In this document: piece by piece, positions 1-62,984 of the stretch
How the letters are laid out: each line of letters begins with the position of its first letter
Numbering within the stretch: the stretch's first letter is position 1
Source of the DNA: Spirochaetales bacterium
GTDB taxonomy: Bacteria > Spirochaetota > Spirochaetia > Sphaerochaetales > Sphaerochaetaceae
Reading direction: 5' to 3'
NCBI GenBank assembly: GCA_012523305.1
Contig: JAAYIV010000019.1
Location: 1-62,984, forward strand
DNA: 62,984 bases
Position numbers and translations under genes: made by a program
The notes under the pieces: model-generated
Databases searched by the model: none
Told to the model about the DNA's origin: nothing
The model's input: only the letters and a program-made list of their open reading frames with translations

Positions 1-440
1 GATGAATACCCATAAAAATGCTTTGATGGCCATGTTTCTAGGATAATATCTAAAAGTGGTTTACGTTCGTTATAACCACGAATCCAATCCGATTCGTCAA
101 CGAAATTTGCCGTATCGGTGTGGTAATATCCTTCGAGTGCGACATCAAGCCCGAATTGTACCGGGCGATCCCCTTCTGAAAGTATTTCCAACACATAATC
201 ATAGGTTGCCTTTGCCCCATCGTTTAGGGAATTAAGATCTATCTTCCTGAGCATCAGCAATAATTCATCCGAACTCCATGGCCCTCCGGTTGAAGGAAGG
301 GCATACCCGTTGCTGATATACAGGAGTGTAATAGCATCATACACTTCTGAATCTATTGAATGAATCTTTTGTGTATTTGTAGCAAAGATTACTGAAAGAC
401 TCATGAATGATACAAGAAACAACACCAATAATTTTTTCAT
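1..440 (-). CDS. Secreted protein of unknown function (3' part outside window)
   Basis: An open frame starts at an ATG at 440 and runs off the left edge, giving about 146 residues with no stop. The start MKKLLVLFLVSFMSLSVIFA is a clear signal peptide with probable cleavage after VIFA, and there is no lipobox cysteine. The mature part begins TNTQKIHSIDSEVYDAI and is mostly polar, as expected for a periplasmic or outer-membrane protein. I do not recognise the family. A GGAGA ribosome-binding site lies 6 to 7 nt upstream, and an extended -10 promoter lies 35 nt upstream, so it is transcribed separately from the ABC operon before it. The segments EGYYHTDTANF and IRGYNERKPLL could be the first strands of a beta-barrel, but that is a guess. 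Confidence 0.75.
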   Translation of the reverse strand, partial: MKKLLVLFLVSFMSLSVIFATNTQKIHSIDSEVYDAITLLYISNGYALPSTGGPWSSDELLLMLRKIDLNSLNDGAKATYDYVLEILSEGDRPVQFGLDVALEGYYHTDTANFVDESDWIRGYNERKPLLDIILETWPSKHFYGYS

Positions 441-474
441 AGAGATTCTCCAACCATTTTCTAATGATAGATTT

Positions 475-483
475 ATTATAACA
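475..483 (-). promoter_or_regulatory. Extended -10 promoter of the truncated secreted-protein gene
   Basis: The minus strand reads TGTTATAAT, a full extended -10 element, just after the terminator of the upstream operon and 35 nt before the ATG at 440. No good -35 box is present, which fits the extended -10 class. Confidence 0.5.
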
Positions 484-490
484 TCGAACG

Positions 491-548
491 AAAAAATGCT
501 CTACTGAAGACTACTATAGATATCTAATCTAATCTTCAGTGAGCATTT
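491..548 (-). terminator. Terminator of the DUF3798 ABC operon
   Basis: On the minus strand AAATGCTC-ACTGAAGA pairs with TCTTCAGT-A-GAGCATTT, a 16-bp stem with one bulged base and a 22-nt loop, running straight into a T run (491-496). It lies 52 nt after the stop of the last gene of the operon. A second small palindrome, AAACGAT-TG-ATCGTTT (585-600), directly follows that stop codon. Confidence 0.8.
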
Positions 549-599
549 AATATAGCGATTTTTTATTATCGATATGGTTACATCAAACGATCAATCGTT

Positions 600-1073
600 T
601 TAGAAATCAGTCGGAATCAGTTCGTCAGAGACAATTTCTGGTTCTTGCGATACCGGAGCAACCGCAGCAGTCGGAGGTATGTATTCTTGTAACCATACAG
701 ATTCATCAGCTCCGCCGACCAATGCGGGGATGCTGATCAGCACCATGGCATAACTCATCGGCACACTGAATTTCTTCTCAAACACATGTTCTTCGAATGA
801 TCGGTCCGTATACGTTACCGTAATCCTATGACGCTGACCCATGACATCCACCCTGTCCCTGTCACGGGCAGCGAGTTCAATCTCAGGTTCTTTATTAACC
901 TGTACTTCGACGATTGAGAAAGCTTGGTATGTTGTTCCGCTGTCCTCAACAGTCTTATTATCAAGAAGAAGGGCATGTTGCTTTCCGATTATGAACATCA
1001 GGACAGCGATCAATATAATCAGGATTGCTGCAAAGAGTTGGAATAAGTTCCTCCGGGTGAAATGTATGTTCAT
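600..1073 (-). CDS. Small membrane-anchored protein of the DUF3798 ABC operon
   Basis: 157 residues. One N-terminal membrane segment (about residues 12-30, FAAILIILIAVLMFIIG) is followed by a soluble part of about 120 residues rich in beta-forming residues and ending in a Pro/Glu tail. With a short basic N-terminus the soluble part should lie outside the inner membrane. The start codon overlaps the stop of the upstream permease by 4 bp, so translation is coupled, and the gene is last in the operon. I do not know its function. By position it could be an accessory or assembly subunit of the transporter, and it may belong to the DUF6672 family, which I only half recognise. Confidence 0.75.
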   Translation of the reverse strand: MNIHFTRRNLFQLFAAILIILIAVLMFIIGKQHALLLDNKTVEDSGTTYQAFSIVEVQVNKEPEIELAARDRDRVDVMGQRHRITVTYTDRSFEEHVFEKKFSVPMSYAMVLISIPALVGGADESVWLQEYIPPTAAVAPVSQEPEIVSDELIPTDF

Positions 1074-2200
1074 GCATCCACCTCCCCGCTGTCGACTTGA
1101 TCTTGTGCTAGCAATAGCCCACCACGTGCGGCTTTCCTTCGTTTACGAATCTCATACAGCACCAATGCTATCGTAATGACACCATACGAGACAAAGACTC
1201 TGAAGTATTCTCCCAATTGGGCATCACCGATGATTCGCTTCCCGGCCGGCGGTGATACGACAAACATGAGGTGGAACAGCGAAACACCCAAGAAGACATT
1301 CCCGATCGAAGCTCTTGCCACCGAAGCTCCGCCAACTAGTAAAGCGGCAATAGAGAACATTCCGATCTGCATATGTGAATTATAGGTATTTAGCGTACCC
1401 ATATTTTGCAAATATAGAATCATTCCATAACCGGCCAGAATGGTCGAAATCACAACCGAAACAATTCGAGTATGTTCTACCCGTATGCCTGCGGCCCGAG
1501 CGACTTCCATATCTTGGCCGACAGCCCTCATGTCCTGACCCAGTTTTGTCCTGCGAAACCACACAATGAATATGCATAACAACGCAATGATCAATAAGGT
1601 GGCGAAAGGAATACTGATTCCAAGGAATCGTATCGCCAAAAGATTATCCAAAGCCTTTCTGATGGTGATGAGATTGACGGTGTTTCGAATACCATATCCT
1701 CTTGGAAGGACCAGCGAGGTGTTCTTTATCGGGATCACGCTTCCCATACCATAAAGAACAATCAATTGATAAACTCCATTGATGAAAAATCCGATGATAT
1801 AGCTTGTGACCATCTCCCTGCCTTTGGCCATGTTGAGAATCTTTCCGCACATCCACCCCAAGAAGGCAGAAATCGGTGTGGAAATAATCATTGCCAGTAT
1901 CATTCCGGGAATTCCGACAATGCCCCAATCGACCATGAATATCAGCCCGATTTGGCCAGCCATCGCTCCGAGGGTCATTCCGAAATTCAACCCCATACCT
2001 GCCATGATCGGAACTAGCAATGCAATGATTAGGAAGCTATTTCGAGATATGCGAACTATGATTTCTTGCCCTAAATATCCCAATGAATAACCGCTGAAAG
2101 GAATTCCAATAAGACAAATAATTCCAAACAGGATCGGTACTGCATTTTTCTCTAGGGCTCCAATTATTTTTTGACCACGGGTCTCGCGTAATTTACTCAT
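1070..2200 (-). CDS. ABC transporter permease, ribose/nucleoside (BPD_transp_2) type
   Basis: 376 residues with about 8-10 hydrophobic segments and the conserved cytoplasmic region of this permease class (FRRTKLGQDMRAVGQDMEVARAAGI, about residues 215-237), which docks on the ATPase. This is the RbsC/YufPQ-like class of inner-membrane translocators. It follows the other permease with a 4-bp overlap and overlaps the small membrane gene after it. The two permeases are related but not identical and presumably form a heterodimeric channel. The substrate cannot be told from the permease. Both extremities are charged and cytoplasmic. Confidence 0.9.
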   Translation of the reverse strand: MSKLRETRGQKIIGALEKNAVPILFGIICLIGIPFSGYSLGYLGQEIIVRISRNSFLIIALLVPIMAGMGLNFGMTLGAMAGQIGLIFMVDWGIVGIPGMILAMIISTPISAFLGWMCGKILNMAKGREMVTSYIIGFFINGVYQLIVLYGMGSVIPIKNTSLVLPRGYGIRNTVNLITIRKALDNLLAIRFLGISIPFATLLIIALLCIFIVWFRRTKLGQDMRAVGQDMEVARAAGIRVEHTRIVSVVISTILAGYGMILYLQNMGTLNTYNSHMQIGMFSIAALLVGGASVARASIGNVFLGVSLFHLMFVVSPPAGKRIIGDAQLGEYFRVFVSYGVITIALVLYEIRKRRKAARGGLLLAQDQVDSGEVDA

Positions 2201-3240
2201 CGTGTGGCCTCCGATTTCCTTGTAAGTGCATAAAGAATCATCCCGTTTGATACAATGATACGAATTACCTCAGACATGTCGGTATGAATTATCGAATTCA
2301 TCACCGAAGGTGTCATTGTCAATATTCCTTGGAACAATAATGTTCCGACAACAACGTTTAATATTGTCGCTTTGTTTACTGAAGCTCCTCCGATCAAGAT
2401 TGCTGAAACTGCAGGTAATGCCATATAAAACGGCCCCATATATAACTGTATGAAGCCAAAACTTTGCTGATAGACCAAGATACCGATAGCTCCCAACCAT
2501 GTGGACATGATTACGCTTAGCGTTCTGATCTTATCGATATTAATCCCTGAAGCGCGGGCAAATACCGGATTAGAACCAACGGCCGTCATTGCCGTTCCTT
2601 TCTTGGTATGAAGAAACGCCCACATGAGAAATGCTATCAAAGCAAAAAACAGTATCATTCCTGTCGGGAACGTAAAATGATCACCGATGCCAAATTTTAA
2701 GAAATTACTTAATACATGCCAATAATAACCTTCTGTGGAAATAGTGGTTCTCAAACCTGTTCCCGCATACCCCCATACCATGCTCGGGTGATTGTATGGA
2801 AGCAACAACCACATGATACACATGAAGGCAACTGATGAGAACCCGACATAGGTTGCGATCATCATCTCACTGCCTTTCACACGGTTCAAAAGTTTCCCGT
2901 ACCCCCATCCGAGGATAACAGCAAAAGGCGTGCTTAAAAGGATTGCCATTAAAAATGAAACGTTTCCCACAAAATTGAATTCAATGGAAAGAGTTCCACC
3001 CAATAATCCGGCGATAATGCCCAAAGGCAACCCGAAATTCAAACCACATCCTGAATGAATCATCGGTACCATTGCCAATACCATGATTCCGTTCATTCCG
3101 AAACGTACGATCGTATCACTTAGAGAAGTGCTGACATTGATGCCTACGAAAGGGGCAATGATAAACAATGAAAGAAGGAACAACCCGATGATTATCCGAG
3201 GCCAACCGAAAGAATGAATAAATTGTTTTATCTTGGTCAT
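2197..3240 (-). CDS. ABC transporter permease, first of two (BPD_transp_2 type)
   Basis: 347 residues, strongly hydrophobic throughout. The coupling-helix region (LHTKKGTAMTAVGSNPVFARASGI, about residues 207-230) matches the equivalent region of its partner. A Gly-rich stretch (LIGGASVNKATILNVVVGTLLF) near the C-terminus also occurs in the partner as LVGGASVARASIGNVFLG. Like the RbsC family it should span the inner membrane and pair with the second permease. Start and stop codons overlap the flanking genes by 4 bp, so the ATPase and both permeases are translationally coupled and probably made in fixed ratio. Confidence 0.9.
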   Translation of the reverse strand: MTKIKQFIHSFGWPRIIIGLFLLSLFIIAPFVGINVSTSLSDTIVRFGMNGIMVLAMVPMIHSGCGLNFGLPLGIIAGLLGGTLSIEFNFVGNVSFLMAILLSTPFAVILGWGYGKLLNRVKGSEMMIATYVGFSSVAFMCIMWLLLPYNHPSMVWGYAGTGLRTTISTEGYYWHVLSNFLKFGIGDHFTFPTGMILFFALIAFLMWAFLHTKKGTAMTAVGSNPVFARASGINIDKIRTLSVIMSTWLGAIGILVYQQSFGFIQLYMGPFYMALPAVSAILIGGASVNKATILNVVVGTLLFQGILTMTPSVMNSIIHTDMSEVIRIIVSNGMILYALTRKSEATR

Positions 3241-4847
3241 GCGGGTTTCTCCTCTGTATTACCGCGCTTTGACACCATGAGTAATCCGAAATCCTCAGAT
3301 GGCGTTTCAGCAGGCAATATTCCAGAAATTCTACCATCGGTCACAATCGCAATACGGTCACATATTGCCCTCAGCTCTTCCAATTCGGAAGAAATCATAA
3401 CGATAGTAGTTCCCGATTTTTCATTGTAATCCCGCAATGCTTGCAATACCAAAGATTTTGCCCCGATATCGATTCCTCTTGTCGGTTCTGAAACAAATAA
3501 CAGTTTTGGCGTTAAGGCAAACGCTTTGGCCAAACAGATTTTCTGTTGATTCCCTCCGGACAATTCTTTGGCTTTCTGCCTATAGCTCGTACATTTGATT
3601 TCCAGCGCATCGATGTATTGCTGTGCAACGGCTTGGATTTGCTTTTCATCCCGCCACATGAGCATCCCGTTGAGATATTTTTTAAGAAACTTATCATTGA
3701 CCTGCATTGCAGCAAAAGAAATATTCCAGTCCAAAGATTCATCGAGCAATAATCCGACCCCGCGCCGATCTTCAGATACGAAAGCCATTCCAGCGTCGAG
3801 GAATCGTCGCGGTTCATTTAAAGCGATTTCTTTGCCTTCGAAAGTAATTGATCCGCCTGCGGTAAACAGTCCCATCGCTCCATTTGGGATCCCTAGCTTG
3901 CCTTGGCCTGCTAATCCTCCGATTCCGATGATTTCCCCTTTGTGAACATCCAAAGACACGTTGCGGACCGTTTCTCCCGGCATATCGACCCATAGGTTCT
4001 TAATTGAAAGCATTACCGATGAATGTTCATAATCAAACGACCTTCGATCAGCATGGTGGGTGACTTCCCTTCCCACCATCCATCGTGCAATCTGGGCAAT
4101 GGTAAGGTCTTGTGCTTTTTCATTCTTCACAATCTTTCCATCCCGCATGATCAACACCGTATCACACACATCGATAATCTCTTGAAGTCGGTGAGATATG
4201 AAGATAATTGCTATGCCTTCATTGGCAAGGGAACGAACGGCTGATAGAAGAATCGAAGCTTCCTGTTCAGTAAGGACCGCGGTTGGTTCGTCCAATACCA
4301 ATATTCTAGTGGATTCCTTACTCAATTCGCGGGCAATTTCTGTGAATTGCTTATGCCCGACCGGCATTCTCCCGACAAGCATCGATGAATTGATCGCCAC
4401 TCCAAGTTTTCCGATTGCTTTCTTGGACTTTTCATTCATGCTGTTCCTATCGAGTGAGTTGAGTCGCTCTCCAAACACTTCAGAAATAAACGAATATTTC
4501 TCTGGTTCGCGATTTAATAAAATATTCTCAGCTACAGTAAAATCTGGTAACAAAGAAAATTCTTGGTGAACCATGCCGATCCCATCGGCAATAGCGTCAA
4601 ATGATGATGTATAATCAACAATCTTTCCATCGACAAGCATCTCGCCTTCATAACCACCGGTGAGTTGAATAACATCCATCCCGAACAATATATTCATTAA
4701 TGTTGACTTACCAGCACCGTTTTCACCGACCAAACCAAGAATCTCACCTTTATGCAAAGAAAAACTTACATCGGTAAGTACTTGGTTCCCGAAAAAATCT
4801 TTGCTGATATTACGCATCTCCAATAGTGGAGCGCTAGTATCTACCAT
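3237..4847 (-). CDS. ABC transporter ATPase with two nucleotide-binding domains (RbsA/MglA type)
   Basis: 536 residues from the ATG at 4847. An in-frame TTG two codons earlier is less likely, because an AGGGG ribosome-binding site stands 8 nt before the ATG. The first domain has Walker A GENGAGKS, signature-like KQFTEIARELS and Walker B ILVLDEPTAVL. The second has a degenerate Walker A (GLAGQGKLG), an intact signature LSGGNQQK and LLFVSEPTRGID. One good and one degenerate site is the pattern of RbsA-like sugar and nucleoside importers. It feeds two permeases and follows the DUF3798 binding-protein gene. The ligand is unknown, and the double ATPase does not by itself prove a sugar. Confidence 0.9.
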   Translation of the reverse strand: MVDTSAPLLEMRNISKDFFGNQVLTDVSFSLHKGEILGLVGENGAGKSTLMNILFGMDVIQLTGGYEGEMLVDGKIVDYTSSFDAIADGIGMVHQEFSLLPDFTVAENILLNREPEKYSFISEVFGERLNSLDRNSMNEKSKKAIGKLGVAINSSMLVGRMPVGHKQFTEIARELSKESTRILVLDEPTAVLTEQEASILLSAVRSLANEGIAIIFISHRLQEIIDVCDTVLIMRDGKIVKNEKAQDLTIAQIARWMVGREVTHHADRRSFDYEHSSVMLSIKNLWVDMPGETVRNVSLDVHKGEIIGIGGLAGQGKLGIPNGAMGLFTAGGSITFEGKEIALNEPRRFLDAGMAFVSEDRRGVGLLLDESLDWNISFAAMQVNDKFLKKYLNGMLMWRDEKQIQAVAQQYIDALEIKCTSYRQKAKELSGGNQQKICLAKAFALTPKLLFVSEPTRGIDIGAKSLVLQALRDYNEKSGTTIVMISSELEELRAICDRIAIVTDGRISGILPAETPSEDFGLLMVSKRGNTEEKPA

Positions 4848-4898
4848 ATGCAAATCCCCTAAAAAAAGTGCCCTTCCGGACCCTCCTTACGCTCGCAA

Positions 4899-5001
4899 TA
4901 CCAAGCCAGCTCCCCGCATTATAATGAAAAGAAAGCTTGCTTGGTACTACCAGATTCTTCGAACCAATCGGAAATAGTAGAGGGGGGAGATACTCCCCCC
5001 T
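4899..5001 (-). terminator. Hairpins between binding-protein and ATPase genes (partial terminator)
   Basis: Thirteen to twenty-one bases after the binding-protein stop, the minus strand carries AGGGGGGAG-TAT-CTCCCCCCT (4981-5001), a 9-bp perfect stem without a strong T run. Further on, TACCAAGC (4939-4946) pairs with GCTTGGTA (4899-4906). A short GTCC-GGAA-GGGC hairpin with seven T residues follows just before the ATPase ribosome-binding site. Such structures commonly protect the 3' end of the binding-protein mRNA and reduce read-through, so the binding protein is made in excess. Confidence 0.65.
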
Positions 5002-5020
5002 AATAATTCTAACTAATCAA

Positions 5021-6226
5021 TTACTTAATCAAGAAATACTTGTCAGGAATTGTTACAGATGGGGTTCCCATGAAGCCCTTACCCATGATGTATGTGTCCT
5101 GATAAATAAGAATGTGGTTCTTCGCCCTTACGCCAGTGGAAGTGTCCGAATAGAAACTGCCGTTCCACTCCGCACCCGGGGTAAATTTACCATACGCTTT
5201 CATGATATCAGACAGTTTGAGCAATTCAGACTCACCATTGACTACGTTGATTGCATGCTGAGTCAAACCAGCAGTAGTTGCAATACCGTATGAGAACGCC
5301 CAGGTTCCAAAACGACCTGCTCCGCCTTTCGCTACGACGGCTGCTTCAACAGCCTTCAAAATGGCTTCTGAATCACCCTGTTGCGCAGAAAGGTCAAGAC
5401 CAAGTGCTCCAGGATATCCCATCAACGGGGAAGGAAGGTCGGCTTCGATGAAATACCCGCCATAAGCGAGCAATTGTTTTAGCAACGGGTCGGTATGAGC
5501 ATCATTGGTGCAGAAATACGCAGCATTCTTGCCATACTTGGCGACCCAAGAAGGAACGTTTTCAAGAATGTACTGTTGTGCGCCTGCAACACCTACATCG
5601 CTTGTCGGGTCTGGAGCGGTCTCGAGTACGAACTTCATTCCCAATTCTTCACAAGTTGCCCTCATGATCGCTACGCGGCGGCTCATGGTCTCGTAGCTCA
5701 TGTGGCGTGGGAATGAAATGTGAACAAACGTGTCGCACCCCAAATCATGAGCGGTCTTGATGATCAGATATCCACGGGCAACGAAGTCATTGTTAACAGC
5801 CAAATCTGCTGCACTCTGGATTACCGGTGGATCTTCGTGTGCTTCACCAGCAATACAAAGAATGTCAGGGCGCTTTTCTTTGACGCGACGGAAGGCTTCG
5901 GTAGTACCTGGAATCGCCTGGTTCACGATGATCGCCTTCATAAGAGGATCGTCAGCTAACCCGGCAATAACGGATATCGTTGTCTCGGCTTCGTCCATGA
6001 AGTTGTCCGGATACGTAACGTGCTGGATTTTCCCACCGTTTGCAACCGCACCGTATTCAGCAATCATCAACTCAGCTCCCCGCAAGTCATCTTCTGACTG
6101 CGATACCGTTCCGGTCACCACCCCTATGTGGAAATCTTTTGCTGCTGCAGGTTCTGCTGCACCTTGAGCAAATAGTATTCCACTGGCCAGAATCAGAACG
6201 AACAGAACAATCAAACTCTTTTTCAT
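5021..6226 (-). CDS. DUF3798-type periplasmic solute-binding protein
   Basis: 401 residues. A signal peptide (KKSLIVLFVLILASGILFA) ends near residue 20. There is no lipobox cysteine, so the protein should be free in the periplasm. The mature part has the alternating beta/alpha pattern of type 1 periplasmic binding proteins and matches my memory of the DUF3798 family (for example IVNQAIPGTTEAFRRVKEKRPDI, ISFPRHMSYETMSRRVAIMR, FCTNDAHTDPLLKQLL). A consensus ribosome-binding site AAAGGAG lies 7 nt before the ATG. It heads a five-gene operon with a double ATPase, two permeases and a small membrane protein. No ligand is known to me for this family. Confidence 0.82.
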   Translation of the reverse strand: MKKSLIVLFVLILASGILFAQGAAEPAAAKDFHIGVVTGTVSQSEDDLRGAELMIAEYGAVANGGKIQHVTYPDNFMDEAETTISVIAGLADDPLMKAIIVNQAIPGTTEAFRRVKEKRPDILCIAGEAHEDPPVIQSAADLAVNNDFVARGYLIIKTAHDLGCDTFVHISFPRHMSYETMSRRVAIMRATCEELGMKFVLETAPDPTSDVGVAGAQQYILENVPSWVAKYGKNAAYFCTNDAHTDPLLKQLLAYGGYFIEADLPSPLMGYPGALGLDLSAQQGDSEAILKAVEAAVVAKGGAGRFGTWAFSYGIATTAGLTQHAINVVNGESELLKLSDIMKAYGKFTPGAEWNGSFYSDTSTGVRAKNHILIYQDTYIMGKGFMGTPSVTIPDKYFLIK

Positions 6227-6401
6227 TCTTTCTCTCCTTTAATGTAGAGTTTCGCGCTAGCAGGCATGAGCATGTCTTTCTAGTGTGGGAAAAAGTTTAC
6301 CATAAAAATAGTGATTGCACAGTATGTTTTTACATATTTATTTATTGATTATACTATTTGATGCATAAATTTGATATTCAGGAGCATATAATTGAGGATT
6401 A

Positions 6402-6430
6402 AGTCATTTGCCATGACATAGAAAATGACT
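6402..6430 (-). terminator. Weak hairpin after rlmB
   Basis: AGTCATTT (6402-6409) and AAATGACT (6423-6430) form a perfect 8-bp stem with a 13-nt loop, starting 3 bp after the rlmB stop. The T run is poor, so this is at best a weak terminator or an mRNA 3' end. The rest of the interval to 6227 is AT-rich and should hold the promoter of the DUF3798 operon, but I see no convincing -35/-10 pair. Confidence 0.35.
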
Positions 6431-6433
6431 ATA

Positions 6434-7195
6434 TTATACGGTTCTTTGGGCTTGCTGCCTTCTTATTTCATAGAGACAAATCCCTGTAGCGACAGACACA
6501 TTGAGTGAATCGATATGCCCTTCAGTCGGGATGGCAACGATGTGATCGCATGTTCTCTTAACCAGCTGGCTCATTCCGTCACCTTCCGACCCCATGATCA
6601 AAACCGTTCTTTTGGGGAAGATTACCGAAGGTAAACAATCTCCATCCATATCAGCACCATATACCCAGAAACCATGTTCTTGAAGCAAGGCAAGTTCTCT
6701 TACTATGTTTACCACCTGGGCAATGGGGACATATTGGGAAGCGCCGCTAGATATTCGAGCAACAGTCGGGTTTACCGAAGCGCTTCGGCGATCGGGGACG
6801 ATGACCAAATCAACCGCGAATTGATCGGCGCTACGCAATATTGCCCCGAGGTTTTGCACATCGGTGATTCCATCGAGCACTAGGATTAAAGCATCTTTAT
6901 CGTTAGGCAAGTCCTTGAGGAAATCCTTTATAGTGGTTGTCTTAAACAACCCTTGCCGTTCTTTTTTTGATTCGCCAAGTTCAAGCACACAACCTCGGTG
7001 ATCGATGTTCGGTACCATCCTATCCATCTCAATCTTTGCAATCTTGCGGATAGAGATTTTCCCATTGGCTTTAGCCAAACCTTCAAGGCGATCATTACGT
7101 TTTTCACTGTTGCGACAAAGATAAAGGACCGATCCTGCCGGAGCGTTCTTGACTGCTTCCTCTATCGCATGAAATCCTGTTATCCGCTGACCCAT
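6434..7195 (-). CDS. rlmB: 23S rRNA (guanosine-2'-O-)-methyltransferase, RlmB/TrmH (SpoU) family
   Basis: 253 residues. The N-terminal substrate-binding domain (about 1-80, beginning MGQRITGFHAIEEAV) is followed by a SPOUT domain with its three motifs: LDGITDVQNLGAILRSADQF, LIMGSEGDGMS and IPTEGHIDSLNVSVATGICLYE. These make the knotted SAM site. RlmB methylates the ribose of G2251 in the peptidyl-transferase loop of 23S rRNA. The conserved Asn and Arg of motif 1 are present. A GGAGGAG ribosome-binding site precedes the ATG. It lies downstream of dnaJ after a gap of 136 bp with no clear terminator, so it may be read partly from the chaperone operon. Confidence 0.9.
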   Translation of the reverse strand: MGQRITGFHAIEEAVKNAPAGSVLYLCRNSEKRNDRLEGLAKANGKISIRKIAKIEMDRMVPNIDHRGCVLELGESKKERQGLFKTTTIKDFLKDLPNDKDALILVLDGITDVQNLGAILRSADQFAVDLVIVPDRRSASVNPTVARISSGASQYVPIAQVVNIVRELALLQEHGFWVYGADMDGDCLPSVIFPKRTVLIMGSEGDGMSQLVKRTCDHIVAIPTEGHIDSLNVSVATGICLYEIRRQQAQRTV

Positions 7196-7331
7196 CCCGC
7201 TCCTCCACAGTGCACATAGCTGTTGTCGAATCCGTCATTACAGCCTACTCTTTACTATTAGTCTATTTTAAAATCCACAGAAAGACATTTCATATTCTAT
7301 CAGGAGTATCGTGATGTACTATCAATAACAA

Positions 7332-8456
7332 CTATTCAGAAAACGGTACAGGTTCGGGAGATGAATTTTCTCCGATTGCATCCGAAAGCTGTTTCAGCAA
7401 ATTCTTTGCTTCCCGATTGAGCTTCTTCGGAACATCGACGATGATTTTGATATACATGTCACCGCGCTGATCAAATGAACTGCGCAAATGAGGGACTCCC
7501 TTGTTACGCAAACGAAGCATCTTGCCATTTTGCGTACCAGCAGGGATCGCCACCTTCACTTTGACATCATCGATTGTCATCACCTCGATTTCCGCTCCCA
7601 ATGCCGCCTGGGTGATTGAAATAGGAATCTGACAATACAGGTCATTGCCGGATCGTTCAAAGTATTTATGAGGTCTAACATTTACATACACATACAAATC
7701 ACCGGCAGGCCCGCCATTGGGGCCGGCATCGCCCTGTCCGGAGATCGATATCCTGTTTCCGGTATCGACGCCCGCCGGGATAGTGACTTTCAATTTCTGT
7801 TGTTTTCGTTTCAGCCCTGTTCCATGGCAATCATTACAAGGATTTTCTATCAGATATCCTTCGCCGCCGCAGGTGGGGCATGTTGATGCTATTGAGAAAA
7901 ATCCTGAATTTCGCCTGACTTGTCCGACACCGTTACAAGTCGAACAGACTTTTCTTCCGGATCCACTTTGCACACCCGAACCGCTGCATGTGGAACAATG
8001 GATCTGATGCGTGTACGCTATTTCAACTTTTGTTCCGAACACCGCATCTCTAAAATCAATATCCACATCATAACGTAGATTGGCACCGACCGCGGGTCCT
8101 CGCTGTTGCCCGCCCCGCGATGAACGCATCCCACCTCCGAAGAAAGATTCGAAAATGTCAGAAAACCCTCCGCCACCGAATAAATCGCTGAAATCACGAT
8201 ATACATTCGAATAGTTTTGGGCTCCATTCGCATCAACTCCGGCAAAACCGAATTGGTCATAAGCCTGACGTTTCTGTTCGTCACTTAATACTTCATACGC
8301 TTCACTAGCTTCTTTAAAACGTTCTTCAGCTGCCTTGTCACCCGGATTTTTATCCGGGTGATTGGCAACTGCCAGTTTACGGTAAGCTTTTTTGATTTCA
8401 TCTATGGAGGATCCTTTCGAAACCCCCAAGACTTCATAATAATCCCGTTTTGCCAC
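7332..8456 (-). CDS. dnaJ: Chaperone DnaJ (Hsp40)
   Basis: 374 residues, starting with GTG. The J-domain (1-70) has the HPD motif ([17 protein letters not shown]). A Gly/Phe-rich linker (about 75-120) follows, then a zinc domain with four CxxCxGxG-type repeats ([34 protein letters not shown]) and the C-terminal substrate-binding and dimerisation domains. This is a full-length class I DnaJ that stimulates DnaK ATPase and delivers unfolded clients in the cytoplasm. It lies 29 bp after dnaK and is the last gene of grpE-dnaK-dnaJ. A GGAAG site lies about 10 nt before the GTG. Confidence 0.97.
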
Positions 8457-8485
8457 GGTACGACACTTCCTTCAGATAATGGATT

Positions 8486-10393
8486 CTAGTCTACAACTTC
8501 ATAGTCGGCGTCTTCAACCCCATCATCTTTCTTAGTATCGGTAGATGAAGCCTTTTCCGTCTGCTCTCCGGCTGCCTGCTGTTGAGCCGCACTTGATTTA
8601 TATACTTCTTCGGCCAACTTGTAAGCTGCCTGTTGCAATGCTTCGACTTTTGCCTTTATTTCAGCGGGAGTGCCATTGGTCATCGTATGCTTGAGATCCT
8701 CCATAGCGCTTTCGATTTTAGCTTTGTCTTCGCTAGAAATCTTATCTCCATATTCCTTCAGTGATTTTTCTGTGGAATAGAGCAAATTATCGGCTTCATT
8801 GCGCACTTCGATTCTTTCACGCTCGAGTTTATCTTCCTCTGCATGCAACTCAGCATCTTTCACCATTTTCTCAATATCTTTTTCAGAAAGACCGGATGAT
8901 GACTCAATACGAATCTTTTGTTCTTTACCGGTTCCAAGATCTTTCGCACTTACATGCACGATACCGTTGGCATCGATATCGAAGGTCACTTCGATTTGCG
9001 GAACTCCTCGCGGGGCTGGCGGAATACCGACAAGATCAAATTTACCAAGCGTCCTGTTTTGACTGGCCATTTCACGCTCGCCTTGGAGGACATGAATCGA
9101 TACGGCTGTCTGTCCATCCGCTGCGGTTGAGAAAATTTGGCTTTTACGGGTTGGAATCGTTGTATTCCTCTCTATCAACTTGGTAGAAATACCACCTAAG
9201 GTCTCAATACCAAGTGATAGCGGAGTCACATCCAACAACAAGACATCTTTCACGTCTCCGCCTAAGATTCCTCCCTGAATTGCCGCACCCATTGCGACCA
9301 CTTCATCGGGATTGACGCCTTTATGCGGCTCTTTCTGGAAGATTTCTTTTACGATTGCCTGGACTGCCGGGGTACGGGTACTTCCTCCAACCAAAATAAC
9401 CTCATCGATATCCTTCGGAGACAAACCCGCATCTTTCAATGCATTCATACAAGGCTTGCGGCTTCGCTCGATAAGATCCGCAACCATTTGCTCGAATTTT
9501 GCTCTCGACAGATCCACTTGAAGGTGCTTCGGTCCCGAAGCGTCCGCTGTTATGTAAGGAAGATTGATAGAGGTGTCTTTAGTACTCGACAATTCTATTT
9601 TTGCTTTTTCAGCGGCCTCTTTCAAGCGCTGTAAAGCCATCTTATCTTTTGACAGATCGATGCCGGTGTCTTTTTTGAAACTTTCTACCAGCCAATCGAT
9701 AATCTTCTGATCGAAATCGTCACCGCCAAGGTGGGTGTCGCCGTTGGTTGATTTTACTTCAAACACACCATCACCGAGTTCGAGAATGGAAATATCGAAC
9801 GTCCCGCCACCGAGGTCATACACGGCGATTTTCTCTTCTTTGCTCGTATCCTTACCAAAACCATAGGCCAATGCAGCCGCCGTAGGTTCGTTAACGATTC
9901 GCTTCACCTCGAGCCCGGCTATCTTTCCAGCATCTTTGGTCGCTTGCCTCTGTGCATCATTGAAGTAAGCAGGAACAGTAATGACTGCTTCATTAATTGT
10001 CTCACCCAGATAATCTTCAGCGGTTTTCTTCATCTTTTGTAAAATAGCCGCAGATATCTCTTGGGGAGTATATTCTTTTCCCCTGATCGATAGACGGACC
10101 TCATCGGAAGGCCCTGAACTTGCCTTATAAGGGACTCTGGATACTTCTGCGGGAACCTCAGTAAAACGCCTACCCATGAACCTCTTGATTGAAGAAACAG
10201 TATTCTCAGCGTTTGTAATGATTTGGTTTTTTGCTGGTTGTCCCACGAGTCGCTCACCTTTCGCAGTGAATCCCACGATCGAGGGCGTGGTCCTTTGCCC
10301 TTCGGAGTTGGGGATGACGAACGGTTCACCGTTTTCCATAACCGACACACAGGAGTTCGTCGTTCCCAAGTCGATTCCAATTATTCTTGCCAT
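8486..10393 (-). CDS. dnaK: Chaperone DnaK (Hsp70)
   Basis: 635 residues. The N-terminal ATPase domain has [12 protein letters not shown], the phosphate-2 motif [14 protein letters not shown], the adenosine motif [13 protein letters not shown], and the conserved linker [19 protein letters not shown]. The substrate-binding domain and helical lid follow. The C-terminus ends in an acidic tail DADYEVVD, close to the usual EEVK/D-type end. It is the central ATP-driven foldase of the cytoplasm. It sits between grpE (92 bp upstream) and dnaJ in the usual order. A small hairpin (AGCGG-ATGA-CCGCT) lies in the grpE-dnaK gap. Confidence 0.98.
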
Positions 10394-10485
10394 AGTAAGT
10401 CTCCTTGAATCAGCTTCAAATTTTATGGATTTACACTTCTACGGAAAGCGGTCATCCGCTCAGTGAAATGTTAACCGCAACACTA

Positions 10486-11115
10486 TTAAAGGGGTTTACC
10501 CACCTTGACCTTTGCGGTCCTTAAAACCCTATCATGAAGATAATACCCCTTCTGCAATTCGGCAAGGACAGTATCATGTTTATATTGCTCGCCTTGCTCC
10601 ATCATGCACGCTTCGTGTTCATGAGGTGAGAATTCCTTGCCTTCGGTATGCTCCATCACTTTCAGACCCCAATTCTTTTCAAGCATTCCAACAAACTGTG
10701 CTTGAATTATCTTGATGCCTTCAACATATGAATCCACATCGGTTGCGGTGCCGGAAGCTGCCACCGCACGGTCAAAATCATCGAGAATCGGAACCAGGTC
10801 ATTGATGAGTTTTTCATTCGCATATAAAATCGCCGATTCTTTTTCCCTGATCAGTCGTTTCCGATAGTTATCCATATCTGCCATTTTTCTCATGAATTGT
10901 TCTTTTTCAGTTTCAAGTTCCTTCGCAAGACGGGCTATTTCCGCCTCCAATTCTGCGATTTTTGCTTCTTGGGGAGAAACCGAAGATGAAGTATCTCCAG
11001 ATTGAACTTCAGTACCGTCCATTTTCACTTCCTTATCGGTAGCAGTCATGTCGTTACTAGGAGCCTTTTTCTTCTTTTCATCTTGTTTGGAACTATTAAT
11101 TTCTTTCTTGCTCAT
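10486..11115 (-). CDS. grpE: Nucleotide exchange factor GrpE
   Basis: 209 residues from the ATG at 11115. An in-frame ATG at 11214 overlaps the -10 box of the apparent promoter, so it cannot be the start. The first 60 residues are charged and disordered. A long coiled coil (EAKIAELEAEIARLAKELETEK) follows, then the beta domain with VMEHTEGKEFSPHEHEACM and the conserved C-terminal GYYLHDRVLRTAKVKV. GrpE is a homodimer that releases ADP from DnaK. It heads the chaperone operon. Neither hrcA nor a CIRCE element (TTAGCACTC-N9-GAGTGCTAA) is present upstream, so heat control by HrcA is not supported here. Confidence 0.95.
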   Translation of the reverse strand: MSKKEINSSKQDEKKKKAPSNDMTATDKEVKMDGTEVQSGDTSSSVSPQEAKIAELEAEIARLAKELETEKEQFMRKMADMDNYRKRLIREKESAILYANEKLINDLVPILDDFDRAVAASGTATDVDSYVEGIKIIQAQFVGMLEKNWGLKVMEHTEGKEFSPHEHEACMMEQGEQYKHDTVLAELQKGYYLHDRVLRTAKVKVGKPL

Positions 11116-11209
11116 GGCAACCCCACATAATTTTCTAATAACTGACGGTGATAGAGATCCTTTTTTTTCTATGTCCATGTGTATGGACCGCCAACCGGCA
11201 GCCTCGACA

Positions 11210-11239
11210 AACATACTCAGCTCTGCATAGAAGCGTCAA
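11210..11239 (-). promoter_or_regulatory. Promoter of grpE-dnaK-dnaJ
   Basis: The minus strand has TTGACG (11234-11239), an 18-bp spacer and TATGTT (11210-11215), a sigma-70-like pair. The leader to the grpE ATG would be about 90 nt and contains a perfect inverted repeat GTCCAT-N4-ATGGAC (11173-11188) that could be an RNA hairpin or a repressor site. Confidence 0.6.
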
Positions 11240-11273
11240 GTGACAAACAATACTTTCCTATCGTTTCCTCTCA

Positions 11274-12881
<1,608 letters not shown>

Positions 12882-12909
12882 TTACCTGCCATCAATAATC
12901 GAAGCGACT

Positions 12910-12948
12910 GCAACGACAGGTTTTTAGGGTGAAGGAGCCTACCGTTGC
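12910..12948 (-). other. Stable hairpin in the pyrG leader
   Basis: On the minus strand GCAACGGTAGG (12938-12948) pairs with CCTGTCGTTGC (12910-12920): 11 bp including two G-U pairs, with a 17-nt loop. No T run follows, so it is not an ordinary terminator. A smaller hairpin GGACA-CCGCT-TGTCC directly follows the stop of the preceding gene. TGCAAGT occurs twice in the interval. This may be a structured 5' leader of pyrG or a small RNA; I cannot assign a known family. Confidence 0.4.
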
Positions 12949-13053
12949 ACTTGCACCGGTAGTACATCGGCTCCGCAGGAATCGCGATTGACGCCGAATC
13001 CCCGGTACTTGCAGAATGTATCATGCACAGGATGAGTTGGACAAGCGGTGTCC

Positions 13054-14988
13054 CTATTTTTTATTATCATCAAATTCATCGAGTTGGATTTCTTCCTCCC
13101 CGTCTTCCAGTTCTTCACTTACCGTTATCTTCTCAATGATTGGAGTTTTGTGCGTTACGAGAATGTCCTTCGTATCATCCGGATCCTTATGTGCACCATT
13201 GCCATCTGTTGCTTCGAGTTCATCTTCTTCTTGATTTCCTTCATCAATTGCTTTCATATCGATTACTTCATCTTGTTCAACAGACAGGCTGTCAGGATCA
13301 TCAGGCTCATCTTCCTTCATTTCGAGGGAGCTTTCAGTATCGCCATCTCCCATAGGTTTAATTTCACCATCTTCTTGTGTTTCTCTATAATCTTCTGTTA
13401 CTTCGATCACATCATCTTGTTCTTCTGGACGGCTTTCATGATCTCGCGGCTTTTCTTCACCAAAATCGAAGGTGGTTTCGGTGTCATCAAGATTAGCGGG
13501 GGTCATATCCGATATAGGCGCTTTATCATGATCTTCAAACTTTTGGTCATCAACAACCGGTTTTTTGTCTCTCGAATCTGGAATTTCCGTTAGATTGTCG
13601 GTATCTTCAGCCAACTTAGCAGGTTCTTCTTCTTCCGATTCTTCGTTGTCTTGTTCGAATTCGTCCAATACTTCATCTGAATAGATGTGATCTATCTCAG
13701 AAACATCATCATCGGTTTCTTCATAGTCGTAATCTTCTTCGGTAATATCATCGAATATATATTTTTCGAAAGGTTCTTCGAGGTCTTCTTCGAATTCTGC
13801 GTCCGATGAAGGCTCTTCATCGTATTCGTCCAACAAATCTTCGTCTATATCCAAATCAAACAACGTCTCGATTTGAGGTTCTTCGGTATATTCAGAAAGG
13901 TCATGATCGATGGTTATATGTCGCCCGACATATTCATCGTAGGATTCATCATAATTGTTTAAGTTCTCGGGGGAACTCTCAACTTCGGCGGGAATTGCAG
14001 CTTCAAGCGAAAAGAGATCATCCTTCTTTAATTGTTCGATGGTCTCCGATGAAGTGACGAAGCGTTCTCTCAAATCGTCCAATTGGGCTTTATCTCGTTC
14101 AATCTGAAGTTCGATTTCGGTCTGTTCTTGCAACAATGAGGCTCGTTGTATTGTCATCGCCGTAATCTGTTGTTCCATTTCCTTTCTTTGAGTAGAAAGC
14201 TCTTCCAATACCCTGGATCGACTTTCTAAATCGTCTCGTCGTTCATCAAGTACGTTGCTGAGGGATAACATCGTCTCGGAAGATGTCGCGGTCAAGCGTT
14301 TCACAACATCTTCAATAATCTCTGTTCTCGTATTAAGTTCATGTAAAAATGCTTGTACGGTACCGATCATCGTCTGAAATGACAGATCTGTGTGGTTCAA
14401 GGCTGATTCAAGCAGGTAGTCGATTCTTTCCTTGGCTTTGATAATCGTGTTTTCCAAAGCACTGTCCAAATTTCTTTGCCCTTGTCCGACCATGGTATCG
14501 AAATCAATTCGTTTTTCTTCCATGGTCTTGGATATTTCAGGAATACGAGCTAAGAAATCGTCGATAAGTTGATGTACCTGCTCAACTTTAGCGATTTCTT
14601 GTTTTACCTGTGAAGTTCGCAATTGGGCCTGTTCGGTAGTCGTATGTAATTGAGCCATCACTTCTTGATAACCCGCCAATGTCTTCTGTAATTTGTCCAA
14701 ATCATCAAGGTGATCCTGAATTTCTTGTTGCTGATGTACCAATCGTTCAACTAACACAGTGGTTTCTTGTTGTTTCTTTGCGATTGATTCTTCGGCAGCT
14801 TCAGCTATTGACCGGAATCGTTCCACCGACTGAGACATTTCAGCCTGATGTTGGACAACGTATCGTTTCACCAAATCGAGCTTTCTGCTTTTTTTATCTT
14901 CATGACGCAATACGAGAATGATAATCAGTGTGATTGCGAATAAGATAATGGGGAATACGATTGGCAGCCATAAAGGCATTCCTTCCAT
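13054..14988 (-). CDS. Membrane-anchored coiled-coil protein with very acidic C-terminal tail
   Basis: 644 residues from the ATG at 14988. This shares one base with the upstream stop (TAATG) and has a GGAGGTG site 6 nt before it, so a longer frame is rejected. One membrane segment (about 5-26, WLPIVFPIILFAITLIIILVL) is followed by a long, nearly uninterrupted heptad region to about residue 345, rich in Gln, Glu, Leu and Ile. The rest, nearly 300 residues, is Asp/Glu-rich, low in complexity and probably disordered. It resembles large spirochaete-specific coiled-coil proteins (possibly the family named SpiroCoCo). The coil should be cytoplasmic, suggesting a structural or scaffold role, but the function is unknown. 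Confidence 0.8.
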   Translation of the reverse strand: MEGMPLWLPIVFPIILFAITLIIILVLRHEDKKSRKLDLVKRYVVQHQAEMSQSVERFRSIAEAAEESIAKKQQETTVLVERLVHQQQEIQDHLDDLDKLQKTLAGYQEVMAQLHTTTEQAQLRTSQVKQEIAKVEQVHQLIDDFLARIPEISKTMEEKRIDFDTMVGQGQRNLDSALENTIIKAKERIDYLLESALNHTDLSFQTMIGTVQAFLHELNTRTEIIEDVVKRLTATSSETMLSLSNVLDERRDDLESRSRVLEELSTQRKEMEQQITAMTIQRASLLQEQTEIELQIERDKAQLDDLRERFVTSSETIEQLKKDDLFSLEAAIPAEVESSPENLNNYDESYDEYVGRHITIDHDLSEYTEEPQIETLFDLDIDEDLLDEYDEEPSSDAEFEEDLEEPFEKYIFDDITEEDYDYEETDDDVSEIDHIYSDEVLDEFEQDNEESEEEEPAKLAEDTDNLTEIPDSRDKKPVVDDQKFEDHDKAPISDMTPANLDDTETTFDFGEEKPRDHESRPEEQDDVIEVTEDYRETQEDGEIKPMGDGDTESSLEMKEDEPDDPDSLSVEQDEVIDMKAIDEGNQEEDELEATDGNGAHKDPDDTKDILVTHKTPIIEKITVSEELEDGEEEIQLDEFDDNKK

Positions 14989-15725
14989 TACACACCTCCA
15001 TTCTGTACTTTGATACACCAATCAAGGAGCTCTTTGTAACCCGAACAAATTGTATCAGCTTCCGGATATTTTTCCATAGCCTGTTTTTTCCTATTAGGAT
15101 TCCGCCCCGGAGAATACACCAGACAGGTCGTCATGCCAACTCCAGCAGCTCCAAGTATATCCTTCGGATAAGAATCCCCGACGTAAAGAATCGATGTGCC
15201 CTGGACTTCCAAACGTGAACAAATGAGTTCAAAAGGAGCCGGATGTGGTTTCAGATATCCGGACTCCTCCGAACATATGGCAACGTCAATCAAATCATCA
15301 ATGCCCATAAGTTGCAGTTTGGTTCCCAAAGGGAAATCCGATAAGATCCCTATTTTCAATCCCATGGAACGTATCGCCAAAAATGTTTCGCGAACATAGG
15401 GAAACGGCGTTAGTTTCAAACGAGGATTACTCCATACGGAATGAAATTGTCGCTTGATCTGTTCGTTAATTCCAGTTATTGCTGATTGATCAATAGCTTT
15501 CTTCGACGACCGCAGGATTGAAATCGCCTGTCGTTGAAGAAACCCTTCCCTGTTCGGAGGATCGGTTAAGATTTCAGGATGCGATCGCATCGACGAGCGG
15601 AAACGACTGTAACGATATGCCAATAATGGTGATGGATAAACAGTCTTCATCAGACACAAGTTCATCATCCACTTCGGATATAGTGTTCCGTCAACGTCGA
15701 AACATACCGCTTCGAATCTATTCAC
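14988..15725 (-). CDS. HAD-superfamily hydrolase
   Basis: 245 residues. Motif I is FDVDGTLYP (nucleophile Asp10, general acid Asp12). Motif II is ILSDFP, motif III a Lys in GYLKPHPAPF, and motif IV GDSYPKDILGA. A helical cap lies between motifs I and II, giving a subclass I phosphatase-like enzyme. It probably hydrolyses a small phosphorylated metabolite in the cytoplasm; the substrate cannot be read from the sequence. Its ATG overlaps the der stop by 4 bp and its own stop overlaps the next ATG by one base, so it is translated as the middle gene of a tightly coupled set: ptsI, der, this gene, coiled-coil protein. Confidence 0.88.
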   Translation of the reverse strand: MNRFEAVCFDVDGTLYPKWMMNLCLMKTVYPSPLLAYRYSRFRSSMRSHPEILTDPPNREGFLQRQAISILRSSKKAIDQSAITGINEQIKRQFHSVWSNPRLKLTPFPYVRETFLAIRSMGLKIGILSDFPLGTKLQLMGIDDLIDVAICSEESGYLKPHPAPFELICSRLEVQGTSILYVGDSYPKDILGAAGVGMTTCLVYSPGRNPNRKKQAMEKYPEADTICSGYKELLDWCIKVQNGGV

Positions 15726-17092
15726 AATTTCATCTCCGGCGTATTTCTCCTACGCTCCTTCAGTTCAATGGTAATCGGTATATAAGGAAATCCCAAATCC
15801 CTGCGGATGGCGTTTTTTAGATATTGAACATACTGAACGGGGAACCCTTCCTTACGATTGACAAAGAACAGGAATTTTACCGGGGAAGTGCTGACCTGTG
15901 TTCCATAATACACTTTGAAGTGCCCGCTACTTCCACGGACCGGTTGGTAACTCTCTGACCAAGATCGTAACATAGTATTGAATTGGGCGGTATCGATTCG
16001 CTTATTCAACTGTTGATATACTTGCCACACAACATCGAGAAGTTTTGTAATATCAGAATTTTCCTTTGCACTGATCGGTACGATCGGAGCGAAATTGAGA
16101 ATCGGAAACAAGAAACGGGCTCTATCTTTCACTGCTTGGAGTTCATTGGCCATCCCTTGGAGCAAATCAATCTTATTGAGAACGAGGACTACTCCTTTCC
16201 CTTTGCGGACAATAAGCTGAGCGATTTTTTTATCCTGGTCCACCAATCCTGTAATGGCATCGATCATGAGCACTACCACATCGGCATCATCGATCGCACC
16301 GATAGCACGATTGACAGAATAATACTCAACATCTTCATCAACTTTGCTTTTTCTCCTGATTCCTGCTGTATCCAACACAGTATAACGGGTACCTTTGTAT
16401 AAGAAGTCTCCCTTAATGACATCCCGTGTGGTCCCGGGAATATCACTTACTATCGAAGTGTTGGAACCGGTGAGGATATTAACTAACGTTGATTTCCCTG
16501 TATTGGGTTTGCCAAGAACAGCCAATTTCACACTTTGCTCTTCTTCTGGTGTTTCTTCAATTTCTTCGAGATGGAGCATTTCAAGCAGAGCTTCTTCCAA
16601 TACATCTATGCCAAGCCCGTGAGCCGAAGATATACCGATGACTTTTGGAAATCCGAAAACATGAAAGTTCCACACCAAATCATCCCTGACAGGATCATCA
16701 ATTTTGTTCACCGCAAGGATAACTTTGTCTGAATATGGACGGAGCTGCTCAACCAACTCCTCGTCTTCGGGAGTTATTTCAGTACAATCCATCAATAAGA
16801 CGATAACGTCAGAATGCTTCAGCAGACCCAGGCTCTTATTTCGGACCAATCCATCAAGTCCTTCAAGTTCAAGTTTTACCCCGCCACTGTCCACCAATAA
16901 TACCCTATGGTTACCGAGTAACCATTTCTCAGGTATAGGATCACGCGTCACTCCGGGGGTGGCATCGGTTATAGCCCTGCGTTTTCTGACAAGGCGATTA
17001 AATAAAGTCGACTTTCCCACATTAGGCCGACCGATAATCGAAATAATGGGAAGCGTATGTTCACGCAGTGGTGAAATCTCCAAATCGTTCAT
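15722..17092 (-). CDS. der: Ribosome biogenesis GTPase Der (EngA)
   Basis: 456 residues with two tandem GTPase domains, the hallmark of Der. Domain 1 has GRPNVGKS, the Thr-containing switch DATPGVTRD, DSGG and NKID. Domain 2 has GKPNTGKS, SDIPGTTRD, DTAGIRRK and NKID. A C-terminal KH-like domain ends in basic residues (IELKERRRNTPEMKL). Der acts in maturation of the 50S subunit. The first 32 bp overlap the end of ptsI. No other start codon lies before the first P-loop, so the overlap is real unless translation starts at a rare codon. Confidence 0.96.
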   Translation of the reverse strand: MNDLEISPLREHTLPIISIIGRPNVGKSTLFNRLVRKRRAITDATPGVTRDPIPEKWLLGNHRVLLVDSGGVKLELEGLDGLVRNKSLGLLKHSDVIVLLMDCTEITPEDEELVEQLRPYSDKVILAVNKIDDPVRDDLVWNFHVFGFPKVIGISSAHGLGIDVLEEALLEMLHLEEIEETPEEEQSVKLAVLGKPNTGKSTLVNILTGSNTSIVSDIPGTTRDVIKGDFLYKGTRYTVLDTAGIRRKSKVDEDVEYYSVNRAIGAIDDADVVVLMIDAITGLVDQDKKIAQLIVRKGKGVVLVLNKIDLLQGMANELQAVKDRARFLFPILNFAPIVPISAKENSDITKLLDVVWQVYQQLNKRIDTAQFNTMLRSWSESYQPVRGSSGHFKVYYGTQVSTSPVKFLFFVNRKEGFPVQYVQYLKNAIRRDLGFPYIPITIELKERRRNTPEMKL

Positions 17093-18797
17093 GCATCCAT
17101 TCCTTTACATAAGTGTTACTCTTCTTATACGAATCCATATCCATCACTTTCCGTGCCAAACGTTGCGCATCCTCAATGGATACCGAACGGATGATGCTCT
17201 TTATCTCCAACAGGCTTTGAGGACTCATACTGAATTCATCTAGCCCAAGACCAAGCAGCAATACCGAAAAAAGAGGATCTCCTGCCATTTCCCCACACAT
17301 CCCGACAGGGATTTTTGCTTCATGAGCATTATTAATTACTGTTGAAATCAACCGTAATACGCCAGGATGAAACGGTTGGTATAAATAGGCAATTTTCTCA
17401 TTACCCCGATCGACGGCAATCGTATACTGGATCAAATCATTCGTACCAATCGAAAAGAAATCAACTTTCGGAGCCAACAAATCGGAACAGAGTGCTGCTG
17501 ATGGTACTTCAATCATCGTTCCGACTTCAATATCCTCATCAAAAGGGATCCCTTGTTTCCAACATTCTTCTTTTACTTCTTCAAATATCTCCAATACATC
17601 ATTGAGTTCTTCCAATCCGCTGATCATCGGGAACATGATATTCAGTTTCCCGTAAACAGATGAACGTAACAAGGCTTTCAATTGTGTTTTGAAGATATCT
17701 TTGCGTGACAGGCAGAATCGTACCGCCCTCCACCCTAAAATGGGATTTTCTTCTCCAAAGGCATCCATTCCCGGAATGACTTTATCCCCTCCGACATCAA
17801 TTGTCCTGATGGTGACGGCTTTTGTTTTCCCCATCTTTTCCAGCACTGCACGATAGGCAACAAACTGTTCCTCTTCAGACGCTCCTCCCGGTTTAAGGAA
17901 TAGGAATTCCGATCGGTACAATCCGATACCTTGAGCCCCGTTGGCAAGCACGCTTTCAAGTTCTTCGACAGTTTCCACATTTGCCTTTAGTGTCACGCTA
18001 TGTCCATCGGTCGTGATGGCATCCATTTGGGCGACCTCTCGCAATTCCTTTTCATGGGCAACCCACAGTTTGTACTGTTGTTGCATACGATGTGCGGAAG
18101 CCGAGGTCGGCCGAATCGCTACTTCTCCGTGGTTTCCATCAACGATGATATGTTCGCCATCTTGTATTTTTTTGGTGATGTTTCCCAAACCTACTACCGT
18201 AGGAATCTGAAGTGCTCTGGCTAAAATCGCAACATGGCTGGTCCTTCCTCCACCGTTCAGAGCTATGGCTTTAACGTATTCAGGATCAAGCGAAAGGGCT
18301 TCTGACGGTAATAACGTATCTGCGACTAGCACAATCTGTTCATGCAATCCTGAGATTTTAGGACGTAACTTCCCCATCAAAGTCCTGATAATTCTCCAGC
18401 CGATATCATAGATATCAGCACTTCGTTCCTTGAACATTTGGTCTTGGGATTGCTCGATGGTTGTTATTAACGAGGTCATTGTTGTTTCGACCGCCCATTC
18501 AGCGCATTTGTGTTCAACATGTATCGCATGGTGTACCGCATCGAGCACCATAGGATCTTCAAGCATCAATTGATGGGTTTCCAGGATCTTTCGCTGATCT
18601 GTTGATAGTAACGGACCGTCAAGAGTTGCCAATTCCCTGACGACCGATTCGCGAGCTTTAGAAAATCGAGCTGATTCAGCTTCAGCTTCTGACGGATGTA
18701 TGCCGCTCCGGGGTACGATCGGTTTTTCATGTACATATAGGAACGCTTTCCCCGAACCTATTCCGGCACTTGCAGCGATTCCTTTCAGTATTCTCAT
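17061..18797 (-). CDS. ptsI: Phosphoenolpyruvate-protein phosphotransferase (PTS enzyme I)
   Basis: 578 residues if it starts at MRILKGIAASAGI (18797). An ATG at 18812 lies inside the apparent -10 box and is therefore unlikely. The phosphorylated His188 lies in GGRTSHVAILARALQIP. The PEP-binding barrel has GLYRSEFLFL, IRTIDVGGDK, NPILGWRAVRF, GTMIEVPSAAL, FFSIGTNDLIQY and the C-terminal GMCGEMAGDP with its catalytic Cys. It passes phosphate from PEP to HPr. No ptsH or sugar-specific PTS gene is nearby, so it may feed a scattered or purely regulatory PTS. No ribosome-binding site precedes either start. Confidence 0.94.
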   Translation of the reverse strand: MRILKGIAASAGIGSGKAFLYVHEKPIVPRSGIHPSEAEAESARFSKARESVVRELATLDGPLLSTDQRKILETHQLMLEDPMVLDAVHHAIHVEHKCAEWAVETTMTSLITTIEQSQDQMFKERSADIYDIGWRIIRTLMGKLRPKISGLHEQIVLVADTLLPSEALSLDPEYVKAIALNGGGRTSHVAILARALQIPTVVGLGNITKKIQDGEHIIVDGNHGEVAIRPTSASAHRMQQQYKLWVAHEKELREVAQMDAITTDGHSVTLKANVETVEELESVLANGAQGIGLYRSEFLFLKPGGASEEEQFVAYRAVLEKMGKTKAVTIRTIDVGGDKVIPGMDAFGEENPILGWRAVRFCLSRKDIFKTQLKALLRSSVYGKLNIMFPMISGLEELNDVLEIFEEVKEECWKQGIPFDEDIEVGTMIEVPSAALCSDLLAPKVDFFSIGTNDLIQYTIAVDRGNEKIAYLYQPFHPGVLRLISTVINNAHEAKIPVGMCGEMAGDPLFSVLLLGLGLDEFSMSPQSLLEIKSIIRSVSIEDAQRLARKVMDMDSYKKSNTYVKEWMHERFGDFTTA

Positions 18798-18807
18798 ATA
18801 TGACTGT

Positions 18808-18836
18808 ATCATACGGGGTTTTACATGTGATGTAAA
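18808..18836 (-). promoter_or_regulatory. ptsI promoter overlapped by a 17-bp palindrome
   Basis: The minus strand has TTTACA (18831-18836), a 17-bp spacer and TATGAT (18808-18813). The expected transcript start lies only 3 to 4 nt before the ATG at 18797. A perfect inverted repeat TTTACAT-N3-ATGTAAA (18820-18836) covers the -35 box and also lies just upstream of a possible -10 (TATAGT, 18837-18842) for the divergent GerMN gene. It has the look of a repressor or dual operator. Confidence 0.6.
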
Positions 18837-18856
18837 TATAGTGTAAGCTTATCACC

Positions 18857-19402
18857 ATGGATAACGGTCATCATGACGGCAAACATTTTTCGATTCTGGT
18901 AATCGCGTATCTTGTGGTCATTGCCGTTGGCATTTTGACGGTGGTCATCGCACTTCCGGACATTTCATCTTCCATCCAGGAATCTGGCATGCTGGAATTG
19001 ATCCAGCAACGCCTTAATGCTCCGACCACAGAACCGACCAAACAATATGGTACCGTGGTGTTCGCCCTTCCCACGTCCGAAGGGATATCGTATCGTGAAA
19101 TTCTTATCTCCATTACCGGATCAAAGCCGTATCATGAAACAATCGAGCACTTGCTATCAGGCCCGAATTACCAAGCTCTTACATTGGGGTCTATCTCATA
19201 TATTCCCAAAGGAACTCGGTTACTCGGGCTAACAGTTTCTCAAAGAGTAGCATATGTCGATCTTTCAAAAGAATTTCTTAGTGGGGCTGTCACCGAATCA
19301 AAGGAGTTCGATATCGCGAAAGAACAAATAAACAGAACATTACGCGCATTCTCTTCGATTCGGGACACCGTTATACTTGTTGAAGGTGAAAAGCTACAGT
19401 AG
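18857..19402 (+). CDS. GerMN-domain membrane-anchored protein
   Basis: 181 residues. One membrane segment (about 11-33, FSILVIAYLVVIAVGILTVVIAL) anchors an extracytoplasmic domain. The region from about residue 65 to the end fits the GerMN fold: a paired block with TIEHLLSGPNY, SISYIPKGTRLLGLTVSQRVAYVDLSKEFLSG and QINRTLRAFSSIRDTVILVEG. GerMN domains occur in sporulation and germination proteins, but also in many non-sporulating bacteria in envelope lipoproteins, so no sporulation is implied. It is divergent from ptsI with 59 bp between the two start codons, has no clear ribosome-binding site, and ends 3 bp from the convergent tlyA. Confidence 0.78.
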   Translation: MDNGHHDGKHFSILVIAYLVVIAVGILTVVIALPDISSSIQESGMLELIQQRLNAPTTEPTKQYGTVVFALPTSEGISYREILISITGSKPYHETIEHLLSGPNYQALTLGSISYIPKGTRLLGLTVSQRVAYVDLSKEFLSGAVTESKEFDIAKEQINRTLRAFSSIRDTVILVEGEKLQ

Positions 19403-19405
19403 AGG

Positions 19406-20185
19406 TCAGGTTGTCAATCGCTCAATCTTCTCAGCTATCGTAGGTTCTTCAAGCGATACTGTTCTACTTAGAAGCGCTAGAAATTCTCGGTTGCCTTTCC
19501 TTCCGTGAATGGGAGATTCAACTATATCCCTCATGCCTATGCCATCATCGAATAACGACTTTTTTACATGAAGCAACGTGTCTCGGATCAACAAAGGATC
19601 ATCGACCACTCCATTGAATCCGGGGGTGCCTTTAGGAATTTCAAATTGCGGTTTGACAAGACAGATAATCCAATCCCCTGAAATCAAGCTAAAGAGATGA
19701 GAAGCTGCCTTATGAATGGATCTGAATGAAAGGTCGGCGACCGCAGCATCGGGAATCGGCTCGAGTTCCCGTATATCCATTATATTCTGGCGTTCATGAA
19801 CAATGACTCTGGCATCGGTCCTAAGGCGATAATCCAATTGATTGTATCCTACATCAACAGCGTGAACCAGTCGTGCCCCATATCGGAGCAAGCAATCGGT
19901 AAACCCACCTGTCGATGAACCTGCATCAAGAAATATCTTCCCACTAGGATCGATCGACCAGTGATTCAGCGCATAATCCAGTTTTACTCCGCCTCTTGAA
20001 ACGTACATATCTTCGATGAGGACTATTGGGACATCATTATGAAACAGCGCTCTGGGATCACAACAGATTTCATTATCGACCTTGACCTTCCTGCATGCGA
20101 TTAAAGCAATGATTTTATCCTTGCCATATTCAGGATATTTCATCGCGAGAAGTTCCGTTAGCGTCCGTTTATTTTTCAAAGCCAT
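19406..20185 (-). CDS. tlyA: TlyA-family rRNA (cytidine-2'-O)-methyltransferase
   Basis: 259 residues. An N-terminal S4 RNA-binding domain (about 1-62, with DKIIALIACRKVKVDN) precedes an FtsJ/RrmJ-like methyltransferase. The linker SRGGVKLDYAL and the SAM site LDAGSSTGGFTDCLL are clear, as are AVADLSFRS and the catalytic-lysine region LVKPQFE. TlyA proteins methylate 16S and 23S rRNA cytidines; older annotations call them hemolysins. It is the last gene of the rny operon, 9 bp after the phosphodiesterase gene, with an AGGA site 8 nt before the ATG. Confidence 0.9.
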   Translation of the reverse strand: MALKNKRTLTELLAMKYPEYGKDKIIALIACRKVKVDNEICCDPRALFHNDVPIVLIEDMYVSRGGVKLDYALNHWSIDPSGKIFLDAGSSTGGFTDCLLRYGARLVHAVDVGYNQLDYRLRTDARVIVHERQNIMDIRELEPIPDAAVADLSFRSIHKAASHLFSLISGDWIICLVKPQFEIPKGTPGFNGVVDDPLLIRDTLLHVKKSLFDDGIGMRDIVESPIHGRKGNREFLALLSRTVSLEEPTIAEKIERLTT

Positions 20186-20194
20186 CGGCAGTTC

Positions 20195-20995
20195 CTAAAA
20201 CCCGAACTGTTCGCTTATCCGTTCGATACTCATCGCCTTGCCCGTCGATGGCGAAATAGTACAAACAACCCCTTGCAGATAAGCAGGGCTTTCAGAGACG
20301 ACATTTCGCAACGGCATCTGGGTTAGTTGACGTTCTATGGCAATTTGTGACGAAGAACCTATGACACTGTCCAACGGTCCCGACATTCCCATATCCGTAA
20401 TGTAGGCTGTTCCTTTCGATAAAATCTTTTCATCTGCCGTTTGAACGTGTGTGTGGGTTCCTACGAGCAAGGAGATCTTCCCGTCGAGATGAAAAGCCAA
20501 AGCTTCCTTTTCCTCAGGAGACTCTGCATGGAAATCTACTATGATAACCGGTGTTTGCCTTCTCAGCTTATCAACAATTGATGCACCTACATGAAATGGA
20601 CAATCGATGGCCCCCATCTGGATTCTTCCTTGCAGATTCACCACGGCAACCTTTATTCCTGCCACTTCATATACTGTAAAACCATTTCCAGGAGCTTCAG
20701 AGGGATAGTTCGCGGGTCGTAGCAATCGTGATTCTTTTTCCAAAACGGGAAGGATATCTTCTCTGTGCCAAATATGGTTTCCGCTAGTAATTACTTGTAC
20801 TCCCATCGAAAAGAATTGTCTGGTCAATTCTTCTGTGATTCCCAAACCATCGGCAGCATTCTCACCGTTGACTACAACGATATCCGCTCTGGTTCGCTTG
20901 ATGAGTTGAGGCAATCCTAAAAAAAGGGCTCTGCACCCCGGTTTTCCACAGATATCACCGAGTAACAGAGCCACTAAAAGTCGTTCTTTTCCCAT
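20195..20995 (-). CDS. YmdB-type metallophosphoesterase (2',3'-cyclic nucleotide phosphodiesterase family)
   Basis: 266 residues, the usual length of this family. Metal-binding motifs in order are GDICGKPG, VVNGENAADG, SGNHIWH, VDFHAESPEEKEAL and VGTHTHVQTADEKIL, with the di-iron ligands Asp, Glu, Asn, His and His all present. In Bacillus, YmdB cleaves 2',3'-cyclic nucleotides and affects biofilm and RNA turnover. The gene follows rny by 14 bp, the same pairing as in Firmicutes, which supports a role in RNA degradation products. It precedes tlyA. Cytoplasmic, with no signal peptide. Confidence 0.88.
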   Translation of the reverse strand: MGKERLLVALLLGDICGKPGCRALFLGLPQLIKRTRADIVVVNGENAADGLGITEELTRQFFSMGVQVITSGNHIWHREDILPVLEKESRLLRPANYPSEAPGNGFTVYEVAGIKVAVVNLQGRIQMGAIDCPFHVGASIVDKLRRQTPVIIVDFHAESPEEKEALAFHLDGKISLLVGTHTHVQTADEKILSKGTAYITDMGMSGPLDSVIGSSSQIAIERQLTQMPLRNVVSESPAYLQGVVCTISPSTGKAMSIERISEQFGF

Positions 20996-21009
20996 AAAAA
21001 TTCAGTCCG

Positions 21010-22539
21010 TCACCTTGCGTATTCAACTACGCGCATCTCCCGGATGATAGTTACTTTTATTCTTCCGGGATATCTCAGTTCGGCTTCGATCCTTCCAGCG
21101 ATACCCTTGGCAATCTCTTTGGCCCCGTCATCGGTAACCGAATCGTTGTTCACCAAGATTCGCAATTCACGGCCAGCTTGAATGGCATATGCTTTATCAA
21201 CGCCAGTAAAGCTTTCGGCGATTTCTTCAAGGGATTCGAGGCGCTTGATATAATTATCCAACGTCTCCCTACGTGCTCCAGGACGGGCAGCCGATATCGC
21301 ATCGGCAATTTGCACGATGACCGATTCCACACAATTCGGTTCGATATCGTCATGGTGGGAAAGAATAGAATTTATCACTCTTGGATCCTCTCCCAATCGT
21401 TTTGCCAGATCCGCACCCATCTCTGCATGGTTTGCATCCCCGTCAGTCTCGATACCCTTTCCGATATCATGCAGTAATCCACCTCGCCGAGCAATCTCCC
21501 GATCGGCACCGACTTCTGATGCGATCATTCCTGCCAATACTGCAACTTCTTTTGAATGCGACAAAACATTCTGTCCATAACTGGTACGGAAATGGAGTTT
21601 ACCCAATGCCCTCACCATTTCTTGGCTCATGTTGTGAATTCCAAGATCAAAGAGGGCTTTTTCTCCCTCTTCAGTGATAACACGAGTTATTTCCTTGGTG
21701 ACTTTTGCCACCACTTCTTCTATCCGCGCAGGATGAATCCTTCCGTCTTGCACCAACCGTTCAAGAGCAACACGGGCAATTTCTTTCCTCACCGGATCAA
21801 AACAAGAGATGACCACCGCTTCAGGGGTATCGTCGATAATGACATCAACTCCGGTAAGCGTTTCCAATGTCCTGATATTCCGGCCTTCTCTACCGATGAT
21901 ACGACCTTTCATCTCATCACTCGGAAGACTTACGGTCGTAACGGTCACCTCTGAGCTAACTTCAGTAGCAAGTCGTTGGATAGAGGAAACGATAATGTCT
22001 CTTGCTAGTTTGTCAGCCCTCATTTGCGCGTCTTGCTCTATCTTGTTGATGAGCAATTGAGCGTCGCGCTTCGCTTCGTTTTGCATTGACTCGACAATCG
22101 TCTGTTTTGCTTCATCCGAAGTCATCCCAGCGATACGTTCCAGTTCAATCCGCCAATTCTCCTCCATATCGGAGAGTAATTTCTCCCGTTGGAGACTCTT
22201 TGCCTCTCTGTCTGCAAGCTGTCTCTTCTGTACGTCTAGTTCTGATTGCTTCCGTTCTAAATTCTCTTCCTTTAATAACAATCGTCGCTCTGTTCTCTGA
22301 AGTTCACTTCTGCGTTCTCTTGCCTCACGTTCCTGTTGCTGTTGTTCTTTAAACAACTGATCTCGAGTTTCAAGCAGCAGCTCTTTGCTCTTTGCTTCCG
22401 CCTCTTTTATAGCTTCCTGACTCAATCGAACCGCTTTTTGTTCGATTGAAGTAAGCTTGAACCTTGCATAGATCCATCTAATGAACCAACCAAGAAAGAC
22501 ACAAGCCAGACAAAGAGGGATGATCCACCATTTTCCCAT
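21010..22539 (-). CDS. rny: Ribonuclease Y
   Basis: 509 residues from the ATG at 22539 (start MGKWWIIPLCLACVFLGWF). Earlier in-frame ATGs lie upstream of the likely transcription start, and a GGGGGA site stands 7 nt before this one. The parts in order are one membrane helix, a long coiled coil (about 25-190), a KH domain (GRIIGREGRNIRTLETLTGVD), an HD domain with GGLLHDIGKGI and SHHDDI, and a conserved C-terminal region. It is a membrane-bound endonuclease that starts mRNA decay. It heads rny-ymdB-tlyA. A strong promoter follows directly after the rplQ terminator. Confidence 0.95.
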   Translation of the reverse strand: MGKWWIIPLCLACVFLGWFIRWIYARFKLTSIEQKAVRLSQEAIKEAEAKSKELLLETRDQLFKEQQQQEREARERRSELQRTERRLLLKEENLERKQSELDVQKRQLADREAKSLQREKLLSDMEENWRIELERIAGMTSDEAKQTIVESMQNEAKRDAQLLINKIEQDAQMRADKLARDIIVSSIQRLATEVSSEVTVTTVSLPSDEMKGRIIGREGRNIRTLETLTGVDVIIDDTPEAVVISCFDPVRKEIARVALERLVQDGRIHPARIEEVVAKVTKEITRVITEEGEKALFDLGIHNMSQEMVRALGKLHFRTSYGQNVLSHSKEVAVLAGMIASEVGADREIARRGGLLHDIGKGIETDGDANHAEMGADLAKRLGEDPRVINSILSHHDDIEPNCVESVIVQIADAISAARPGARRETLDNYIKRLESLEEIAESFTGVDKAYAIQAGRELRILVNNDSVTDDGAKEIAKGIAGRIEAELRYPGRIKVTIIREMRVVEYAR

Positions 22540-22566
22540 GATGCATTCCCCCATTGTAGTGTTACT

Positions 22567-22596
22567 ATAATATGGGTAGAGCTTATCACTTGTCAA
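22567..22596 (-). promoter_or_regulatory. Promoter of rny-ymdB-tlyA
   Basis: The minus strand has a perfect TTGACA (22591-22596), an 18-bp spacer and TATTAT (22567-22572), about 28 nt before the rny ATG. It starts about 30 bp after the stem of the rplQ terminator, so the two units are cleanly separated. Confidence 0.8.
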
Positions 22597-22627
22597 GCTA
22601 AGGAGCGTTTCATCGGACGTGGTGGGC

Positions 22628-22658
22628 AAAAGAAAACCGCCATGCTAAATGGCGGTTT
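22628..22658 (-). terminator. Terminator of the S10-spc-alpha ribosomal operon
   Basis: AAACCGCCAT pairs with ATGGCGGTTT (stems 22649-22658 and 22634-22643, loop TTAGC) and is followed by TCTTTT. This is a canonical intrinsic terminator 60 nt after the rplQ stop. Confidence 0.92.
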
Positions 22659-22717
22659 GACGTTCTCAAATAGAACAAATCCACATGATTACGTATTAGT
22701 AGTGATGCTTCAGGCAA

Positions 22718-23182
22718 TTATTTTGCTTCTTCGCTTACACTTTCTGTCTCTTCTGAGGCAGTCTTATCTTCTTTGGACGACTCTTTCTTCGCCTCTTTCT
22801 TGGCTTCCTTCTTCTTAGGTTTCTCAGTCTTGACTACAAGCTCGAGGATTACCATTTGAGCAGCATCTCCCAATCTGTTGCCGGTCTTAAGGATACGGGT
22901 GTATCCCCCGTTGCGATCAACAAACAGCGGTGCTATCTGGGTAAACAATTTGGCTAGAATCGCTTCGTCCTTGATATCACGACCGACCATGCGGCGAGTG
23001 TGGACAGAATCGACTTTGGCACGAGTAATCATCTTTTCAGCCATACGTCTGATTTCTAAGGCTTTCGCCTTGGTAGTCTCAATCCGCTCATACCTGAACA
23101 AAGAGGTCACCATGTTTCTTTTGAGGGCCTTTCGTTCGGCCGATTTCCGGCTTAATGCGTTAAATCCAATTCTATGCTTCAT
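22718..23182 (-). CDS. rplQ: 50S ribosomal protein L17
   Basis: 154 residues. The L17 core (1-120) has [47 protein letters not shown] and [19 protein letters not shown]. It is followed by a charged tail of about 34 residues made of Lys/Glu repeats and a Ser/Glu end, which is longer than in E. coli and probably disordered. L17 lies near the exit of the peptide tunnel. The ATG overlaps the rpoA stop by 11 bp, so it is coupled. It is the last gene of the ribosomal operon. Confidence 0.97.
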
Positions 23183-24224
23183 GCTCTTCTTCCTTGTTCC
23201 CTGGTATTCTGATTGAATTCTTCAGGACACTGTAATCAGTCATGCCGAGGCTGAGGTTCCACTCTTTCAGTTTTTCCTTAATCTCAGAAAGAGATTTCTT
23301 TCCGAAATTCCTGGTTTTGGCAATTTCTTCCTCGGTCTTTTTGGTCAAGTCACCAATCGTACGGATATTTGCGTTTTTCAGGCAATTGCTTGAGCGGACA
23401 GTGAGTTCGAGCTCTTCAACCGACGTATTGAGAATCTTCTTGATGCGTTCTTCCTCTTCGTCAATTTCATCGTTGCTATTCACGATACTCTCATCGAAGT
23501 TGATAAAGATTGCAAAATGGTCTTTAGCAATCTTCGCAGCTTCTGCAAGTGCGTTTTCAGGGGAAATCGTACCGTCGGTGTAGACATCAAAAATAAGCTT
23601 GTCATAATCGTTGCGTTGCCCAACACGTGTCGGTTCAATCGTATACTTCACCCTTGTTACCGGAGAAAATGCTGCATCAATGGGGATGGTGCCGATTTCT
23701 TCGATATATTTTTCATTAATCTCAGAAGGGACATACCCGCGAGAAAGATCGATTTGAACTTCCATCTCAAGGTTTGCATCTTCCATCATCGTGAACAGCA
23801 CAAGATCACGATTGATAATTTCAACAGTATCAAGTTCAAAATTAGCACCGGTTACAGCTCCCGGGCCTTTGCATTCAATGAGCAATACCGTTCCTTCAAT
23901 GTCCTCGGGCATCTTGATCTTGAGTTTCTTGATGCGGCTGATAATCTCCGTTATGTCCTCGACTACTCCGGGAAGGGCTTCGAATTCACTCGTAATAAGG
24001 TGAGGAAGACCTTCTTCGTTGTAAGTAGTGAACTTCACGGCGGTAACAGCATAACCCTGGATAGAAGAGAGAAGAATTCTCCGCAAGGTATTGCCGATCG
24101 TAGTTCCATAACCTCTCTCGAACGGATAGGCGATGAATCTGCCTGAGTCGGGCTCGACCAAGCTGTGCTCAAAGGTGATTCCCTTTGGTTTCTTGAATCC
24201 TTTCAACAGGTTTTTACGTGCCAT
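23172..24224 (-). CDS. rpoA: DNA-directed RNA polymerase subunit alpha
   Basis: 350 residues. The N-terminal dimerisation and assembly domain contains [26 protein letters not shown]. The C-terminal domain (about 265-335) has the [48 protein letters not shown] pattern that contacts UP elements and activators. Each polymerase holds two copies. It lies 9 bp after rpsD in the alpha operon and overlaps rplQ. The acidic linker ([13 protein letters not shown]) between domains is long and flexible, as expected. Confidence 0.98.
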
Positions 24225-24233
24225 GGTTACTCC

Positions 24234-24869
24234 TTAACGAGAATAGAGCTCGACAACCAGCTGCTCGTTGATATCCTTGGCCTCTGTTACATCAGCTCTT
24301 CTGGGTACCGCAAGGAAGGTACCTTTCATGGTATCCGGATCCAATGAGAGCCAAGGAGCAGCACCTGATTTGGTAAACTCCTTGAGGTTTTCTTTGATGA
24401 GGATCATCTTCTGTCCACGAGGACCTACGGAGACGACATCACCCGGCTTCAAACGATACGAAGGAATTGAAACACGACTTCCATTCACAAAGATATGACC
24501 GTGATTGACAAGTTGGGCTGCTTGATTCCGGCTGTTAGCGAAATGCAGGCGAAACACAACGTTATCTAATCTACGTTCAAGTAACATAATGAGGTTTTCA
24601 CCAGTTTTTCCAGGAACTCTTGCTGCTTCATTGAAGGTAAGCTTGAATTGCTTTTCCAACATGCAATACATTCTCTTGAGCTTTTGTTTCTCCCTGAGCT
24701 GCATGCCGTAGTCGGTCATCTTCTTTTGTCGAGCGCGAGGATCCTTTCCAGGTAATCCAGCCTTCTTTGCGAGAGGACATTTACCGGTATGGCAACGCTC
24801 TCCCTTAAGGAAAAGCTTTGTCTTCTCCGCGCGGCAATATCTGCATTTTGGTCCAGTATATCTTGCCAT
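24234..24869 (-). CDS. rpsD: 30S ribosomal protein S4 (zinc-ligand form)
   Basis: 211 residues. The N-terminus has cysteines at about 9, 12, 26 and 31 (CRYC...CHTGKC), which can bind zinc as in Thermus S4. The S4 RNA-binding domain has RRLDNVVFRLHFANSRNQAAQLVNHGHIFVNG. S4 binds 16S rRNA early in assembly and in E. coli represses the alpha operon. It lies 19 bp after rpsK and 9 bp before rpoA. I saw no obvious pseudoknot target in front of rpsM. Confidence 0.98.
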   Translation of the reverse strand: MARYTGPKCRYCRAEKTKLFLKGERCHTGKCPLAKKAGLPGKDPRARQKKMTDYGMQLREKQKLKRMYCMLEKQFKLTFNEAARVPGKTGENLIMLLERRLDNVVFRLHFANSRNQAAQLVNHGHIFVNGSRVSIPSYRLKPGDVVSVGPRGQKMILIKENLKEFTKSGAAPWLSLDPDTMKGTFLAVPRRADVTEAKDINEQLVVELYSR

Positions 24870-24888
24870 GATTCCTTATTACTCCTTA

Positions 24889-25266
24889 TCAGACACGTCT
24901 GGTCTTTCTGGGTCTGCAACCATTATGGGGAATCGGTGTGATGTCCCTAATGCTTCTCACCTTCAAACCAAGCACACCCAGGGTTCTGATCGCAGATTCA
25001 CGACCTACTCCTGGTCCCTTTACAAACACATTCACCTCACGCAAACCGTAATCCATTGCCTTCTTGGCAGCAGTTTCGGTAGCGGTCTGAGCAGCATAAG
25101 GAGTTGACTTCTTTGCACCCCGGAAACCAAGCCCGCCGGAACTTGCCCATGATACAGCATTTCCAGTTAAATCGGTAACCGTCACAATGGTATTGTTGAA
25201 GGTAGCCTGGATATATACATTCCCCTCATATACCGTCTTCTTGACTTTGCGTTTAGCTTTAGCCAC
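24889..25266 (-). CDS. rpsK: 30S ribosomal protein S11
   Basis: 125 residues of usual length. It has the conserved [42 protein letters not shown] core and the basic end [11 protein letters not shown]11 sits on the platform of the 30S subunit and contacts the E-site region. A basic N-terminal tail ([12 protein letters not shown]) is present. It follows rpsM by 12 bp within the alpha block and precedes rpsD by 19 bp. Confidence 0.98.
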
Positions 25267-25278
25267 TTTCAGTTCTCC

Positions 25279-25644
25279 TTATTTCTTCTTGCCGGCAACG
25301 GTCTTCTTCTTGCCTTTTCTCGTACGGGCATTGGTCTTAGTCCTTTGTCCACGAACGGGAAGACCTTTGCGGTGGCGCAAGCCACGATAACAACCGATAT
25401 CCATAAGGCGCTTGATATTGAGAGCAACTTCAGTTCTCAATCGTCCTTCAACTTTGAACTCATTCTCAATCAACTTCCTCAATTCGTTAACATCATCGTT
25501 ACTGAGGTTGTTCATCCGCTCATCGGGATTGATATTGGTTTTGCGGCAAATCTCAATTGCCGAGACTTTGCCGATACCGTAGATATAAGTCAATGCGATC
25601 TTTACCGCCTTGTTCGGCAAATCCACACCTGCAATTCTCGCCAT
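25279..25644 (-). CDS. rpsM: 30S ribosomal protein S13
   Basis: 121 residues from the ATG at 25644. The codon before it is TTG and is not needed, because AGGAGG stands 7 nt before the ATG. The protein starts [28 protein letters not shown] and ends with the basic tail [21 protein letters not shown] that reaches the P site. S13 forms bridges to the 50S subunit. It follows rpmJ by 33 bp. Confidence 0.98.
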
Positions 25645-25677
25645 CAACTGGCCTCCTCTCTAGCTCGCAACGAGCTT

Positions 25678-25791
25678 CTATCTCTGTCTTTGTTTGTGCT
25701 TGGGATTGTCGCAAATAATCCGTACCACCCCAGCCCGTCTGATGACCTTGCACTTATCGCACAACGGTTTGACACTCACTCTAACTTTCAT
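25678..25791 (-). CDS. rpmJ: 50S ribosomal protein L36 (zinc-binding form)
   Basis: 37 residues ([20 protein letters not shown] and so on, ending KHKQRQR). The zinc ribbon ligands Cys11, Cys14, Cys27 and His32 are all present, so this is the zinc form. An in-frame ATG three codons upstream directly abuts the AGGAG site, while this ATG has a 9-nt spacing, so it is preferred. It lies between secY (15 bp) and rpsM (33 bp). The genes adk, map and infA, often found here in other bacteria, are absent. Confidence 0.95.
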
Positions 25792-25806
25792 TCGATTCAT
25801 CTCCTA

Positions 25807-27126
25807 CTAAAGGTTCCGCGCTTTAATCTTGCCCTTGGTCGAAATACCGTCGTGATGGTGCATCTTCAAAATACCGTCAATCTGACTCATTGTATCAAGA
25901 TCGACACCGACCATGATGATCAATGAAGTTCCACCGAGCAACATCGCTACAGAAGTGGGGAAGTTAAAGAACTTCTGGACCACTGTCGGAATCAACGCGA
26001 TGAAGGCGAGGAACAAGGACCCGGGCAATACGATCCTGTTGAGGACTTTCGAAAGATACTCCTCAAGTTTTTCGGATCTCACTCCAGGGACCGATCCACC
26101 GTTCTCCCTGATCTGCTTAGCCATCTCAACCGGATTGAGACTAACTTGGGTATAGAAAAAAGCAAACGCAATGATCAGCAGGGTGTAGATGATCAGATAG
26201 GGGGCTCCCTGCGGGTCAAGCCAATCGGCAACAGCTTGCAACCAACGTACCTCTGGACCAAGTGACGAGGCGATCTGTACAGGAAAAGACAACAATGCCG
26301 AAGAAAAGATTACCGGAATAACTCCAGACGGGTTGATCCTGAACGGGATATAGGTATTTTGGGAACCATACATCTTTCGTCCCACAACACGTTTGGCATA
26401 CTGAACCGGAATTTTTCTTTGACCACGCTGCTCACAAACGACCAACGCAACAACTCCAGCAAACATCACCAATACTACCAATACAACTATCGGGTTCAAG
26501 GTTCCTTGCTGTACACTTCTCCACAGTTGGATCATAGCATCCGGAATACGAGCTACGATACCAGCAAAAATCAACAATGAAATACCATTGCCGAGACCTT
26601 TTTGGGTAATCTGGTCACCGATCCAAACAAGAAACATCGTTCCTGTCGTAACTGATAGAATTGCAATCAATGTAAATGGGACAATGCCAATGGTCATCAC
26701 ATTCGGGATTGATTTCGCATATACCGTTACAACATACGATTGGATCGCCGTAACGACAATCGTACCGTATCTGGTGTATTTCTGTACCTTTTTTCTTCCT
26801 TCGGCATCCTCATTCAACTTTTTCAAACTGGGGACGACCAACATCAACAACTGAAGAATAATCTGCGTTGAGATGTATGGCATGATACCAAGCATGAATA
26901 CTGAAAAGTTTGAAAATGCTCCTCCTGCAAAGAAGTTCAAATATTCGGTCAAACCGATACTAGAGGAATTGCTTTGGCTTAAAAAGTACAGTTTCAATAC
27001 TTCAGGATCAATTCCCGGTATAGGAATATATGTTCCAAGCCGGAAAATTACCAGCATCAGGAAGGTATAGAGGATCCGTTTCCTCAGTTCCTCGATTCTG
27101 AACATGTTCACTAGGGAATTAGACAT
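25807..27126 (-). CDS. secY: Protein translocase subunit SecY
   Basis: 439 residues from the ATG at 27126 (MSNSLVNMFRIEELRKRIL). The frame extends 17 codons further into rplO, but a GAGGG site precedes this ATG. Ten membrane segments are visible, with the plug region (GGAFSNFSVFMLGIMPYISTQIILQL) and the cytoplasmic loop RKIPVQYAKR that contacts SecA and the ribosome. It is the central channel of the Sec translocon. It sits in the spc block between rplO and rpmJ; its partner secE lies at 49555 in the same cluster. Confidence 0.97.
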   Translation of the reverse strand: MSNSLVNMFRIEELRKRILYTFLMLVIFRLGTYIPIPGIDPEVLKLYFLSQSNSSSIGLTEYLNFFAGGAFSNFSVFMLGIMPYISTQIILQLLMLVVPSLKKLNEDAEGRKKVQKYTRYGTIVVTAIQSYVVTVYAKSIPNVMTIGIVPFTLIAILSVTTGTMFLVWIGDQITQKGLGNGISLLIFAGIVARIPDAMIQLWRSVQQGTLNPIVVLVVLVMFAGVVALVVCEQRGQRKIPVQYAKRVVGRKMYGSQNTYIPFRINPSGVIPVIFSSALLSFPVQIASSLGPEVRWLQAVADWLDPQGAPYLIIYTLLIIAFAFFYTQVSLNPVEMAKQIRENGGSVPGVRSEKLEEYLSKVLNRIVLPGSLFLAFIALIPTVVQKFFNFPTSVAMLLGGTSLIIMVGVDLDTMSQIDGILKMHHHDGISTKGKIKARNL

Positions 27127-27139
27127 CTGGACCCTCTTC

Positions 27140-27571
27140 TTATCTAATTTCGCCACCCGCAGCTTTGATTTTCTCAATCGCAGTTGCGGAGATTTTCAGG
27201 CCTTCGAATACCACTTTCTTAGTAAGTTCCCCGTTTGCGAGGACTTTTGCTTGGATGTCATAGCCTTTTACAAGACCTTTATCCTTAAGAGAATCAAGGG
27301 AAACTACTTCCCCATCCTCATATTTTTCAGATACCGCATCGAGGGAAACAACCTCAAAATCTTGTTTAAATGGATAATTGGAGAATCCCCTTCGGGCTAA
27401 TCGCCGATACAAAGGCATCTGGCCACCCTCAAATCCAGGACGTACTCCGCCACCGGATCGGGCATTCTGACCGTTGTTTCCGCGACCGCAAGTTCTTCCC
27501 TTTGAGGAGGCTCCGCGTCCAACAATTGTCTTTTTCGTATTCGCACCAAACGGTGCCTTGATCTGGCCCAT
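27140..27571 (-). CDS. rplO: 50S ribosomal protein L15
   Basis: 143 residues of normal length. The Gly/Arg-rich N-terminal extension (KKTIVGRGASSKGRTCGRGNNGQNARSGGGVRPGFEGGQMPLYRRLARRGF) that threads into 23S rRNA is fully conserved. The globular C-terminal half ends FEGLKISATAIEKIKAAGG. It assembles late in the 50S subunit. It starts 1 bp after rpmD ends and is followed by secY. Confidence 0.97.
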   Translation of the reverse strand: MGQIKAPFGANTKKTIVGRGASSKGRTCGRGNNGQNARSGGGVRPGFEGGQMPLYRRLARRGFSNYPFKQDFEVVSLDAVSEKYEDGEVVSLDSLKDKGLVKGYDIQAKVLANGELTKKVVFEGLKISATAIEKIKAAGGEIR

Positions 27572-27572
27572 A

Positions 27573-27761
27573 CTATATCTCCTCGACTTTCACCAGATGG
27601 GAAATCGTCCGCACCATCCCTAAGATAGAGGGAGTTGCTTCACGTTCCACAGAGCTGCTGATTTTCCCCAACCCTAAAGCTTTGACAGTCTTCCTTTGAA
27701 CAGGGAGGCTACCAATGACACTCTTAACCAAAGTCACTCTGATTTTTTTCATATCGGCCAT
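27573..27761 (-). CDS. rpmD: 50S ribosomal protein L30
   Basis: 62 residues ([20 protein letters not shown] and so on). The short L30 fold has the conserved [48 protein letters not shown] site stands 4 nt before the ATG. It lies 4 bp after rpsE and directly before rplO. Confidence 0.95.
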
Positions 27762-27765
27762 CGAA

Positions 27766-28272
27766 TCACCCCCACATATCGATCAGGTTTTTGCCCCTGC
27801 TCTTGGCGAGTTCTTTTGCATCGAACAATTGTTCCAATGCAACAAACGTAGCTTTCACTCTATTAACACTATTCTTGGATCCCAAGGATTTGCTCAATAC
27901 GTCTTTAATCCCGCAGGCATCCATTACGCTGCGTACCGCCCCACCGGCAATAACGCCGGTACCAGGAACTGCAGGGCGCAAGAGAACACTCGCACCCTTG
28001 AAATTACCGACAGTTTCATGGGGTATCGTTGATCGAATCATCGGAACGGTAATCATATGTTCCTTGGCTTTGTCCACCGCTTTCCTGATAGCTTCGGTTA
28101 CATCATTTGCTTTACCTGACCCGAAGCCGATCTTACCATTCTGGTCTCCAACGACTACAAGAGCTGCAAATGAGAACCGACGACCACCTTTTACAACTTT
28201 GGAAACACGGTTGAGGTTTACGAGCTTCTCTACCAGTTCGTTATCTTTATTTCTCTCTGCCTTGTCCACCAT
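27766..28272 (-). CDS. rpsE: 30S ribosomal protein S5
   Basis: 168 residues. The N-terminal double-stranded RNA-binding fold has [38 protein letters not shown]. The C-terminal half has [30 protein letters not shown]5 lies at the mRNA entry site and, with S4, sets decoding accuracy; the Val-Val-Gly loop is wild type. It lies 6 bp after rplR. Confidence 0.98.
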
Positions 28273-28278
28273 ATCCCC

Positions 28279-28638
28279 CTAGAATTTAACCCCGGCTTTT
28301 CTTGCGCCGTCGGCGATGCTCTTCACGATTCCGTGGAAGAGATATCCATTGCGATCAAATATCACAGTATCGATACTCTTCTCAATAAGCCGCTTCCCAA
28401 CTACTTCACCGAGCTTGAGTCCATCCTCAACGGAATTTTTCAGATCGCGCAATTCGGGTTCGAGACTACTCGCTGATACGAGAGTTGTTCCCGCGACATC
28501 GTCGATGACCTGGACATACATGTGACAATTACTTCTGAATACAGTCATTCTTGGTCTTGCTGCTGTTCCGGAAATGTGCTTTCTGATACGAACCTTACGC
28601 TTTTCGCGTTTTCTTTGCTTGTCCAAAATCCTATTCAT
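28279..28638 (-). CDS. rplR: 50S ribosomal protein L18
   Basis: 119 residues. The basic N-terminus ([21 protein letters not shown]) binds 5S rRNA. The core has [30 protein letters not shown] and the end has [25 protein letters not shown]. With L5 it makes the 5S particle of the 50S central protuberance. It lies 13 bp after rplF in the spc order. Confidence 0.97.
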
Positions 28639-28651
28639 CTTGTCACCCTAT

Positions 28652-29194
28652 TTATTTCTTACCGCCGGATTTACCGACTTTAGTCCTAACGGTCTCGTTA
28701 TCGTACTTGATTCCCTTACCTTTGTACGGTTCAGGAGCACGGAGCGAGCGGATTTCGGCACTGATTTGGCCGACCCTTTGTTTGTCCACACCTGAGACAA
28801 CAATTACCGAAGGACCTTCACAGGCAATCTTTACATCTGCCGGAATATAAAATTCAATCGGATTGGAATAGCCAAGGTTCAACACAAGACTGTTGCCTTT
28901 GACTTCAGCCCTGTATCCGACTCCATTAATCTGAAGTTTTCTAGAAAACCCAGTGGATACTCCAATTATCATGTTGTTCACCAACTGCCGATACAATCCA
29001 TGGTATGAACGACCAGTTTTGGTTTCTTCTTTGCGCGTCACTACGACAGAATCGGCTGTTACGGCGATATCTACCTCGGGACGGCAACTTCTCACCAGCT
29101 TTCCTTTCGGTCCCTCGACAGTGATATTGTCATCTGCAACAACAACCTTCACGCCTTTGGGTACTGCAATCGGCAACTTACCTATTCGAGACAT
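28652..29194 (-). CDS. rplF: 50S ribosomal protein L6
   Basis: 180 residues from the ATG at 29194 (MSRIGKLPIAVPKGVKV). A longer frame from 29212 would overlap rpsH, and the AAGGTGG site fits this ATG. Two tandem L6 folds are followed by the conserved end RSLRAPEPYKGKGIKYDNETVRTKVGKSGGKK. L6 binds near the sarcin-ricin loop and the L7/L12 stalk base. It lies between rpsH (11 bp) and rplR. Confidence 0.97.
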   Translation of the reverse strand: MSRIGKLPIAVPKGVKVVVADDNITVEGPKGKLVRSCRPEVDIAVTADSVVVTRKEETKTGRSYHGLYRQLVNNMIIGVSTGFSRKLQINGVGYRAEVKGNSLVLNLGYSNPIEFYIPADVKIACEGPSVIVVSGVDKQRVGQISAEIRSLRAPEPYKGKGIKYDNETVRTKVGKSGGKK

Positions 29195-29205
29195 ATCCCA
29201 CCACC

Positions 29206-29607
29206 TTACCAAATTGTGCAGATCAGCTCACCGCCAACCTTCTTCTCGCTCGCTTTCTTTCCGGTAATGATTCCAGAAGAAGTCGATACGACCACGACTC
29301 CATAGCCATTGTAGACTCTAGGCATATCGCGGTACCCCGAATAGACTCTTCTCCCGGGAGTCGAGATTCGATCAATTCCGTGAAGTACGGGGTTCTGTTT
29401 CTCGTCGTACTTAAGGAACACTCGAATGAAATTCGAACCGTCTTTATTCACGACCTTTTTAAAATTCTTGATATACCCTTCATTCTTCAGGATCTTCACG
29501 ATCTGGAGCTTCATCCTCGATGTGGGAATCTCCACCTTCTCATGCCTAGCCTGGCTAGCATTCCTAATTTTTGTCAGCATATCTGCAACAGGATCACTTA
29601 TAGCCAT
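29206..29607 (-). CDS. rpsH: 30S ribosomal protein S8
   Basis: 133 residues. It starts [16 protein letters not shown] and has the conserved C-terminal RNA-binding part [52 protein letters not shown]. In E. coli, S8 binds 16S helix 21 and represses the spc operon at the rplE leader. No comparable site is evident here because rplE overlaps rplX by one base. Confidence 0.98.
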
Positions 29608-29616
29608 CTTCTTCTC

Positions 29617-29802
29617 CTACCAGCTGGATTTGGTGACACCAGGAATCTGTCCTTCACTGGCCAACTTCCGAAAGCAAATCCTGCACATCTCGAACTTACG
29701 CATATACCCACGAGGACGTCCGCAAATCTTGCAACGACGTACTAGCCTGGTACTGAACTTCGGCGTTCTGTTCGCCTTGATGATCATTGATTTTTTTGCC
29801 AT
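29617..29802 (-). CDS. rpsN: 30S ribosomal protein S14, zinc-binding (type Z)
   Basis: 61 residues, the short zinc-ribbon form. Two CxxC pairs are present (CKIC and CRIC) separated by [12 protein letters not shown]. The end [11 protein letters not shown] is typical. S14 is a late 30S assembly protein of the head. A single zinc-type copy is visible in this window. It lies 15 bp after rplE. Confidence 0.97.
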
Positions 29803-29817
29803 CTCTGTTACTCCACC

Positions 29818-30369
29818 TTATTTGCTGAAGGGCATTCCAAGCTTCTTCAGCAAGGCGAACCCTTCTTCATCGGTCTTGGCCGTCGTCACGATTGCAACGT
29901 TCAAACCACTTACCCGCTCAATTTTATCGTAATCGATCTCAGGAAAAATGATTTGCTCGGAAATTCCAAGAGCATAATTTCCGTTCCCGTCGAATGCATT
30001 CGGATTCACTCCCTTGAAGTCTTTGACCCGAGGAAGAGCAACACCAATAAGGCGTTCTAAAAAGAACCACATATTCTCACCGCGAAGTGTGACCATGGCA
30101 CCGATTTCCATTCCTGCTCTCAGTTTGAAGTTTGCAATGGATTTCCTTGCCTTGGTTTTCACCACATGCTGTCCTGTAATCTGTTCCAATTCTTTCACTG
30201 CCGCATCGAGAAGCTTTTTATTTACGATAGCTTCACCGACACCGACACTTACAGAAATTTTCTCAATTGCGGGAACCTGCATCTTAGACTTGTACCCGAA
30301 CTCTTTATATAATTCAGGAGCAACACTCTCGAGGTATTTTTTCTTCAAGCTAGGTATAAACTTATCCAT
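29818..30369 (-). CDS. rplE: 50S ribosomal protein L5
   Basis: 183 residues. It has [31 protein letters not shown] and the 5S rRNA-binding region [66 protein letters not shown]5 contacts P-site tRNA and 5S rRNA. Its ATG shares one base with the rplX stop (TGATG), so the two are coupled. Confidence 0.98.
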
Positions 30370-30674
30370 CAGATCACTTCCCCGGTTTTCTTTGCGAAAC
30401 GTACTTTTTTGCCGTTCTCGTCGATCTTCATACCAATCCTAGTAGTATCTCCGTTCTTCAACAGATACGCTACATTGGAAACGTGGATCGGTGCCTCAAT
30501 CTCTTTGATGCCACCTTGGTCCTGCTGGTTACGTTTCTTCATCGTCTTTTTCACCAGGTTGACACTCTGTACAACGACTCGTTCGTTCTCGCGGTCAACC
30601 TTTAAAATCCGACCAGATTTACCTTTGTCTTTTCCAGCTAGAACTTTGACGTTGTCATTCTTCTTCAGCTTCAT
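30369..30674 (-). CDS. rplX: 50S ribosomal protein L24
   Basis: 101 residues. The KOW motif is clear near the start ([41 protein letters not shown]). The C-terminal half has [13 protein letters not shown]24 is one of the two assembly initiators of the 50S subunit and lies at the tunnel exit. It lies 11 bp after rplN and overlaps rplE by one base. Confidence 0.97.
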
Positions 30675-30685
30675 GTTCCCAACTC

Positions 30686-31054
30686 CTACAACACTTCCGG
30701 CGCAAGAGAAACGATTTTTACGAAACCGACTTCACGAAGTTCGCGAGCAACCGGCCCAAAAATACGCTTACCGCGCGGGTTATTGTTGGCATCGATGACT
30801 ACACAAGCATTGTCATCGAACCTGATATAGGTACCGTCAGGTCTTCGGTATTCTTTTTTCGTCCGGACAATAACAGCTTTCAAGACATCACCCTTCTTGA
30901 TAGTGCCATTGGGGAGTGCATCCTTGACGGCCACTACGATGATATCACCGATTCCGGCTATCATCCGATGGCTGCCACCAAGGACTTTAATACACTGAAC
31001 CCGTTTGGCCCCACTATTATCCGCTACATTCAAATATGTTTGCATCTGTACCAT
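30686..31054 (-). CDS. rplN: 50S ribosomal protein L14
   Basis: 122 residues, the universal length. It starts [49 protein letters not shown] and ends [23 protein letters not shown]14 contacts L19 and the 30S subunit and is the docking site of RsfS. It lies 18 bp after rpsQ. Confidence 0.98.
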
Positions 31055-31072
31055 GGCGTTGCTCCTTGACGA

Positions 31073-31324
31073 TTACTTCGCCCGTTCGACGATTTGCTCT
31101 AGGCGCCAGCATTTGTCCTTGCTGAGTCGACGACATTCGACCACACGCACCATGTCGCCAATGTGAGCATCATTGCGTTCGTCGTGAGCTTTCAACTTCT
31201 TGGTACGATTGACGTACTTTTTGTAGAGAGGATGAAGAGTTCTTGTCGAAACCGCAACAACTATGGTCTTGTCCATTTTGTCGCTTGTCACCAATCCGGT
31301 GAATCTTTTCTTGTTAGCTTCCAT
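31073..31324 (-). CDS. rpsQ: 30S ribosomal protein S17
   Basis: 83 residues. The OB fold shows [76 protein letters not shown], with all conserved basic residues that bind 16S helices 7 and 11. A primary 30S assembly protein. It lies 16 bp after rpmC. Confidence 0.97.
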
Positions 31325-31340
31325 ACGGCGCGAGCCTCAC

Positions 31341-31547
31341 TTATTTCGATTTGACACGTATGCCGAGAGCATACTCGTGGATGAGCGTGTTCAACCTGGC
31401 AATCTGTCTTCTGGTCGTTCTAATTGCCAATGGATTCTCTACGTGACCGAGTACACGCGCCATCCTCAGGTTTAAAGCTTCACGACGAAGCTCGTCCCTT
31501 TTTGCTACTAATTCCGCATAGGTCAAGTCAGAATACGAATTTTTCAT
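31341..31547 (-). CDS. rpmC: 50S ribosomal protein L29
   Basis: 68 residues in a two-helix hairpin: YSDLTYAELVAKRDELRREALNLRMARVLGHVENPLAIRTTRRQIARLNTLIHEYALGIRVKSK. L29 lies at the tunnel exit next to L23. It lies 3 bp after rplP and is near the usual length. Confidence 0.95.
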   Translation of the reverse strand: MKNSYSDLTYAELVAKRDELRREALNLRMARVLGHVENPLAIRTTRRQIARLNTLIHEYALGIRVKSK

Positions 31548-31550
31548 AAC

Positions 31551-31967
31551 CTACTCCACATCCCTTCTCATAATGAACTTTGTCTTGATGGGAAGCTTCG
31601 AGGCGGCGAGTTGAAGAGCTTCGCGGGCGAGTTCTTCGTTTACTCCACCCATCTCAAACATAACCGCACCTGTCTTCACCACGGCGACCCAACCTTCGGG
31701 ATTCCCCTTACCGTTTCCTTGTCTTGTTTCGGCAGGCTTCTTGGTAAAAGGCATATCGGGGAAAATACGGATCCACACTTTTCCACCACGTTTGATGTGA
31801 CGGGTCATTGCAATACGGGCAGCTTCAATCTGCCTGTTGGTTATCCATTTTGGTTCAACCGCGATAAGGCCAAATTCGCCGAACGCAAGGTAATTACCGC
31901 GATGCGCGACACCGTCTCGCGTCCCTCTCTGCTTCTTCCGGTACTTTATTCTCTTAGGACTAAGCAT
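31551..31967 (-). CDS. rplP: 50S ribosomal protein L16
   Basis: 138 residues. It starts [33 protein letters not shown] and contains [59 protein letters not shown]16 organises the A-site and elbow region of tRNA. It lies 6 bp after rpsC. Confidence 0.98.
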
Positions 31968-31973
31968 GGTGCA

Positions 31974-32687
31974 TCAACTCCTTGCCTCAACGCCTTCCAA
32001 ACGCTCTTTGGGTGATTTGCGCACCAAAAGACCGGCGTCGTCTTTCTTTGACTTGTCAAGGATTTCGCCATTGAACACCCAAACCTTTACTCCGATGACA
32101 CCGAAGGTGGTATTCGCCTGAGCAAACCCATAATCGATATCGGATCTTAAAGTGTGCAATGGAATCCTTCCATCCTTCAACCATTCAGATCCAGCAATTT
32201 CCTTACCGCCAAGACGTCCTGACACTTTAATCTTGACACCTTGGGCTCCGGCTTGCATCGCTTTGGAAATCGCAGTCTTCAATGCTCTGCGATGGCTGCC
32301 ACGGTTAACCAACTGCTTGGCCACATTAGCTGCGATAAGCTGAGCATCAGCATCGGGCTTCTTTATCTCTTTAATTTTGATCTGGATCTTCTTGTCCGTG
32401 AGGCCTTGCAGACGTGCACCAAGTTTTTCGACATTCGCACCCTTCGAGCCAATAATGATACCAGGGCGACTGGTTGCGATTGTCAATGAAACTCGTTGGG
32501 GTTTGCGAACTATCTCTACATCAGAGATTTCCGCACCCTGAACCTCGGGACAAGACAGAAGCGCCTTGCGGAGTTTAAGATCCTCATGCAACGTCGCCGC
32601 ATATTCCCTCGGATCAACATACCACTTGGATTTCCACGTTTTGTTCACTCCCAAACGGAGACCGATCGGATTAACTTTCTGGCCCAT
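31974..32687 (-). CDS. rpsC: 30S ribosomal protein S3
   Basis: 237 residues. The N-terminal KH domain (RPGIIIGSKGANVEKLGARL) binds rRNA. The C-terminal domain has QGVKIKVSGRLGGKEIAGSEWLKDGRIPLHTLRSDIDYGFAQANTTFGVIGVKVWVFNGE. S3 lines the mRNA entry tunnel with S4 and S5 and helps the helicase activity of the ribosome. It directly abuts rplV with no spacer. Confidence 0.98.
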   Translation of the reverse strand: MGQKVNPIGLRLGVNKTWKSKWYVDPREYAATLHEDLKLRKALLSCPEVQGAEISDVEIVRKPQRVSLTIATSRPGIIIGSKGANVEKLGARLQGLTDKKIQIKIKEIKKPDADAQLIAANVAKQLVNRGSHRRALKTAISKAMQAGAQGVKIKVSGRLGGKEIAGSEWLKDGRIPLHTLRSDIDYGFAQANTTFGVIGVKVWVFNGEILDKSKKDDAGLLVRKSPKERLEGVEARS

Positions 32688-33044
32688 TTATTTCCCCACC
32701 TTCTCGTCAAGCACTACAGTGATGTGGCACTGTCTTTTCAACAGTATGTCACGTCTTCCATGAGACCTCGGCCAAACTCTTTTCATCCGAGGACCATCAT
32801 CTACACATAGTTCCGCAACGACGAGTTGTTCCTCGTCAAGGCGCTTATTTTGGCTCATTGCATTTGCCGCAGCTGATTGCACTACCTTTTTTATCAGATA
32901 GGCGCCCTTCTGGGGCATAGCGTCAAGAATTGCCATGGCCTCGACATACGGCTTTCTCCTCACCAGGTCAGCGACTGGGCGAACCTTTGAAGGGGAGGCC
33001 GGTAAGTACTTTGCACATGCTCTAAAACCTTTTTTTGCTTCCAT
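32688..33044 (-). CDS. rplV: 50S ribosomal protein L22
   Basis: 118 residues. It has the [52 protein letters not shown]-type core and the beta hairpin [29 protein letters not shown], whose tip narrows the peptide tunnel. The macrolide-relevant loop has no deletion that I can see. It lies between rpsS (17 bp) and rpsC. Confidence 0.97.
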   Translation of the reverse strand: [118 protein letters not shown]

Positions 33045-33061
33045 TTCGTTATCCTACCCGC

Positions 33062-33340
33062 TTACTTTTTCGCTTTCTTGTCACTAGCAGTGTGGCCACG
33101 GAAGATCCGAGTGGGAGCAAACTCACCGAGCTTATGCCCGACCAAGTTCTCCGTGACGAACACCGGCACCCAGGTCTTGCCGTTGTAGACGGAAATCGTA
33201 TAACCAACCATTTCTGGGATGATCGTGGAAGTACGAGAATACGTCTTGATCATCTGCTTTTGGCCTGACTTGTTTGCTTCAGAAATCCTTTTAAAAAGCT
33301 TTTTCTCAATAAAAGGACCTTTCTTGATTGATCTAGCCAC
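33062..33340 (-). CDS. rpsS: 30S ribosomal protein S19
   Basis: 92 residues. It starts [18 protein letters not shown] and ends [24 protein letters not shown], both strongly conserved. S19 sits in the 30S head with S13 and contacts A-site tRNA. It lies 10 bp after rplB. Confidence 0.98.
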
Positions 33341-33350
33341 TTTTCTACTC

Positions 33351-34175
33351 CTACTTCCGCTTCTTCACGATGAATGAGCCCGAAGGCTTATTCTTCTTGC
33401 GTGTCTTGTACCCCTTAGTGGGAAGTCCCCACGGAGTCACAGGATGACGCCCAGCGGCCGTTTTTCCTTCACCACCACCATGCGGGTGATCGACAGGGTT
33501 CATCGCTACACCGCGTACCTTTGGCCTTTTGCCCAGCCATCTGTTGCGGCCGGCTTTACCCAGTGATACGTTCATATGGTCTTCGTTCCCAAGATTCCCA
33601 AGAGTAGCCATGCATTCGCCGAACACCATTCTCATCTCGCCCGAAGGTAACTTGAGAGTAACGTAGTCGCCTTCCTTGGCCACGATTGTCGCACCCAAAC
33701 CAGCACTACGAACCATTTGTCCACCCTTACCCAATTGAAGCTCAATGTTATGTACGGTAAGGCCGAGAGGTATATTCTTCATAGGCAATGCGTTGCCGAC
33801 TTCGATTGGTGCATCGGGACCACTAAGAACCTTCATACCTACTTTGATGCCCTTCGGAGCGAGGATATAGCGCTTTTCACCATCAGCATAGAATACCAAA
33901 GCGATATTAGCACTGCGGTTAGGATCATATTCAATTGTCTTAACCGTTCCGGGAACACCAAACTTATCACGCTTGAAGTCAATAATTCTGTAAGCTCTCT
34001 TATGACCGCCGCCTCTGCGTCGAACACTGATGCGACCGAAGGAGTCGCGTCCCGCACCACGATGAAGATTCTTGGTCAACGACTTTTCGCTCGTATCGGT
34101 CGTCAAATCATCGAATACCAATGTGGTCTTCTGACGGAGTCCAGGAGTGTACGGTTTATATTTCTTAAGTGCCAT
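33351..34175 (-). CDS. rplB: 50S ribosomal protein L2
   Basis: 274 residues. It has the conserved [15 protein letters not shown] start, [23 protein letters not shown], and the peptidyl-transferase-facing loop [43 protein letters not shown] with its essential His. L2 is required for subunit joining and peptide-bond formation. It lies 13 bp after rplW. Confidence 0.98.
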
Positions 34176-34188
34176 GACTTGTTACCTC

Positions 34189-34491
34189 CTAAACACCTTC
34201 GATAGCTTGGATCGACTGCCCTTTTTCAAGGGTTACGACTGCTTTCTTCCAATCACCCGTCGTACCAGCGATATGACCGCTTTTCGTCCGGGTAAATTTC
34301 GGTTTTCCTTTCATGATCATTACATTGCATTTGGTAGCCTTCACATTGAAAAGCTCCTTAATTGCATCCATGATCATGAACTTGTTCGCGTCCATGTGGA
34401 CCTTGAACGTGTACTTTTTAGCTTCCGCTTCCCGTGCCAAGTTCGATTTCTCGGTTAACACAGGTTCGATTATTATCTGATCTGCTCTCAC
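34189..34491 (-). CDS. rplW: 50S ribosomal protein L23 (GTG start)
   Basis: 100 residues if translation starts at the GTG at 34491 (MRADQIIIEPVLTEKSNLA). The frame stays open 49 codons further upstream into rplD, but those residues are shadow sequence, and AAGGGG stands 7 nt before the GTG. L23 is the docking site for trigger factor and SRP at the tunnel exit. The end TGDWKKAVVTLEKGQSIQAIEGV is typical. It begins 10 bp after rplD. Confidence 0.95.
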   Translation of the reverse strand: MRADQIIIEPVLTEKSNLAREAEAKKYTFKVHMDANKFMIMDAIKELFNVKATKCNVMIMKGKPKFTRTKSGHIAGTTGDWKKAVVTLEKGQSIQAIEGV

Positions 34492-34501
34492 ATTCGGCCC
34501 C

Positions 34502-35161
34502 TTATTTGTCCCCGTAGAACTCGTTAAGATTCGTTGCAGCCTGCTCCAGCACCAGAACCTTTCTTCCGTAAAGGAGTTCCTTCGCAGAAAGGCGGTTAAA
34601 AGAAAGAACACGTAAGTAAGGAATATTCCTCGCAGCACGCCGCATCATAACATCATCGTCTTTCAGAATAAGGACCGTGCGCTTCTCATCTTTCACAAAA
34701 TTCTTGATAATCGCAGCCAAATCCTTAGTCTTACCACTTTCCACGGTGAAATCTTCAACCACCACAAGCCGATCTTCTTGCACAGAGAGTGACAAAAGCG
34801 ATTTCATAGCAAGACGCTTAATCTTCTTGGGAATCGTGTAGCTGTAATCTCTGGGTTTCGGTCCGAAAATCGTCCCGCCACCTACCCAAATCGGAGACTT
34901 CTTATCTCCGGCTCGGGCGTTACCTGTTCCCTTCTGCTTATAGGGTTTCGCATTACTATAATTTACTTCGCCACGAGTTTTTGTGGAGGCAGTTCCAACA
35001 CGGCGGTTTGCCAACTCATTGTTCACGGCGTAGTAGATCGAACCAGTACTCAACTTATTCGTATTATTATCTTCGTCTGAATCGACTCGATTAAATACCT
35101 CATCATTGAGTGTTATGGTACGTAACTCTTCACCTTTAATTGAATAGACTTTCGTTTCCAT
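34502..35161 (-). CDS. rplD: 50S ribosomal protein L4
   Basis: 219 residues. It contains the tunnel loop region [85 protein letters not shown] and a Rossmann-like C-terminal half. In E. coli, L4 also represses the S10 operon by attenuation at the leader. The hairpin before rpsJ in this window is a candidate target. It lies 9 bp after rplC. Confidence 0.98.
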
Positions 35162-35170
35162 ATCTCGCCT

Positions 35171-35791
35171 CTACTTCTTCTTCGCTTTCTGCACGATGAC
35201 GACACTCTGGGCGGGACCGGGAATCGCTCCCTTCACCAACAACACCTGCATCTCTTCGTCGACACGAATCACGCGGAGATTCTGAACAGTGACCCGTTCA
35301 TTCCCCATGCGACCAGCCATTTTTTTACCCTTAAAAGTCTTAGAGGGGGATGATGACATGGCAGTACCACCGATATCGCGATGGAACTTGGAACCGTGGG
35401 TTGCTCTTCCTCCGGCGAAACCATGACGTTTCATACCACCTTGGAATCCTTTACCTTTCGAAGTTCCGACCACATCAACAAACATGACATCTTTGAACAT
35501 GTTTACACCCATCACTTCGCCGACTGCAGCTTCCTTATCGAAATCACGCATCTCGACAAGTGTCTTCTTTGGCGCACAGACACCTTCAAACTGCCCTGCA
35601 TACGGTTTCGTGGTTTGGCTCTTCTTTTTGTCGAAGGAACCGAGAACGCATGAACTATAGCCGTGTTTCTCAACGGTGCGATTCTCAACAACCACGTTAT
35701 CCTCTATTTTTATTACAGTCACAGGAGTAAGCTTGCCGTTAGCGTCAAACACCTGTGTCATTCCTATTTTTTTGCCGATAAGCCCTAACAT
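35171..35791 (-). CDS. rplC: 50S ribosomal protein L3
   Basis: 206 residues. It starts LGLIGKKIGMTQVFDANGKLTPVTVI and has the central extension TSKGKGFQGGMKRHGFAGGRATHGSKFHRDIGGTAMSSSPSKTFKGKKMAGRMGNERVTVQNLRV, which reaches the peptidyl-transferase centre. An assembly initiator of the 50S subunit. It lies 17 bp after rpsJ. Confidence 0.98.
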   Translation of the reverse strand: MLGLIGKKIGMTQVFDANGKLTPVTVIKIEDNVVVENRTVEKHGYSSCVLGSFDKKKSQTTKPYAGQFEGVCAPKKTLVEMRDFDKEAAVGEVMGVNMFKDVMFVDVVGTSKGKGFQGGMKRHGFAGGRATHGSKFHRDIGGTAMSSSPSKTFKGKKMAGRMGNERVTVQNLRVIRVDEEMQVLLVKGAIPGPAQSVVIVQKAKKK

Positions 35792-35808
35792 CTCTTACCT
35801 CAACTCAG

Positions 35809-36117
35809 TCACTGCTTAATCTCTACATCCACGCCTGCGGGAAGCTCAAGCTTCATCAGGGCATCCATGACTTTTGATGTAGGATCCAGAATGTCGATCA
35901 ACCTCTTGTGAGTTCTCATCTCGAACTGTTCGCGAGACTTTTTGTTGACAAAGGGCGACCTCAGAACCGTATATTTGTTGATTCGAGTCGGTAAGGGTAC
36001 GGGGCCGGAGACTTTGGCACCAGCCTTCACCACTGTCTGCACGATAGCCTTTGCGCTCTGCTCAACAAGCTCAATGTCAAAACCCCTCAGCCGTACCCGG
36101 ATTCTATCCTTAGCCAT
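35809..36117 (-). CDS. rpsJ: 30S ribosomal protein S10 (NusE)
   Basis: 102 residues from the second of two adjacent ATGs (36117). This ATG has a GGAGG site 4 nt upstream and gives the standard start [14 protein letters not shown]. The frame reads back into the terminator hairpin, which is not coding. S10 is a 30S head protein and, as NusE, joins NusB in antitermination. It is the first gene of the S10 block, 63 bp after tuf, and directly follows a terminator-like hairpin. Confidence 0.97.
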
Positions 36118-36126
36118 CATTCCTCC

Positions 36127-36169
36127 AAAAAACGGGTCTTGCCCGCTACACTTTTGGTGCGGGCAAGAC
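36127..36169 (-). terminator. Attenuator/terminator hairpin between tuf and rpsJ
   Basis: The minus strand has GTCTTGCCCGC (36159-36169), a 12-nt loop and GCGGGCAAGAC (36136-36146). This is a perfect 11-bp stem followed by CCG and then six T (36127-36132), which run directly into the GGAGG of rpsJ. No promoter can fit between hairpin and gene, so all rpsJ transcription must read through it. This suggests regulated attenuation or partial termination. Confidence 0.75.
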
Positions 36170-36180
36170 ATTCGTCATAA

Positions 36181-37371
36181 TTACTCAATAATCTCGACTA
36201 CTTGGCCTGAAGCAACAGTCTTGCCACCTTCGCGAATAGCGAAGCGGAGACCTTTGTCCATGGCTACCGGGTGGATCAATTCAATCTTCAATTCGGTGTT
36301 ATCACCAGGAAGCACCATCTGCTTTTCTTCAGGAAGGGTCACAGTTCCGGTAATATCGGTGGTTCTGAAATAGAACTGAGGTCTGTATCCACTGAAGAAC
36401 GGAGAGTGACGACCACCTTCCTCTTTGCTCAACACATACACGGTACCAAGGAATTTGGCATGGGGAGTAATTGTCTTGGGCTTTGCAAGAACCTGGCCGC
36501 GGACAACTTCTTTCTTGTCAACACCACGCAACAAAGCTCCGATATTATCACCAGCCTGACCTTCATCAAGCAACTTGTTGAACATTTCAACACCAGTACA
36601 AACGGTGTCTTTTGTTTCTTTGATACCAACGATTGAAACAGGATCGTTTACGTGGATAATACCGCGTTCAACCCTACCGGTAACAACTGTTCCACGACCA
36701 GAGATGGAGAAAATATCTTCAATCGGCATGAGGAATGGCTTGTCAACAGCACGTTCTGGAAGCGGAATATAGGTATCCATCGCATCAAGCAGGTCTTGGA
36801 TGCATTTGTTCTTCTCGGAATCATCCGGATGCTCCAAAGCTTCATAGGCAGACCCTTTGACAACAGGTGCGTTTGCTCCGTCAAAGTTAAAGAACGAGAG
36901 CAAGTCTCTCATCTCTTCTTCAACGAGCTCGATGAGATCGGGATCGTCAACCATATCAGTCTTATTAATGAAGACAACAATAGCGGGTACTCCTACCTGA
37001 CGTGCAAGAAGGATGTGTTCCCTGGTTTGTGCCATCGCGCCGTCGGTTGCCGCAACTACGATAATCGCACCGTCCATCTGGGCTGCACCGGTAATCATAT
37101 TCTTGATGTAGTCAGCGTGTCCCGGGCAGTCAACGTGAGCATAGTGGCGATGAGCGCTCTGATACTCAACGTGTCTGGTATTAATGGTGATACCACGAGC
37201 TTTTTCTTCGGGCGCATTGTCGATATCATCATACTTCAAGACTTTGTCACCGAATGAGCGTCCGCAATACATTGAAATCGCTGCGGTGAGGGTAGTCTTG
37301 CCATGGTCGATGTGACCGATGGTTCCAACGTTCACATGTGGCTTTGTTCTTGAAAATTTTTCTTTAGCCAT
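36181..37371 (-). CDS. tuf: Elongation factor Tu
   Basis: 396 residues. GTPase motifs are [37 protein letters not shown] and NKTDMVDD, followed by domains 2 and 3 ending [14 protein letters not shown]. The P-loop has Ile where most bacteria have Val (GHVDHGKT), a conservative change. EF-Tu carries aminoacyl-tRNA to the ribosome. It heads the S10-spc-alpha unit: it has its own strong promoter after the rpsG terminator and a leader of about 270 nt. fusA, its usual neighbour, is not here. Confidence 0.98.
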
Positions 37372-37642
37372 CAGTTCCTCCTTGTGACTCTCTCAAAGGT
37401 CACAAACTTCATTTCTATAAAGGCAAGACGCCTTTACCTTCAAATGGAGAGACAAACGGCATACTGTTGGACAGGGATAAGGGAAGGATCCAGAGGTCGA
37501 ATACCGACTTGAGTACACGACATAGTACAGATTTCAAAAGTCTGTAAACTGGAACCACCTTACCACCCGTGCTTTTCCCAGCAGGATGATTGGTTTGGCT
37601 CTTACATCTTCAATAGCACAAGAGGCCTTCTCTGAAGACGCC
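37372..37642 (-). promoter_or_regulatory. Long structured 5' leader of tuf
   Basis: Almost 400 bp (37372-37768) separate rpsG from tuf, and no open frame is convincing. About 270 nt of this should be transcribed as the tuf leader. It contains TAAAGGC-GTCTT-GCCTTTA (perfect 7-bp hairpin near 37419-37437) and TTGTGAC-N10-GTCACAA (near 37381-37405), whose 3' arm abuts the AGGAGG of tuf. The 11-mer AAAGGCGTCTT occurs twice, at 37425-37435 and 37635-37645. No known riboswitch is recognised. Confidence 0.55.
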
Positions 37643-37648
37643 TTTGCC

Positions 37649-37677
37649 ACTATAGTGACTTTGACAAAATGTGTCAA
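37649..37677 (-). promoter_or_regulatory. Promoter of tuf and the S10-spc-alpha operon
   Basis: The minus strand has a perfect TTGACA (37672-37677), a 17-bp spacer and TATAGT (37649-37654). The -35 box is one arm of an inverted repeat TTGACA-N5-TGTCAA (37661-37677). It follows the rpsG terminator by about 35 bp. Confidence 0.85.
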
Positions 37678-37681
37678 GCCG

Positions 37682-37740
37682 AATTACTAAAAACAAAAAG
37701 AAATAAATAGAGGCCGACATACAATTTGCACACCGGCCTT
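37682..37740 (-). terminator. Terminator after rpsG
   Basis: AGGCCG pairs with CGGCCT (37734-37739 and 37711-37716). The stem can extend inward through seven more pairs, many of them G-U, to a tiny loop. The 3' side is T-rich (TATTTATTTCTTTTTGTTTTT). It ends the rpoBC-rpsLG unit 29 nt after the rpsG stop. Confidence 0.8.
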
Positions 37741-37768
37741 CACAATCCAATCAAAAGCAGTAAACAAA

Positions 37769-38239
37769 TTAGCGATTATGCGAAGAGAAAGCTTTGTTCG
37801 CTTCTGCCATTCTATGGGTATCTTCCTTCTTCTTGAAAGCTGATCCCGTATTGGCATATGCATCCAGCAATTCTGATGACAATTTCTCGCTCATCGATTT
37901 ACCGTTGCGGGCCCTTGCAGCGGTAATGATCCAACGCATGGCCAAAGCTTCCCTACGATTATCCTTAATCTCTACAGGAACCTGATAGGTAGCTCCGCCG
38001 ACACGCCTTGACTTTACTTCAACTACCGGCTTTACGTTTTCAAGAGCTTTCAGAAATACATCCAGAGGAGCTTCGCCGCTCTTTTCACCGACAGTCGCAA
38101 GGGCTTGATAGATAATGGAAGTGCTGATGGATTTCTTTCCAGCAAGCATCATCCGACGAATAAACTTTTCAACTACAATACTGTTATACACTGCATCGGG
38201 GAGGATTTCACGCACCGGTGCCACTGTTCTTCTTGCCAT
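37769..38239 (-). CDS. rpsG: 30S ribosomal protein S7
   Basis: 156 residues. It has [63 protein letters not shown] and ends [21 protein letters not shown]7 starts assembly of the 30S head and contacts the E site. It lies 15 bp after rpsL and is the last gene before a terminator. In E. coli, fusA follows here, but it is absent. Confidence 0.98.
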
Positions 38240-38254
38240 ATTCTTATCTCTCCC

Positions 38255-38629
38255 TTAAGCTTTTGGCTTTTTAGCACCATACTTGGACCTACTTCTCTTG
38301 CGATCAGAGACTCCAAGGGTATCTTTAGCTCCTCTGATGATGTGATAACGCACACCAGGGAGGTCCTTAACTCTTCCACCGCGCATCAGCACGACGGAGT
38401 GTTCCTGTAAATTGTGACCGATACCTGGGATATAGGCGGTCACTTCAATTCCGTTAGAAAGACGTACACGGGCAACTTTTCTTAACGCTGAGTTCGGCTT
38501 CTTCGGTGTTACGGTCATAACCCTCGTGCATACACCACGCTTCTGGGGACAACCCTGAAGAGCCGGAGCTTTCGTTTTGTTAGCCTTCGATGTTCGTCCA
38601 TATCGTATCAATTGGTTGATAGTAGGCAT
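38255..38629 (-). CDS. rpsL: 30S ribosomal protein S12
   Basis: 124 residues. It starts [23 protein letters not shown] and has the decoding loops [15 protein letters not shown] and [17 protein letters not shown]. The lysines equivalent to E. coli Lys42 and Lys87 are present, so no streptomycin-resistance substitution is seen. It follows rpoC by 156 bp with two hairpins between. Confidence 0.98.
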
Positions 38630-38695
38630 CTGTTCGATACACTCCCTTTGTTCTTAGTAACAATGACGGATTTCATATACCCGGCATCCCGAGAA

Positions 38696-38764
38696 GCCAA
38701 CCATTTCAGTTGGCCTCACTTTCTATATTTCGTCTCCAAAGTCAGCATGTAAAGTTCCACATGC
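38696..38764 (-). other. Two hairpins between rpoC and rpsL
   Basis: GCATGT-N8-ACATGC (38745-38764) lies 21 nt after the rpoC stop. GCCAAC-N7-GTTGGC (38696-38714) lies 66 nt before the rpsL ATG. Neither has a T run. They may be processing sites or a leader target for S7 or S12; no promoter with a good -35 is evident. Confidence 0.45.
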
Positions 38765-38785
38765 CGTCAGAGGAAAGACACGAGA

Positions 38786-41700
38786 TCAATCCTCGTCGCC
38801 TTCATCCTCTTCAGGAACTTCACCTTCGGATATTGTCTCTCCCAAATCGTCAAATTCGAAGTCATCGTCATCGGCATACATTTCCGACCGACGCAACCCC
38901 ATGATTGACTGCACTTTCTCTCCGAGATCAATCGGATTTTCTTCTTTGACCTTGATGCTCCGATACCGTTTCATACCGGTACCCGCAGGAATCAAATGTC
39001 CGATGATTACGTTCTCTTTTAGGCCGCGCAACACATCTCTACTACCAGCAATCGCAGCATTTGTCAATACCTTGGTAGTCTCCTGGAATGAAGCGGCAGA
39101 GATGAAGGAATCGATGCTCAGCGAAGCTCTGGTAATACCCAATAGCATCGGTCGTGCATCTGCCGGTTGTCCTCCTTCTCGGATTACCCTGGCATTTTCT
39201 TCATGGAATCTGTATTTGTCGACCTGTTGCCCTTGTATGAATCCAGTATCGCCAACATTAATTACTTCGACTTTTCTTAACATTTGTCGAACCACAACGC
39301 CAAGATGCTTATCATTAATGTCTACACCTTGAAGGCGATATACTTCCTGTACTTCATCGAGCAAGAATGATTGCAAGGCATTCTCACCGAGAATATCCAA
39401 GATGTCATGTGGATCAATCGGTCCGTCACAAAGGCGTTCGGCAGCTTCAACACGATCTCCGTCACGAACGAGCATATGTTTGCTCATAGGAACCAAATGT
39501 TTGAATTCATGACCAAAATCATCTTCGACAACCACTACTCTCTTGCCTTTCACGACCGAGCCAAATTTGACAACACCTTCGACTTTTGAAAGAACCGAAG
39601 GATTTTTCGGCCTGCGTGCCTCGAACAATTCACCGACTCTCGGAAGTCCTCCGGTGATATCCTTGGTCTTGATGCTTTCCTTAAGAAGTTTTGCAAGGAT
39701 CCGACCTTTTTTCACCTTTACACCGTCTTCAATGTTGAGATAACTTGAAGCTGGCAAGTGATACGTTGCCAAAGCCTCTTGATCCTCACCGATTATCATG
39801 ATACGCGGCTGCAAGGTCTCACTGATATGGTCGGTAATCTTTTTTTCAATACTCCCTGTTTCAGCGTTTACTTCTTCTTTAAGCGTTGTCCCCAACTTGA
39901 TATCAACGAATTGGATTTTTCCATCGAATTCGGCGATGATTGGCTCACTAAACGGGTCGAACACTACAATCGCATCGCCAGCAGGAACAATCATATCCTC
40001 ATGAACTTTCAATTCCGAACCATTACGTATGTCGAGTTTCTGCTCCTGGGCAACCAACAAAACCTGATCGTGAAAGAGCCTGATGATGCCCACATCGTGG
40101 GCAGTAATCAATTTTCCTTTCTTATCTTGGTACAACGGTGCCCCGTGGAACACACGATCTCCGTCATGTACCAAAATCTTTTCGTGATCGGAAGTCGGTA
40201 GTGAAGCCAATACCCTACTAAACTTGATATACCCTTTCCGAGTAAACAATTTGGTCTTATCTTCTGTCTCAACCAAAGTTCCATATATGCTGTTGATAAC
40301 AGCAGGATGACCAAGGGTTAGCCTGTTCTCTTCAGCTCCGCTAGTCGCAGTCCCTCCGATATGGAAGGTTCTCATCGTAAGCTGAGTTCCCGGTTGACCG
40401 ATCGACTGAGCTGCGATGATACCAACCGCTTCACCGATTTCAACCGGTCGGTTAGTTGCAAGGTTACGGCCATAACATTTTCGACATACGCCATGCTTTG
40501 CCTCACAAGTGAGTACGGTTCTGATTGCAACAGTTTCAATACCCGATTCTTCAATCTTATTGGCAATTTCACCAGTAATCTCTTGGTTCACATCAACAAT
40601 CAACTCTCCGGTGATCGGATGCTTTACTTTTTCAAGCGTAAACCTACCGATTATTCTTTCAGCCAACGATTCGACGATTTCATCCCCATCCTTCATCGCC
40701 GTTCGTTCGATTCCGTTAATCGTCCCGCAGTCATCTTCATTGATGACCACATCTTGGGCAATATCGACCAAACGCCGCGTCAAGTATCCGGCTTCTGCTG
40801 TCTTCAATGCAGTATCCGCCAATCCTTTTCGTGCACCGTTTGTCGAGATAAAGAATTCGATGATGGATAATCCTTCACGGAAGTTAGACCTGATCGGGAA
40901 TTCGATGATATCACCAGAGGGTTTTGCCATCAAACCTCGCATTCCACCTAACTGACGAATCTGTGTTTTAGAACCTCTTGCTCCCGAATCCGCCATCAGA
41001 TAGAGAGGGTTGAAACCATTTTGGCTTGTTTTCAATTCATCCATCAAAGCACTGGAAATTTCTTCCGTAGTCTTGCTCCACACTTCGATAACACGGTTAT
41101 AACGTTCATCCTGAGTGATATGGCCTTGACGATACTGGTCGCGAATCTCCATCTGACGTTGTTCGGCAGAAGTAACTAATTCTTTCTTCGCTTCAGGGAT
41201 TATCATGTCTGAAAGACCGATAGTCGCACCGAAGAGCGTTGCATATTTAAATCCGATATCTTTGATAGAATCGAGCATTTTTACAGCAACGGATGATTTT
41301 TGGGTCTTGATCACTTCCCCGACAAGTCGTTTCAGTTCTTTATCACCAAAACACACGTTCTGATATCCGATTTCAGGTGGCATCTCTGCATTGAAAATCA
41401 CCCTCCCCGGAGTGGTTTCAAGGATATTACCATCTGAAAGCCGGTATTTGATAAGAGCGTTATAGGATAACGAACCTACTTCGATTGCCAAAAGAATCTC
41501 GTCCAAAGAATCGAAAAACTTACCGGTTCCCTTGGCATTAGCCATCTCACGTGTAAGATAATTGATGCCCAGCACCATATCTTGGGCGGGGAACACGATC
41601 GGTTTGCCGTTTGCCGGATCCAACAGATTGGTCGCGGACAGCATGAGCGTCCAACATTCAATCTGGGCAGCTTGTGTCAATGGAACGTGAACAGCCATCT

Positions 41701-43060
41701 GGTCCCCGTCAAAGTCAGCATTATATGCATGGCAAACGAGCGGATGCAGTTTTATTGCCTTGCCATCGACCAATACAGGTTCAAACGCTTGGATTCCCAA
41801 GCGGTGCAATGTAGGAGCACGGTTAAGTAACACCGGGTGTTCCTTAACGACATCATCAAGGATTGCCCAGACTTCGGGAGTTTCCTGTTCGACAAGTGTT
41901 TTCGCTTTCTTGATGTTATATACGATACCCTTTTGAACCAGCTTCTTCATAATGAAAGGCTTGTACAACTCTAAGGCCATCTTCGCTGGCAAACCACATT
42001 GATGCAGGCGCAACTCAGGACCGACAACGATTACTGAACGTCCGCTATAGTCAACACGCTTACCTAATAGGTTCTGTCGGAACCGGCCTTGTTTTCCCTT
42101 CAACATGTCAGACAGTGATTTGAGAGGTCTGTTAGAAGCCCCCTTGACCACCCGTTTTTTCTTCGAATTGTCAAATAGTGCGTCAACAGCTTCCTGCAGC
42201 ATTCGCTTTTCATTACGGATAATGATATCGGGAGCATGTAAGGCCATCAAACGAGTGAGTCTGTTGTTACGATTTATTACCCTTCTGTACAGATCATTAA
42301 GATCGCTTGTCGCAAATCGACCACCATCGAGTTGTACCATCGGACGTAACTCCGGTGGAATTACCGGAATGACAGTGAGAATCATCCATTCCGGGCGGTT
42401 ACCGCTATCACGGAAATTCTCTACCACTTCGATTCGCTTGAGCAAGCGTTTGTCTGCTTTATCACCCTTCTGAAGCATCTGTTCGCGCAACTGGGTTGAC
42501 AATTCTTCAAGATCAAGGTTTTCAAGCATTACTTTTACAGCTTCAGCACCCATCATGGCCTGGAACGATTCACCGAATTGATCTCTGGCAGAATAGTATT
42601 CTTCCTCGGTAAGCATCTGTTTGTATTTCAATTCAGTTTCACCGGGGTTGGTTACCACGTACTTTTCATAATAGAGAATCGACTGTAAAGATGTTCGCGG
42701 GATATCAAGCAAAAGGCTCATCCGTGAAGGTACTGAACGATAATACCAGATATGTGAAACAGGAGAGGCCAAATCAATATGACCCATCCTTTCACGACGT
42801 ACTTTAAAATGGGTTACTTCAACGCCACACCGGTCACAAATTACCCCTTTATAACGGATTGATTTGAATTTCCCGCAGTAACATTCCCATTCTTTCGTCG
42901 TGCCGAAAATCTTCTCGCAGAAGAGGCCGTCCCTTTCTGGTCGTAGAGTCCGGTAATTTATTGTCTCCGGCTTCTTGACCTCACCATAGGACCACGCACG
43001 AATTTGTTCCGGCGAGGCCAACTTGATCATGATGTTGTCGAAATCCTGAATTTCTTTCAT
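38786..43060 (-). CDS. rpoC: DNA-directed RNA polymerase subunit beta'
   Basis: 1424 residues. The N-terminal zinc ribbon ([23 protein letters not shown]) is intact. The catalytic NADFDGD motif places the Mg-binding aspartates at 449, 451 and 453. The second zinc site ([17 protein letters not shown]) and the trigger loop with RTFHIGGTA are present. The C-terminus ends in an acidic tail ([28 protein letters not shown]). It is 14 bp after rpoB. No inserted domains or split are visible. Confidence 0.98.
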
Positions 43061-43074
43061 CCGATGTCTCCTGC

Positions 43075-46000
43075 TTAATTGGCAGAGTTCTTTTTATTAA
43101 TCAACTCTTCGTCACGCTCCGTAAGGGGAACCTGCTTTCCCTTAGAATCGTATACCGACATATCGAGTGCCAGACCTCTTACTTCCTGTACCAACACGTT
43201 AAAGGCTTCGGGCATTCCCGCATTAATCGCCGGTTCACCCTTCACGATGCTTTCATAAATCTTCACACGGCCATTCATATCGTCACTCTTGATAGTAAGA
43301 AGTTCCTGGAGGGTATTGGCTGCTCCATAAGCTTCGAGCGCCCACACTTCCATTTCTCCCAACCTTTGGCCACCGAACTGGGCTTTTCCACCGAGTGGTT
43401 GCTGAGTAACCAATGAATAAGGACCTGTTGATCGGGCGTGCATCTTGTCATCCACCAGGTGGTGCAGTTTGAGGTAGTAGATATAACCACAAAATACCGG
43501 GTTCACAAAAGCTTCTCCGGTACGTCCGTCAAAGAGCTGGGCTTTCGAGTTGAGCGGTAAATTGGCTTGCCTCATCTTCTCTTCGATCTGTTCGATCGAT
43601 GCCGATTGGAACACAGGGGACGAATACCATTCATCCAAATCGTGAGCTGCCCATCCGAGTTGTGTTTCCATCAACTGTCCGATGTTCATTCGAGAAGGAA
43701 CGCCCAAAGGATTCAAACAGACATCCAATGGTGTGCCGTCTGCCATGTATGGCATATCCTCTTCGGGAAGCACTCTGGAAACGACACCCTTGTTGCCGTG
43801 CCTTCCGGCCATTTTGTCACCTTGGCGTAACTTTCGTTTCGTAGCGATAAGGACCTTGACCATCTCATCGACGCCCGGGGGCAATTCATCGCCTTCGCTG
43901 CGCTTGAGACGCTGTATATCGATTACCGTACCTTCGGTTCCGTGAGGTACTTTCAGAGAAGTATCGCGAACTTCCTTGGCTTTTTCACCGAAGATCGAGT
44001 TGAGTAACTTGAATTCCGGCGTGGTATCCGATTCTGATTTCGGAGTCACCTTTCCAACAAGGATATGACCAGGTCGAACCACACTACCGATACGGACGAT
44101 GCCATCCTCATCCAATTGCTCGAGCATCTTCTCACTGGTGTTAGGTATATCCCTTGTGAGTTTTTCAGGCCCTAATTTGGTTTCACGAATATCGGTAGTA
44201 AATTCCTTGATATGGATTGACGTATAGATATCTTCCTTCACCACCCGTTCGGAAATCAGCACCGCATCTTCGTAGTTATAGCCGTTCCACGGTACGAATC
44301 CGACCAAGATATTCCTGCCTAAGGCAAGTTCACCATTATCGGTTGCCGGGCCATCTGCGATGACCGTTCCGGCCTCGATGTGCTGCCCGACTTCAACAAT
44401 TGGTTTTTGATTGAAACAAGTATCCTGGTTCGTCCGTTCGAATTTCCTAATTTCGTAAGTATCTATTTCGCCTTCGATCTCAGGCTGATCAGGAGTTATT
44501 CCGATCTGAACAGAAGAAACATACGTCACTGTCCCAGCACGTTTGGCTTTTACCAACACCCCTGAGTCGTATGCCGTCTTTGCCTCCATTCCCGTACCCA
44601 CGTATGGAGCTTCGGGGAATAAGAGGGGAACTGCCTGACGCTGCATGTTAGAGCCCATCAGTGCTCTGTTCGCATCATCATGCTCAAGAAACGGGATCAG
44701 TGAAGCAGCGACACTGATTACTTGCTTCGGAGAGACGTCCATGTATCTTACTTCATTGGCGCTTCGAGTAGTGTAATCACCGCTACGACGAACAGGAATA
44801 TCTTTCTCGAGGAAGTTCCCATCAATATCGATTTTTGCATTTGCCTGGGCAATGAAGTGTTTTTCTTCGTCATTGGCATCCAGGTAGCGATAGGTATCGT
44901 TCACTATTCCATTTACAACCTTTCTGTAGGGTGTTTCCAAGAATCCGTGTTCATTTACCCGAGTATAGTTCGCTAATGACACGATCAGTCCGATATTCGG
45001 ACCTTCAGGAGTCTCGATCGGACACATTCTTCCATAATGGGTGTAGTGTACGTCACGAACTTCGAACCCTGCCCTGTCTCGTGACAGACCGCCAGGACCC
45101 AATGCGTTAAGACGCCTTTTGTGAGTCAGCTCTGCAAGCGGGTTAACCTGATCCATGAACTGGCTCAATTGGCTTGACCCAAAGAATTCCTTGATTGCGG
45201 CAACCACCGGTTTGATCGAAACAAGATCTTGAGGTTTCACCTGGTTTGTTTCAAGGTTCATTCTTTCGCGAGCAATTCGTTCCATTCGAGCAAAAGCACC
45301 GCTTAATTGATTCTGCAACAATTCGCCAACTGAACGGACCCTTCTGTTTCCCAGGTGGTCAATGTCATCAACATTTTCCTCGCCGATGTACACTTTGATG
45401 AGGAAGTCCATAGTGTTGACGATATCCTGAGGGACAAGAACGGTAAGATCAGTGCTCGCCAATTCATCCTCTTCATCGTCACCAGAACCAAATTTCTTAT
45501 TGAACTTATACCGGCCGACACTACCGAGATCATAACGACGACTCGAGAAGAACATATCCGGAAGATCTTTTTCAGCTCGCTCGATCGCAATCATTTCACC
45601 GGGTTGTAATACCGAGTAGATTGGTGAAAGCACGTCTTCTTTGGTAGGTTCGTCATTACCCTCTTGGGTATATTTTGCATCCTCGACCTCAAGACAGTTG
45701 AGAATGATTCGTGAATGCAACGAATCTTCGGCCTGCTCATCAATGATTTGAAGGCTTGTGATACCGTCGTTCACCAGTTCTGTAAGATAGGTAGGGGAAA
45801 GTTCGTCGCCGGCACGCAGTCTTTTTACTTTCTGTCCATCCTTCAGTGTTACCCACACATCAGTAAAAGCAACGGATCCAACGAGGGCATTGTTGGCATT
45901 AGGATCTGCAGATAATTCGACTGTCTTCCCTTTATAAAAATGGGCTACGATCTTCTCACGTGAATCAAGCCCGATAGCACGAAGGAATAATGTTCCCAAA

Positions 46001-46596
46001 ATTCGTTTCTTGCGATCGATTTTCGCGAATATGAGTTCTTTTTTCTTATCGTCGATTTCAAACTCAAGCCATGATCCCCTGTAAGGAATTATCCGTGAAG
46101 AATAGACTCCCTTCTCGTTGGAGAAAATTACTCCCGGAGACCTATGGATCTGGCTGACAACTACACGTTCGGCACCGTTGATTATGAAAGTCCCTCGATC
46201 AGTCATCAACGGAATATCGCCAAAAAAGATCTCTCTTTGGCGCAATTCCCCGGTTGAAGTGAATTCAAGGGTAATCTTGGCTTTAATAGGAACCGAGAAT
46301 GTTCGTCCTTTGCGTTTGCATTCGATTTCCGAAAACTTTGAGTTATCGAAATCGATGGTATACCCGTCATAATGCAGACACATTTCGCCGTTTTGGCTTT
46401 CAATCGGGAATGTCGATTGGAACACCTGCTCGAGGCCGTATGCAGGATCTGGAGGTAGATCTTGCTTAATGCGTTCGAGCTGCAGGAACCGTTCGTAAGA
46501 ATCAATCTGGATTCCTACGAGATTGGGCAATTCACAGACTTCCTTGAATTGGGCTCCAACATATTTTCTTTGGATGGATTTGCCTTTGGCAACCAT
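43075..46596 (-). CDS. rpoB: DNA-directed RNA polymerase subunit beta
   Basis: 1173 residues from the ATG at 46596. A GTG two codons earlier adjoins the GGAGG site itself and is unlikely. The rifampicin pocket reads [30 protein letters not shown], with Ala and Asn where E. coli has Ser522 and Ser531. The Asn is residue 497 (codon 45106-45108). The catalytic region [18 protein letters not shown] and the C-terminal [25 protein letters not shown] are intact. It lies 177 bp after rplL behind a folded leader. Confidence 0.98.
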
Positions 46597-46614
46597 TGTC
46601 ACCCTCCACAGGTC

Positions 46615-46751
46615 GCGAGCCTTTACCGTAATGGTGATGCTCGCATCGGATTAGGGATCGAGTCCGCAAATCGAATGATTTCAAAATTCCGGACTATAGA
46701 CACGACCGGCCACCGGAAAAGCTCCGGTGGCTGGGTTCAGGCAGATGCCTG
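46615..46751 (-). other. Hairpins between rplL and rpoB (attenuator/processing region)
   Basis: From 5' to 3' on the minus strand: CAGGCA-TC-TGCCTG (46738-46751), then GCCACCGGA-GCTTT-TCCGGTGGC (46709-46731, a perfect 9-bp stem), then GCGAGC-N18-GCTCGC (46615-46644) with an inner ACC/GGT pairing just before the rpoB GGAGG. In E. coli the rplL-rpoB gap holds an attenuator and an RNase III site; the same role is plausible here. The middle hairpin lacks a T run. Confidence 0.55.
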
Positions 46752-46773
46752 ATCAGTATGCATGAAAACCGTA

Positions 46774-47151
46774 TTATTTGACTTCAACAGTTCCGCCTGC
46801 TGCTTCAAGCTTTTCTTTGATGCTCTTTGCTTCATCCTTGGAGACAGCCTCCTTGATTGCTCCGCCAGCTGTGACCAAATCTTTTGCTTCTTTCAAACCA
46901 AGTCCGGTAATCGCACGTACTTCCTTGATTACTGGAATGGTCTTACCTTCGGCAACACCCTTGAGGATCACGTCAAATTCAGTCTGTTCCTCGACTTCTT
47001 CAACAGCAGCGGCTGCACCGCCGGCACCGCCAGCGACTGCAACTGCAGCAGCGGTAACGCCAAACTTCTCTTCCATCGCCTTGATGAGTTCTGAAATCTC
47101 CATCACGGTCATGTTTGCAATAGACTCGAGGATCTCTTCTCTAGTAGCCAT
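46774..47151 (-). CDS. rplL: 50S ribosomal protein L7/L12
   Basis: 125 residues. An N-terminal dimerisation helix pair ([31 protein letters not shown]) and an Ala/Gly-rich hinge ([23 protein letters not shown]) precede the C-terminal domain with [35 protein letters not shown]. It is the mobile stalk protein that recruits translation factors. It follows rplJ by 59 bp. Confidence 0.98.
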
Positions 47152-47210
47152 ATTATCTTCTCCTTATATGTGTACGGTAGTAGCAGGTCTACGTGAAGAC
47201 TAATACCGTA

Positions 47211-47717
47211 TTAGTTCTGTTTTGAGTCGACAAGCGACTGTAACGTACGAGCAAGTTTCGCCAAAGGCTCCTTCATGGTTCCCATGAGCATGGCGATCAA
47301 ATCCAATCTTGTCGGGAGCTTGCTATAGGCTTCAATCTCTTTATCAGAGAAAAGTTTGCCATTGAGATAGGCTCCTTTGACTTGTAGCGGGGCATTTTTT
47401 GTAAAGTCGAATAGAATCTTTGAAACCGCGTTCGAAGCATCTTCGCCTTTTGTCATTGCCACGGCTGTCGGCCCAACGAGAATATCATCAGCTCCCTTAT
47501 GATCCAGATCATTCAATGCAATCTTTGCAAACCTGTTCTTCACTACTCTGTATGCTGAAGCATTCTGGCGCAACTGATTGCGTAATTCTGTAATCTGACC
47601 GACGGTCATTCCCCGATAATCAGTGAAAATAAATCCGTCATATTCGGAGAATTCAGAGGTGATTTCCTTAACGGCCTCGACCTTCTGCTGTGCTTTTCGA
47701 GCTTGAAATTCTGCCAT
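47211..47717 (-). CDS. rplJ: 50S ribosomal protein L10
   Basis: 168 residues. The N-terminal rRNA-binding part has GFIFTDYRGMTVGQITELRNQLRQNASAYRVVKNRFAKIAL. The C-terminal helix (TMKEPLAKLARTLQSLVDSK) anchors the L7/L12 dimers. In many bacteria an L10 leader controls rplJL, but only 12 bp separate rplA and rplJ here, so no such leader exists. Confidence 0.97.
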   Translation of the reverse strand: MAEFQARKAQQKVEAVKEITSEFSEYDGFIFTDYRGMTVGQITELRNQLRQNASAYRVVKNRFAKIALNDLDHKGADDILVGPTAVAMTKGEDASNAVSKILFDFTKNAPLQVKGAYLNGKLFSDKEIEAYSKLPTRLDLIAMLMGTMKEPLAKLARTLQSLVDSKQN

Positions 47718-47729
47718 TTTGAATTCCTC

Positions 47730-48407
47730 CTAGTTCTCTTTAACAGTAATCATAACGCCAGGACCCATTGTTGAGCTCAGCGCTATGCTCTTGAGATAAT
47801 CGCCTTTCGCATCGCTTGGTTTCTTGCGCATCACTTCGGCAAGAACAACAGAGGCGTTCTCAGCGATTTTATTCGCATCCATTGAGACTTTGCCGATGGC
47901 CAAGTGCACAACACCGGTCTTATCAGAACGGAATTCTACACGACCTTGCCGCAACTCAGCTAAAGCACCCTTTAAATCGAATGTAACGGTCTGGGTTTTC
48001 GGGTTTGGCATCAATCCGCGCCTTCCAAGAATCGGACCCAAACGCCCCACATCTTTCATCATATCGGGAGTAGCGACAGCGACATCAAAATCCATCCATC
48101 CGCCACGAATCTTCTCAACCAGATCGGCATCTCCGACATAGGTTGCACCGGCGTCGAGCGCTTCTTGGGCTTTTTCGCCTTTGGCAAATACGAGGATTCG
48201 CTTCTCAGCGGAGAACTGATGGGGAAGGACAACGGTGTCGCGTACTGACTGGCTCTTCTTCAGTGAGAGATTCAACGAAAGCTCCACGGTTTCATCGAAC
48301 TTCGCAAAAGCTACTTTCTTAACAAGTTCGGCAGCTTCCTCGAAAGAATATTGCTTAGTCTTGTCAACTTGCTTGTAAGCTGCCAAATATTTCTTTCCGT
48401 GCTTCAT
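47730..48407 (-). CDS. rplA: 50S ribosomal protein L1
   Basis: 225 residues from the ATG at 48407 ([20 protein letters not shown]). A longer frame reads back into rplK, but GGAGG stands 6 nt before this ATG. It has [43 protein letters not shown] and the TSMGPGV-like end ([12 protein letters not shown]). L1 forms the stalk that releases E-site tRNA and can repress this operon. It starts 1 bp after the rplK stop. Confidence 0.97.
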
Positions 48408-48408
48408 A

Positions 48409-48840
48409 CTATGCCTCCACCTCAACGCCCATGCTTCTGGCGGTGCCGGCAATAATTTTCTTGGCGGCTTCAATGTCGTTCGCATTCAAATCAGGCATTT
48501 TCGTCTTAGCGATCTCAGTCAATTGCGCCTGGGTCAGCTTGGCCACTTTTTGCGTGTGAGGAACACCGGATCCCTTAGCGAGTCCACATGCTTTCTTGAT
48601 AAGAACTGCAGCAGGCGGAGTCTTGAGGATGAATGTGAATGTCCTGTCAGCATAAATAGTGATAACGACAGGGATGACAAGTCCTGCTTCAATGTTTTTT
48701 GTTCTGTCATTGAATTGCTGGACAAACTGCGGTGCACTTACCCCATGAGGTCCCAATGCGGGTCCCACCGGTGGCGCGGGGGTGGCCTTTTGTGCCGGGC
48801 ACTGCAATTTAACGATAGCAGTAACCTTTTTCTTAGCCAT
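48409..48840 (-). CDS. rplK: 50S ribosomal protein L11
   Basis: 143 residues. It has the proline-rich N-terminal part with [30 protein letters not shown] (thiostrepton site region, Pro residues intact) and the RNA-binding C-terminus ending [20 protein letters not shown]11 works with the GTPase centre and RelA signalling. It follows nusG by 148 bp behind a structured leader. Confidence 0.98.
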
Positions 48841-48862
48841 AACTTCTTCTCCTTACACGGTT

Positions 48863-48927
48863 GCATATATGCACCGCGTTGGTATTAACGCCCTTCAATA
48901 CGAAAGGCTCCCACCTCCTGCCCAACG
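48863..48927 (-). promoter_or_regulatory. Structured leader of rplK-rplA (ribosomal-protein autoregulation type)
   Basis: CGTTGG (48922-48927) pairs with CCAACG (48877-48882) and encloses GCCTTTC-GTATT-GAAGGGC (48890-48908). The single-stranded GGTGGGAG-like stretch recalls the L1-binding leaders found before rplK in many bacteria. An inverted GCATATATGC (48863-48872) follows before the AGGAG site. Confidence 0.55.
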
Positions 48928-48988
48928 GACAGTGAGGAGTATTTTCAAAAAACAACTGTGAAGCACCCAACCGATAACAAGGATACTT

Positions 48989-49546
48989 CTAAATTTTCTC
49001 AACTTGGAGGAAATCAACCTCAACCGGGGTAGATCGACCAAAAATTCCAACAAGGACCCGGAGGCGTCCCTTTTCCAAATTGACTTCTTCAATAGTACCG
49101 GTGAATGTTTCAAACGGCCCTTCAATAATCTTAACCTGTTCTCCAGCACTGAATGTTTGCTTGGGTCGCAGGGTTTTTTCAGTCTTGATTTCTCCGGTTT
49201 TTTGGAGAATACCCTTCAATTCATCGCTGCTCAACGGAGTCGGTTTTTTGCCATCCAACGAACCCACGAATCCGGTGACTCCCTGGATTCGTTTGATTTG
49301 AGAACAAAAGGTTTCCCATTGATAATCGGGAAGATCCATCTCGACAAGAATATAACTGGGAAGTATTTTCCGCTTAACGGTTTTTTTGACACCATCTTTG
49401 ACTTCGACTACTTCTTCGGTAGGAACTTTGATATCGAACACGACCTCAGCAAACTGGGGGTCACTTTCAATAATCTTGCGGATAGTTTTTTCTATTTTGT
49501 TCTCATACCCTGAATACGTATGGACGACATACCAGCCTTTCGCCAT
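48989..49546 (-). CDS. nusG: Transcription termination/antitermination protein NusG
   Basis: 185 residues. The NGN domain starts AKGWYVVHTYSGYENKIEKTI and has PSYILVEMDLPDYQWETFCSQIKRIQGVTGFVG. The C-terminal KOW domain has SAGEQVKIIEGPFETFTGTIEEVNLEKGRLRVLVGIFGRSTPVEVDFLQVEKI. It binds RNA polymerase and couples it to Rho or ribosomal S10. It lies 8 bp after secE in the conserved secE-nusG-rplK order. Confidence 0.98.
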   Translation of the reverse strand: MAKGWYVVHTYSGYENKIEKTIRKIIESDPQFAEVVFDIKVPTEEVVEVKDGVKKTVKRKILPSYILVEMDLPDYQWETFCSQIKRIQGVTGFVGSLDGKKPTPLSSDELKGILQKTGEIKTEKTLRPKQTFSAGEQVKIIEGPFETFTGTIEEVNLEKGRLRVLVGIFGRSTPVEVDFLQVEKI

Positions 49547-49554
49547 CTCTTCTC

Positions 49555-49737
49555 CTAAAACAGGAGGTTGACACCTTGCACGAGCAAGAAATCAACCAAA
49601 CCAAGGACGATCGAAATCACTAATGTAGAAACCATGACAACCTTGGTCGATGTCAAGACTTCTTCGCGGTTCGGCCACACGACCTTTTTCAACTCGAGGT
49701 GCGATTCTTTAAAGTACCGGATTAATTTCTTCATCAC
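49555..49737 (-). CDS. secE: Protein translocase subunit SecE
   Basis: 60 residues, the short one-helix form. The amphipathic part KLIRYFKESHLELKKVVWPNREEVLTSTKVVMV has the conserved W-P-N/R-E motif, followed by a single membrane helix (STLVISIVLGLVDFLLVQGV). It clamps SecY. It lies 24 bp after tRNA-Trp. Confidence 0.95.
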   Translation of the reverse strand: MMKKLIRYFKESHLELKKVVWPNREEVLTSTKVVMVSTLVISIVLGLVDFLLVQGVNLLF

Positions 49738-49761
49738 TTCACTCCTATTCCAAGAACCGAA

Positions 49762-49834
49762 CAGGCCAGGTAGGACTCGAACCTACAACATCTGGTTTTG
49801 GAGACCAGCGCTCTGCCATTGGAGCTACTGACCT
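49762..49834 (-). tRNA. trnW: tRNA-Trp (anticodon CCA)
   Basis: 73 nt. The acceptor AGGTCAG pairs with CTGGCCT with discriminator G. The anticodon arm is CTGGT-CTCCAAA-ACCAG, giving anticodon CCA. The T-arm is GTAGG-TTCGAGT-CCTAC. CCA is not encoded. It lies between rpmG and secE, the position of tRNA-Trp in many bacteria. Confidence 0.97.
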
Positions 49835-49854
49835 GTTCGATCCTCGAATCTCGG

Positions 49855-50034
49855 TTATTTTACCTTCGTCTCGCGATGAAGCGTATGCTTTTGATCAAAC
49901 GGACAATATTTGTTCAATTCGAGCTTTCCCGGAGTATTGCGGCGATTCTTTTCAGTGGTATAGTTCTTCCGCTTACATTCGCTGCACTGCAGAGCGATTT
50001 TCTCTACTGGACCTTTCTTTTTACTGCTAGCCAT
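49855..50034 (-). CDS. rpmG: 50S ribosomal protein L33 (three-cysteine variant)
   Basis: 59 residues from the ATG at 50034; the frame is open further upstream through the tRNA but that part is not coding. Cys17 and Cys20 form the first zinc pair (CSEC). The second pair reads CPFD: Cys44 is present but position 47 is Asp instead of Cys. The rest (GKLELNKY and [10 protein letters not shown]) is typical. It lies between the two tRNA genes, the usual tRNA-rpmG-tRNA-secE arrangement. Confidence 0.93.
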
Positions 50035-50090
50035 GATCAGACTCTCCTCAGGTGGACTACGCCACTCGTCTTTCCGCATAAGAAAAACAG

Positions 50091-50163
50091 AGCCCTCGAT
50101 CGGATTTGAACCGATGACCCCCACCTTACCATGGTGGTGCTCTACCGACTGAGCTACAAGGGC
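50091..50163 (-). tRNA. trnT: tRNA-Thr (anticodon GGT)
   Basis: 73 nt. The acceptor GCCCTTG pairs with CGAGGGC with discriminator T. The anticodon arm is CCACC-ATGGTAA-GGTGG, giving anticodon GGT. The T-arm is ATCGG-TTCAAAT-CCGAT. CCA is not encoded. It is the first gene of the rpoBC unit. Confidence 0.97.
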
Positions 50164-50220
50164 AAAAAAACAACGACCGGACACACCGAAACAACATGTG
50201 CCTTCGGTCGAGCAGAAGTC

Positions 50221-50249
50221 AAAGTAGCAAATCGAGCTCCTTTTGTCAA
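50221..50249 (-). promoter_or_regulatory. Promoter of the tRNA-Thr-rpmG-tRNA-Trp-secE-rpoBC unit
   Basis: The minus strand has a perfect TTGACA (50244-50249), a 17-bp spacer and TACTTT (50221-50226). The leader to tRNA-Thr is about 50 nt. Its divergent partner is glgP. Confidence 0.75.
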
Positions 50250-50311
50250 TATCGAAATGAATAACAGCAAAGTATATGCTTAAGCTTATGTTGCAATGCA
50301 CTTCTGTTTCG

Positions 50312-50317
50312 TATACT
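50312..50317 (+). promoter_or_regulatory. Possible -10 element of glgP
   Basis: TATACT lies 50 nt before the glgP ATG. The best -35 (TTGCAA) is only 15 bp away, so the assignment is weak. Confidence 0.35.
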
Positions 50318-50367
50318 ATTCGGCAGTACGGTTATTGATATTACCGTTTAGAATTATGAGGGTCAAT

Positions 50368-52875
50368 ATGGATAATACATCTTTACATATTCGTTTCGCT
50401 CCGAATAGCGAAGCAATTAGCGTCGATTTTGCCGAACATCTTAAGTATTCGTTGGATGCCGATGAAGTGCACAACACAGAATCGAGTCGTTACATTGCCC
50501 TGGCCTATACCATACGCGACAGGATTATCCACCAATGGCACAAGAGTCGTTCGGTGCAACGGAAAGCTGAAGCAAAGCGTGTTTACTATCTTTCGTTGGA
50601 ATTCCTCATGGGAAGGGCAATGACTAACAATGTAGTCAACTTGGGATTGGAAAGAGAAGTGAAAGAGGCATTGCTTTCTCTTGGATATACCTATGAAGAA
50701 ATCATTGAATTCGAATCGGATGCCGGTTTGGGTAATGGAGGGTTGGGAAGACTCGCAGCCTGTTTTTTAGATTCTTTGGCGACGTTGGATATTCCTGCTT
50801 ATGGATATGGCATCCGTTATAATTACGGAATATTCAAACAACTAATCCGTAACGGATGGCAATCCGAACAACCTGACAACTGGCTCAGACATGCAAATCC
50901 TTGGGAAATTGTTCGCGATGATTTACGCTATACGGTCGGATTCGGCGGTGAGGTAAAAGTATTTCGCGAAGGCGGGCGAGACACGTTCCGTTGGATCAGT
51001 GCCGAACAGGTCGTAGGGGTTGCGTATGACATGCCAATAGTCGGTTATGGCGGATATACCGTCAACACATTACGTCTTTGGAGTGCAAAAGCCACCGAAG
51101 AATTCAATTTCCAAGAGTTCAATGAAGGTGATTATATTGAAGCGGTACGCTCGAAAATCCTAGCTGAAAACCTCAGTCAGGTCCTTTATCCCAACGATAC
51201 GCTGTATATGGGCAAGAAATTGCGCTTGAAACAACAATATTTTTTCGTAGCCTGTTCGCTAGCTGATATCGTACGCCGTTTCAAACGCCAGAACACCTCA
51301 TGGTCTAAGTTCCCTGACGCTGCAGCAATCCAACTCAATGATACGCACCCATCGTTGGCAATTCCAGAATTGATGAGGATTCTTATTGATGAGGAACATC
51401 TTGACTGGGATGAAGCTTGGGATATCACAGTAAGGACAATGGGATATACCAATCATACTTTGATGCCCGAAGCATTAGAGAAGTGGACAGTTCCGATGTT
51501 AACCGAAACATTACCCCGTCATATGCAGATCATCTACGAAATAAACCATCGTTTCTTACAGAAGGCTGTTTCCTATTTCCCGCTCCAACCCGAATCGCTG
51601 GCACGATTGAGTATCATAGAGGAATCAAATCCAAAACAAATCCGTATGGCAAATCTTTCAATCATAGGCTCGCATTCAACCAACGGTGTTGCCGCGCTTC
51701 ATTCTCGGCTGTTAACCCAAAGGATGTTTCCGGAATTTTCGATGGTGTTCCCCGATCGTTTCAATAATAAAACCAATGGCATAACCCAACGAAGATGGTT
51801 GCTCAATGCAAATCCTCCATTGGCAAACAAGATCAGTGAAGCCATAGGCCCGGGTTGGATCACCGATTATGCAAGAATTGCCGATTTGGAGCGATTCGCT
51901 GAAGATAAGGCATTCAGAGAGGATTTCATTGCTATAAAAAGACTCGCAAAAGTAGAAGCTGCGGCATTCATCCAGCGAGACTGTCAGCTCACCATCAATC
52001 CTGACACTTTATTCGATACGCAAGTCAAACGGATTCATGAATACAAGCGGCAACTGCTCAATGCGCTGCATATCGTAATGCTATACCAGAAAATCAAGGA
52101 AGGAACATTGACAGATTTTCCTCCCACGACGTTTCTGTTCGGAGGAAAAGCAGCTCCGGGATATGTATTAGCCAAACTGATTATTAAATTCATTAATAAC
52201 ATCGGGGATGTTATCAATGCTGATTCTGACGTAAACGATAAGATGCGAGTTCATTTCTTACCTAATTACCGAGTAACCATGGCTGAGAAATTAGTGGCGG
52301 CAACAGATTTGTCAGAACAGATATCAACAGCTGGATTTGAAGCCTCAGGCACCGGAAACATGAAATTCATGTGTAACGGGGCTTTGACTATCGGTACGAT
52401 GGATGGAGCAACAGTGGAGATGGCAGAAGAAGCCGGCTTGGAAAATATGTTTATCTTCGGACACCAAGCAGATGAAATCCAAAGGATGCAAAGCTCTTAC
52501 GATCCGTATGATTGGGTCATGAGGGACAATGAAATAAGAAAAGCTATCGATCTCATCTTTTCGGGGTTCTTCAATATAGCCGAACCACATATTTTCGAAC
52601 CGTTGAGACAGGCATTATTCGATCAAGGAGATCGATACTTCCATTTTGCAGATTTGCGTTCCTATGCTAATGCCCATGAACAAGCCACGTTCTTATACCT
52701 GAACAATATCGATGAATGGGCTAGAAAAGCGATCATCAATATCGCCAGGTCAGGCAAATTCAGTTCTGATAGGACCATCACCGAATATGCCACTCGGATT
52801 TGGAATGTGAAAAGCTTTCCGATCGAAAAAGACCAGACAGCCAGTTCTACTATGAGGTCAGCTAGAAAGCGCTAG
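50368..52875 (+). CDS. glgP: Glycogen/maltodextrin phosphorylase
   Basis: 835 residues from the ATG at 50368 (MDNTSLHIRFAPNSE). Upstream in-frame ATGs lack a ribosome-binding site, while GAGGG precedes this one. It has LSLEFLMGRAMTNN, the active-site stretch LAACFLDSLATLDIPAYGYGIRYNYGIF, and the PLP lysine Lys666 in EASGTGNMKFMCNGALTIGTMDGA. It releases glucose-1-phosphate from alpha-1,4-glucans. No other glycogen gene is nearby. It is divergent from the ribosomal unit and ends 2 bp from the convergent DUF554 gene. Confidence 0.95.
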   Translation: MDNTSLHIRFAPNSEAISVDFAEHLKYSLDADEVHNTESSRYIALAYTIRDRIIHQWHKSRSVQRKAEAKRVYYLSLEFLMGRAMTNNVVNLGLEREVKEALLSLGYTYEEIIEFESDAGLGNGGLGRLAACFLDSLATLDIPAYGYGIRYNYGIFKQLIRNGWQSEQPDNWLRHANPWEIVRDDLRYTVGFGGEVKVFREGGRDTFRWISAEQVVGVAYDMPIVGYGGYTVNTLRLWSAKATEEFNFQEFNEGDYIEAVRSKILAENLSQVLYPNDTLYMGKKLRLKQQYFFVACSLADIVRRFKRQNTSWSKFPDAAAIQLNDTHPSLAIPELMRILIDEEHLDWDEAWDITVRTMGYTNHTLMPEALEKWTVPMLTETLPRHMQIIYEINHRFLQKAVSYFPLQPESLARLSIIEESNPKQIRMANLSIIGSHSTNGVAALHSRLLTQRMFPEFSMVFPDRFNNKTNGITQRRWLLNANPPLANKISEAIGPGWITDYARIADLERFAEDKAFREDFIAIKRLAKVEAAAFIQRDCQLTINPDTLFDTQVKRIHEYKRQLLNALHIVMLYQKIKEGTLTDFPPTTFLFGGKAAPGYVLAKLIIKFINNIGDVINADSDVNDKMRVHFLPNYRVTMAEKLVAATDLSEQISTAGFEASGTGNMKFMCNGALTIGTMDGATVEMAEEAGLENMFIFGHQADEIQRMQSSYDPYDWVMRDNEIRKAIDLIFSGFFNIAEPHIFEPLRQALFDQGDRYFHFADLRSYANAHEQATFLYLNNIDEWARKAIINIARSGKFSSDRTITEYATRIWNVKSFPIEKDQTASSTMRSARKR

Positions 52876-52877
52876 CA

Positions 52878-53606
52878 TCATGTCAATGAAGAGATCCACT
52901 GGGCAATTTTAGAAAAAATTGGAGCCAAGATTAAAGCCGGCAAAAAGTTGCCGGTTTTAAATTCTTTGATTTTCACCAAAGAAAAGCCTATCATCAGAAG
53001 TAATAGGCCGCCGGCTGCAGAAAGTTCCACCAATCCGGCATCTCCCAATAGCGGAGATATCCATGAACCGGCTAATGTGAAAAATCCTTGATAGATCAAC
53101 ACCACTATGGCTGATGCAAACACTCCGGGTCCGTATGCGGCTGCGAAGATAATTGCCATGCATCCATCCATTACCGATTTGATGAGTATCAGATTGTAGT
53201 CGCCTTTCGTCCCGGCTGCGATCGACCCGACGACAGCCATGGCTCCGGAGCAAAACAGAACGGATGAATTAAGAAATCCCCGGGCAAACAACGAACCTGT
53301 TGTGGCTGAGATTTGCTCTTTTCCGTTTTTTGAACGAGAGGTCTTTCTCTCCATCCAATTGCCCAACGAAAGAATGGCATCTTCGATTTTCAATGCATAA
53401 CCGACAAAACCTCCGATTACGACTGAAAACAGTAAGACCAAAAGACTCTGGGTTTCCAAGGCCATCTTCACTCCGATGACCAACGTAACCAAACCCGAAG
53501 CGGTGAAGACAACATCTTTGAACTGTTCTTTCAAGTGTGAACCGATGAGCAGTCCCAAAGCGGCACCGACAATGATGGCAATGCAATTGATATAAGTGGC
53601 AATCAT
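52878..53606 (-). CDS. DUF554-family inner-membrane protein
   Basis: 242 residues with 6-7 hydrophobic segments. It starts with the family pattern MIATYINCIAIIVGAALGLLIGSHLKEQFKD and contains LFCSGAMAVVGSIAAGTKGDYNLILIKSVMDGCMAIIFAAAYGPGV. Fits the DUF554 (YdfK-like) family; the role is unknown, perhaps transport. It is monocistronic. The -10 box stands only 7 nt before the ATG and no ribosome-binding site is present, so the mRNA is probably leaderless. Confidence 0.85.
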   Translation of the reverse strand: MIATYINCIAIIVGAALGLLIGSHLKEQFKDVVFTASGLVTLVIGVKMALETQSLLVLLFSVVIGGFVGYALKIEDAILSLGNWMERKTSRSKNGKEQISATTGSLFARGFLNSSVLFCSGAMAVVGSIAAGTKGDYNLILIKSVMDGCMAIIFAAAYGPGVFASAIVVLIYQGFFTLAGSWISPLLGDAGLVELSAAGGLLLLMIGFSLVKIKEFKTGNFLPALILAPIFSKIAQWISSLT

Positions 53607-53613
53607 GGAAGCG

Positions 53614-53643
53614 AGTATAATCGGATTAGCAATTATTTTTCAA
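53614..53643 (-). promoter_or_regulatory. Leaderless promoter of the DUF554 gene
   Basis: The minus strand has TTGAAA (53638-53643), an 18-bp spacer and TATACT (53614-53619); the ATG begins 7 nt after the -10. On the plus strand the same stretch reads TATAAT (53616-53621) and may serve the divergent nucleotidyltransferase gene. Confidence 0.6.
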
Positions 53644-53661
53644 TCGTGTTACTGTTTTATC

Positions 53662-54258
53662 ATGGAAACCGTATTACTTGCAGCGGGTGCTTCTTCCCGA
53701 ATGGGAGGAATTCCCAAGCAGTTGTTGCCTTTTGGCCACGTTCCTTTAGTTGTACATTCGGTTGAGACAGCGTTGCATGTTTCAGATAAAGTCATTCTTG
53801 TCACAGGATTTCAAGCCGAACTCATAGAAGATGCGGTGTCGCATGCCCACATCGATCATGAAGATTGTTTGATTATCGTTAGAAATAAACATTATGAACA
53901 TGGTCAGTTCTCATCGACGCACATCGGGGTTTCACATGTTTCGCCGGAAGTAGATTTCTTTATCACAATGGCAGACTTGCCTTTGATAGAACCGTACCAC
54001 TACATCGCATTGGCAGAACAATTGGGAACGCACGATGCAGTGCGCCCCCATCATAACGGGTACCCCGGACATCCTGTCATTGTGTCGAACAGGATGCGTG
54101 ACACTATCCTCAAACTACCGATTACCGCAACGATGAGAGATTTTATTTCAACTATCGATGTGGTCAATTGGGAGCACCCTGACAGTGCGTGGATCACTGA
54201 TATCGATACTCCCGAAGATTATCGGCGACTACTCACTTTGAAACATCCTTTCGTTTGA
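53662..54258 (+). CDS. MobA-like nucleotidyltransferase (NTP_transf_3 family)
   Basis: 198 residues from [25 protein letters not shown] (53662). This GT-A start (LLAAGxSxRMG...K) binds the nucleotide. [14 protein letters not shown] holds the metal-binding aspartate, and [14 protein letters not shown] follows. Enzymes of this group include MobA, MocA (molybdenum cofactor cytidylyltransferase) and unknown relatives. The short form resembles MocA, but no molybdenum genes are nearby. It has no clear ribosome-binding site. Its end overlaps clpB by 26 bp, tail to tail. Confidence 0.8.
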
Positions 54259-56827
54259 TCATCACTTCATTATTGCTGTCAACCGAAAGTTCTATCGTAT
54301 CTCCGTCAGTGAACAAACCCGACAAAAGCTCTTTAGCCATTGGATTTTCCACGAGATTTTGGATAGTCCTTTTTATCGGTCTTGCTCCAAAATCGGGGTT
54401 ATATCCAACATCGGCGATGAGATCGACCAGAGCATCATCATACAGCAGTGTCAGGTTTCTTTTTGCCAACCTTTCAGATAATAGTGAGAGTTGTAGTTGA
54501 ACAATTTTTGCTATCTCTGTTTTCCCGAGCCTATGGAAGACTATGATCTCATCAATCCTATTAATAAATTCAGGTCTGAATGAAGTTCGAATCACTGTTT
54601 CCACAGCGGTTTTCGCACTTTGTTCATCGCCCGCGCGCAATAGTTCGCTACTCCCAAGATTACTCGTCATAATAACTATGGAGTTGGTAAAATCAACGAC
54701 TCTTCCCTGGCCATCGGTAAGGCGTCCATCATCTAAAAGCTGTAACAGGATATTGAAAACATCAGGGTGCGCTTTTTCAATCTCGTCAAACAAGATAACG
54801 GAATACGGTCGTCGTCTTACCACTTCGGTAAGTTGACCGCCCTGATCATATCCGACATATCCGGGAGGAGCTCCGATAAGGCGGCTAACCGAGAACTTCT
54901 CCATGTATTCGCTCATATCAATCCGCGTGAGAGCTTTTTCATCATCAAAAAGGAACGTGGCCAAAACCTTTGCCAATTCGGTCTTACCGACTCCGGTAGG
55001 GCCTGCGAACAAAAAGGATCCCAACGGACGACGTTCATCGCCGATTCCCGTCTTGTTCCTCCTAATCGCATTGCTAACAGCACGAATAGCTTCTTTTTGC
55101 CCGATAACCCGTTCTGATAAAGTCTGTTCAAGATTGACATATTTTTCCATTTCGGATGAGAGCATCTTCGTCACAGGAATTCCTGTCCAATTGGATACTA
55201 TCCTGGCGATATCATCGTCAGATACTTCTTCGCGCAACAGGGGTGTCCCATGCTCTTGCAAATCAGTCAACGAATCGGTTTTTGTCGAAATTTCTTTCAT
55301 CAATGACGGAATCAATCCGTGCTTGATTTCAGCAGCCCTCGCCAAATCCCCATCACGCTCACATTGGAGTTCTTCCTGTTTCAATTGTTCAAGAAGAGCT
55401 TTCTTATCACGTATCTGTGCGATGGCATCTTTTTCATTCATCCATCTAAGATGTAACGCATCACGTTGTTGCTGTAGTTCAGACAACTCGGCTTGGATTT
55501 TTTCCAAACGCTTCTCGGAAGCTTTGTCAGTCTCTCTTGATAACGCTTGGCGTTCGATATTCAGTTGAAGAATCTTACGTTCAATCTGATCCAATTCAAC
55601 CGGTTGACTCTCAATTTCCATCTTCAATTGACTCGCTGCCTCGTCAACCAGATCAATCGCTTTGTCCGGCAAGAACCGAGCGGTGATGTATCGATCGGAG
55701 AGCAAGGCCGCAGCTACCAAGGCTTCGTCTTTGATACGAACACCATGGTGTACCTCATACCGCTCCTTCAATCCCCTGAGGATTGCAATGGTATCCTCCA
55801 CGGAAGGTTCTTTTGTATACACTGGCTGGAACCTCCGTTCGAGAGCCTTGTCACTTTCGATATGCTTGCGGTACTCATCCAACGTCGTTGCGCCGACAGC
55901 ACGAAGTTCTCCACGAGCCAACGCTGGTTTCAACAAATTGGAAGCATCGGTTGAACCTTCTGCAGCACCGGCACCCACCAATGTGTGCAGTTCATCGATA
56001 AATAGGATGATCGCTCCTTCAGAGGCAATTACTTCATTGATCACGGCTTTTAGACGTTCTTCAAACTCACCCCGAAATTTTGCTCCTGCGATCAAGGCTC
56101 CCAAATCAAGGGCCAGCAACCGTTTTGATTTCAATGAATCGGGAACATCTTTGCTCACAATTCTTTGAGCAAGCCCTTCAACGATAGCAGTCTTACCAAC
56201 TCCGGGTTCGCCGATAAGCACCGGGTTGTTTTTTGTCCTTCTCGACAACACCTGCATGACTCGCCTGATCTCATCGTCTCGCCCGATTACCGGGTCTAAT
56301 TTCTGGTTCCTCGCAAGACTCGTCATATCCCTGCAATATTTTTCAAGGGCTTGATAGCGTCCCTCAGGATTATCATCAGTCACCCGGTTGTTTCCGCGAA
56401 CAATCTTCAATGCTTTGAGCACTCCGTCTTTATTGACACCCAACCGCTTGAGAGCGTGGGTAAGTTGGCAATCATCAACCAAGAGGGCCAACAAAAAATG
56501 TTCGGCACTTATATAGTCATCTTTGAATGAAACGGCTTGTTTTTCAGCAGCATACAGCTGTTCTGCAAGCTTAGGAGAAAGAACGTTTTGACTTGTGGAC
56601 CCATACGCTTTAGGCATTCGCTCAATCAGTTTCACTACTTCATTCAGGATAGTTGAACGGGGAACTCCCAACCTATCGAACAGAGGTCCGAATAATCCAT
56701 CCTCTTGTTGTAACAGGGCTAGAAAGAGATGTTCGCTCTCAATTTGAGGGCTATGATATTCATGCGCGATAGAATCGGCAGATTGGATTCCTTCGCGGAG
56801 TTTGATTGTCATTTTTTCAAAATTCAT
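54233..56827 (-). CDS. clpB: ATP-dependent chaperone ClpB
   Basis: 864 residues. The Clp-N domain pair (1-150), AAA-1 with [18 protein letters not shown] and [13 protein letters not shown], a long coiled M-domain (about 400-530), and AAA-2 with [15 protein letters not shown] and [15 protein letters not shown] are all present. No P-loop for ClpP binding is expected, and the M-domain marks it as ClpB and not ClpA/C. It dissolves aggregates together with DnaK. The promoter was not found; the gene follows the TetR gene by 71 bp. No CIRCE element is present. An AGGTGAGG site precedes the ATG. Confidence 0.97.
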
Positions 56828-56898
56828 CGGATATACCTCACCTACGAATTACTCGCATGCATAAGGAAATATACCTAATAAATGGGTGAGACGGCAAA

Positions 56899-57513
56899 TC
56901 AGATGAGATGGCCTTTGTTGTTGGGATCAAGTAGTGTCATGTAGTTTGATACTACTTCTTTTGCCCCGACAGCATCGAACGCATCAAGGAAAGCCAACTG
57001 GAAACAGAATGATTCCAATAGGATTACAAGATGTTGGGTAATTTTTGCGATATCGCAAAACACTACTTCCCCGGTGCTGATACCGATACGTAATAATCGT
57101 TTGAAAAGAATGTGCAGTTTTGCTGTCCGCCTGAAGATGATGTCTGAAAAGTCCATCCCTTCTTTCTTCAACTGAAGCATCACGTCCATCAATGAAGTGA
57201 GTTCATTACGATACTGTTTAGCCATGTCGACGATATCATTACAGATTGCGGTGATTCGAATCAGAATGGGATCTTCAGTGTTCCATGCATAATCAGCATA
57301 CTTGGCAAACATCCTCCCCGTAACCAATTTGACTGCATAATAATAGATTTGTTCTTTATCTTTGAAGTATTGATAGATGGTCGGACGGGATATGCCGCAC
57401 TCAGCAGCAATCAATGATAAATTTGAATCCCGGTACCCCTCCCGGGCAAATACTTTCAACGCTGTCTGAAGGATCTTAACTTTTCGTTCTTCATGATCAA
57501 TTTTTTTTGGCAT
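56899..57513 (-). CDS. TetR/AcrR-family transcriptional regulator
   Basis: 204 residues from the ATG at 57513; a GTG eight codons earlier is possible and neither has a good ribosome-binding site. The N-terminal helix-turn-helix is clear (ILQTALKVFAREGYRDSNLSLIAAECGISRPTIYQYFKDKEQIYYYAVKLV). The C-terminal ligand domain is all-helical and unrecognised. It is divergent from the M20 peptidase gene, which is the most likely target along with itself. It lies 71 bp before clpB in the same direction, so it might also affect clpB. Confidence 0.9.
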   Translation of the reverse strand: MPKKIDHEERKVKILQTALKVFAREGYRDSNLSLIAAECGISRPTIYQYFKDKEQIYYYAVKLVTGRMFAKYADYAWNTEDPILIRITAICNDIVDMAKQYRNELTSLMDVMLQLKKEGMDFSDIIFRRTAKLHILFKRLLRIGISTGEVVFCDIAKITQHLVILLESFCFQLAFLDAFDAVGAKEVVSNYMTLLDPNNKGHLI

Positions 57514-57622
57514 GCTATTTGTCCGTAACCTCTTCACTGCATATCAAATTATGTTACAATATATCATGAAAATGTCAAATACTCTATAAAATTGCTTTAA
57601 AAGGGAAAAAGGGGGCTATTGC
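57514..57622. promoter_or_regulatory. Divergent control region of TetR regulator and M20 peptidase
   Basis: 109 bp, AT-rich. TTGACA (minus strand, tgtcaa on plus near 57573-57578) faces the regulator gene with CATAAT about 19 bp away. A TATAAA lies on the plus strand before the peptidase, which has a GGGGG site before its ATG. I could not find a clean TetR-type palindrome. Confidence 0.35.
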
Positions 57623-59080
57623 ATGGCACCGATATTCATAGTATTAATTGTCATCGCGGTTATAATTATACCGCTGGCAATCGCTTGTTGTCGTACAATA
57701 ATTGCCTTTATATCCAAAAAAAAGAATAAAAAGTTTATGTCCGACACATTCGAGACTATCGAATGTAAGAACAGTGCGCTTCATCTTTCACATGCCGTAC
57801 AATGTCAGACTGTTAGTAATGAAGATGTTTCGATTGTCGATTGGAATGAATTTGATAAGCTTAAAACAATCCTGAAAGAGTCTTTCCCATTGATTCACTC
57901 CCAATTGGTATGTAGGACCATCGGAGAACACAACCTTGTTTTCATATGGGAAGGGGTGAAACCAAATGTGGATCCTGTGTTGTTTTGTGCCCACCAAGAT
58001 GTGGTTCCTGCTGAACCTGAGGGGTGGGAACATCCTCCATTTTCGGGAGAAATCAATGATGGGTATGTCTGGGGTCGCGGTAGTTTCGATATGAAGGGGC
58101 AATTGATTTGCCTGCTGGAAGCTGTCGAATCGCTCCTTGCAAGCAACTTCAAACCGCAACGATCAGTGTGGATTGCACTGGGATGTGATGAAGAAACAAG
58201 AGGGACTTCCGGAGCATATCTGATCGCAGAGACCTTGTATAATGAACAGAGAAGATTCGCATGTGTTATTGACGAGGGGGGAGCTGTAGTTGAAGGATTC
58301 TTCCCATTGATTACACATCCTGTGGCGGTAGTGGGAATCGCAGAAAAATCTTATGTCGACGTTACATTAACGTGCAATGGCCATGGAGGGCATTCAAGCA
58401 CACCATCTAATCCAACCCCTCTTGGCCGAATCGGAAGAGCTGTAGCACGTGTTGAATATCATCGGATGCCCAGTCGTTTGACAACCCCGGTTAAGCTGAT
58501 GTTACAAAATCTGGCTTTGCACTGTTCATTCGCAACTGCCTTCATATTAGGAAATCCATGGTTGTTCTGGCCTATTATATCGCTCATATTATCGAAAAAT
58601 CCCACTACCGATGCACTGATAAGGGATACGAAAGCTACTACCATGGCACACGGAAGCACCGCCCCGAACGTAATAAGCGATCAAGCCACAGCAGTGGTGA
58701 ACTGTCGTCTTTTACCACATAGCAGTAAAGAACGGTTACGCATTTGGTTACAGCGGATCATTGCGGACAAACATGTGAACATTGCATTTCATGGACAGAA
58801 TCCCATGTCGGTCCCCTCGTCCATCGATACGATCTATTATGATATATTGAAAAAAGCCATCGCTTCGGTATTCACCGATGCAGCGATCAGCCCTTATCTG
58901 ATGACCGGCGGAACCGATGCATTGTGGTATGAAAAGGTAAGCGACCAGGTATTCAGATTCTCTCCGGCATTGATGAATAGTTCTGAATTATCACGGATGC
59001 ATGCAAAGAATGAGCGGTTCTCGCTCAAAAACCTTGAAAGAGGCATCAATTTCTACCATTTCCTGATCAAATCGATGTAG
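57623..59080 (+). CDS. Membrane-anchored M20-family metallopeptidase (PM20D1/carboxypeptidase S-like)
   Basis: 485 residues. An N-terminal helix (about 5-30) anchors the enzyme or acts as an uncleaved signal. Zinc residues are His124 and Asp126 (HQDVVP) and the bridging Asp156 (GRGSFDMKG). Glu190 and Glu191 in GCDEETRG are the catalytic base and ligand. The dimerisation domain has CNGHGGHSSTP, and GGTDALWYEKV holds the last ligand region. The best match is the PM20D1/CPS1 group, which handles N-acyl amino acids or peptides. It is divergent from a TetR regulator and ends exactly at the convergent argF stop. Confidence 0.85.
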   Translation: MAPIFIVLIVIAVIIIPLAIACCRTIIAFISKKKNKKFMSDTFETIECKNSALHLSHAVQCQTVSNEDVSIVDWNEFDKLKTILKESFPLIHSQLVCRTIGEHNLVFIWEGVKPNVDPVLFCAHQDVVPAEPEGWEHPPFSGEINDGYVWGRGSFDMKGQLICLLEAVESLLASNFKPQRSVWIALGCDEETRGTSGAYLIAETLYNEQRRFACVIDEGGAVVEGFFPLITHPVAVVGIAEKSYVDVTLTCNGHGGHSSTPSNPTPLGRIGRAVARVEYHRMPSRLTTPVKLMLQNLALHCSFATAFILGNPWLFWPIISLILSKNPTTDALIRDTKATTMAHGSTAPNVISDQATAVVNCRLLPHSSKERLRIWLQRIIADKHVNIAFHGQNPMSVPSSIDTIYYDILKKAIASVFTDAAISPYLMTGGTDALWYEKVSDQVFRFSPALMNSSELSRMHAKNERFSLKNLERGINFYHFLIKSM

Positions 59081-60076
59081 TCAGATATCACAATTACACA
59101 AAGTTGCCACCAACACGGCTTTGATGGAATGCATGCGATTTTCTGCTTCATCAAACACCACGGAAGCATCACTTCTGAATACCTCATCGGTAACTTCCAT
59201 CTCTTTCAAACCAAACCGCTCGTATACGTCTTTGCCGATGACGGTTTCAAGATCATGAAAACTTGGAAGGCAATGTTCGAATATCACATCGGGATTCTTG
59301 GCAGCCTTGAGCATCTTCATGGTTACCCGATAGGGTTCAAGTAACTGAATCCTCTCTGCCATCTTGTCTTCCTCTCCCATGGAAACCCACACATCGGTAT
59401 AGATAATATCAGCATGTTCGACAGCTTCATACGGATCGGTCAGGCACTTTAAAGTAGATTTTGTTTCCTTTGCAACCGGAGCCAATTCGTCAAGAAACTC
59501 CTTCTCAACGGTCAGCGAGGGCGGAGATGCCACAGTGCAATCCATCCCTACTTTTGCAGCTCCTATCATCAGAGCTTTGGCAACATTGTTACGTCCGTCA
59601 CCGACATAGACCAGTTTCATCTTATCAAGCGGCTTGTCGATATGTTCCATCGCAGTCATGAAATCAGCGAGCACTTGGGTAGGATGATCGATATCGGTAA
59701 GACCGTTATACACCGGGACTCCGCTATATTGAGCAAGCTCTTCGACAAGTTTTTGGCTGCTACCCCTATACTCGATCGCATCATAGTAGCGGCCAAGTAC
59801 CTTTGCAGTATCTTCAATCGATTCTTTCTTTCCCATTTGGCTGTTGGTGAGAAACGTTACTTGCGCTCCTTCATCGAAAGAGGCAACTTCAAATGCACAT
59901 CTGGTACGGGTGGAAGTCTTGTCAAAGATCAGTACGATATTCTTTCCTGCAAGCAACAGGTCTCTTCTGCCTTCCTTCTTCTTTTGTTTCAATCTGATTG
60001 CCAAATCCAACAGATGTAGGATTTCTTCAGTACTGAAATCTTTCAATGTTAAAAAACTTCTTCCCGTCAATTTCAT
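59081..60076 (-). CDS. argF: Ornithine carbamoyltransferase
   Basis: 331 residues from the ATG at 60076 ([14 protein letters not shown]), with GGGAG 7 nt upstream; the frame is open 8 codons more. The carbamoyl-phosphate site is [15 protein letters not shown], the ornithine loop DVWVSMGEE, and the catalytic HCLPSFHD (Ser instead of the usual Ala or Gly). It makes citrulline from ornithine and carbamoyl phosphate. No other arginine gene is in the window, so biosynthetic (argF) or catabolic (arcB) use is open. It follows metQ, with a large hairpin between. Confidence 0.9.
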
Positions 60077-60108
60077 ATCGATTCTCCCATAGTCATTCAA
60101 AGCATAGC

Positions 60109-60168
60109 GGAGCGGTACATATACCCGATGTCAAGTATACATCCGCTCCACTTACAGTACATTACAGT
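60109..60168 (-). promoter_or_regulatory. Hairpin and direct repeats before argF
   Basis: GGAGCGG (60143-60149) pairs with CCGCTCC (60109-60115). With one bulge the stem extends through ATGTATAC/GTATATGT to about 15 bp, but no T run follows. Upstream are two TTACAGT repeats exactly 10 bp apart (60152-60158 and 60162-60168), one helical turn, as in activator or repressor sites. A possible -10 TATACT lies at 60134-60139. No ArgR box is seen. Confidence 0.4.
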
Positions 60169-60189
60169 GCCTTAGCTATAAAAAGCTGG

Positions 60190-60990
60190 TTAAAAAACCA
60201 CTACAACCTCGCCATTCGGATAATGTTCAGCAACATAATCCTTGATGGTTTTGCTCTGTAAGGCTTTCACAAGTGCGGCGATGTTCGGATCTTGCTCACG
60301 ACCCTGTTTCACAGCAACTACGTTCACATACGGAGAATCCGCACCTTCAACGACCAACCCGTCCTGATTTGCTTTCAATCCCGCCGGAATTGCATAGTTT
60401 CCATTGATTACGGCCGCATCCACATCGGTTAAGACCCTTGGAAGGCTGGCAGCCTCAATTTCACGGAACTTGATGTTGAGTTTATTGTCAACGATATCGA
60501 ACGGGGTTGCTTCCAAACCGACATTATCTTTCAATTTGATCAAACCGGCACTCTGTAACAACAGCAATGCACGACCTTCGTTGGTAGGATCGTTGGGGAT
60601 TGCAATCGTCGCGCCTTGCTTCAAATCAGCCAGCGTGGCAACTTTTTTAGCATAAAGGGCAATCGGCTCGATATGGATTCCGCCGGCATTTGCCAAATGA
60701 AAACCTTTTTCTTTGTTGAACGATTCAAGATACGGAATGTGCTGAAAGAAATTCGCATCCAGCTGTCCACTCTCCAGAGCTTCGTTCGGTGTTACGTAAT
60801 CTGTGAATTCCTTGACAACCAGCGTGATGCCTTGCTCGGCAAGCTGTGGCGCAATCAAATTCAAGAATACCGCATGCGGTTCCGGGGTTGCCCCCACGGT
60901 TATCACATTTTGCTTTTCTTGTGCAGCTGCTCCGAAGAGTACGCTTCCTACAACCAGGATAGTAATAAAAACTACTGAAATTTTCTTCAT
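60190..60990 (-). CDS. metQ: Methionine-type ABC transporter substrate-binding protein (MetQ/NlpA family, no lipobox)
   Basis: 266 residues. The signal peptide KKISVVFITILVVGSVLFG has no cysteine, so this MetQ is a free periplasmic protein, unlike the lipoprotein norm. The family core is clear: VITVGATPEPHAVFLNLIAPQL, YVTPNEALESGQLDANFFQHIPYLESFNKEKGFHLANAG, and AIPNDPTNEGRALLLLQSAGLI. It binds D- or L-methionine or a related ligand. An AGGGAGAG site precedes the ATG, 18 bp after metI. Confidence 0.9.
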   Translation of the reverse strand: MKKISVVFITILVVGSVLFGAAAQEKQNVITVGATPEPHAVFLNLIAPQLAEQGITLVVKEFTDYVTPNEALESGQLDANFFQHIPYLESFNKEKGFHLANAGGIHIEPIALYAKKVATLADLKQGATIAIPNDPTNEGRALLLLQSAGLIKLKDNVGLEATPFDIVDNKLNIKFREIEAASLPRVLTDVDAAVINGNYAIPAGLKANQDGLVVEGADSPYVNVVAVKQGREQDPNIAALVKALQSKTIKDYVAEHYPNGEVVVVF

Positions 60991-61008
60991 TTTGTTCTCT
61001 CCCTATAA

Positions 61009-61674
61009 TCAGCGCTTTGCCATAAGGCGTGCGCTCAATGTATTTCCAATCAATTGAATGCATTCTACCAGTATGAGAATCACGACCACTGAAAAAAACA
61101 TAACATCAGGTCTGAATCGTTGATATCCGTATCTGATAGCCAAATCTCCAAGACCACCACCACCAATTGCACCTGCCATTGCCGAATAACCGATCAGGTT
61201 GATTATGGTAAGGGTGACTCCAGAAACCAATGCCGGCATTGCTTCGGGAAGCAATACCTTAAGAATTATTTGCATCGGAGTAGAGCCCATGGCGCGGGCG
61301 GCCTGAACGACCCCCGGATCCACCTCCTTCAACGCTGATTCAATAATTCTGGCAACAAATGGTGCTGCTGCAATTGATAGCGGCACTATCGTAGCTACAG
61401 TTCCGATACTGGTCCCTACTATGATTCGGGATAATGGAAATAATAAAATCATAAGAATGATAAAAGGAAATGAACGCAATACATTAACAATACGGCCCAT
61501 TACATTATTCAACAGCGGTTTTGAGATAATCCCACCCTGCTCTTCAGGTCCTGTCACGCATAGAATGATGCCTAACGGAAGCCCTAATAATAGTGAGAAC
61601 AAAGTTGAGGCAAAGACCATCACCAGAGTTTCACCGGTGGCATTCCCTACAAGCCTGAATATCTCATTCATCAT
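61009..61674 (-). CDS. metI: Methionine-type ABC transporter permease
   Basis: 221 residues with five membrane segments. The MetI motif EAA region is present (ESALKEVDPGVVQAARAMGSTPMQIILKVLLPEAMPALVSG), which docks on MetN, as is the family stretch NLIGYSAMAGAIGGGGLGDLAIRYGYQRF. The ATG overlaps the metN stop by 4 bp. A homodimer forms the channel. Confidence 0.95.
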   Translation of the reverse strand: MMNEIFRLVGNATGETLVMVFASTLFSLLLGLPLGIILCVTGPEEQGGIISKPLLNNVMGRIVNVLRSFPFIILMILLFPLSRIIVGTSIGTVATIVPLSIAAAPFVARIIESALKEVDPGVVQAARAMGSTPMQIILKVLLPEAMPALVSGVTLTIINLIGYSAMAGAIGGGGLGDLAIRYGYQRFRPDVMFFSVVVILILVECIQLIGNTLSARLMAKR

Positions 61675-62687
61675 GCCAGGTCCTCCTCAACCAAAACTCC
61701 CGATTCACGTAAAGAGGCGACAGCTTTCTGGACTTCTACGGGTTCGCCGATAATGTCACAGATGAGAGTTCCAACATCTTCATTTCCTACATGCTGCACG
61801 CCACCGGCCCGAATATTGAATTCAACTTCAAACCGCTTTTGTATCCGACTGAGCACCGGTTCTCCGGTAGCGTTTCCCCTGAAACGCAATGTGTAGTTGC
61901 CACCTTCATTTGACCAACGGACCATCCCTTTGGTCCGTTCTTCATATGGTTGTGAGAGCGGAGCAAGATTGGCCAGGAATTCTTTTGTCGTCGTTGATTT
62001 TGGCGATGCAAAAACTTCGACAACTTTTCCTTCTTCCACAACCGACCCATTATCTAGTACTGCGACATATTCACATGCATCGCGAACCACTTCCATCTGA
62101 TGGGTAATCATCACGACTGATAGATTCATCTTCTGCTGTAATTCTCTGATTAAATCCAGAATCGATCTCGTTGTCTGCGGGTCGAGCGCACTGGTCGCTT
62201 CGTCGCAAAATAAGATGTCGGGATTATTCGCAAGAGCCCTCGCAATTGCCACCCGTTGCTTCTGTCCGCCGGAAAGAGTGCTTATCGGAGCGTTACCCCT
62301 CCCTGCAAGAGCCACCATATCAAGCAATTCAGCAACTCTTTTATTGATAAATGACGTATCTTTTCCAGCTATTTCAAGGGGATAGGCAATATTCTTGGCT
62401 GCGCTCCGCGATGAAAATAGATTGAAATTTTGGAATATCATGCCGATTCTACGCCTTTGGGCAATCAGTTCATCCTTATCCAACATATCAACACGGTTTT
62501 GGTTAAATAAGATTTCGCCTGAATCTGGTCGTTCAAGAAGGCTGATCAGTCGCACAAGCGTAGATTTGCCCGCACCGCTACGCCCAATTACTCCATAGAT
62601 GGTATTGGATGGTATCTCTAGACTAATGTCATGCACAGCGTGCAACGAACCATAGGCCCGGTGTAGCTTTTTTAATGTAATATGCAT
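61671..62687 (-). CDS. metN: Methionine-type ABC transporter ATPase with NIL domain
   Basis: 338 residues from the ATG at 62687 (MHITLKKLHRAYGSLHAVHD); AAGGTGG stands 8 nt upstream. Walker A is GRSGAGKS, the signature LSGGQKQR and Walker B ILFCDEATSALD. The last 75 residues form the NIL domain, which binds methionine and shuts the transporter (transinhibition). It heads metNIQ. No SAM-type riboswitch is seen upstream; a promoter with an inverted repeat is. Confidence 0.94.
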   Translation of the reverse strand: MHITLKKLHRAYGSLHAVHDISLEIPSNTIYGVIGRSGAGKSTLVRLISLLERPDSGEILFNQNRVDMLDKDELIAQRRRIGMIFQNFNLFSSRSAAKNIAYPLEIAGKDTSFINKRVAELLDMVALAGRGNAPISTLSGGQKQRVAIARALANNPDILFCDEATSALDPQTTRSILDLIRELQQKMNLSVVMITHQMEVVRDACEYVAVLDNGSVVEEGKVVEVFASPKSTTTKEFLANLAPLSQPYEERTKGMVRWSNEGGNYTLRFRGNATGEPVLSRIQKRFEVEFNIRAGGVQHVGNEDVGTLICDIIGEPVEVQKAVASLRESGVLVEEDLA

Positions 62688-62715
62688 GCAAATCCCACCT
62701 TCATACGACCATTTT

Positions 62716-62758
62716 TGTCGATTTGTCACATAATAGAAGAATCGACAGCAATCTTCAA
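62716..62758 (-). promoter_or_regulatory. metNIQ promoter with an operator-like inverted repeat
   Basis: The minus strand has TTGAAG (62753-62758), a 17-bp spacer and TATTAT (62730-62735). A perfect 8-bp inverted repeat TGTCGATT-N16-AATCGACA (62716-62723 and 62740-62747) flanks the -10. The upstream stretch 62765-62860 is very AT-rich (repeated TTAATTG) and may act as an UP element; it holds no gene. Confidence 0.6.
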
Positions 62759-62870
62759 GCAGTTGAAGAATGATTTAGCATTATAAAATGTAAATTAATT
62801 GTATATTAATTGCATAATTAATAATTTTTTAGAATATTTATGCATGCGTAATCATTTGAAGACAAAAAAA

Positions 62871-62984
62871 GGCCCGGCGGCTACCTACTCTCCCGCGAAA
62901 ACGCAGTACCATCGGCGTGGGAGGGCTTGACTTCCGTGTTCGGGATGGGAACGGGTATGGCACCTCCGCTATGGCCACCGGGCC
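62871..62984 (-). rRNA. rrf: 5S ribosomal RNA
   Basis: 114 nt on the minus strand. The ends GGCCCGGTGG and CCGCCGGGCC pair as helix I. The conserved CCCGTTCCCATCCCGAACACGG loop B-C and the GCGGGAGAGTAGGT region are present. A T run (62864-62870) follows the 3' end. The window ends right at the 5' end; the rest of the rRNA operon must lie outside. Confidence 0.95.

Follow-up and report, generated by a model that had tools for sequence, protein, structure and literature searches.

What does a ribose-type ABC transporter import when its binding protein belongs to DUF3798, a widespread family in which the one solved relative found is labelled a putative regulator, and what part would the small, probably membrane-anchored protein encoded at the end of its operon play? 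We asked these questions of a gene unit in a 62,984-nucleotide stretch of a Spirochaetales contig (the window). The unit consists of five ORFs, all on the minus strand, the last four of which are coupled by successive 4-bp overlaps (Table 1), as the first-pass annotation of this DNA had described. The strong closing terminator that it proposed proved to be real: the region 485-600 folds at -33.5 kcal/mol, none of 200 shuffles was as stable, and the hairpin, which was absent from the list of a consensus scan, ends in a U run. The hairpin between the binding-protein and ATPase genes is weaker. The binding protein has a signal-peptide-like N terminus without a lipobox cysteine, and the ATPase, listed from a TTG, probably starts at an ATG at 4847 that is preceded by AGGGG, giving 536 residues. 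The upstream neighbours, named from their sequences, are an rRNA methyltransferase-like gene, dnaJ and dnaK; dnaK, dnaJ and Clp neighbours of DUF3798 loci appear as synteny shared within lineages.

Table 1. Features of the DUF3798 unit and its flanks, in window coordinates.
Feature	Position	Strand	Evidence or remark
Imperfect copies of TATGCA-N17-TGYATA, possible operator	6339..6388	-	2 mismatches; 12 such matches window-wide against a mean of 7 in shuffles (weak)
DUF3798 (PF12683) type I periplasmic binding protein, 401 aa	5021..6226	-	PF12683, 434 bits; AlphaFold pLDDT 94.4; 3qi7, Z 38.4
GC-rich hairpin directly 3' of the binding-protein gene	4981..5001	-	-19.1 kcal/mol for 4975-5025, z -2.2
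RbsA-like double ATPase, two ABC_tran (PF00005) stretches, 538 aa from TTG	3237..4853	-	ORF, Pfam, NCBIfam
Permease 1, BPD_transp_2 (PF02653), 347 aa	2197..3240	-	ORF, Pfam; 4-bp overlap with ATPase gene (3237-3240)
Permease 2, BPD_transp_2 (PF02653), 376 aa	1070..2200	-	ORF, Pfam; 4-bp overlap with permease 1 gene (2197-2200)
DUF6672 (PF20377) protein, 157 aa	600..1073	-	156 bits; predicted N-terminal membrane helix and Ig-like beta domain; 4-bp overlap with permease 2 gene (1070-1073)
Intrinsic terminator hairpin closing the unit	about 494..548	-	z -5.3

Family searches agreed with the earlier proposal of a complete DUF3798 importer of unassigned substrate. Pfam identified PF12683 in the binding protein (434.2 bits against a cut-off of 24.6, model positions 1-271 of 271), PF00005 twice in the ATPase, PF02653 in both permeases and PF20377 in the 157-residue protein (156.3 bits against 24.3); this last protein corresponds to no named ABC subunit. 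Like the RbsABC (CUT2) importers of ribose, xylose and AI-2, the unit combines a type I binding-protein fold, an RbsA-kind double ATPase and PF02653 permeases. The ATPase matched sugar-importer (CUT2) models best and the permeases weakly matched CUT2 and LivH models, suggesting that the unit almost certainly encodes a ribose-type importer. In such a system, the DUF3798 protein would capture the ligand in the periplasm, the ligand would be passed to a channel of the two different permeases, and the double ATPase would power import with ATP. Unlike the RbsABC systems, the unit has two different permeases, a binding protein of another family and the extra DUF6672 protein, and it missed every NCBIfam equivalog cut-off, those for named sugars included (best 398 bits against 699, for xylose). 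The BmpA/PnrA nucleoside and RfuABCD riboflavin importers also have a double ATPase and two different permeases. The binding protein of the unit had no Bmp-family match among the Pfam matches at E up to 1 and matched no BMP/PnrA or named sugar-binding model at the thresholds used, as expected of a separate family; to our knowledge, these importers also lack DUF6672. Neither the cluster C binding protein nor the BPD_transp_1 permease family of Opp/Dpp systems was found in the unit by Pfam.

Relatives of the unit are numerous: among the sampled genomes, DUF3798 exceeded its cut-off in 102 of 120 from Synergistota and in 68 of 398 from Bacillota. The related loci that we examined number 197 after removal of three duplicates (L179, L205 and L207); the 80 named loci are the best 80 of at least 497, and some relatives take their phylum label from the seed record, which was either a Clostridiales or a Synergistaceae assembly. 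The core order of binding protein, ATPase, permease and permease recurs in 152 distinct operons besides the window (158 when counted per binding protein with the window included), indicating that the arrangement is more than chance.

These operons fall into two kinds, a split that is reported here for the first time: type A, to which the window belongs and which carries DUF6672, and others without it. DUF6672 was called in 82 of the 89 type A operons as well as in the window, and the remaining seven are explained, whereas it occurs in none of the 63 other complete operons examined, 58 of which are from Bacillota. The five-gene order, for which a survey across spirochaetes and clostridia had been proposed, is thus not fixed across clostridia; the small gene is not missing from most loci of the window's own type. 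All 13 genomes with DUF6672 carry DUF3798. Because DUF6672 is present in type A wherever this could be judged and absent from the 63 other complete operons, it is a type-specific fifth component. Synergistota are a two-membrane phylum, and their five type B operons (L201, L287-L290) have no DUF6672, which makes it unlikely that the protein is a mere adaptation to two membranes. Among 30 Bacillota loci (L171-L200, with L179 the sole DUF6672 carrier), we found no C-terminal fusion in place of the fifth gene and, by eye, no short ORF after permease 2 that recurs across lineages. Loci L188 and L200 share an ORF of 71-73 residues at this position.

Structure prediction gives DUF6672 an N-terminal membrane helix followed by an Ig-like beta domain, a putative inner-membrane anchor with a periplasmic domain; the alignment of the family comprised 74 rows (73 of 80 sequences plus the window). 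We infer that it probably helps the binding protein to dock or the importer to assemble. We know of no such accessory subunit in ribose-type importers, for which DUF6672 would be a new kind. The top structural match of the beta domain was the extracellular domain of the mammalian peptide transporters PepT1 and PepT2 (Z 8.6, rmsd 1.9 over 78 residues), at 14% identity over the match, with many further rows at Z 7-8 in a fold class that is common; Foldseek returned no match at E <= 0.001. Until shown otherwise, we treat this likeness as coincidence.

We then considered what the binding protein itself says about its ligand. In a fold search, 963 of 1000 chains reached Z >= 8, and the matches listed were binding proteins of type I or receptor domains that share this fold. 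The first of them, PDB 3qi7 from C. difficile, labelled 'putative transcriptional regulator', is of the same family (phmmer 8.8e-29; superposed over 347 residues) at 22-23% identity. In the phmmer alignment it lacks R174, H175 and D206 of the window protein and keeps N241 and the P-S-P at 265-267. Next came the amino-acid binder LivJ (4gnr, Z 19.0), level with LsrB (18.8) and with sugar binders near 18. The binding-protein alignment comprised 86 rows, the window and 85 of the 90 sequences selected. The subtype of the window is marked by N102, Q103, H130 and H244 (N-Q-H-H), residues assigned to the cleft as loop positions rather than from a complex.

In the window, the unit adjoins no enzyme gene from which the ligand could be guessed, as had been noted; the relatives, in contrast, offer a hint through linked M24 and M20 peptidases, which is also new here. 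All 20 M24 (Xaa-Pro-dipeptidase-like) ORFs found in the 197 loci lie within 462 bp of a gene of the DUF3798 system, 18 of them on the same strand; these ORFs are from Bacillota and Synergistota. Counted by gene slots, 19 of 20 are adjacent against 4.8 expected; among ten lineage representatives of our choice the figure is 9 against 2.1 (p 2.7e-6). The M24 label changes 13 times on the tree by gain or loss, so the linkage is not a single event. The residues D, D, H, E and E, which we take to be the five prolidase metal ligands, are intact in the 19 copies unmasked there. Five M24 proteins tested matched PF00557 at 215-246 bits, and the best NCBIfam models for six were Xaa-Pro dipeptidase PepQ or aminopeptidase PRK09795, all below cut-off. 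The seven M20 ORFs found are all on the same strand; six are direct neighbours of a core gene, and the seventh comes after an M24 gene. That of L259 best matched dipeptidase-type models, and in Spirochaetota two (L073, L078) adjoin binding proteins of the window's N-Q-H-H kind. The two profiles were built from neighbour clusters, so that the counts cover these two peptidase families.

Taken together, we tentatively favor, with a probability of about 0.45, the reading that the unit encodes a CUT2-type importer with DUF6672 as the fixed fifth component of type A and with a short peptide or peptide-like amino-acid derivative as ligand. The leading candidates would be peptides that contain proline or hydroxyproline. 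The ligand class comes from gene linkage; cytoplasmic M24 and M20 peptidases would cut the ligand after entry. The known fermentation of amino acids by Synergistota fits this reading, and the dipeptidase tie provides a first testable ligand class for DUF3798. Against it, most of the 197 loci have neither M24 nor M20, the polyamine, FMN-riboswitch and corrinoid-methyltransferase neighbors described below point to other ligands, the window genome has three M24 matches, none of them on the window's contig, we know of no RbsA-type system that imports peptides, and our literature search found no ligand, ligand-bound structure or phenotype. The ligand argument is least direct for the window's own subtype: 8 of 13 D-D-Q-Q binding proteins adjoin M24 against 3 of 102 N-Q-H-H proteins, and these three share their locus with a D-D-Q-Q operon, so N-Q-H-H is not the subtype most tied to M24. 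Literature searches on DUF3798, on DUF6672, on Xaa-Pro dipeptidase with an ABC transporter, on hydroxyproline, HypD, Pro-Hyp and hydroxyproline dehydratase gene clusters, and on riboflavin with RfuA gave no functional account among the papers listed, and no paper naming 3qi7 was found.

A second group of neighbors led us to ask whether the system takes up, rather than a peptide, an amino acid or imino acid in free form or a methylated derivative (hydroxyproline or a betaine, for instance). Trans-4-hydroxyproline dehydratase (HypD) and its activase, which also count in favor of the peptide reading, occur in L192 on the same strand (HypD at 1376 bits against a cut-off of 1100) and in L198 divergently (1450 bits), both loci being of type B and separate from each other. 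In the Bacillota sample, DUF3798 is present in 35 of 66 HypD genomes against 33 of 332 others (Fisher 4e-14, uncorrected for kinship). MtaA/CmuA-like methyltransferases and a corrinoid protein adjoin two type C systems, L186, which also has RACo, and L191, and an amino-acid binder heads the fold list after 3qi7. We nonetheless consider a free amino acid unlikely, since M24 and M20, the most widespread linked enzymes, would then be idle, and since HypD is not tied to DUF3798 in Synergistota (DUF3798 in 44 of 50 genomes with HypD and in 58 of the other 70) or in Spirochaetota, where HypD occurs in 3 of 198 genomes and none of the three has DUF3798. HypD was accordingly not upheld as a general partner, and the window genome has no HypD over the cut-off.

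The peptide reading could be carried further. Small peptides would then enter through an ABC system of the ribose type whose fifth subunit, the Ig-like and membrane-anchored DUF6672, is new. The choice of peptide would be tuned by a code of residues at four loop positions of the cleft (N-Q-H-H in the window, D-D-Q-Q in the Synergistota form that is linked to dipeptidase) together with a Cys/Met/Cys-Cys/His set in Bacillota, and some Bacillota would feed hydroxyproline peptides to HypD. We judge this combination somewhat unlikely to hold as a whole.

The import of a sugar or nucleoside, which the architecture and the best matches of the ATPase and permeases suggest, appears quite improbable, because the equivalog scores are all far below their cut-offs, no BMP model matched, and enzymes for such ligands are not widespread neighbors; a PfkB-like kinase cluster, named from sequence only, lies on the opposite strand in eight loci of one lineage.

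A polyamine, agmatine or related cation as the ligand of the window's subtype is suggested by the four loci in which speD was found (L105, L257, L261, L263). In each of them, the gene of an N-Q-H-H binding protein is followed on the same strand, after 133-409 bp, by speD and an Orn/Lys/Arg-type decarboxylase gene, with speE and speB next in the three longer loci. Many conserved loop residues of the binding protein are, moreover, acidic. The four binding proteins are 85-96% alike and thus represent one lineage, one that makes its own polyamines, and the remaining 193 loci yielded no speD, which makes this ligand quite improbable as well.

A flavin importer like RfuABCD is very unlikely: among 60 binding-protein loci scanned, three type B operons are preceded by an FMN riboswitch together with a gene for the S-component of an ECF transporter (PF12822, 76 bits in L176), but these loci are one lineage, the riboswitch already has its own transporter gene there, and a PDB sequence search matched the window binding protein to no riboflavin-binding protein of solved structure. 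RfuA had been our initial guess for this protein and was not supported by that search; the fold matches are compatible with an RfuA homologue. L176 is the same region as L150. The scan also found a c-di-GMP-I element in one locus and a SAM element, on the other strand, in two; no RNA was common to the family in these 60 loci, and no riboswitch reached the gathering score in the window. The TATGCA-N17-TGYATA motif (Table 1) is kept upstream of the binding-protein gene in some Sphaerochaeta-like relatives.

The earlier reading of the unit stands and the finding is real: the DUF3798 system of the window is a variant within a known class of importer, with a type-specific fifth component. The five co-directional genes claimed in the first-pass annotation were found on the minus strand, the last four coupled, as had been proposed, by 4-bp overlaps, and the strong terminator said to close the unit was recovered as a long hairpin with a U run (-33.5 kcal/mol, z -5.3). 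A second, smaller hairpin lies between the binding-protein and ATPase genes. RbsA-like models matched the ATPase across most of its length, with equivalog scores well below the cut-offs (at best 398 bits vs 699), and neither the binding protein nor the DUF6672 protein matched any NCBIfam model at E <= 0.01. The order of the three genes ahead of the operon is identical in 11-13 Sphaerochaeta-like loci.

Features of the DUF3798 operon and its surroundings in the window
Feature	Position	Strand	Remark
Five-gene unit	6226-600	-	in gene order: DUF3798 binding protein, double ATPase, two permeases, 157-residue DUF6672 protein
4-bp overlap	3237-3240
4-bp overlap	2197-2200
4-bp overlap	1070-1073
Terminator hairpin	~548-494
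Imperfect TATGCA-N17-TGYATA motif	6339-6388		upstream of binding-protein gene
Upstream genes	6434-10393		rRNA methyltransferase-like, dnaJ, dnaK

Of 198 genomes sampled from the window's own phylum, 17 scored above cut-off for the DUF3798 family (PF12683), as did 68 of 398 from the phylum of a Clostridiales assembly (here termed Bacillota) and 102 of 120 from that of a Synergistaceae assembly. We gathered 197 loci, most with flanks of several kb per side, and labelled their core genes by profiles made from those loci. They contained 213 binding-protein genes and, with the window excluded, 152 distinct operons complete to permease 2, in which the order binding protein, ATPase, permease 1, permease 2 was constant. 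Thirty-eight binding-protein genes were solitary (some at contig ends) and some others tandem; in one genome (G194) 44 kb separate the gene from the remaining four, among which DUF6672 stays with the permeases. Separate DUF3798 copies stand in tandem at L107, L251 and L253, and a single locus collected as both L112 and L207 has an 857-residue frame with two DUF3798 domains. A 1.1 Mb treponeme-like genome (G056; L016, L021) has two DUF3798 genes that are divergent and unaccompanied by DUF6672; an internal stop interrupts one of them. A DUF3798 gene of T. pallidum is annotated as pseudo (PMC10600179).

In a tree of the binding proteins (213 sequences, among them that of the window), type A formed a large clade; it took in almost every sampled member of the Spirochaetota and the majority of Synergistota loci, together with three Clostridia and the two Thermotogota loci. 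Type B comprised mainly Bacillota plus five Synergistota loci, and type C was a small third group adjoining type A. A survey of neighbourhoods for the fixed five-gene order bore out the proposal within type A, where DUF6672 was called in 82 of 89 complete operons besides the window, but not in the complete operons elsewhere (0 of 63). Among the seven type A operons lacking a call, five stop at a contig edge or close to one, L283 has a visible DUF6672 reading frame, and L210 has the gene about 2 kb further along, past other ORFs. All 13 genomes with DUF6672 in the phylum survey also carry DUF3798. Two spirochaete genomes of the first survey (G074, G195) have more distant DUF3798 copies (45% and 36% identity), and DUF6672 was not found in them.

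The AlphaFold model of the DUF6672 protein (pLDDT 93), made from an alignment of 74 sequences, shows a helix at 7-30 followed by a beta sandwich (about 32-130), and ends in a loose tail. The predicted helix probably runs inside-out, because it starts at two arginines (the usual rule). Foldseek returned no match to the model at E <= 0.001. With a closer aligner, the Ig-like extracellular domain of PepT2/PepT1 ranked first (Z 8.6, 78 residues), its lead over other Ig-like domains being small; we take this likeness as a common fold and not as functional evidence, a coincidence, though a neat one.

By sequence, the sole credible solved relative of the window's binding protein was 3qi7 of C. difficile. 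The modelled protein (pLDDT 94) adopts the type I binding-protein fold and ranked 3qi7 first (Z 38.4), followed by LivJ (19.0), with which amino-acid, AI-2, sugar and aromatic-acid binders were tied within about 1 Z unit. Type I binding proteins hold the ligand by loops at strand ends. In these loops types A and B share T38, T40, S42, Q43, E45, E131, S171, F172, R174, H175, D206, T240 and N241 (window numbering; conservation at least 0.89 in each type). At positions 242, 244, 263, 264 and 269 the window has D-H-D-L-M, whereas type B has mostly C-M-C-C-H, a set that may form a disulphide or metal site; these positions are close to the presumed cleft. At 102, 103, 130 and 244, N-Q-H-H occurs in 102 type A proteins from four phyla, including the window's, and D-D-Q-Q in 13 type A proteins of Synergistota. 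Because its residues are conserved across phyla, the N-Q-H-H pattern suggests that the window's subtype takes one particular ligand.

Clustering of neighbour genes, without prior choice of candidates, gave one outstanding partner, an M24 metallopeptidase. A profile search found 20 M24 genes in the 197 loci, all at <= 462 bp from a core gene and 18 on its strand; 177 of the 197 had no such gene. Counted by gene slots, 19 of the 20 were linked (4.8 expected), the exception being L217, whose 206-bp gap contains a short called ORF; for ten lineage representatives the count was 9 (2.1 expected, p 2.7e-6). Placement varied (ahead of the binding protein, past permease 2 or past a solo binding protein), and the M24 label changed 13 times on the binding-protein tree. 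All 19 unmasked copies retained the five metal ligands of prolidase, and the top models for the six proteins tested were Xaa-Pro dipeptidase or aminopeptidase, under cut-offs. Seven M20 peptidase genes were each co-stranded with the linked core gene: five adjoin it at distances of 21 to 344 bp (L073, L078, L172, L192, L243), one lies immediately 3' of a permease 2 spread over two frames (L242), and one sits behind an M24 gene (L259). The M24 linkage involves D-D-Q-Q proteins and type B, and the N-Q-H-H form only via shared loci; that form's own direct peptidase link is the upstream M20 gene in L073 and L078. The window's contig has no M24 gene.

Two type B loci from different clades encode a trans-4-hydroxy-L-proline dehydratase (HypD) with its activase. 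The dehydratases scored 1376 bits (L192, same strand) and 1450 bits (L198, divergent) against a cut-off of 1100; each activase had its own model as top match, yet under cut-off. In the Bacillota sample DUF3798 was present in 35 of 66 HypD genomes vs 33 of 332 others, or vs 17 of 158 when only genomes with any HypD-model match were compared (both uncorrected for kinship). The tie was absent in Synergistota (44 of 50 vs 58 of 70) and in the Spirochaetota sample, and HypD above cut-off was not found in the window's genome. Given the contrary neighbour, HypD and M24 results, peptide is the best-supported, though putative, ligand class, with proline peptides as a first guess; this gives the DUF3798 importer its first testable hypothesis on ligand.

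Some of the other neighbours point away from a peptide. An N-Q-H-H gene in one Synergistota lineage (L105, L257, L261, L263) stands directly ahead of speD and an Orn/Lys/Arg-type decarboxylase gene, followed in three of the four by speE and speB. Type C systems (L184, L186, L191) adjoin double-cubane-cluster reductases, L186 and L191 additionally a corrinoid protein and MtaA-like methyltransferases, and L186 RACo. In one type B lineage (L150, L154, L160) an FMN riboswitch, situated some 1.15 kb ahead of the binding-protein match, precedes an ECF S-component gene and then the operon, with no clear terminator between the latter two in L150. Another type B locus (L143) has a c-di-GMP-I riboswitch at 3449-3538, on the strand of the binding-protein match and roughly 1.1 kb ahead of it. 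The motif TATGCA-N17-TGYATA, which looks like an operator, matched in 9 of 293 loci overall; seven Sphaerochaeta-like loci (L039, L040, L042, L043, L053, L060, L061) carry it ahead of the binding-protein gene.

Follow-up and report, generated by a model that had tools for sequence, protein, structure and literature searches.

A stem-loop fused to the rpsJ ribosome binding site

The window, by which we mean the whole stretch of 62,984 nucleotides analysed here, comes from a bacterium of the Sphaerochaetaceae and carries on its minus strand the sole copy of tuf in the genome (EF-Tu, 36181..37371). It is followed by a block of about 28 genes, mostly encoding ribosomal proteins, of which rpsJ (S10, 35809..36117) is the first. 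The gap of 63 nt between tuf and rpsJ holds a single hairpin. Read along the minus strand from 36169 to 36115, the element consists of 11 perfect pairs, CCG, six T and the GGAGG of rpsJ, whose ATG is at 36120 or 36117. The stem-loop (36136..36169) is built from a 5′ arm GTCTTGCCCGC (36169-36159) and a 3′ arm GCGGGCAAGAC (36146-36136) joined by the 12-nt loop ACCAAAAGTGTA (between 36159 and 36146), and 11 nt separate it from the tuf stop codon, which ends at 36181. Downstream of the stem come a 3-nt spacer CCG (36133..36135; consensus CYG in an alignment of 49 distinct gaps), the T6 run TTTTTT (36127..36132) and, fused to it, the Shine-Dalgarno (SD) sequence GGAGG (36122..36126), which is invariant in the family alignment. 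An 81-nt stretch folded with a minimum free energy of -27.2 kcal/mol (z = -3.85), a value equalled by none of 200 shuffles. The initial annotation had described a perfect, GC-rich stem of 11 bp with six T at the GGAGG of rpsJ, and this is what lies there apart from the CCG: the T-run does not come straight after the stem, as had been stated, but 3 nt beyond it, which affects the claim that the element is a terminator.

Other readings of the gap were considered and rejected. A leader peptide starting at the conserved AATG of the stem base is contradicted by the reading frames, which differ among relatives, one entering rpsJ and others stopping at the rpsJ start. A pseudoknot between CCAAAA of the loop and UUUUGG of the T-SD box is not kept by the loops of relatives, and additional CG-YG pairs beside the stem are broken in several of them. 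Sequestration of the SD was discarded because the hairpin does not include the SD, for which no conserved pairing partner was observed, and a repeat element because the genome contains no second strong copy.

The hairpin is conserved and covaries in the Sphaerochaetaceae

S10 was found in 109 of 139 Sphaerochaetaceae genomes, and the tuf-rpsJ gap could be read at 106 loci (97 distinct gaps). According to the initial annotation, absence from close relatives would speak against the element and an alignment should be examined for covariation. All 106 loci carry the hairpin, with stems of 8-16 bp that begin 8-16 nt past the tuf stop codon, in gaps of 57-83 nt with one exception. Among the 96 distinct gaps of normal length, 94 folded with z below -2 (the median was about -4, in the family as in other Spirochaetia), and a run of five or more T fused to GGAG was likewise present in 94.

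The element occurs in two forms. The first, found in 49 distinct gaps and including the window, reads CGAAT-GTCTTGCC...GGCAAGRC-CYG-T6-GGAGGAA. The nucleotides after its stem are C at +1 (42/49), mostly C or T at +2 and G at +3 (45/49), and a distance of exactly 3 nt between stem and T-run was seen at 52 of the 106 family loci. In the second form, GATTTTTGGAGATTTTT, the distance from the stem is variable. When 38 distinct sequences of the first form were aligned, 11 of 13 stem pairs had changes on both sides, which was reached in 0 of 500 shuffles, and 93.9% of the cells paired, with shuffles and slid registers far below; the stem thus covaries strongly. The constant parts are the stem base, CYG and T6-GGAG, and the upper stem and apical loop vary freely. 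We also considered whether the element reaches into coding sequence, and rejected this, because synonymous diversity in the first rpsJ codons (0.49) and the last tuf codons (0.47) equals that of the remainder; the element is therefore confined to the gap. These results indicate that the tuf-rpsJ hairpin is real and non-accidental, and that it has been kept in evolution while its sequence changed.

The T6-Shine-Dalgarno box is specific to rpsJ

The genome of the window has a single copy of the box GTTTTTTGGAGGA, at rpsJ, and the same holds for each of five relatives with the first form. For the second form, three genomes were tested, and each has one copy of the corresponding box, TTTTTGGAGATTTTT. 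Only one of the 65 genes called in the window, rpsJ, is preceded by a T5-SD. In first-form genomes, a covariance model of the element gave one strong match per genome (66-76 bits), the next reaching at most about 23 bits. The possibility that T6-GGAGG is a general habit of ribosome binding sites was therefore rejected, since the box is practically confined to rpsJ in these genomes. A similar architecture was noticed on contig C128 of the same genome (L149:345-420), where a hairpin CCGTCAG...CTGACGG is followed by CAA, T7, GGAGG and a GTG start; the translation of the gene after it resembles, by eye, the start of IspH.

The hairpin extends through the Spirochaetia

Other Spirochaetia were sampled from Treponema, Alkalispirochaeta, Borreliella and uncultured lines, giving 80 distinct gaps. 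A stem was kept in 74 of them, with unrelated sequences, and just 24 had a T-run near the stem end; in most of the class the stem ends close to the SD. Among the exceptions were a 1.1-Mb genome (L132) and Borrelia-like lines with small genomes, where hairpins are weak. One spirochaete family has, in place of the element, a long tuf-rpsJ gap of 593 nt (L115) or 436-442 nt (L223, L226), and in another member (L118) tuf and rpsJ lie apart; terminator-like and promoter-like sequences at these four loci give the appearance of a separate rpsJ promoter region, an alternative arrangement. Because the hairpin is kept class-wide and the T-run is mostly absent outside the family, the sequences show the class-wide feature to be the hairpin, the T6-SD box being an addition of the Sphaerochaetaceae. 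Outside the Spirochaetia the gap is often under 15 nt and has no hairpin, and tuf is single-copy there as well, so the hairpin is unnecessary for EF-Tu excess in general. Our literature search found no paper on a tuf-rpsJ hairpin, and the main text of a study of Borrelia 3′ ends (PMC10319736) does not mention tuf or rpsJ.

tuf and the S10-spc-alpha genes as a probable single transcription unit

A sigma-70-like promoter, TTGACA-17-TATAGT (11 of 12 positions; 37649..37677, minus strand), is predicted about 277 nt upstream of tuf, beyond which a terminator-like hairpin follows rpsG (37739-37711). Of 43 family members, 40 have a candidate promoter scoring at least 9 of 12 in the interval 235-301 nt ahead of tuf; these are sequence matches, not mapped starts. 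On the downstream side, only 9 nt lie between the stem and the SD, which bears out the earlier statement that no promoter fits between the hairpin and rpsJ. Taken together, the upstream promoter and the lack of downstream room suggest that tuf and the S10-spc-alpha genes most simply form one transcription unit, and they support the view that the whole cluster is transcribed through the hairpin.

EF-Tu is required in several-fold excess over ribosomes, and E. coli and similar bacteria rely on two tuf genes and on separate operons. Since tuf is single-copy here, a device giving it an excess makes sense. The initial annotation had proposed a switch that lets tuf be made in excess over the ribosomal proteins, analogous to the L4 switch of E. 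coli. The first part of this proposal gains from the single tuf gene and the conserved, covarying element, and the analogy with L4 is not supported, as set out in the Discussion.

Terminator or pause

In a terminator score modelled on that of d'Aubenton-Carafa, the tuf-rpsJ hairpin obtained -39.5. By this measure, 24% of the gaps in the family score above 0, as do 23-32% of those in other Spirochaetia. The rpsG-tuf gap directly upstream scores +4. For calibration we used 340 kb of a Sphaerochaetaceae relative, in which a hairpin above 0 was present in 5 of 25 convergent pairs and 7 of 66 co-directional gaps, and in which clear canonical terminators have the T-run at distance 0. Of the 44 co-directional gaps in this sequence that measure 30-100 nt, 10 hold a strong hairpin. 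A stable GC-rich stem-loop, as an intrinsic terminator has, is present at tuf-rpsJ (11 perfect bp, z -3.85, covariation). Its T-run begins at +4 instead of within 0-2 nt of the stem, and a scan of the window that allowed 0-2 nt between stem and T-run did not list it. The low score, the 3-nt spacing and the loss of the T-run from most other Spirochaetia argue against a plain intrinsic terminator, and the first two of these would make the hairpin a weak one at best. In the relative used above (G091, L150-L166), many hairpins between convergent genes lack a T-run, and 3′-end formation in the Sphaerochaetaceae may be unusual.

The geometry also fits a hairpin-stabilised pause that would place the RNA 3′ end on the SD. 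As in pauses of the NusA/NusG type, the hairpin lies about 11 nt before a plausible pause point and the non-template strand is T-rich (PMC12288461). The NusG pause of Bacillus subtilis has TTNTTT at -11 to -6 and a hairpin 11-12 nt from the 3′ end (PMC12288461), whereas placing T6 at -11 to -6 would put the hairpin 14 nt away here, and the second family form has mostly T5 after GA instead of TTNTTT. In an alignment of the window NusG with PDB chain 8ehq_G, which we take to be B. subtilis NusG, the contact residues N81 and T82 correspond to R and I. A NusG-dependent pause of the B. subtilis type finds support neither in the spacing nor in these residues. The window NusG (48989-49546, minus strand) also has a 4-residue insertion adjoining this position.

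A conserved structured RNA in the tuf leader

The 277-nt tuf leader contains a family-conserved arrangement AGAGCCAAACC-R-hairpin-A-AGGUGGUUCCAG, followed by CTATGTCG and CGACCTCTGGA. Within its structured part (37602-37489, minus strand) CCAAACC...AGGUGG is invariant (relatives L253-L292). The core, GCC-AA-ACC ... AGGUGGU with a variable hairpin (37550..37602), matched the leader model with E = 2.5e-14, and the family-specific 3′ part, CCAG ... CTATGTCG ... CGACCTCTGGA (37489..37549), was defined by alignment and consensus fold. In the core, 8 of 15 pairs had double changes, against 0 of 500 shuffles. The pairing CC-AA-ACC / GGU-GG, with its two-A bulge and variable hairpin, recurs in other Spirochaetia. 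The model matched roughly 100-240 nt upstream of tuf in 14 of 24 Spirochaetia genomes tested, among them lines outside the training set of the model (G254, G234, G258, G209, G156), and all matches with E below 1e-4 were at tuf.

Further along the leader, nearly all relatives examined carry a hairpin TAAAGGC(GTCTT)GCCTTTA (37436-37417, minus strand). Directly before tuf, another hairpin, TTGTGAC ... GTCACAA GGAGG (37382..37405, with the SD to 37377), is joined to an SD; it is kept in the relatives examined.

No Rfam match above the gathering score was found at the tuf-rpsJ hairpin, in the tuf leader of the window or in those of six relatives, and our literature search revealed no paper on a tuf leader RNA. 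A 23S rRNA, sought in the assembly of the window's genome for rRNA mimicry by the leader, gave no match there. As judged by covariation and model matches, the tuf leader contains a new class-wide structured RNA. If feedback control of the unit exists, the tuf leader would be a likelier site for it than the rpsJ hairpin, which shifts the search for ribosomal-protein feedback in the Spirochaetia away from the leader of rpsJ and towards that of tuf.

Discussion

We propose, with a probability of about one half, that the hairpin is a boundary element that lowers the flow of mRNA from tuf into the S10-spc-alpha genes and so sets their relative output. With a single transcription unit and a single tuf gene, such a divider is the most economical function. 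In the Sphaerochaetaceae, the hairpin would fold while RNA polymerase makes CYG-T6-GGAGG, and the polymerase would pause. A fraction would stop, producing a tuf mRNA whose 3′ end is protected by the hairpin, and the remainder would read through into rpsJ. With less message continuing past tuf, a single tuf gene could supply EF-Tu in several-fold excess over any one ribosomal protein. Where the T-run is missing, as it often is in other Spirochaetia, the main effect of the hairpin may be pausing or protection of a processed tuf 3′ end.

The basis of this proposal is the structure, its covariation and conservation, the uniqueness of the box, the single tuf gene, the upstream promoter and the absence of room for a downstream one; that the polymerase or the 3′ end responds to the hairpin, how strongly it does so, and that EF-Tu dosage profits, we infer. 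In its favour, the conserved stem base, CYG and T6-GGAG make up the very stretch that the polymerase would sense. Against it stand the low score and displaced T-run, the rarity of the T-run in other Spirochaetia, the frequency of comparable hairpins in the family (10/44 gaps) and the bacteria outside the class that do without. Partial-readthrough intrinsic terminators within operons offer a likeness, as they too combine a GC-rich hairpin and T-run between co-transcribed genes needed in differing amounts. The element differs from them in that a conserved CYG separates the T-run from the stem, the T-run is joined to the ribosome binding site of the following gene, and loss of the T-run elsewhere in the class has not entailed loss of the hairpin. 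A terminator-shaped element is in this sense different from a terminator: selection keeps the hairpin class-wide, and the T-run travels with the ribosome binding site.

The retention of the hairpin without a T-run would also be expected from a purely post-transcriptional role, which is possible but on balance improbable. A cleavage close to the boundary of tuf and rpsJ would divide the message, and the hairpin would shield tuf from 3′-to-5′ exonucleases, so that tuf mRNA outlives the ribosomal-protein part, the U-rich box being part of an unstructured, strong ribosome binding site. In the second form (TGATTTTTGGAGATTTTT) the T-GGAG box indeed holds a constant position with respect to rpsJ but not to the stem, which would follow if the T-run were a component of the ribosome binding site and not of a terminator. 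However, exonuclease protection needs neither the exact 3-nt spacing at 52 of 106 loci nor the conserved CYG.

The same position, with the stem starting shortly after the tuf stop codon in the family (8-16 nt) and ending near the SD in most of the class, would suit a translational insulator that blocks ribosomes from sliding or re-initiating from tuf onto rpsJ and keeps the rpsJ start unstructured, giving the two genes independent rates. We regard this as unlikely, because it leaves the fixed CYG-T6 of the family unexplained and many co-directional genes have no such hairpin.

We also regard as unlikely a regulated attenuator on the model of the E. coli S10 operon, where L4 or another product of the cluster would stop transcription. 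The E. coli S10 leader is about 170 nt long, with several hairpins, binds L4 and has rpsJ as its first gene. The tuf-rpsJ hairpin resembles it in lying directly before rpsJ, where it could lower expression of the ribosomal-protein cluster, and the conserved sequence at and beside the base of its stem (CGAAU...CYG) might serve for recognition. In contrast to that leader, however, it consists of a single simple hairpin, the gap is 63 nt long, and the unit around it opens with tuf, judging by the promoters predicted ahead of that gene in 40 of 43 relatives; its apical loop and upper stem vary freely, the flanking codons are unconstrained, no alternative second structure was seen in the 57-83 nt available, and Rfam has no match for it. 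A better candidate for a feedback RNA is found upstream of tuf, where the unit begins. Among other known leaders, the rimP-leader, with a GGGc...gCCC motif in a terminator stem upstream of rimP-nusA-infB (Naville and Gautheret 2010, PMC2965389), is likewise a short, conserved, terminator-like hairpin of a translation/transcription operon, with conserved stem sequence and no larger aptamer. The present stem lacks this motif and reads GUCUUGCC...GGCAAGRC; it is internal to its unit, before rpsJ, and has a weaker terminator score. The S10 r-leader of Firmicutes and Clostridia, noted in PMC7247131, whose main text does not mention spirochaetes, likewise represents a conserved leader RNA associated with that operon; no Rfam match turned up for the window or for the leaders upstream of tuf in six relatives. 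Finally, an ordinary intercistronic hairpin of no specific function is hardly credible, for although comparable hairpins occur in 10 of 44 co-directional gaps of a relative, near-universal retention with compensatory changes would not be expected without selection.

More speculatively, and with clear doubt, EF-Tu and nearly all S10-spc-alpha ribosomal proteins of the Spirochaetia might be made from one message under an undescribed two-part RNA control, in which total output is set by a structured sensor RNA in the leader of tuf, whose ligand may be a ribosomal protein or EF-Tu, and the covarying hairpin with the rpsJ-specific T6-SD box sets a fixed ratio of EF-Tu to ribosomal proteins. If the hairpin is indeed a divider between tuf and the cluster, it would provide a simple answer to how the ratio of EF-Tu to ribosomal proteins is set.
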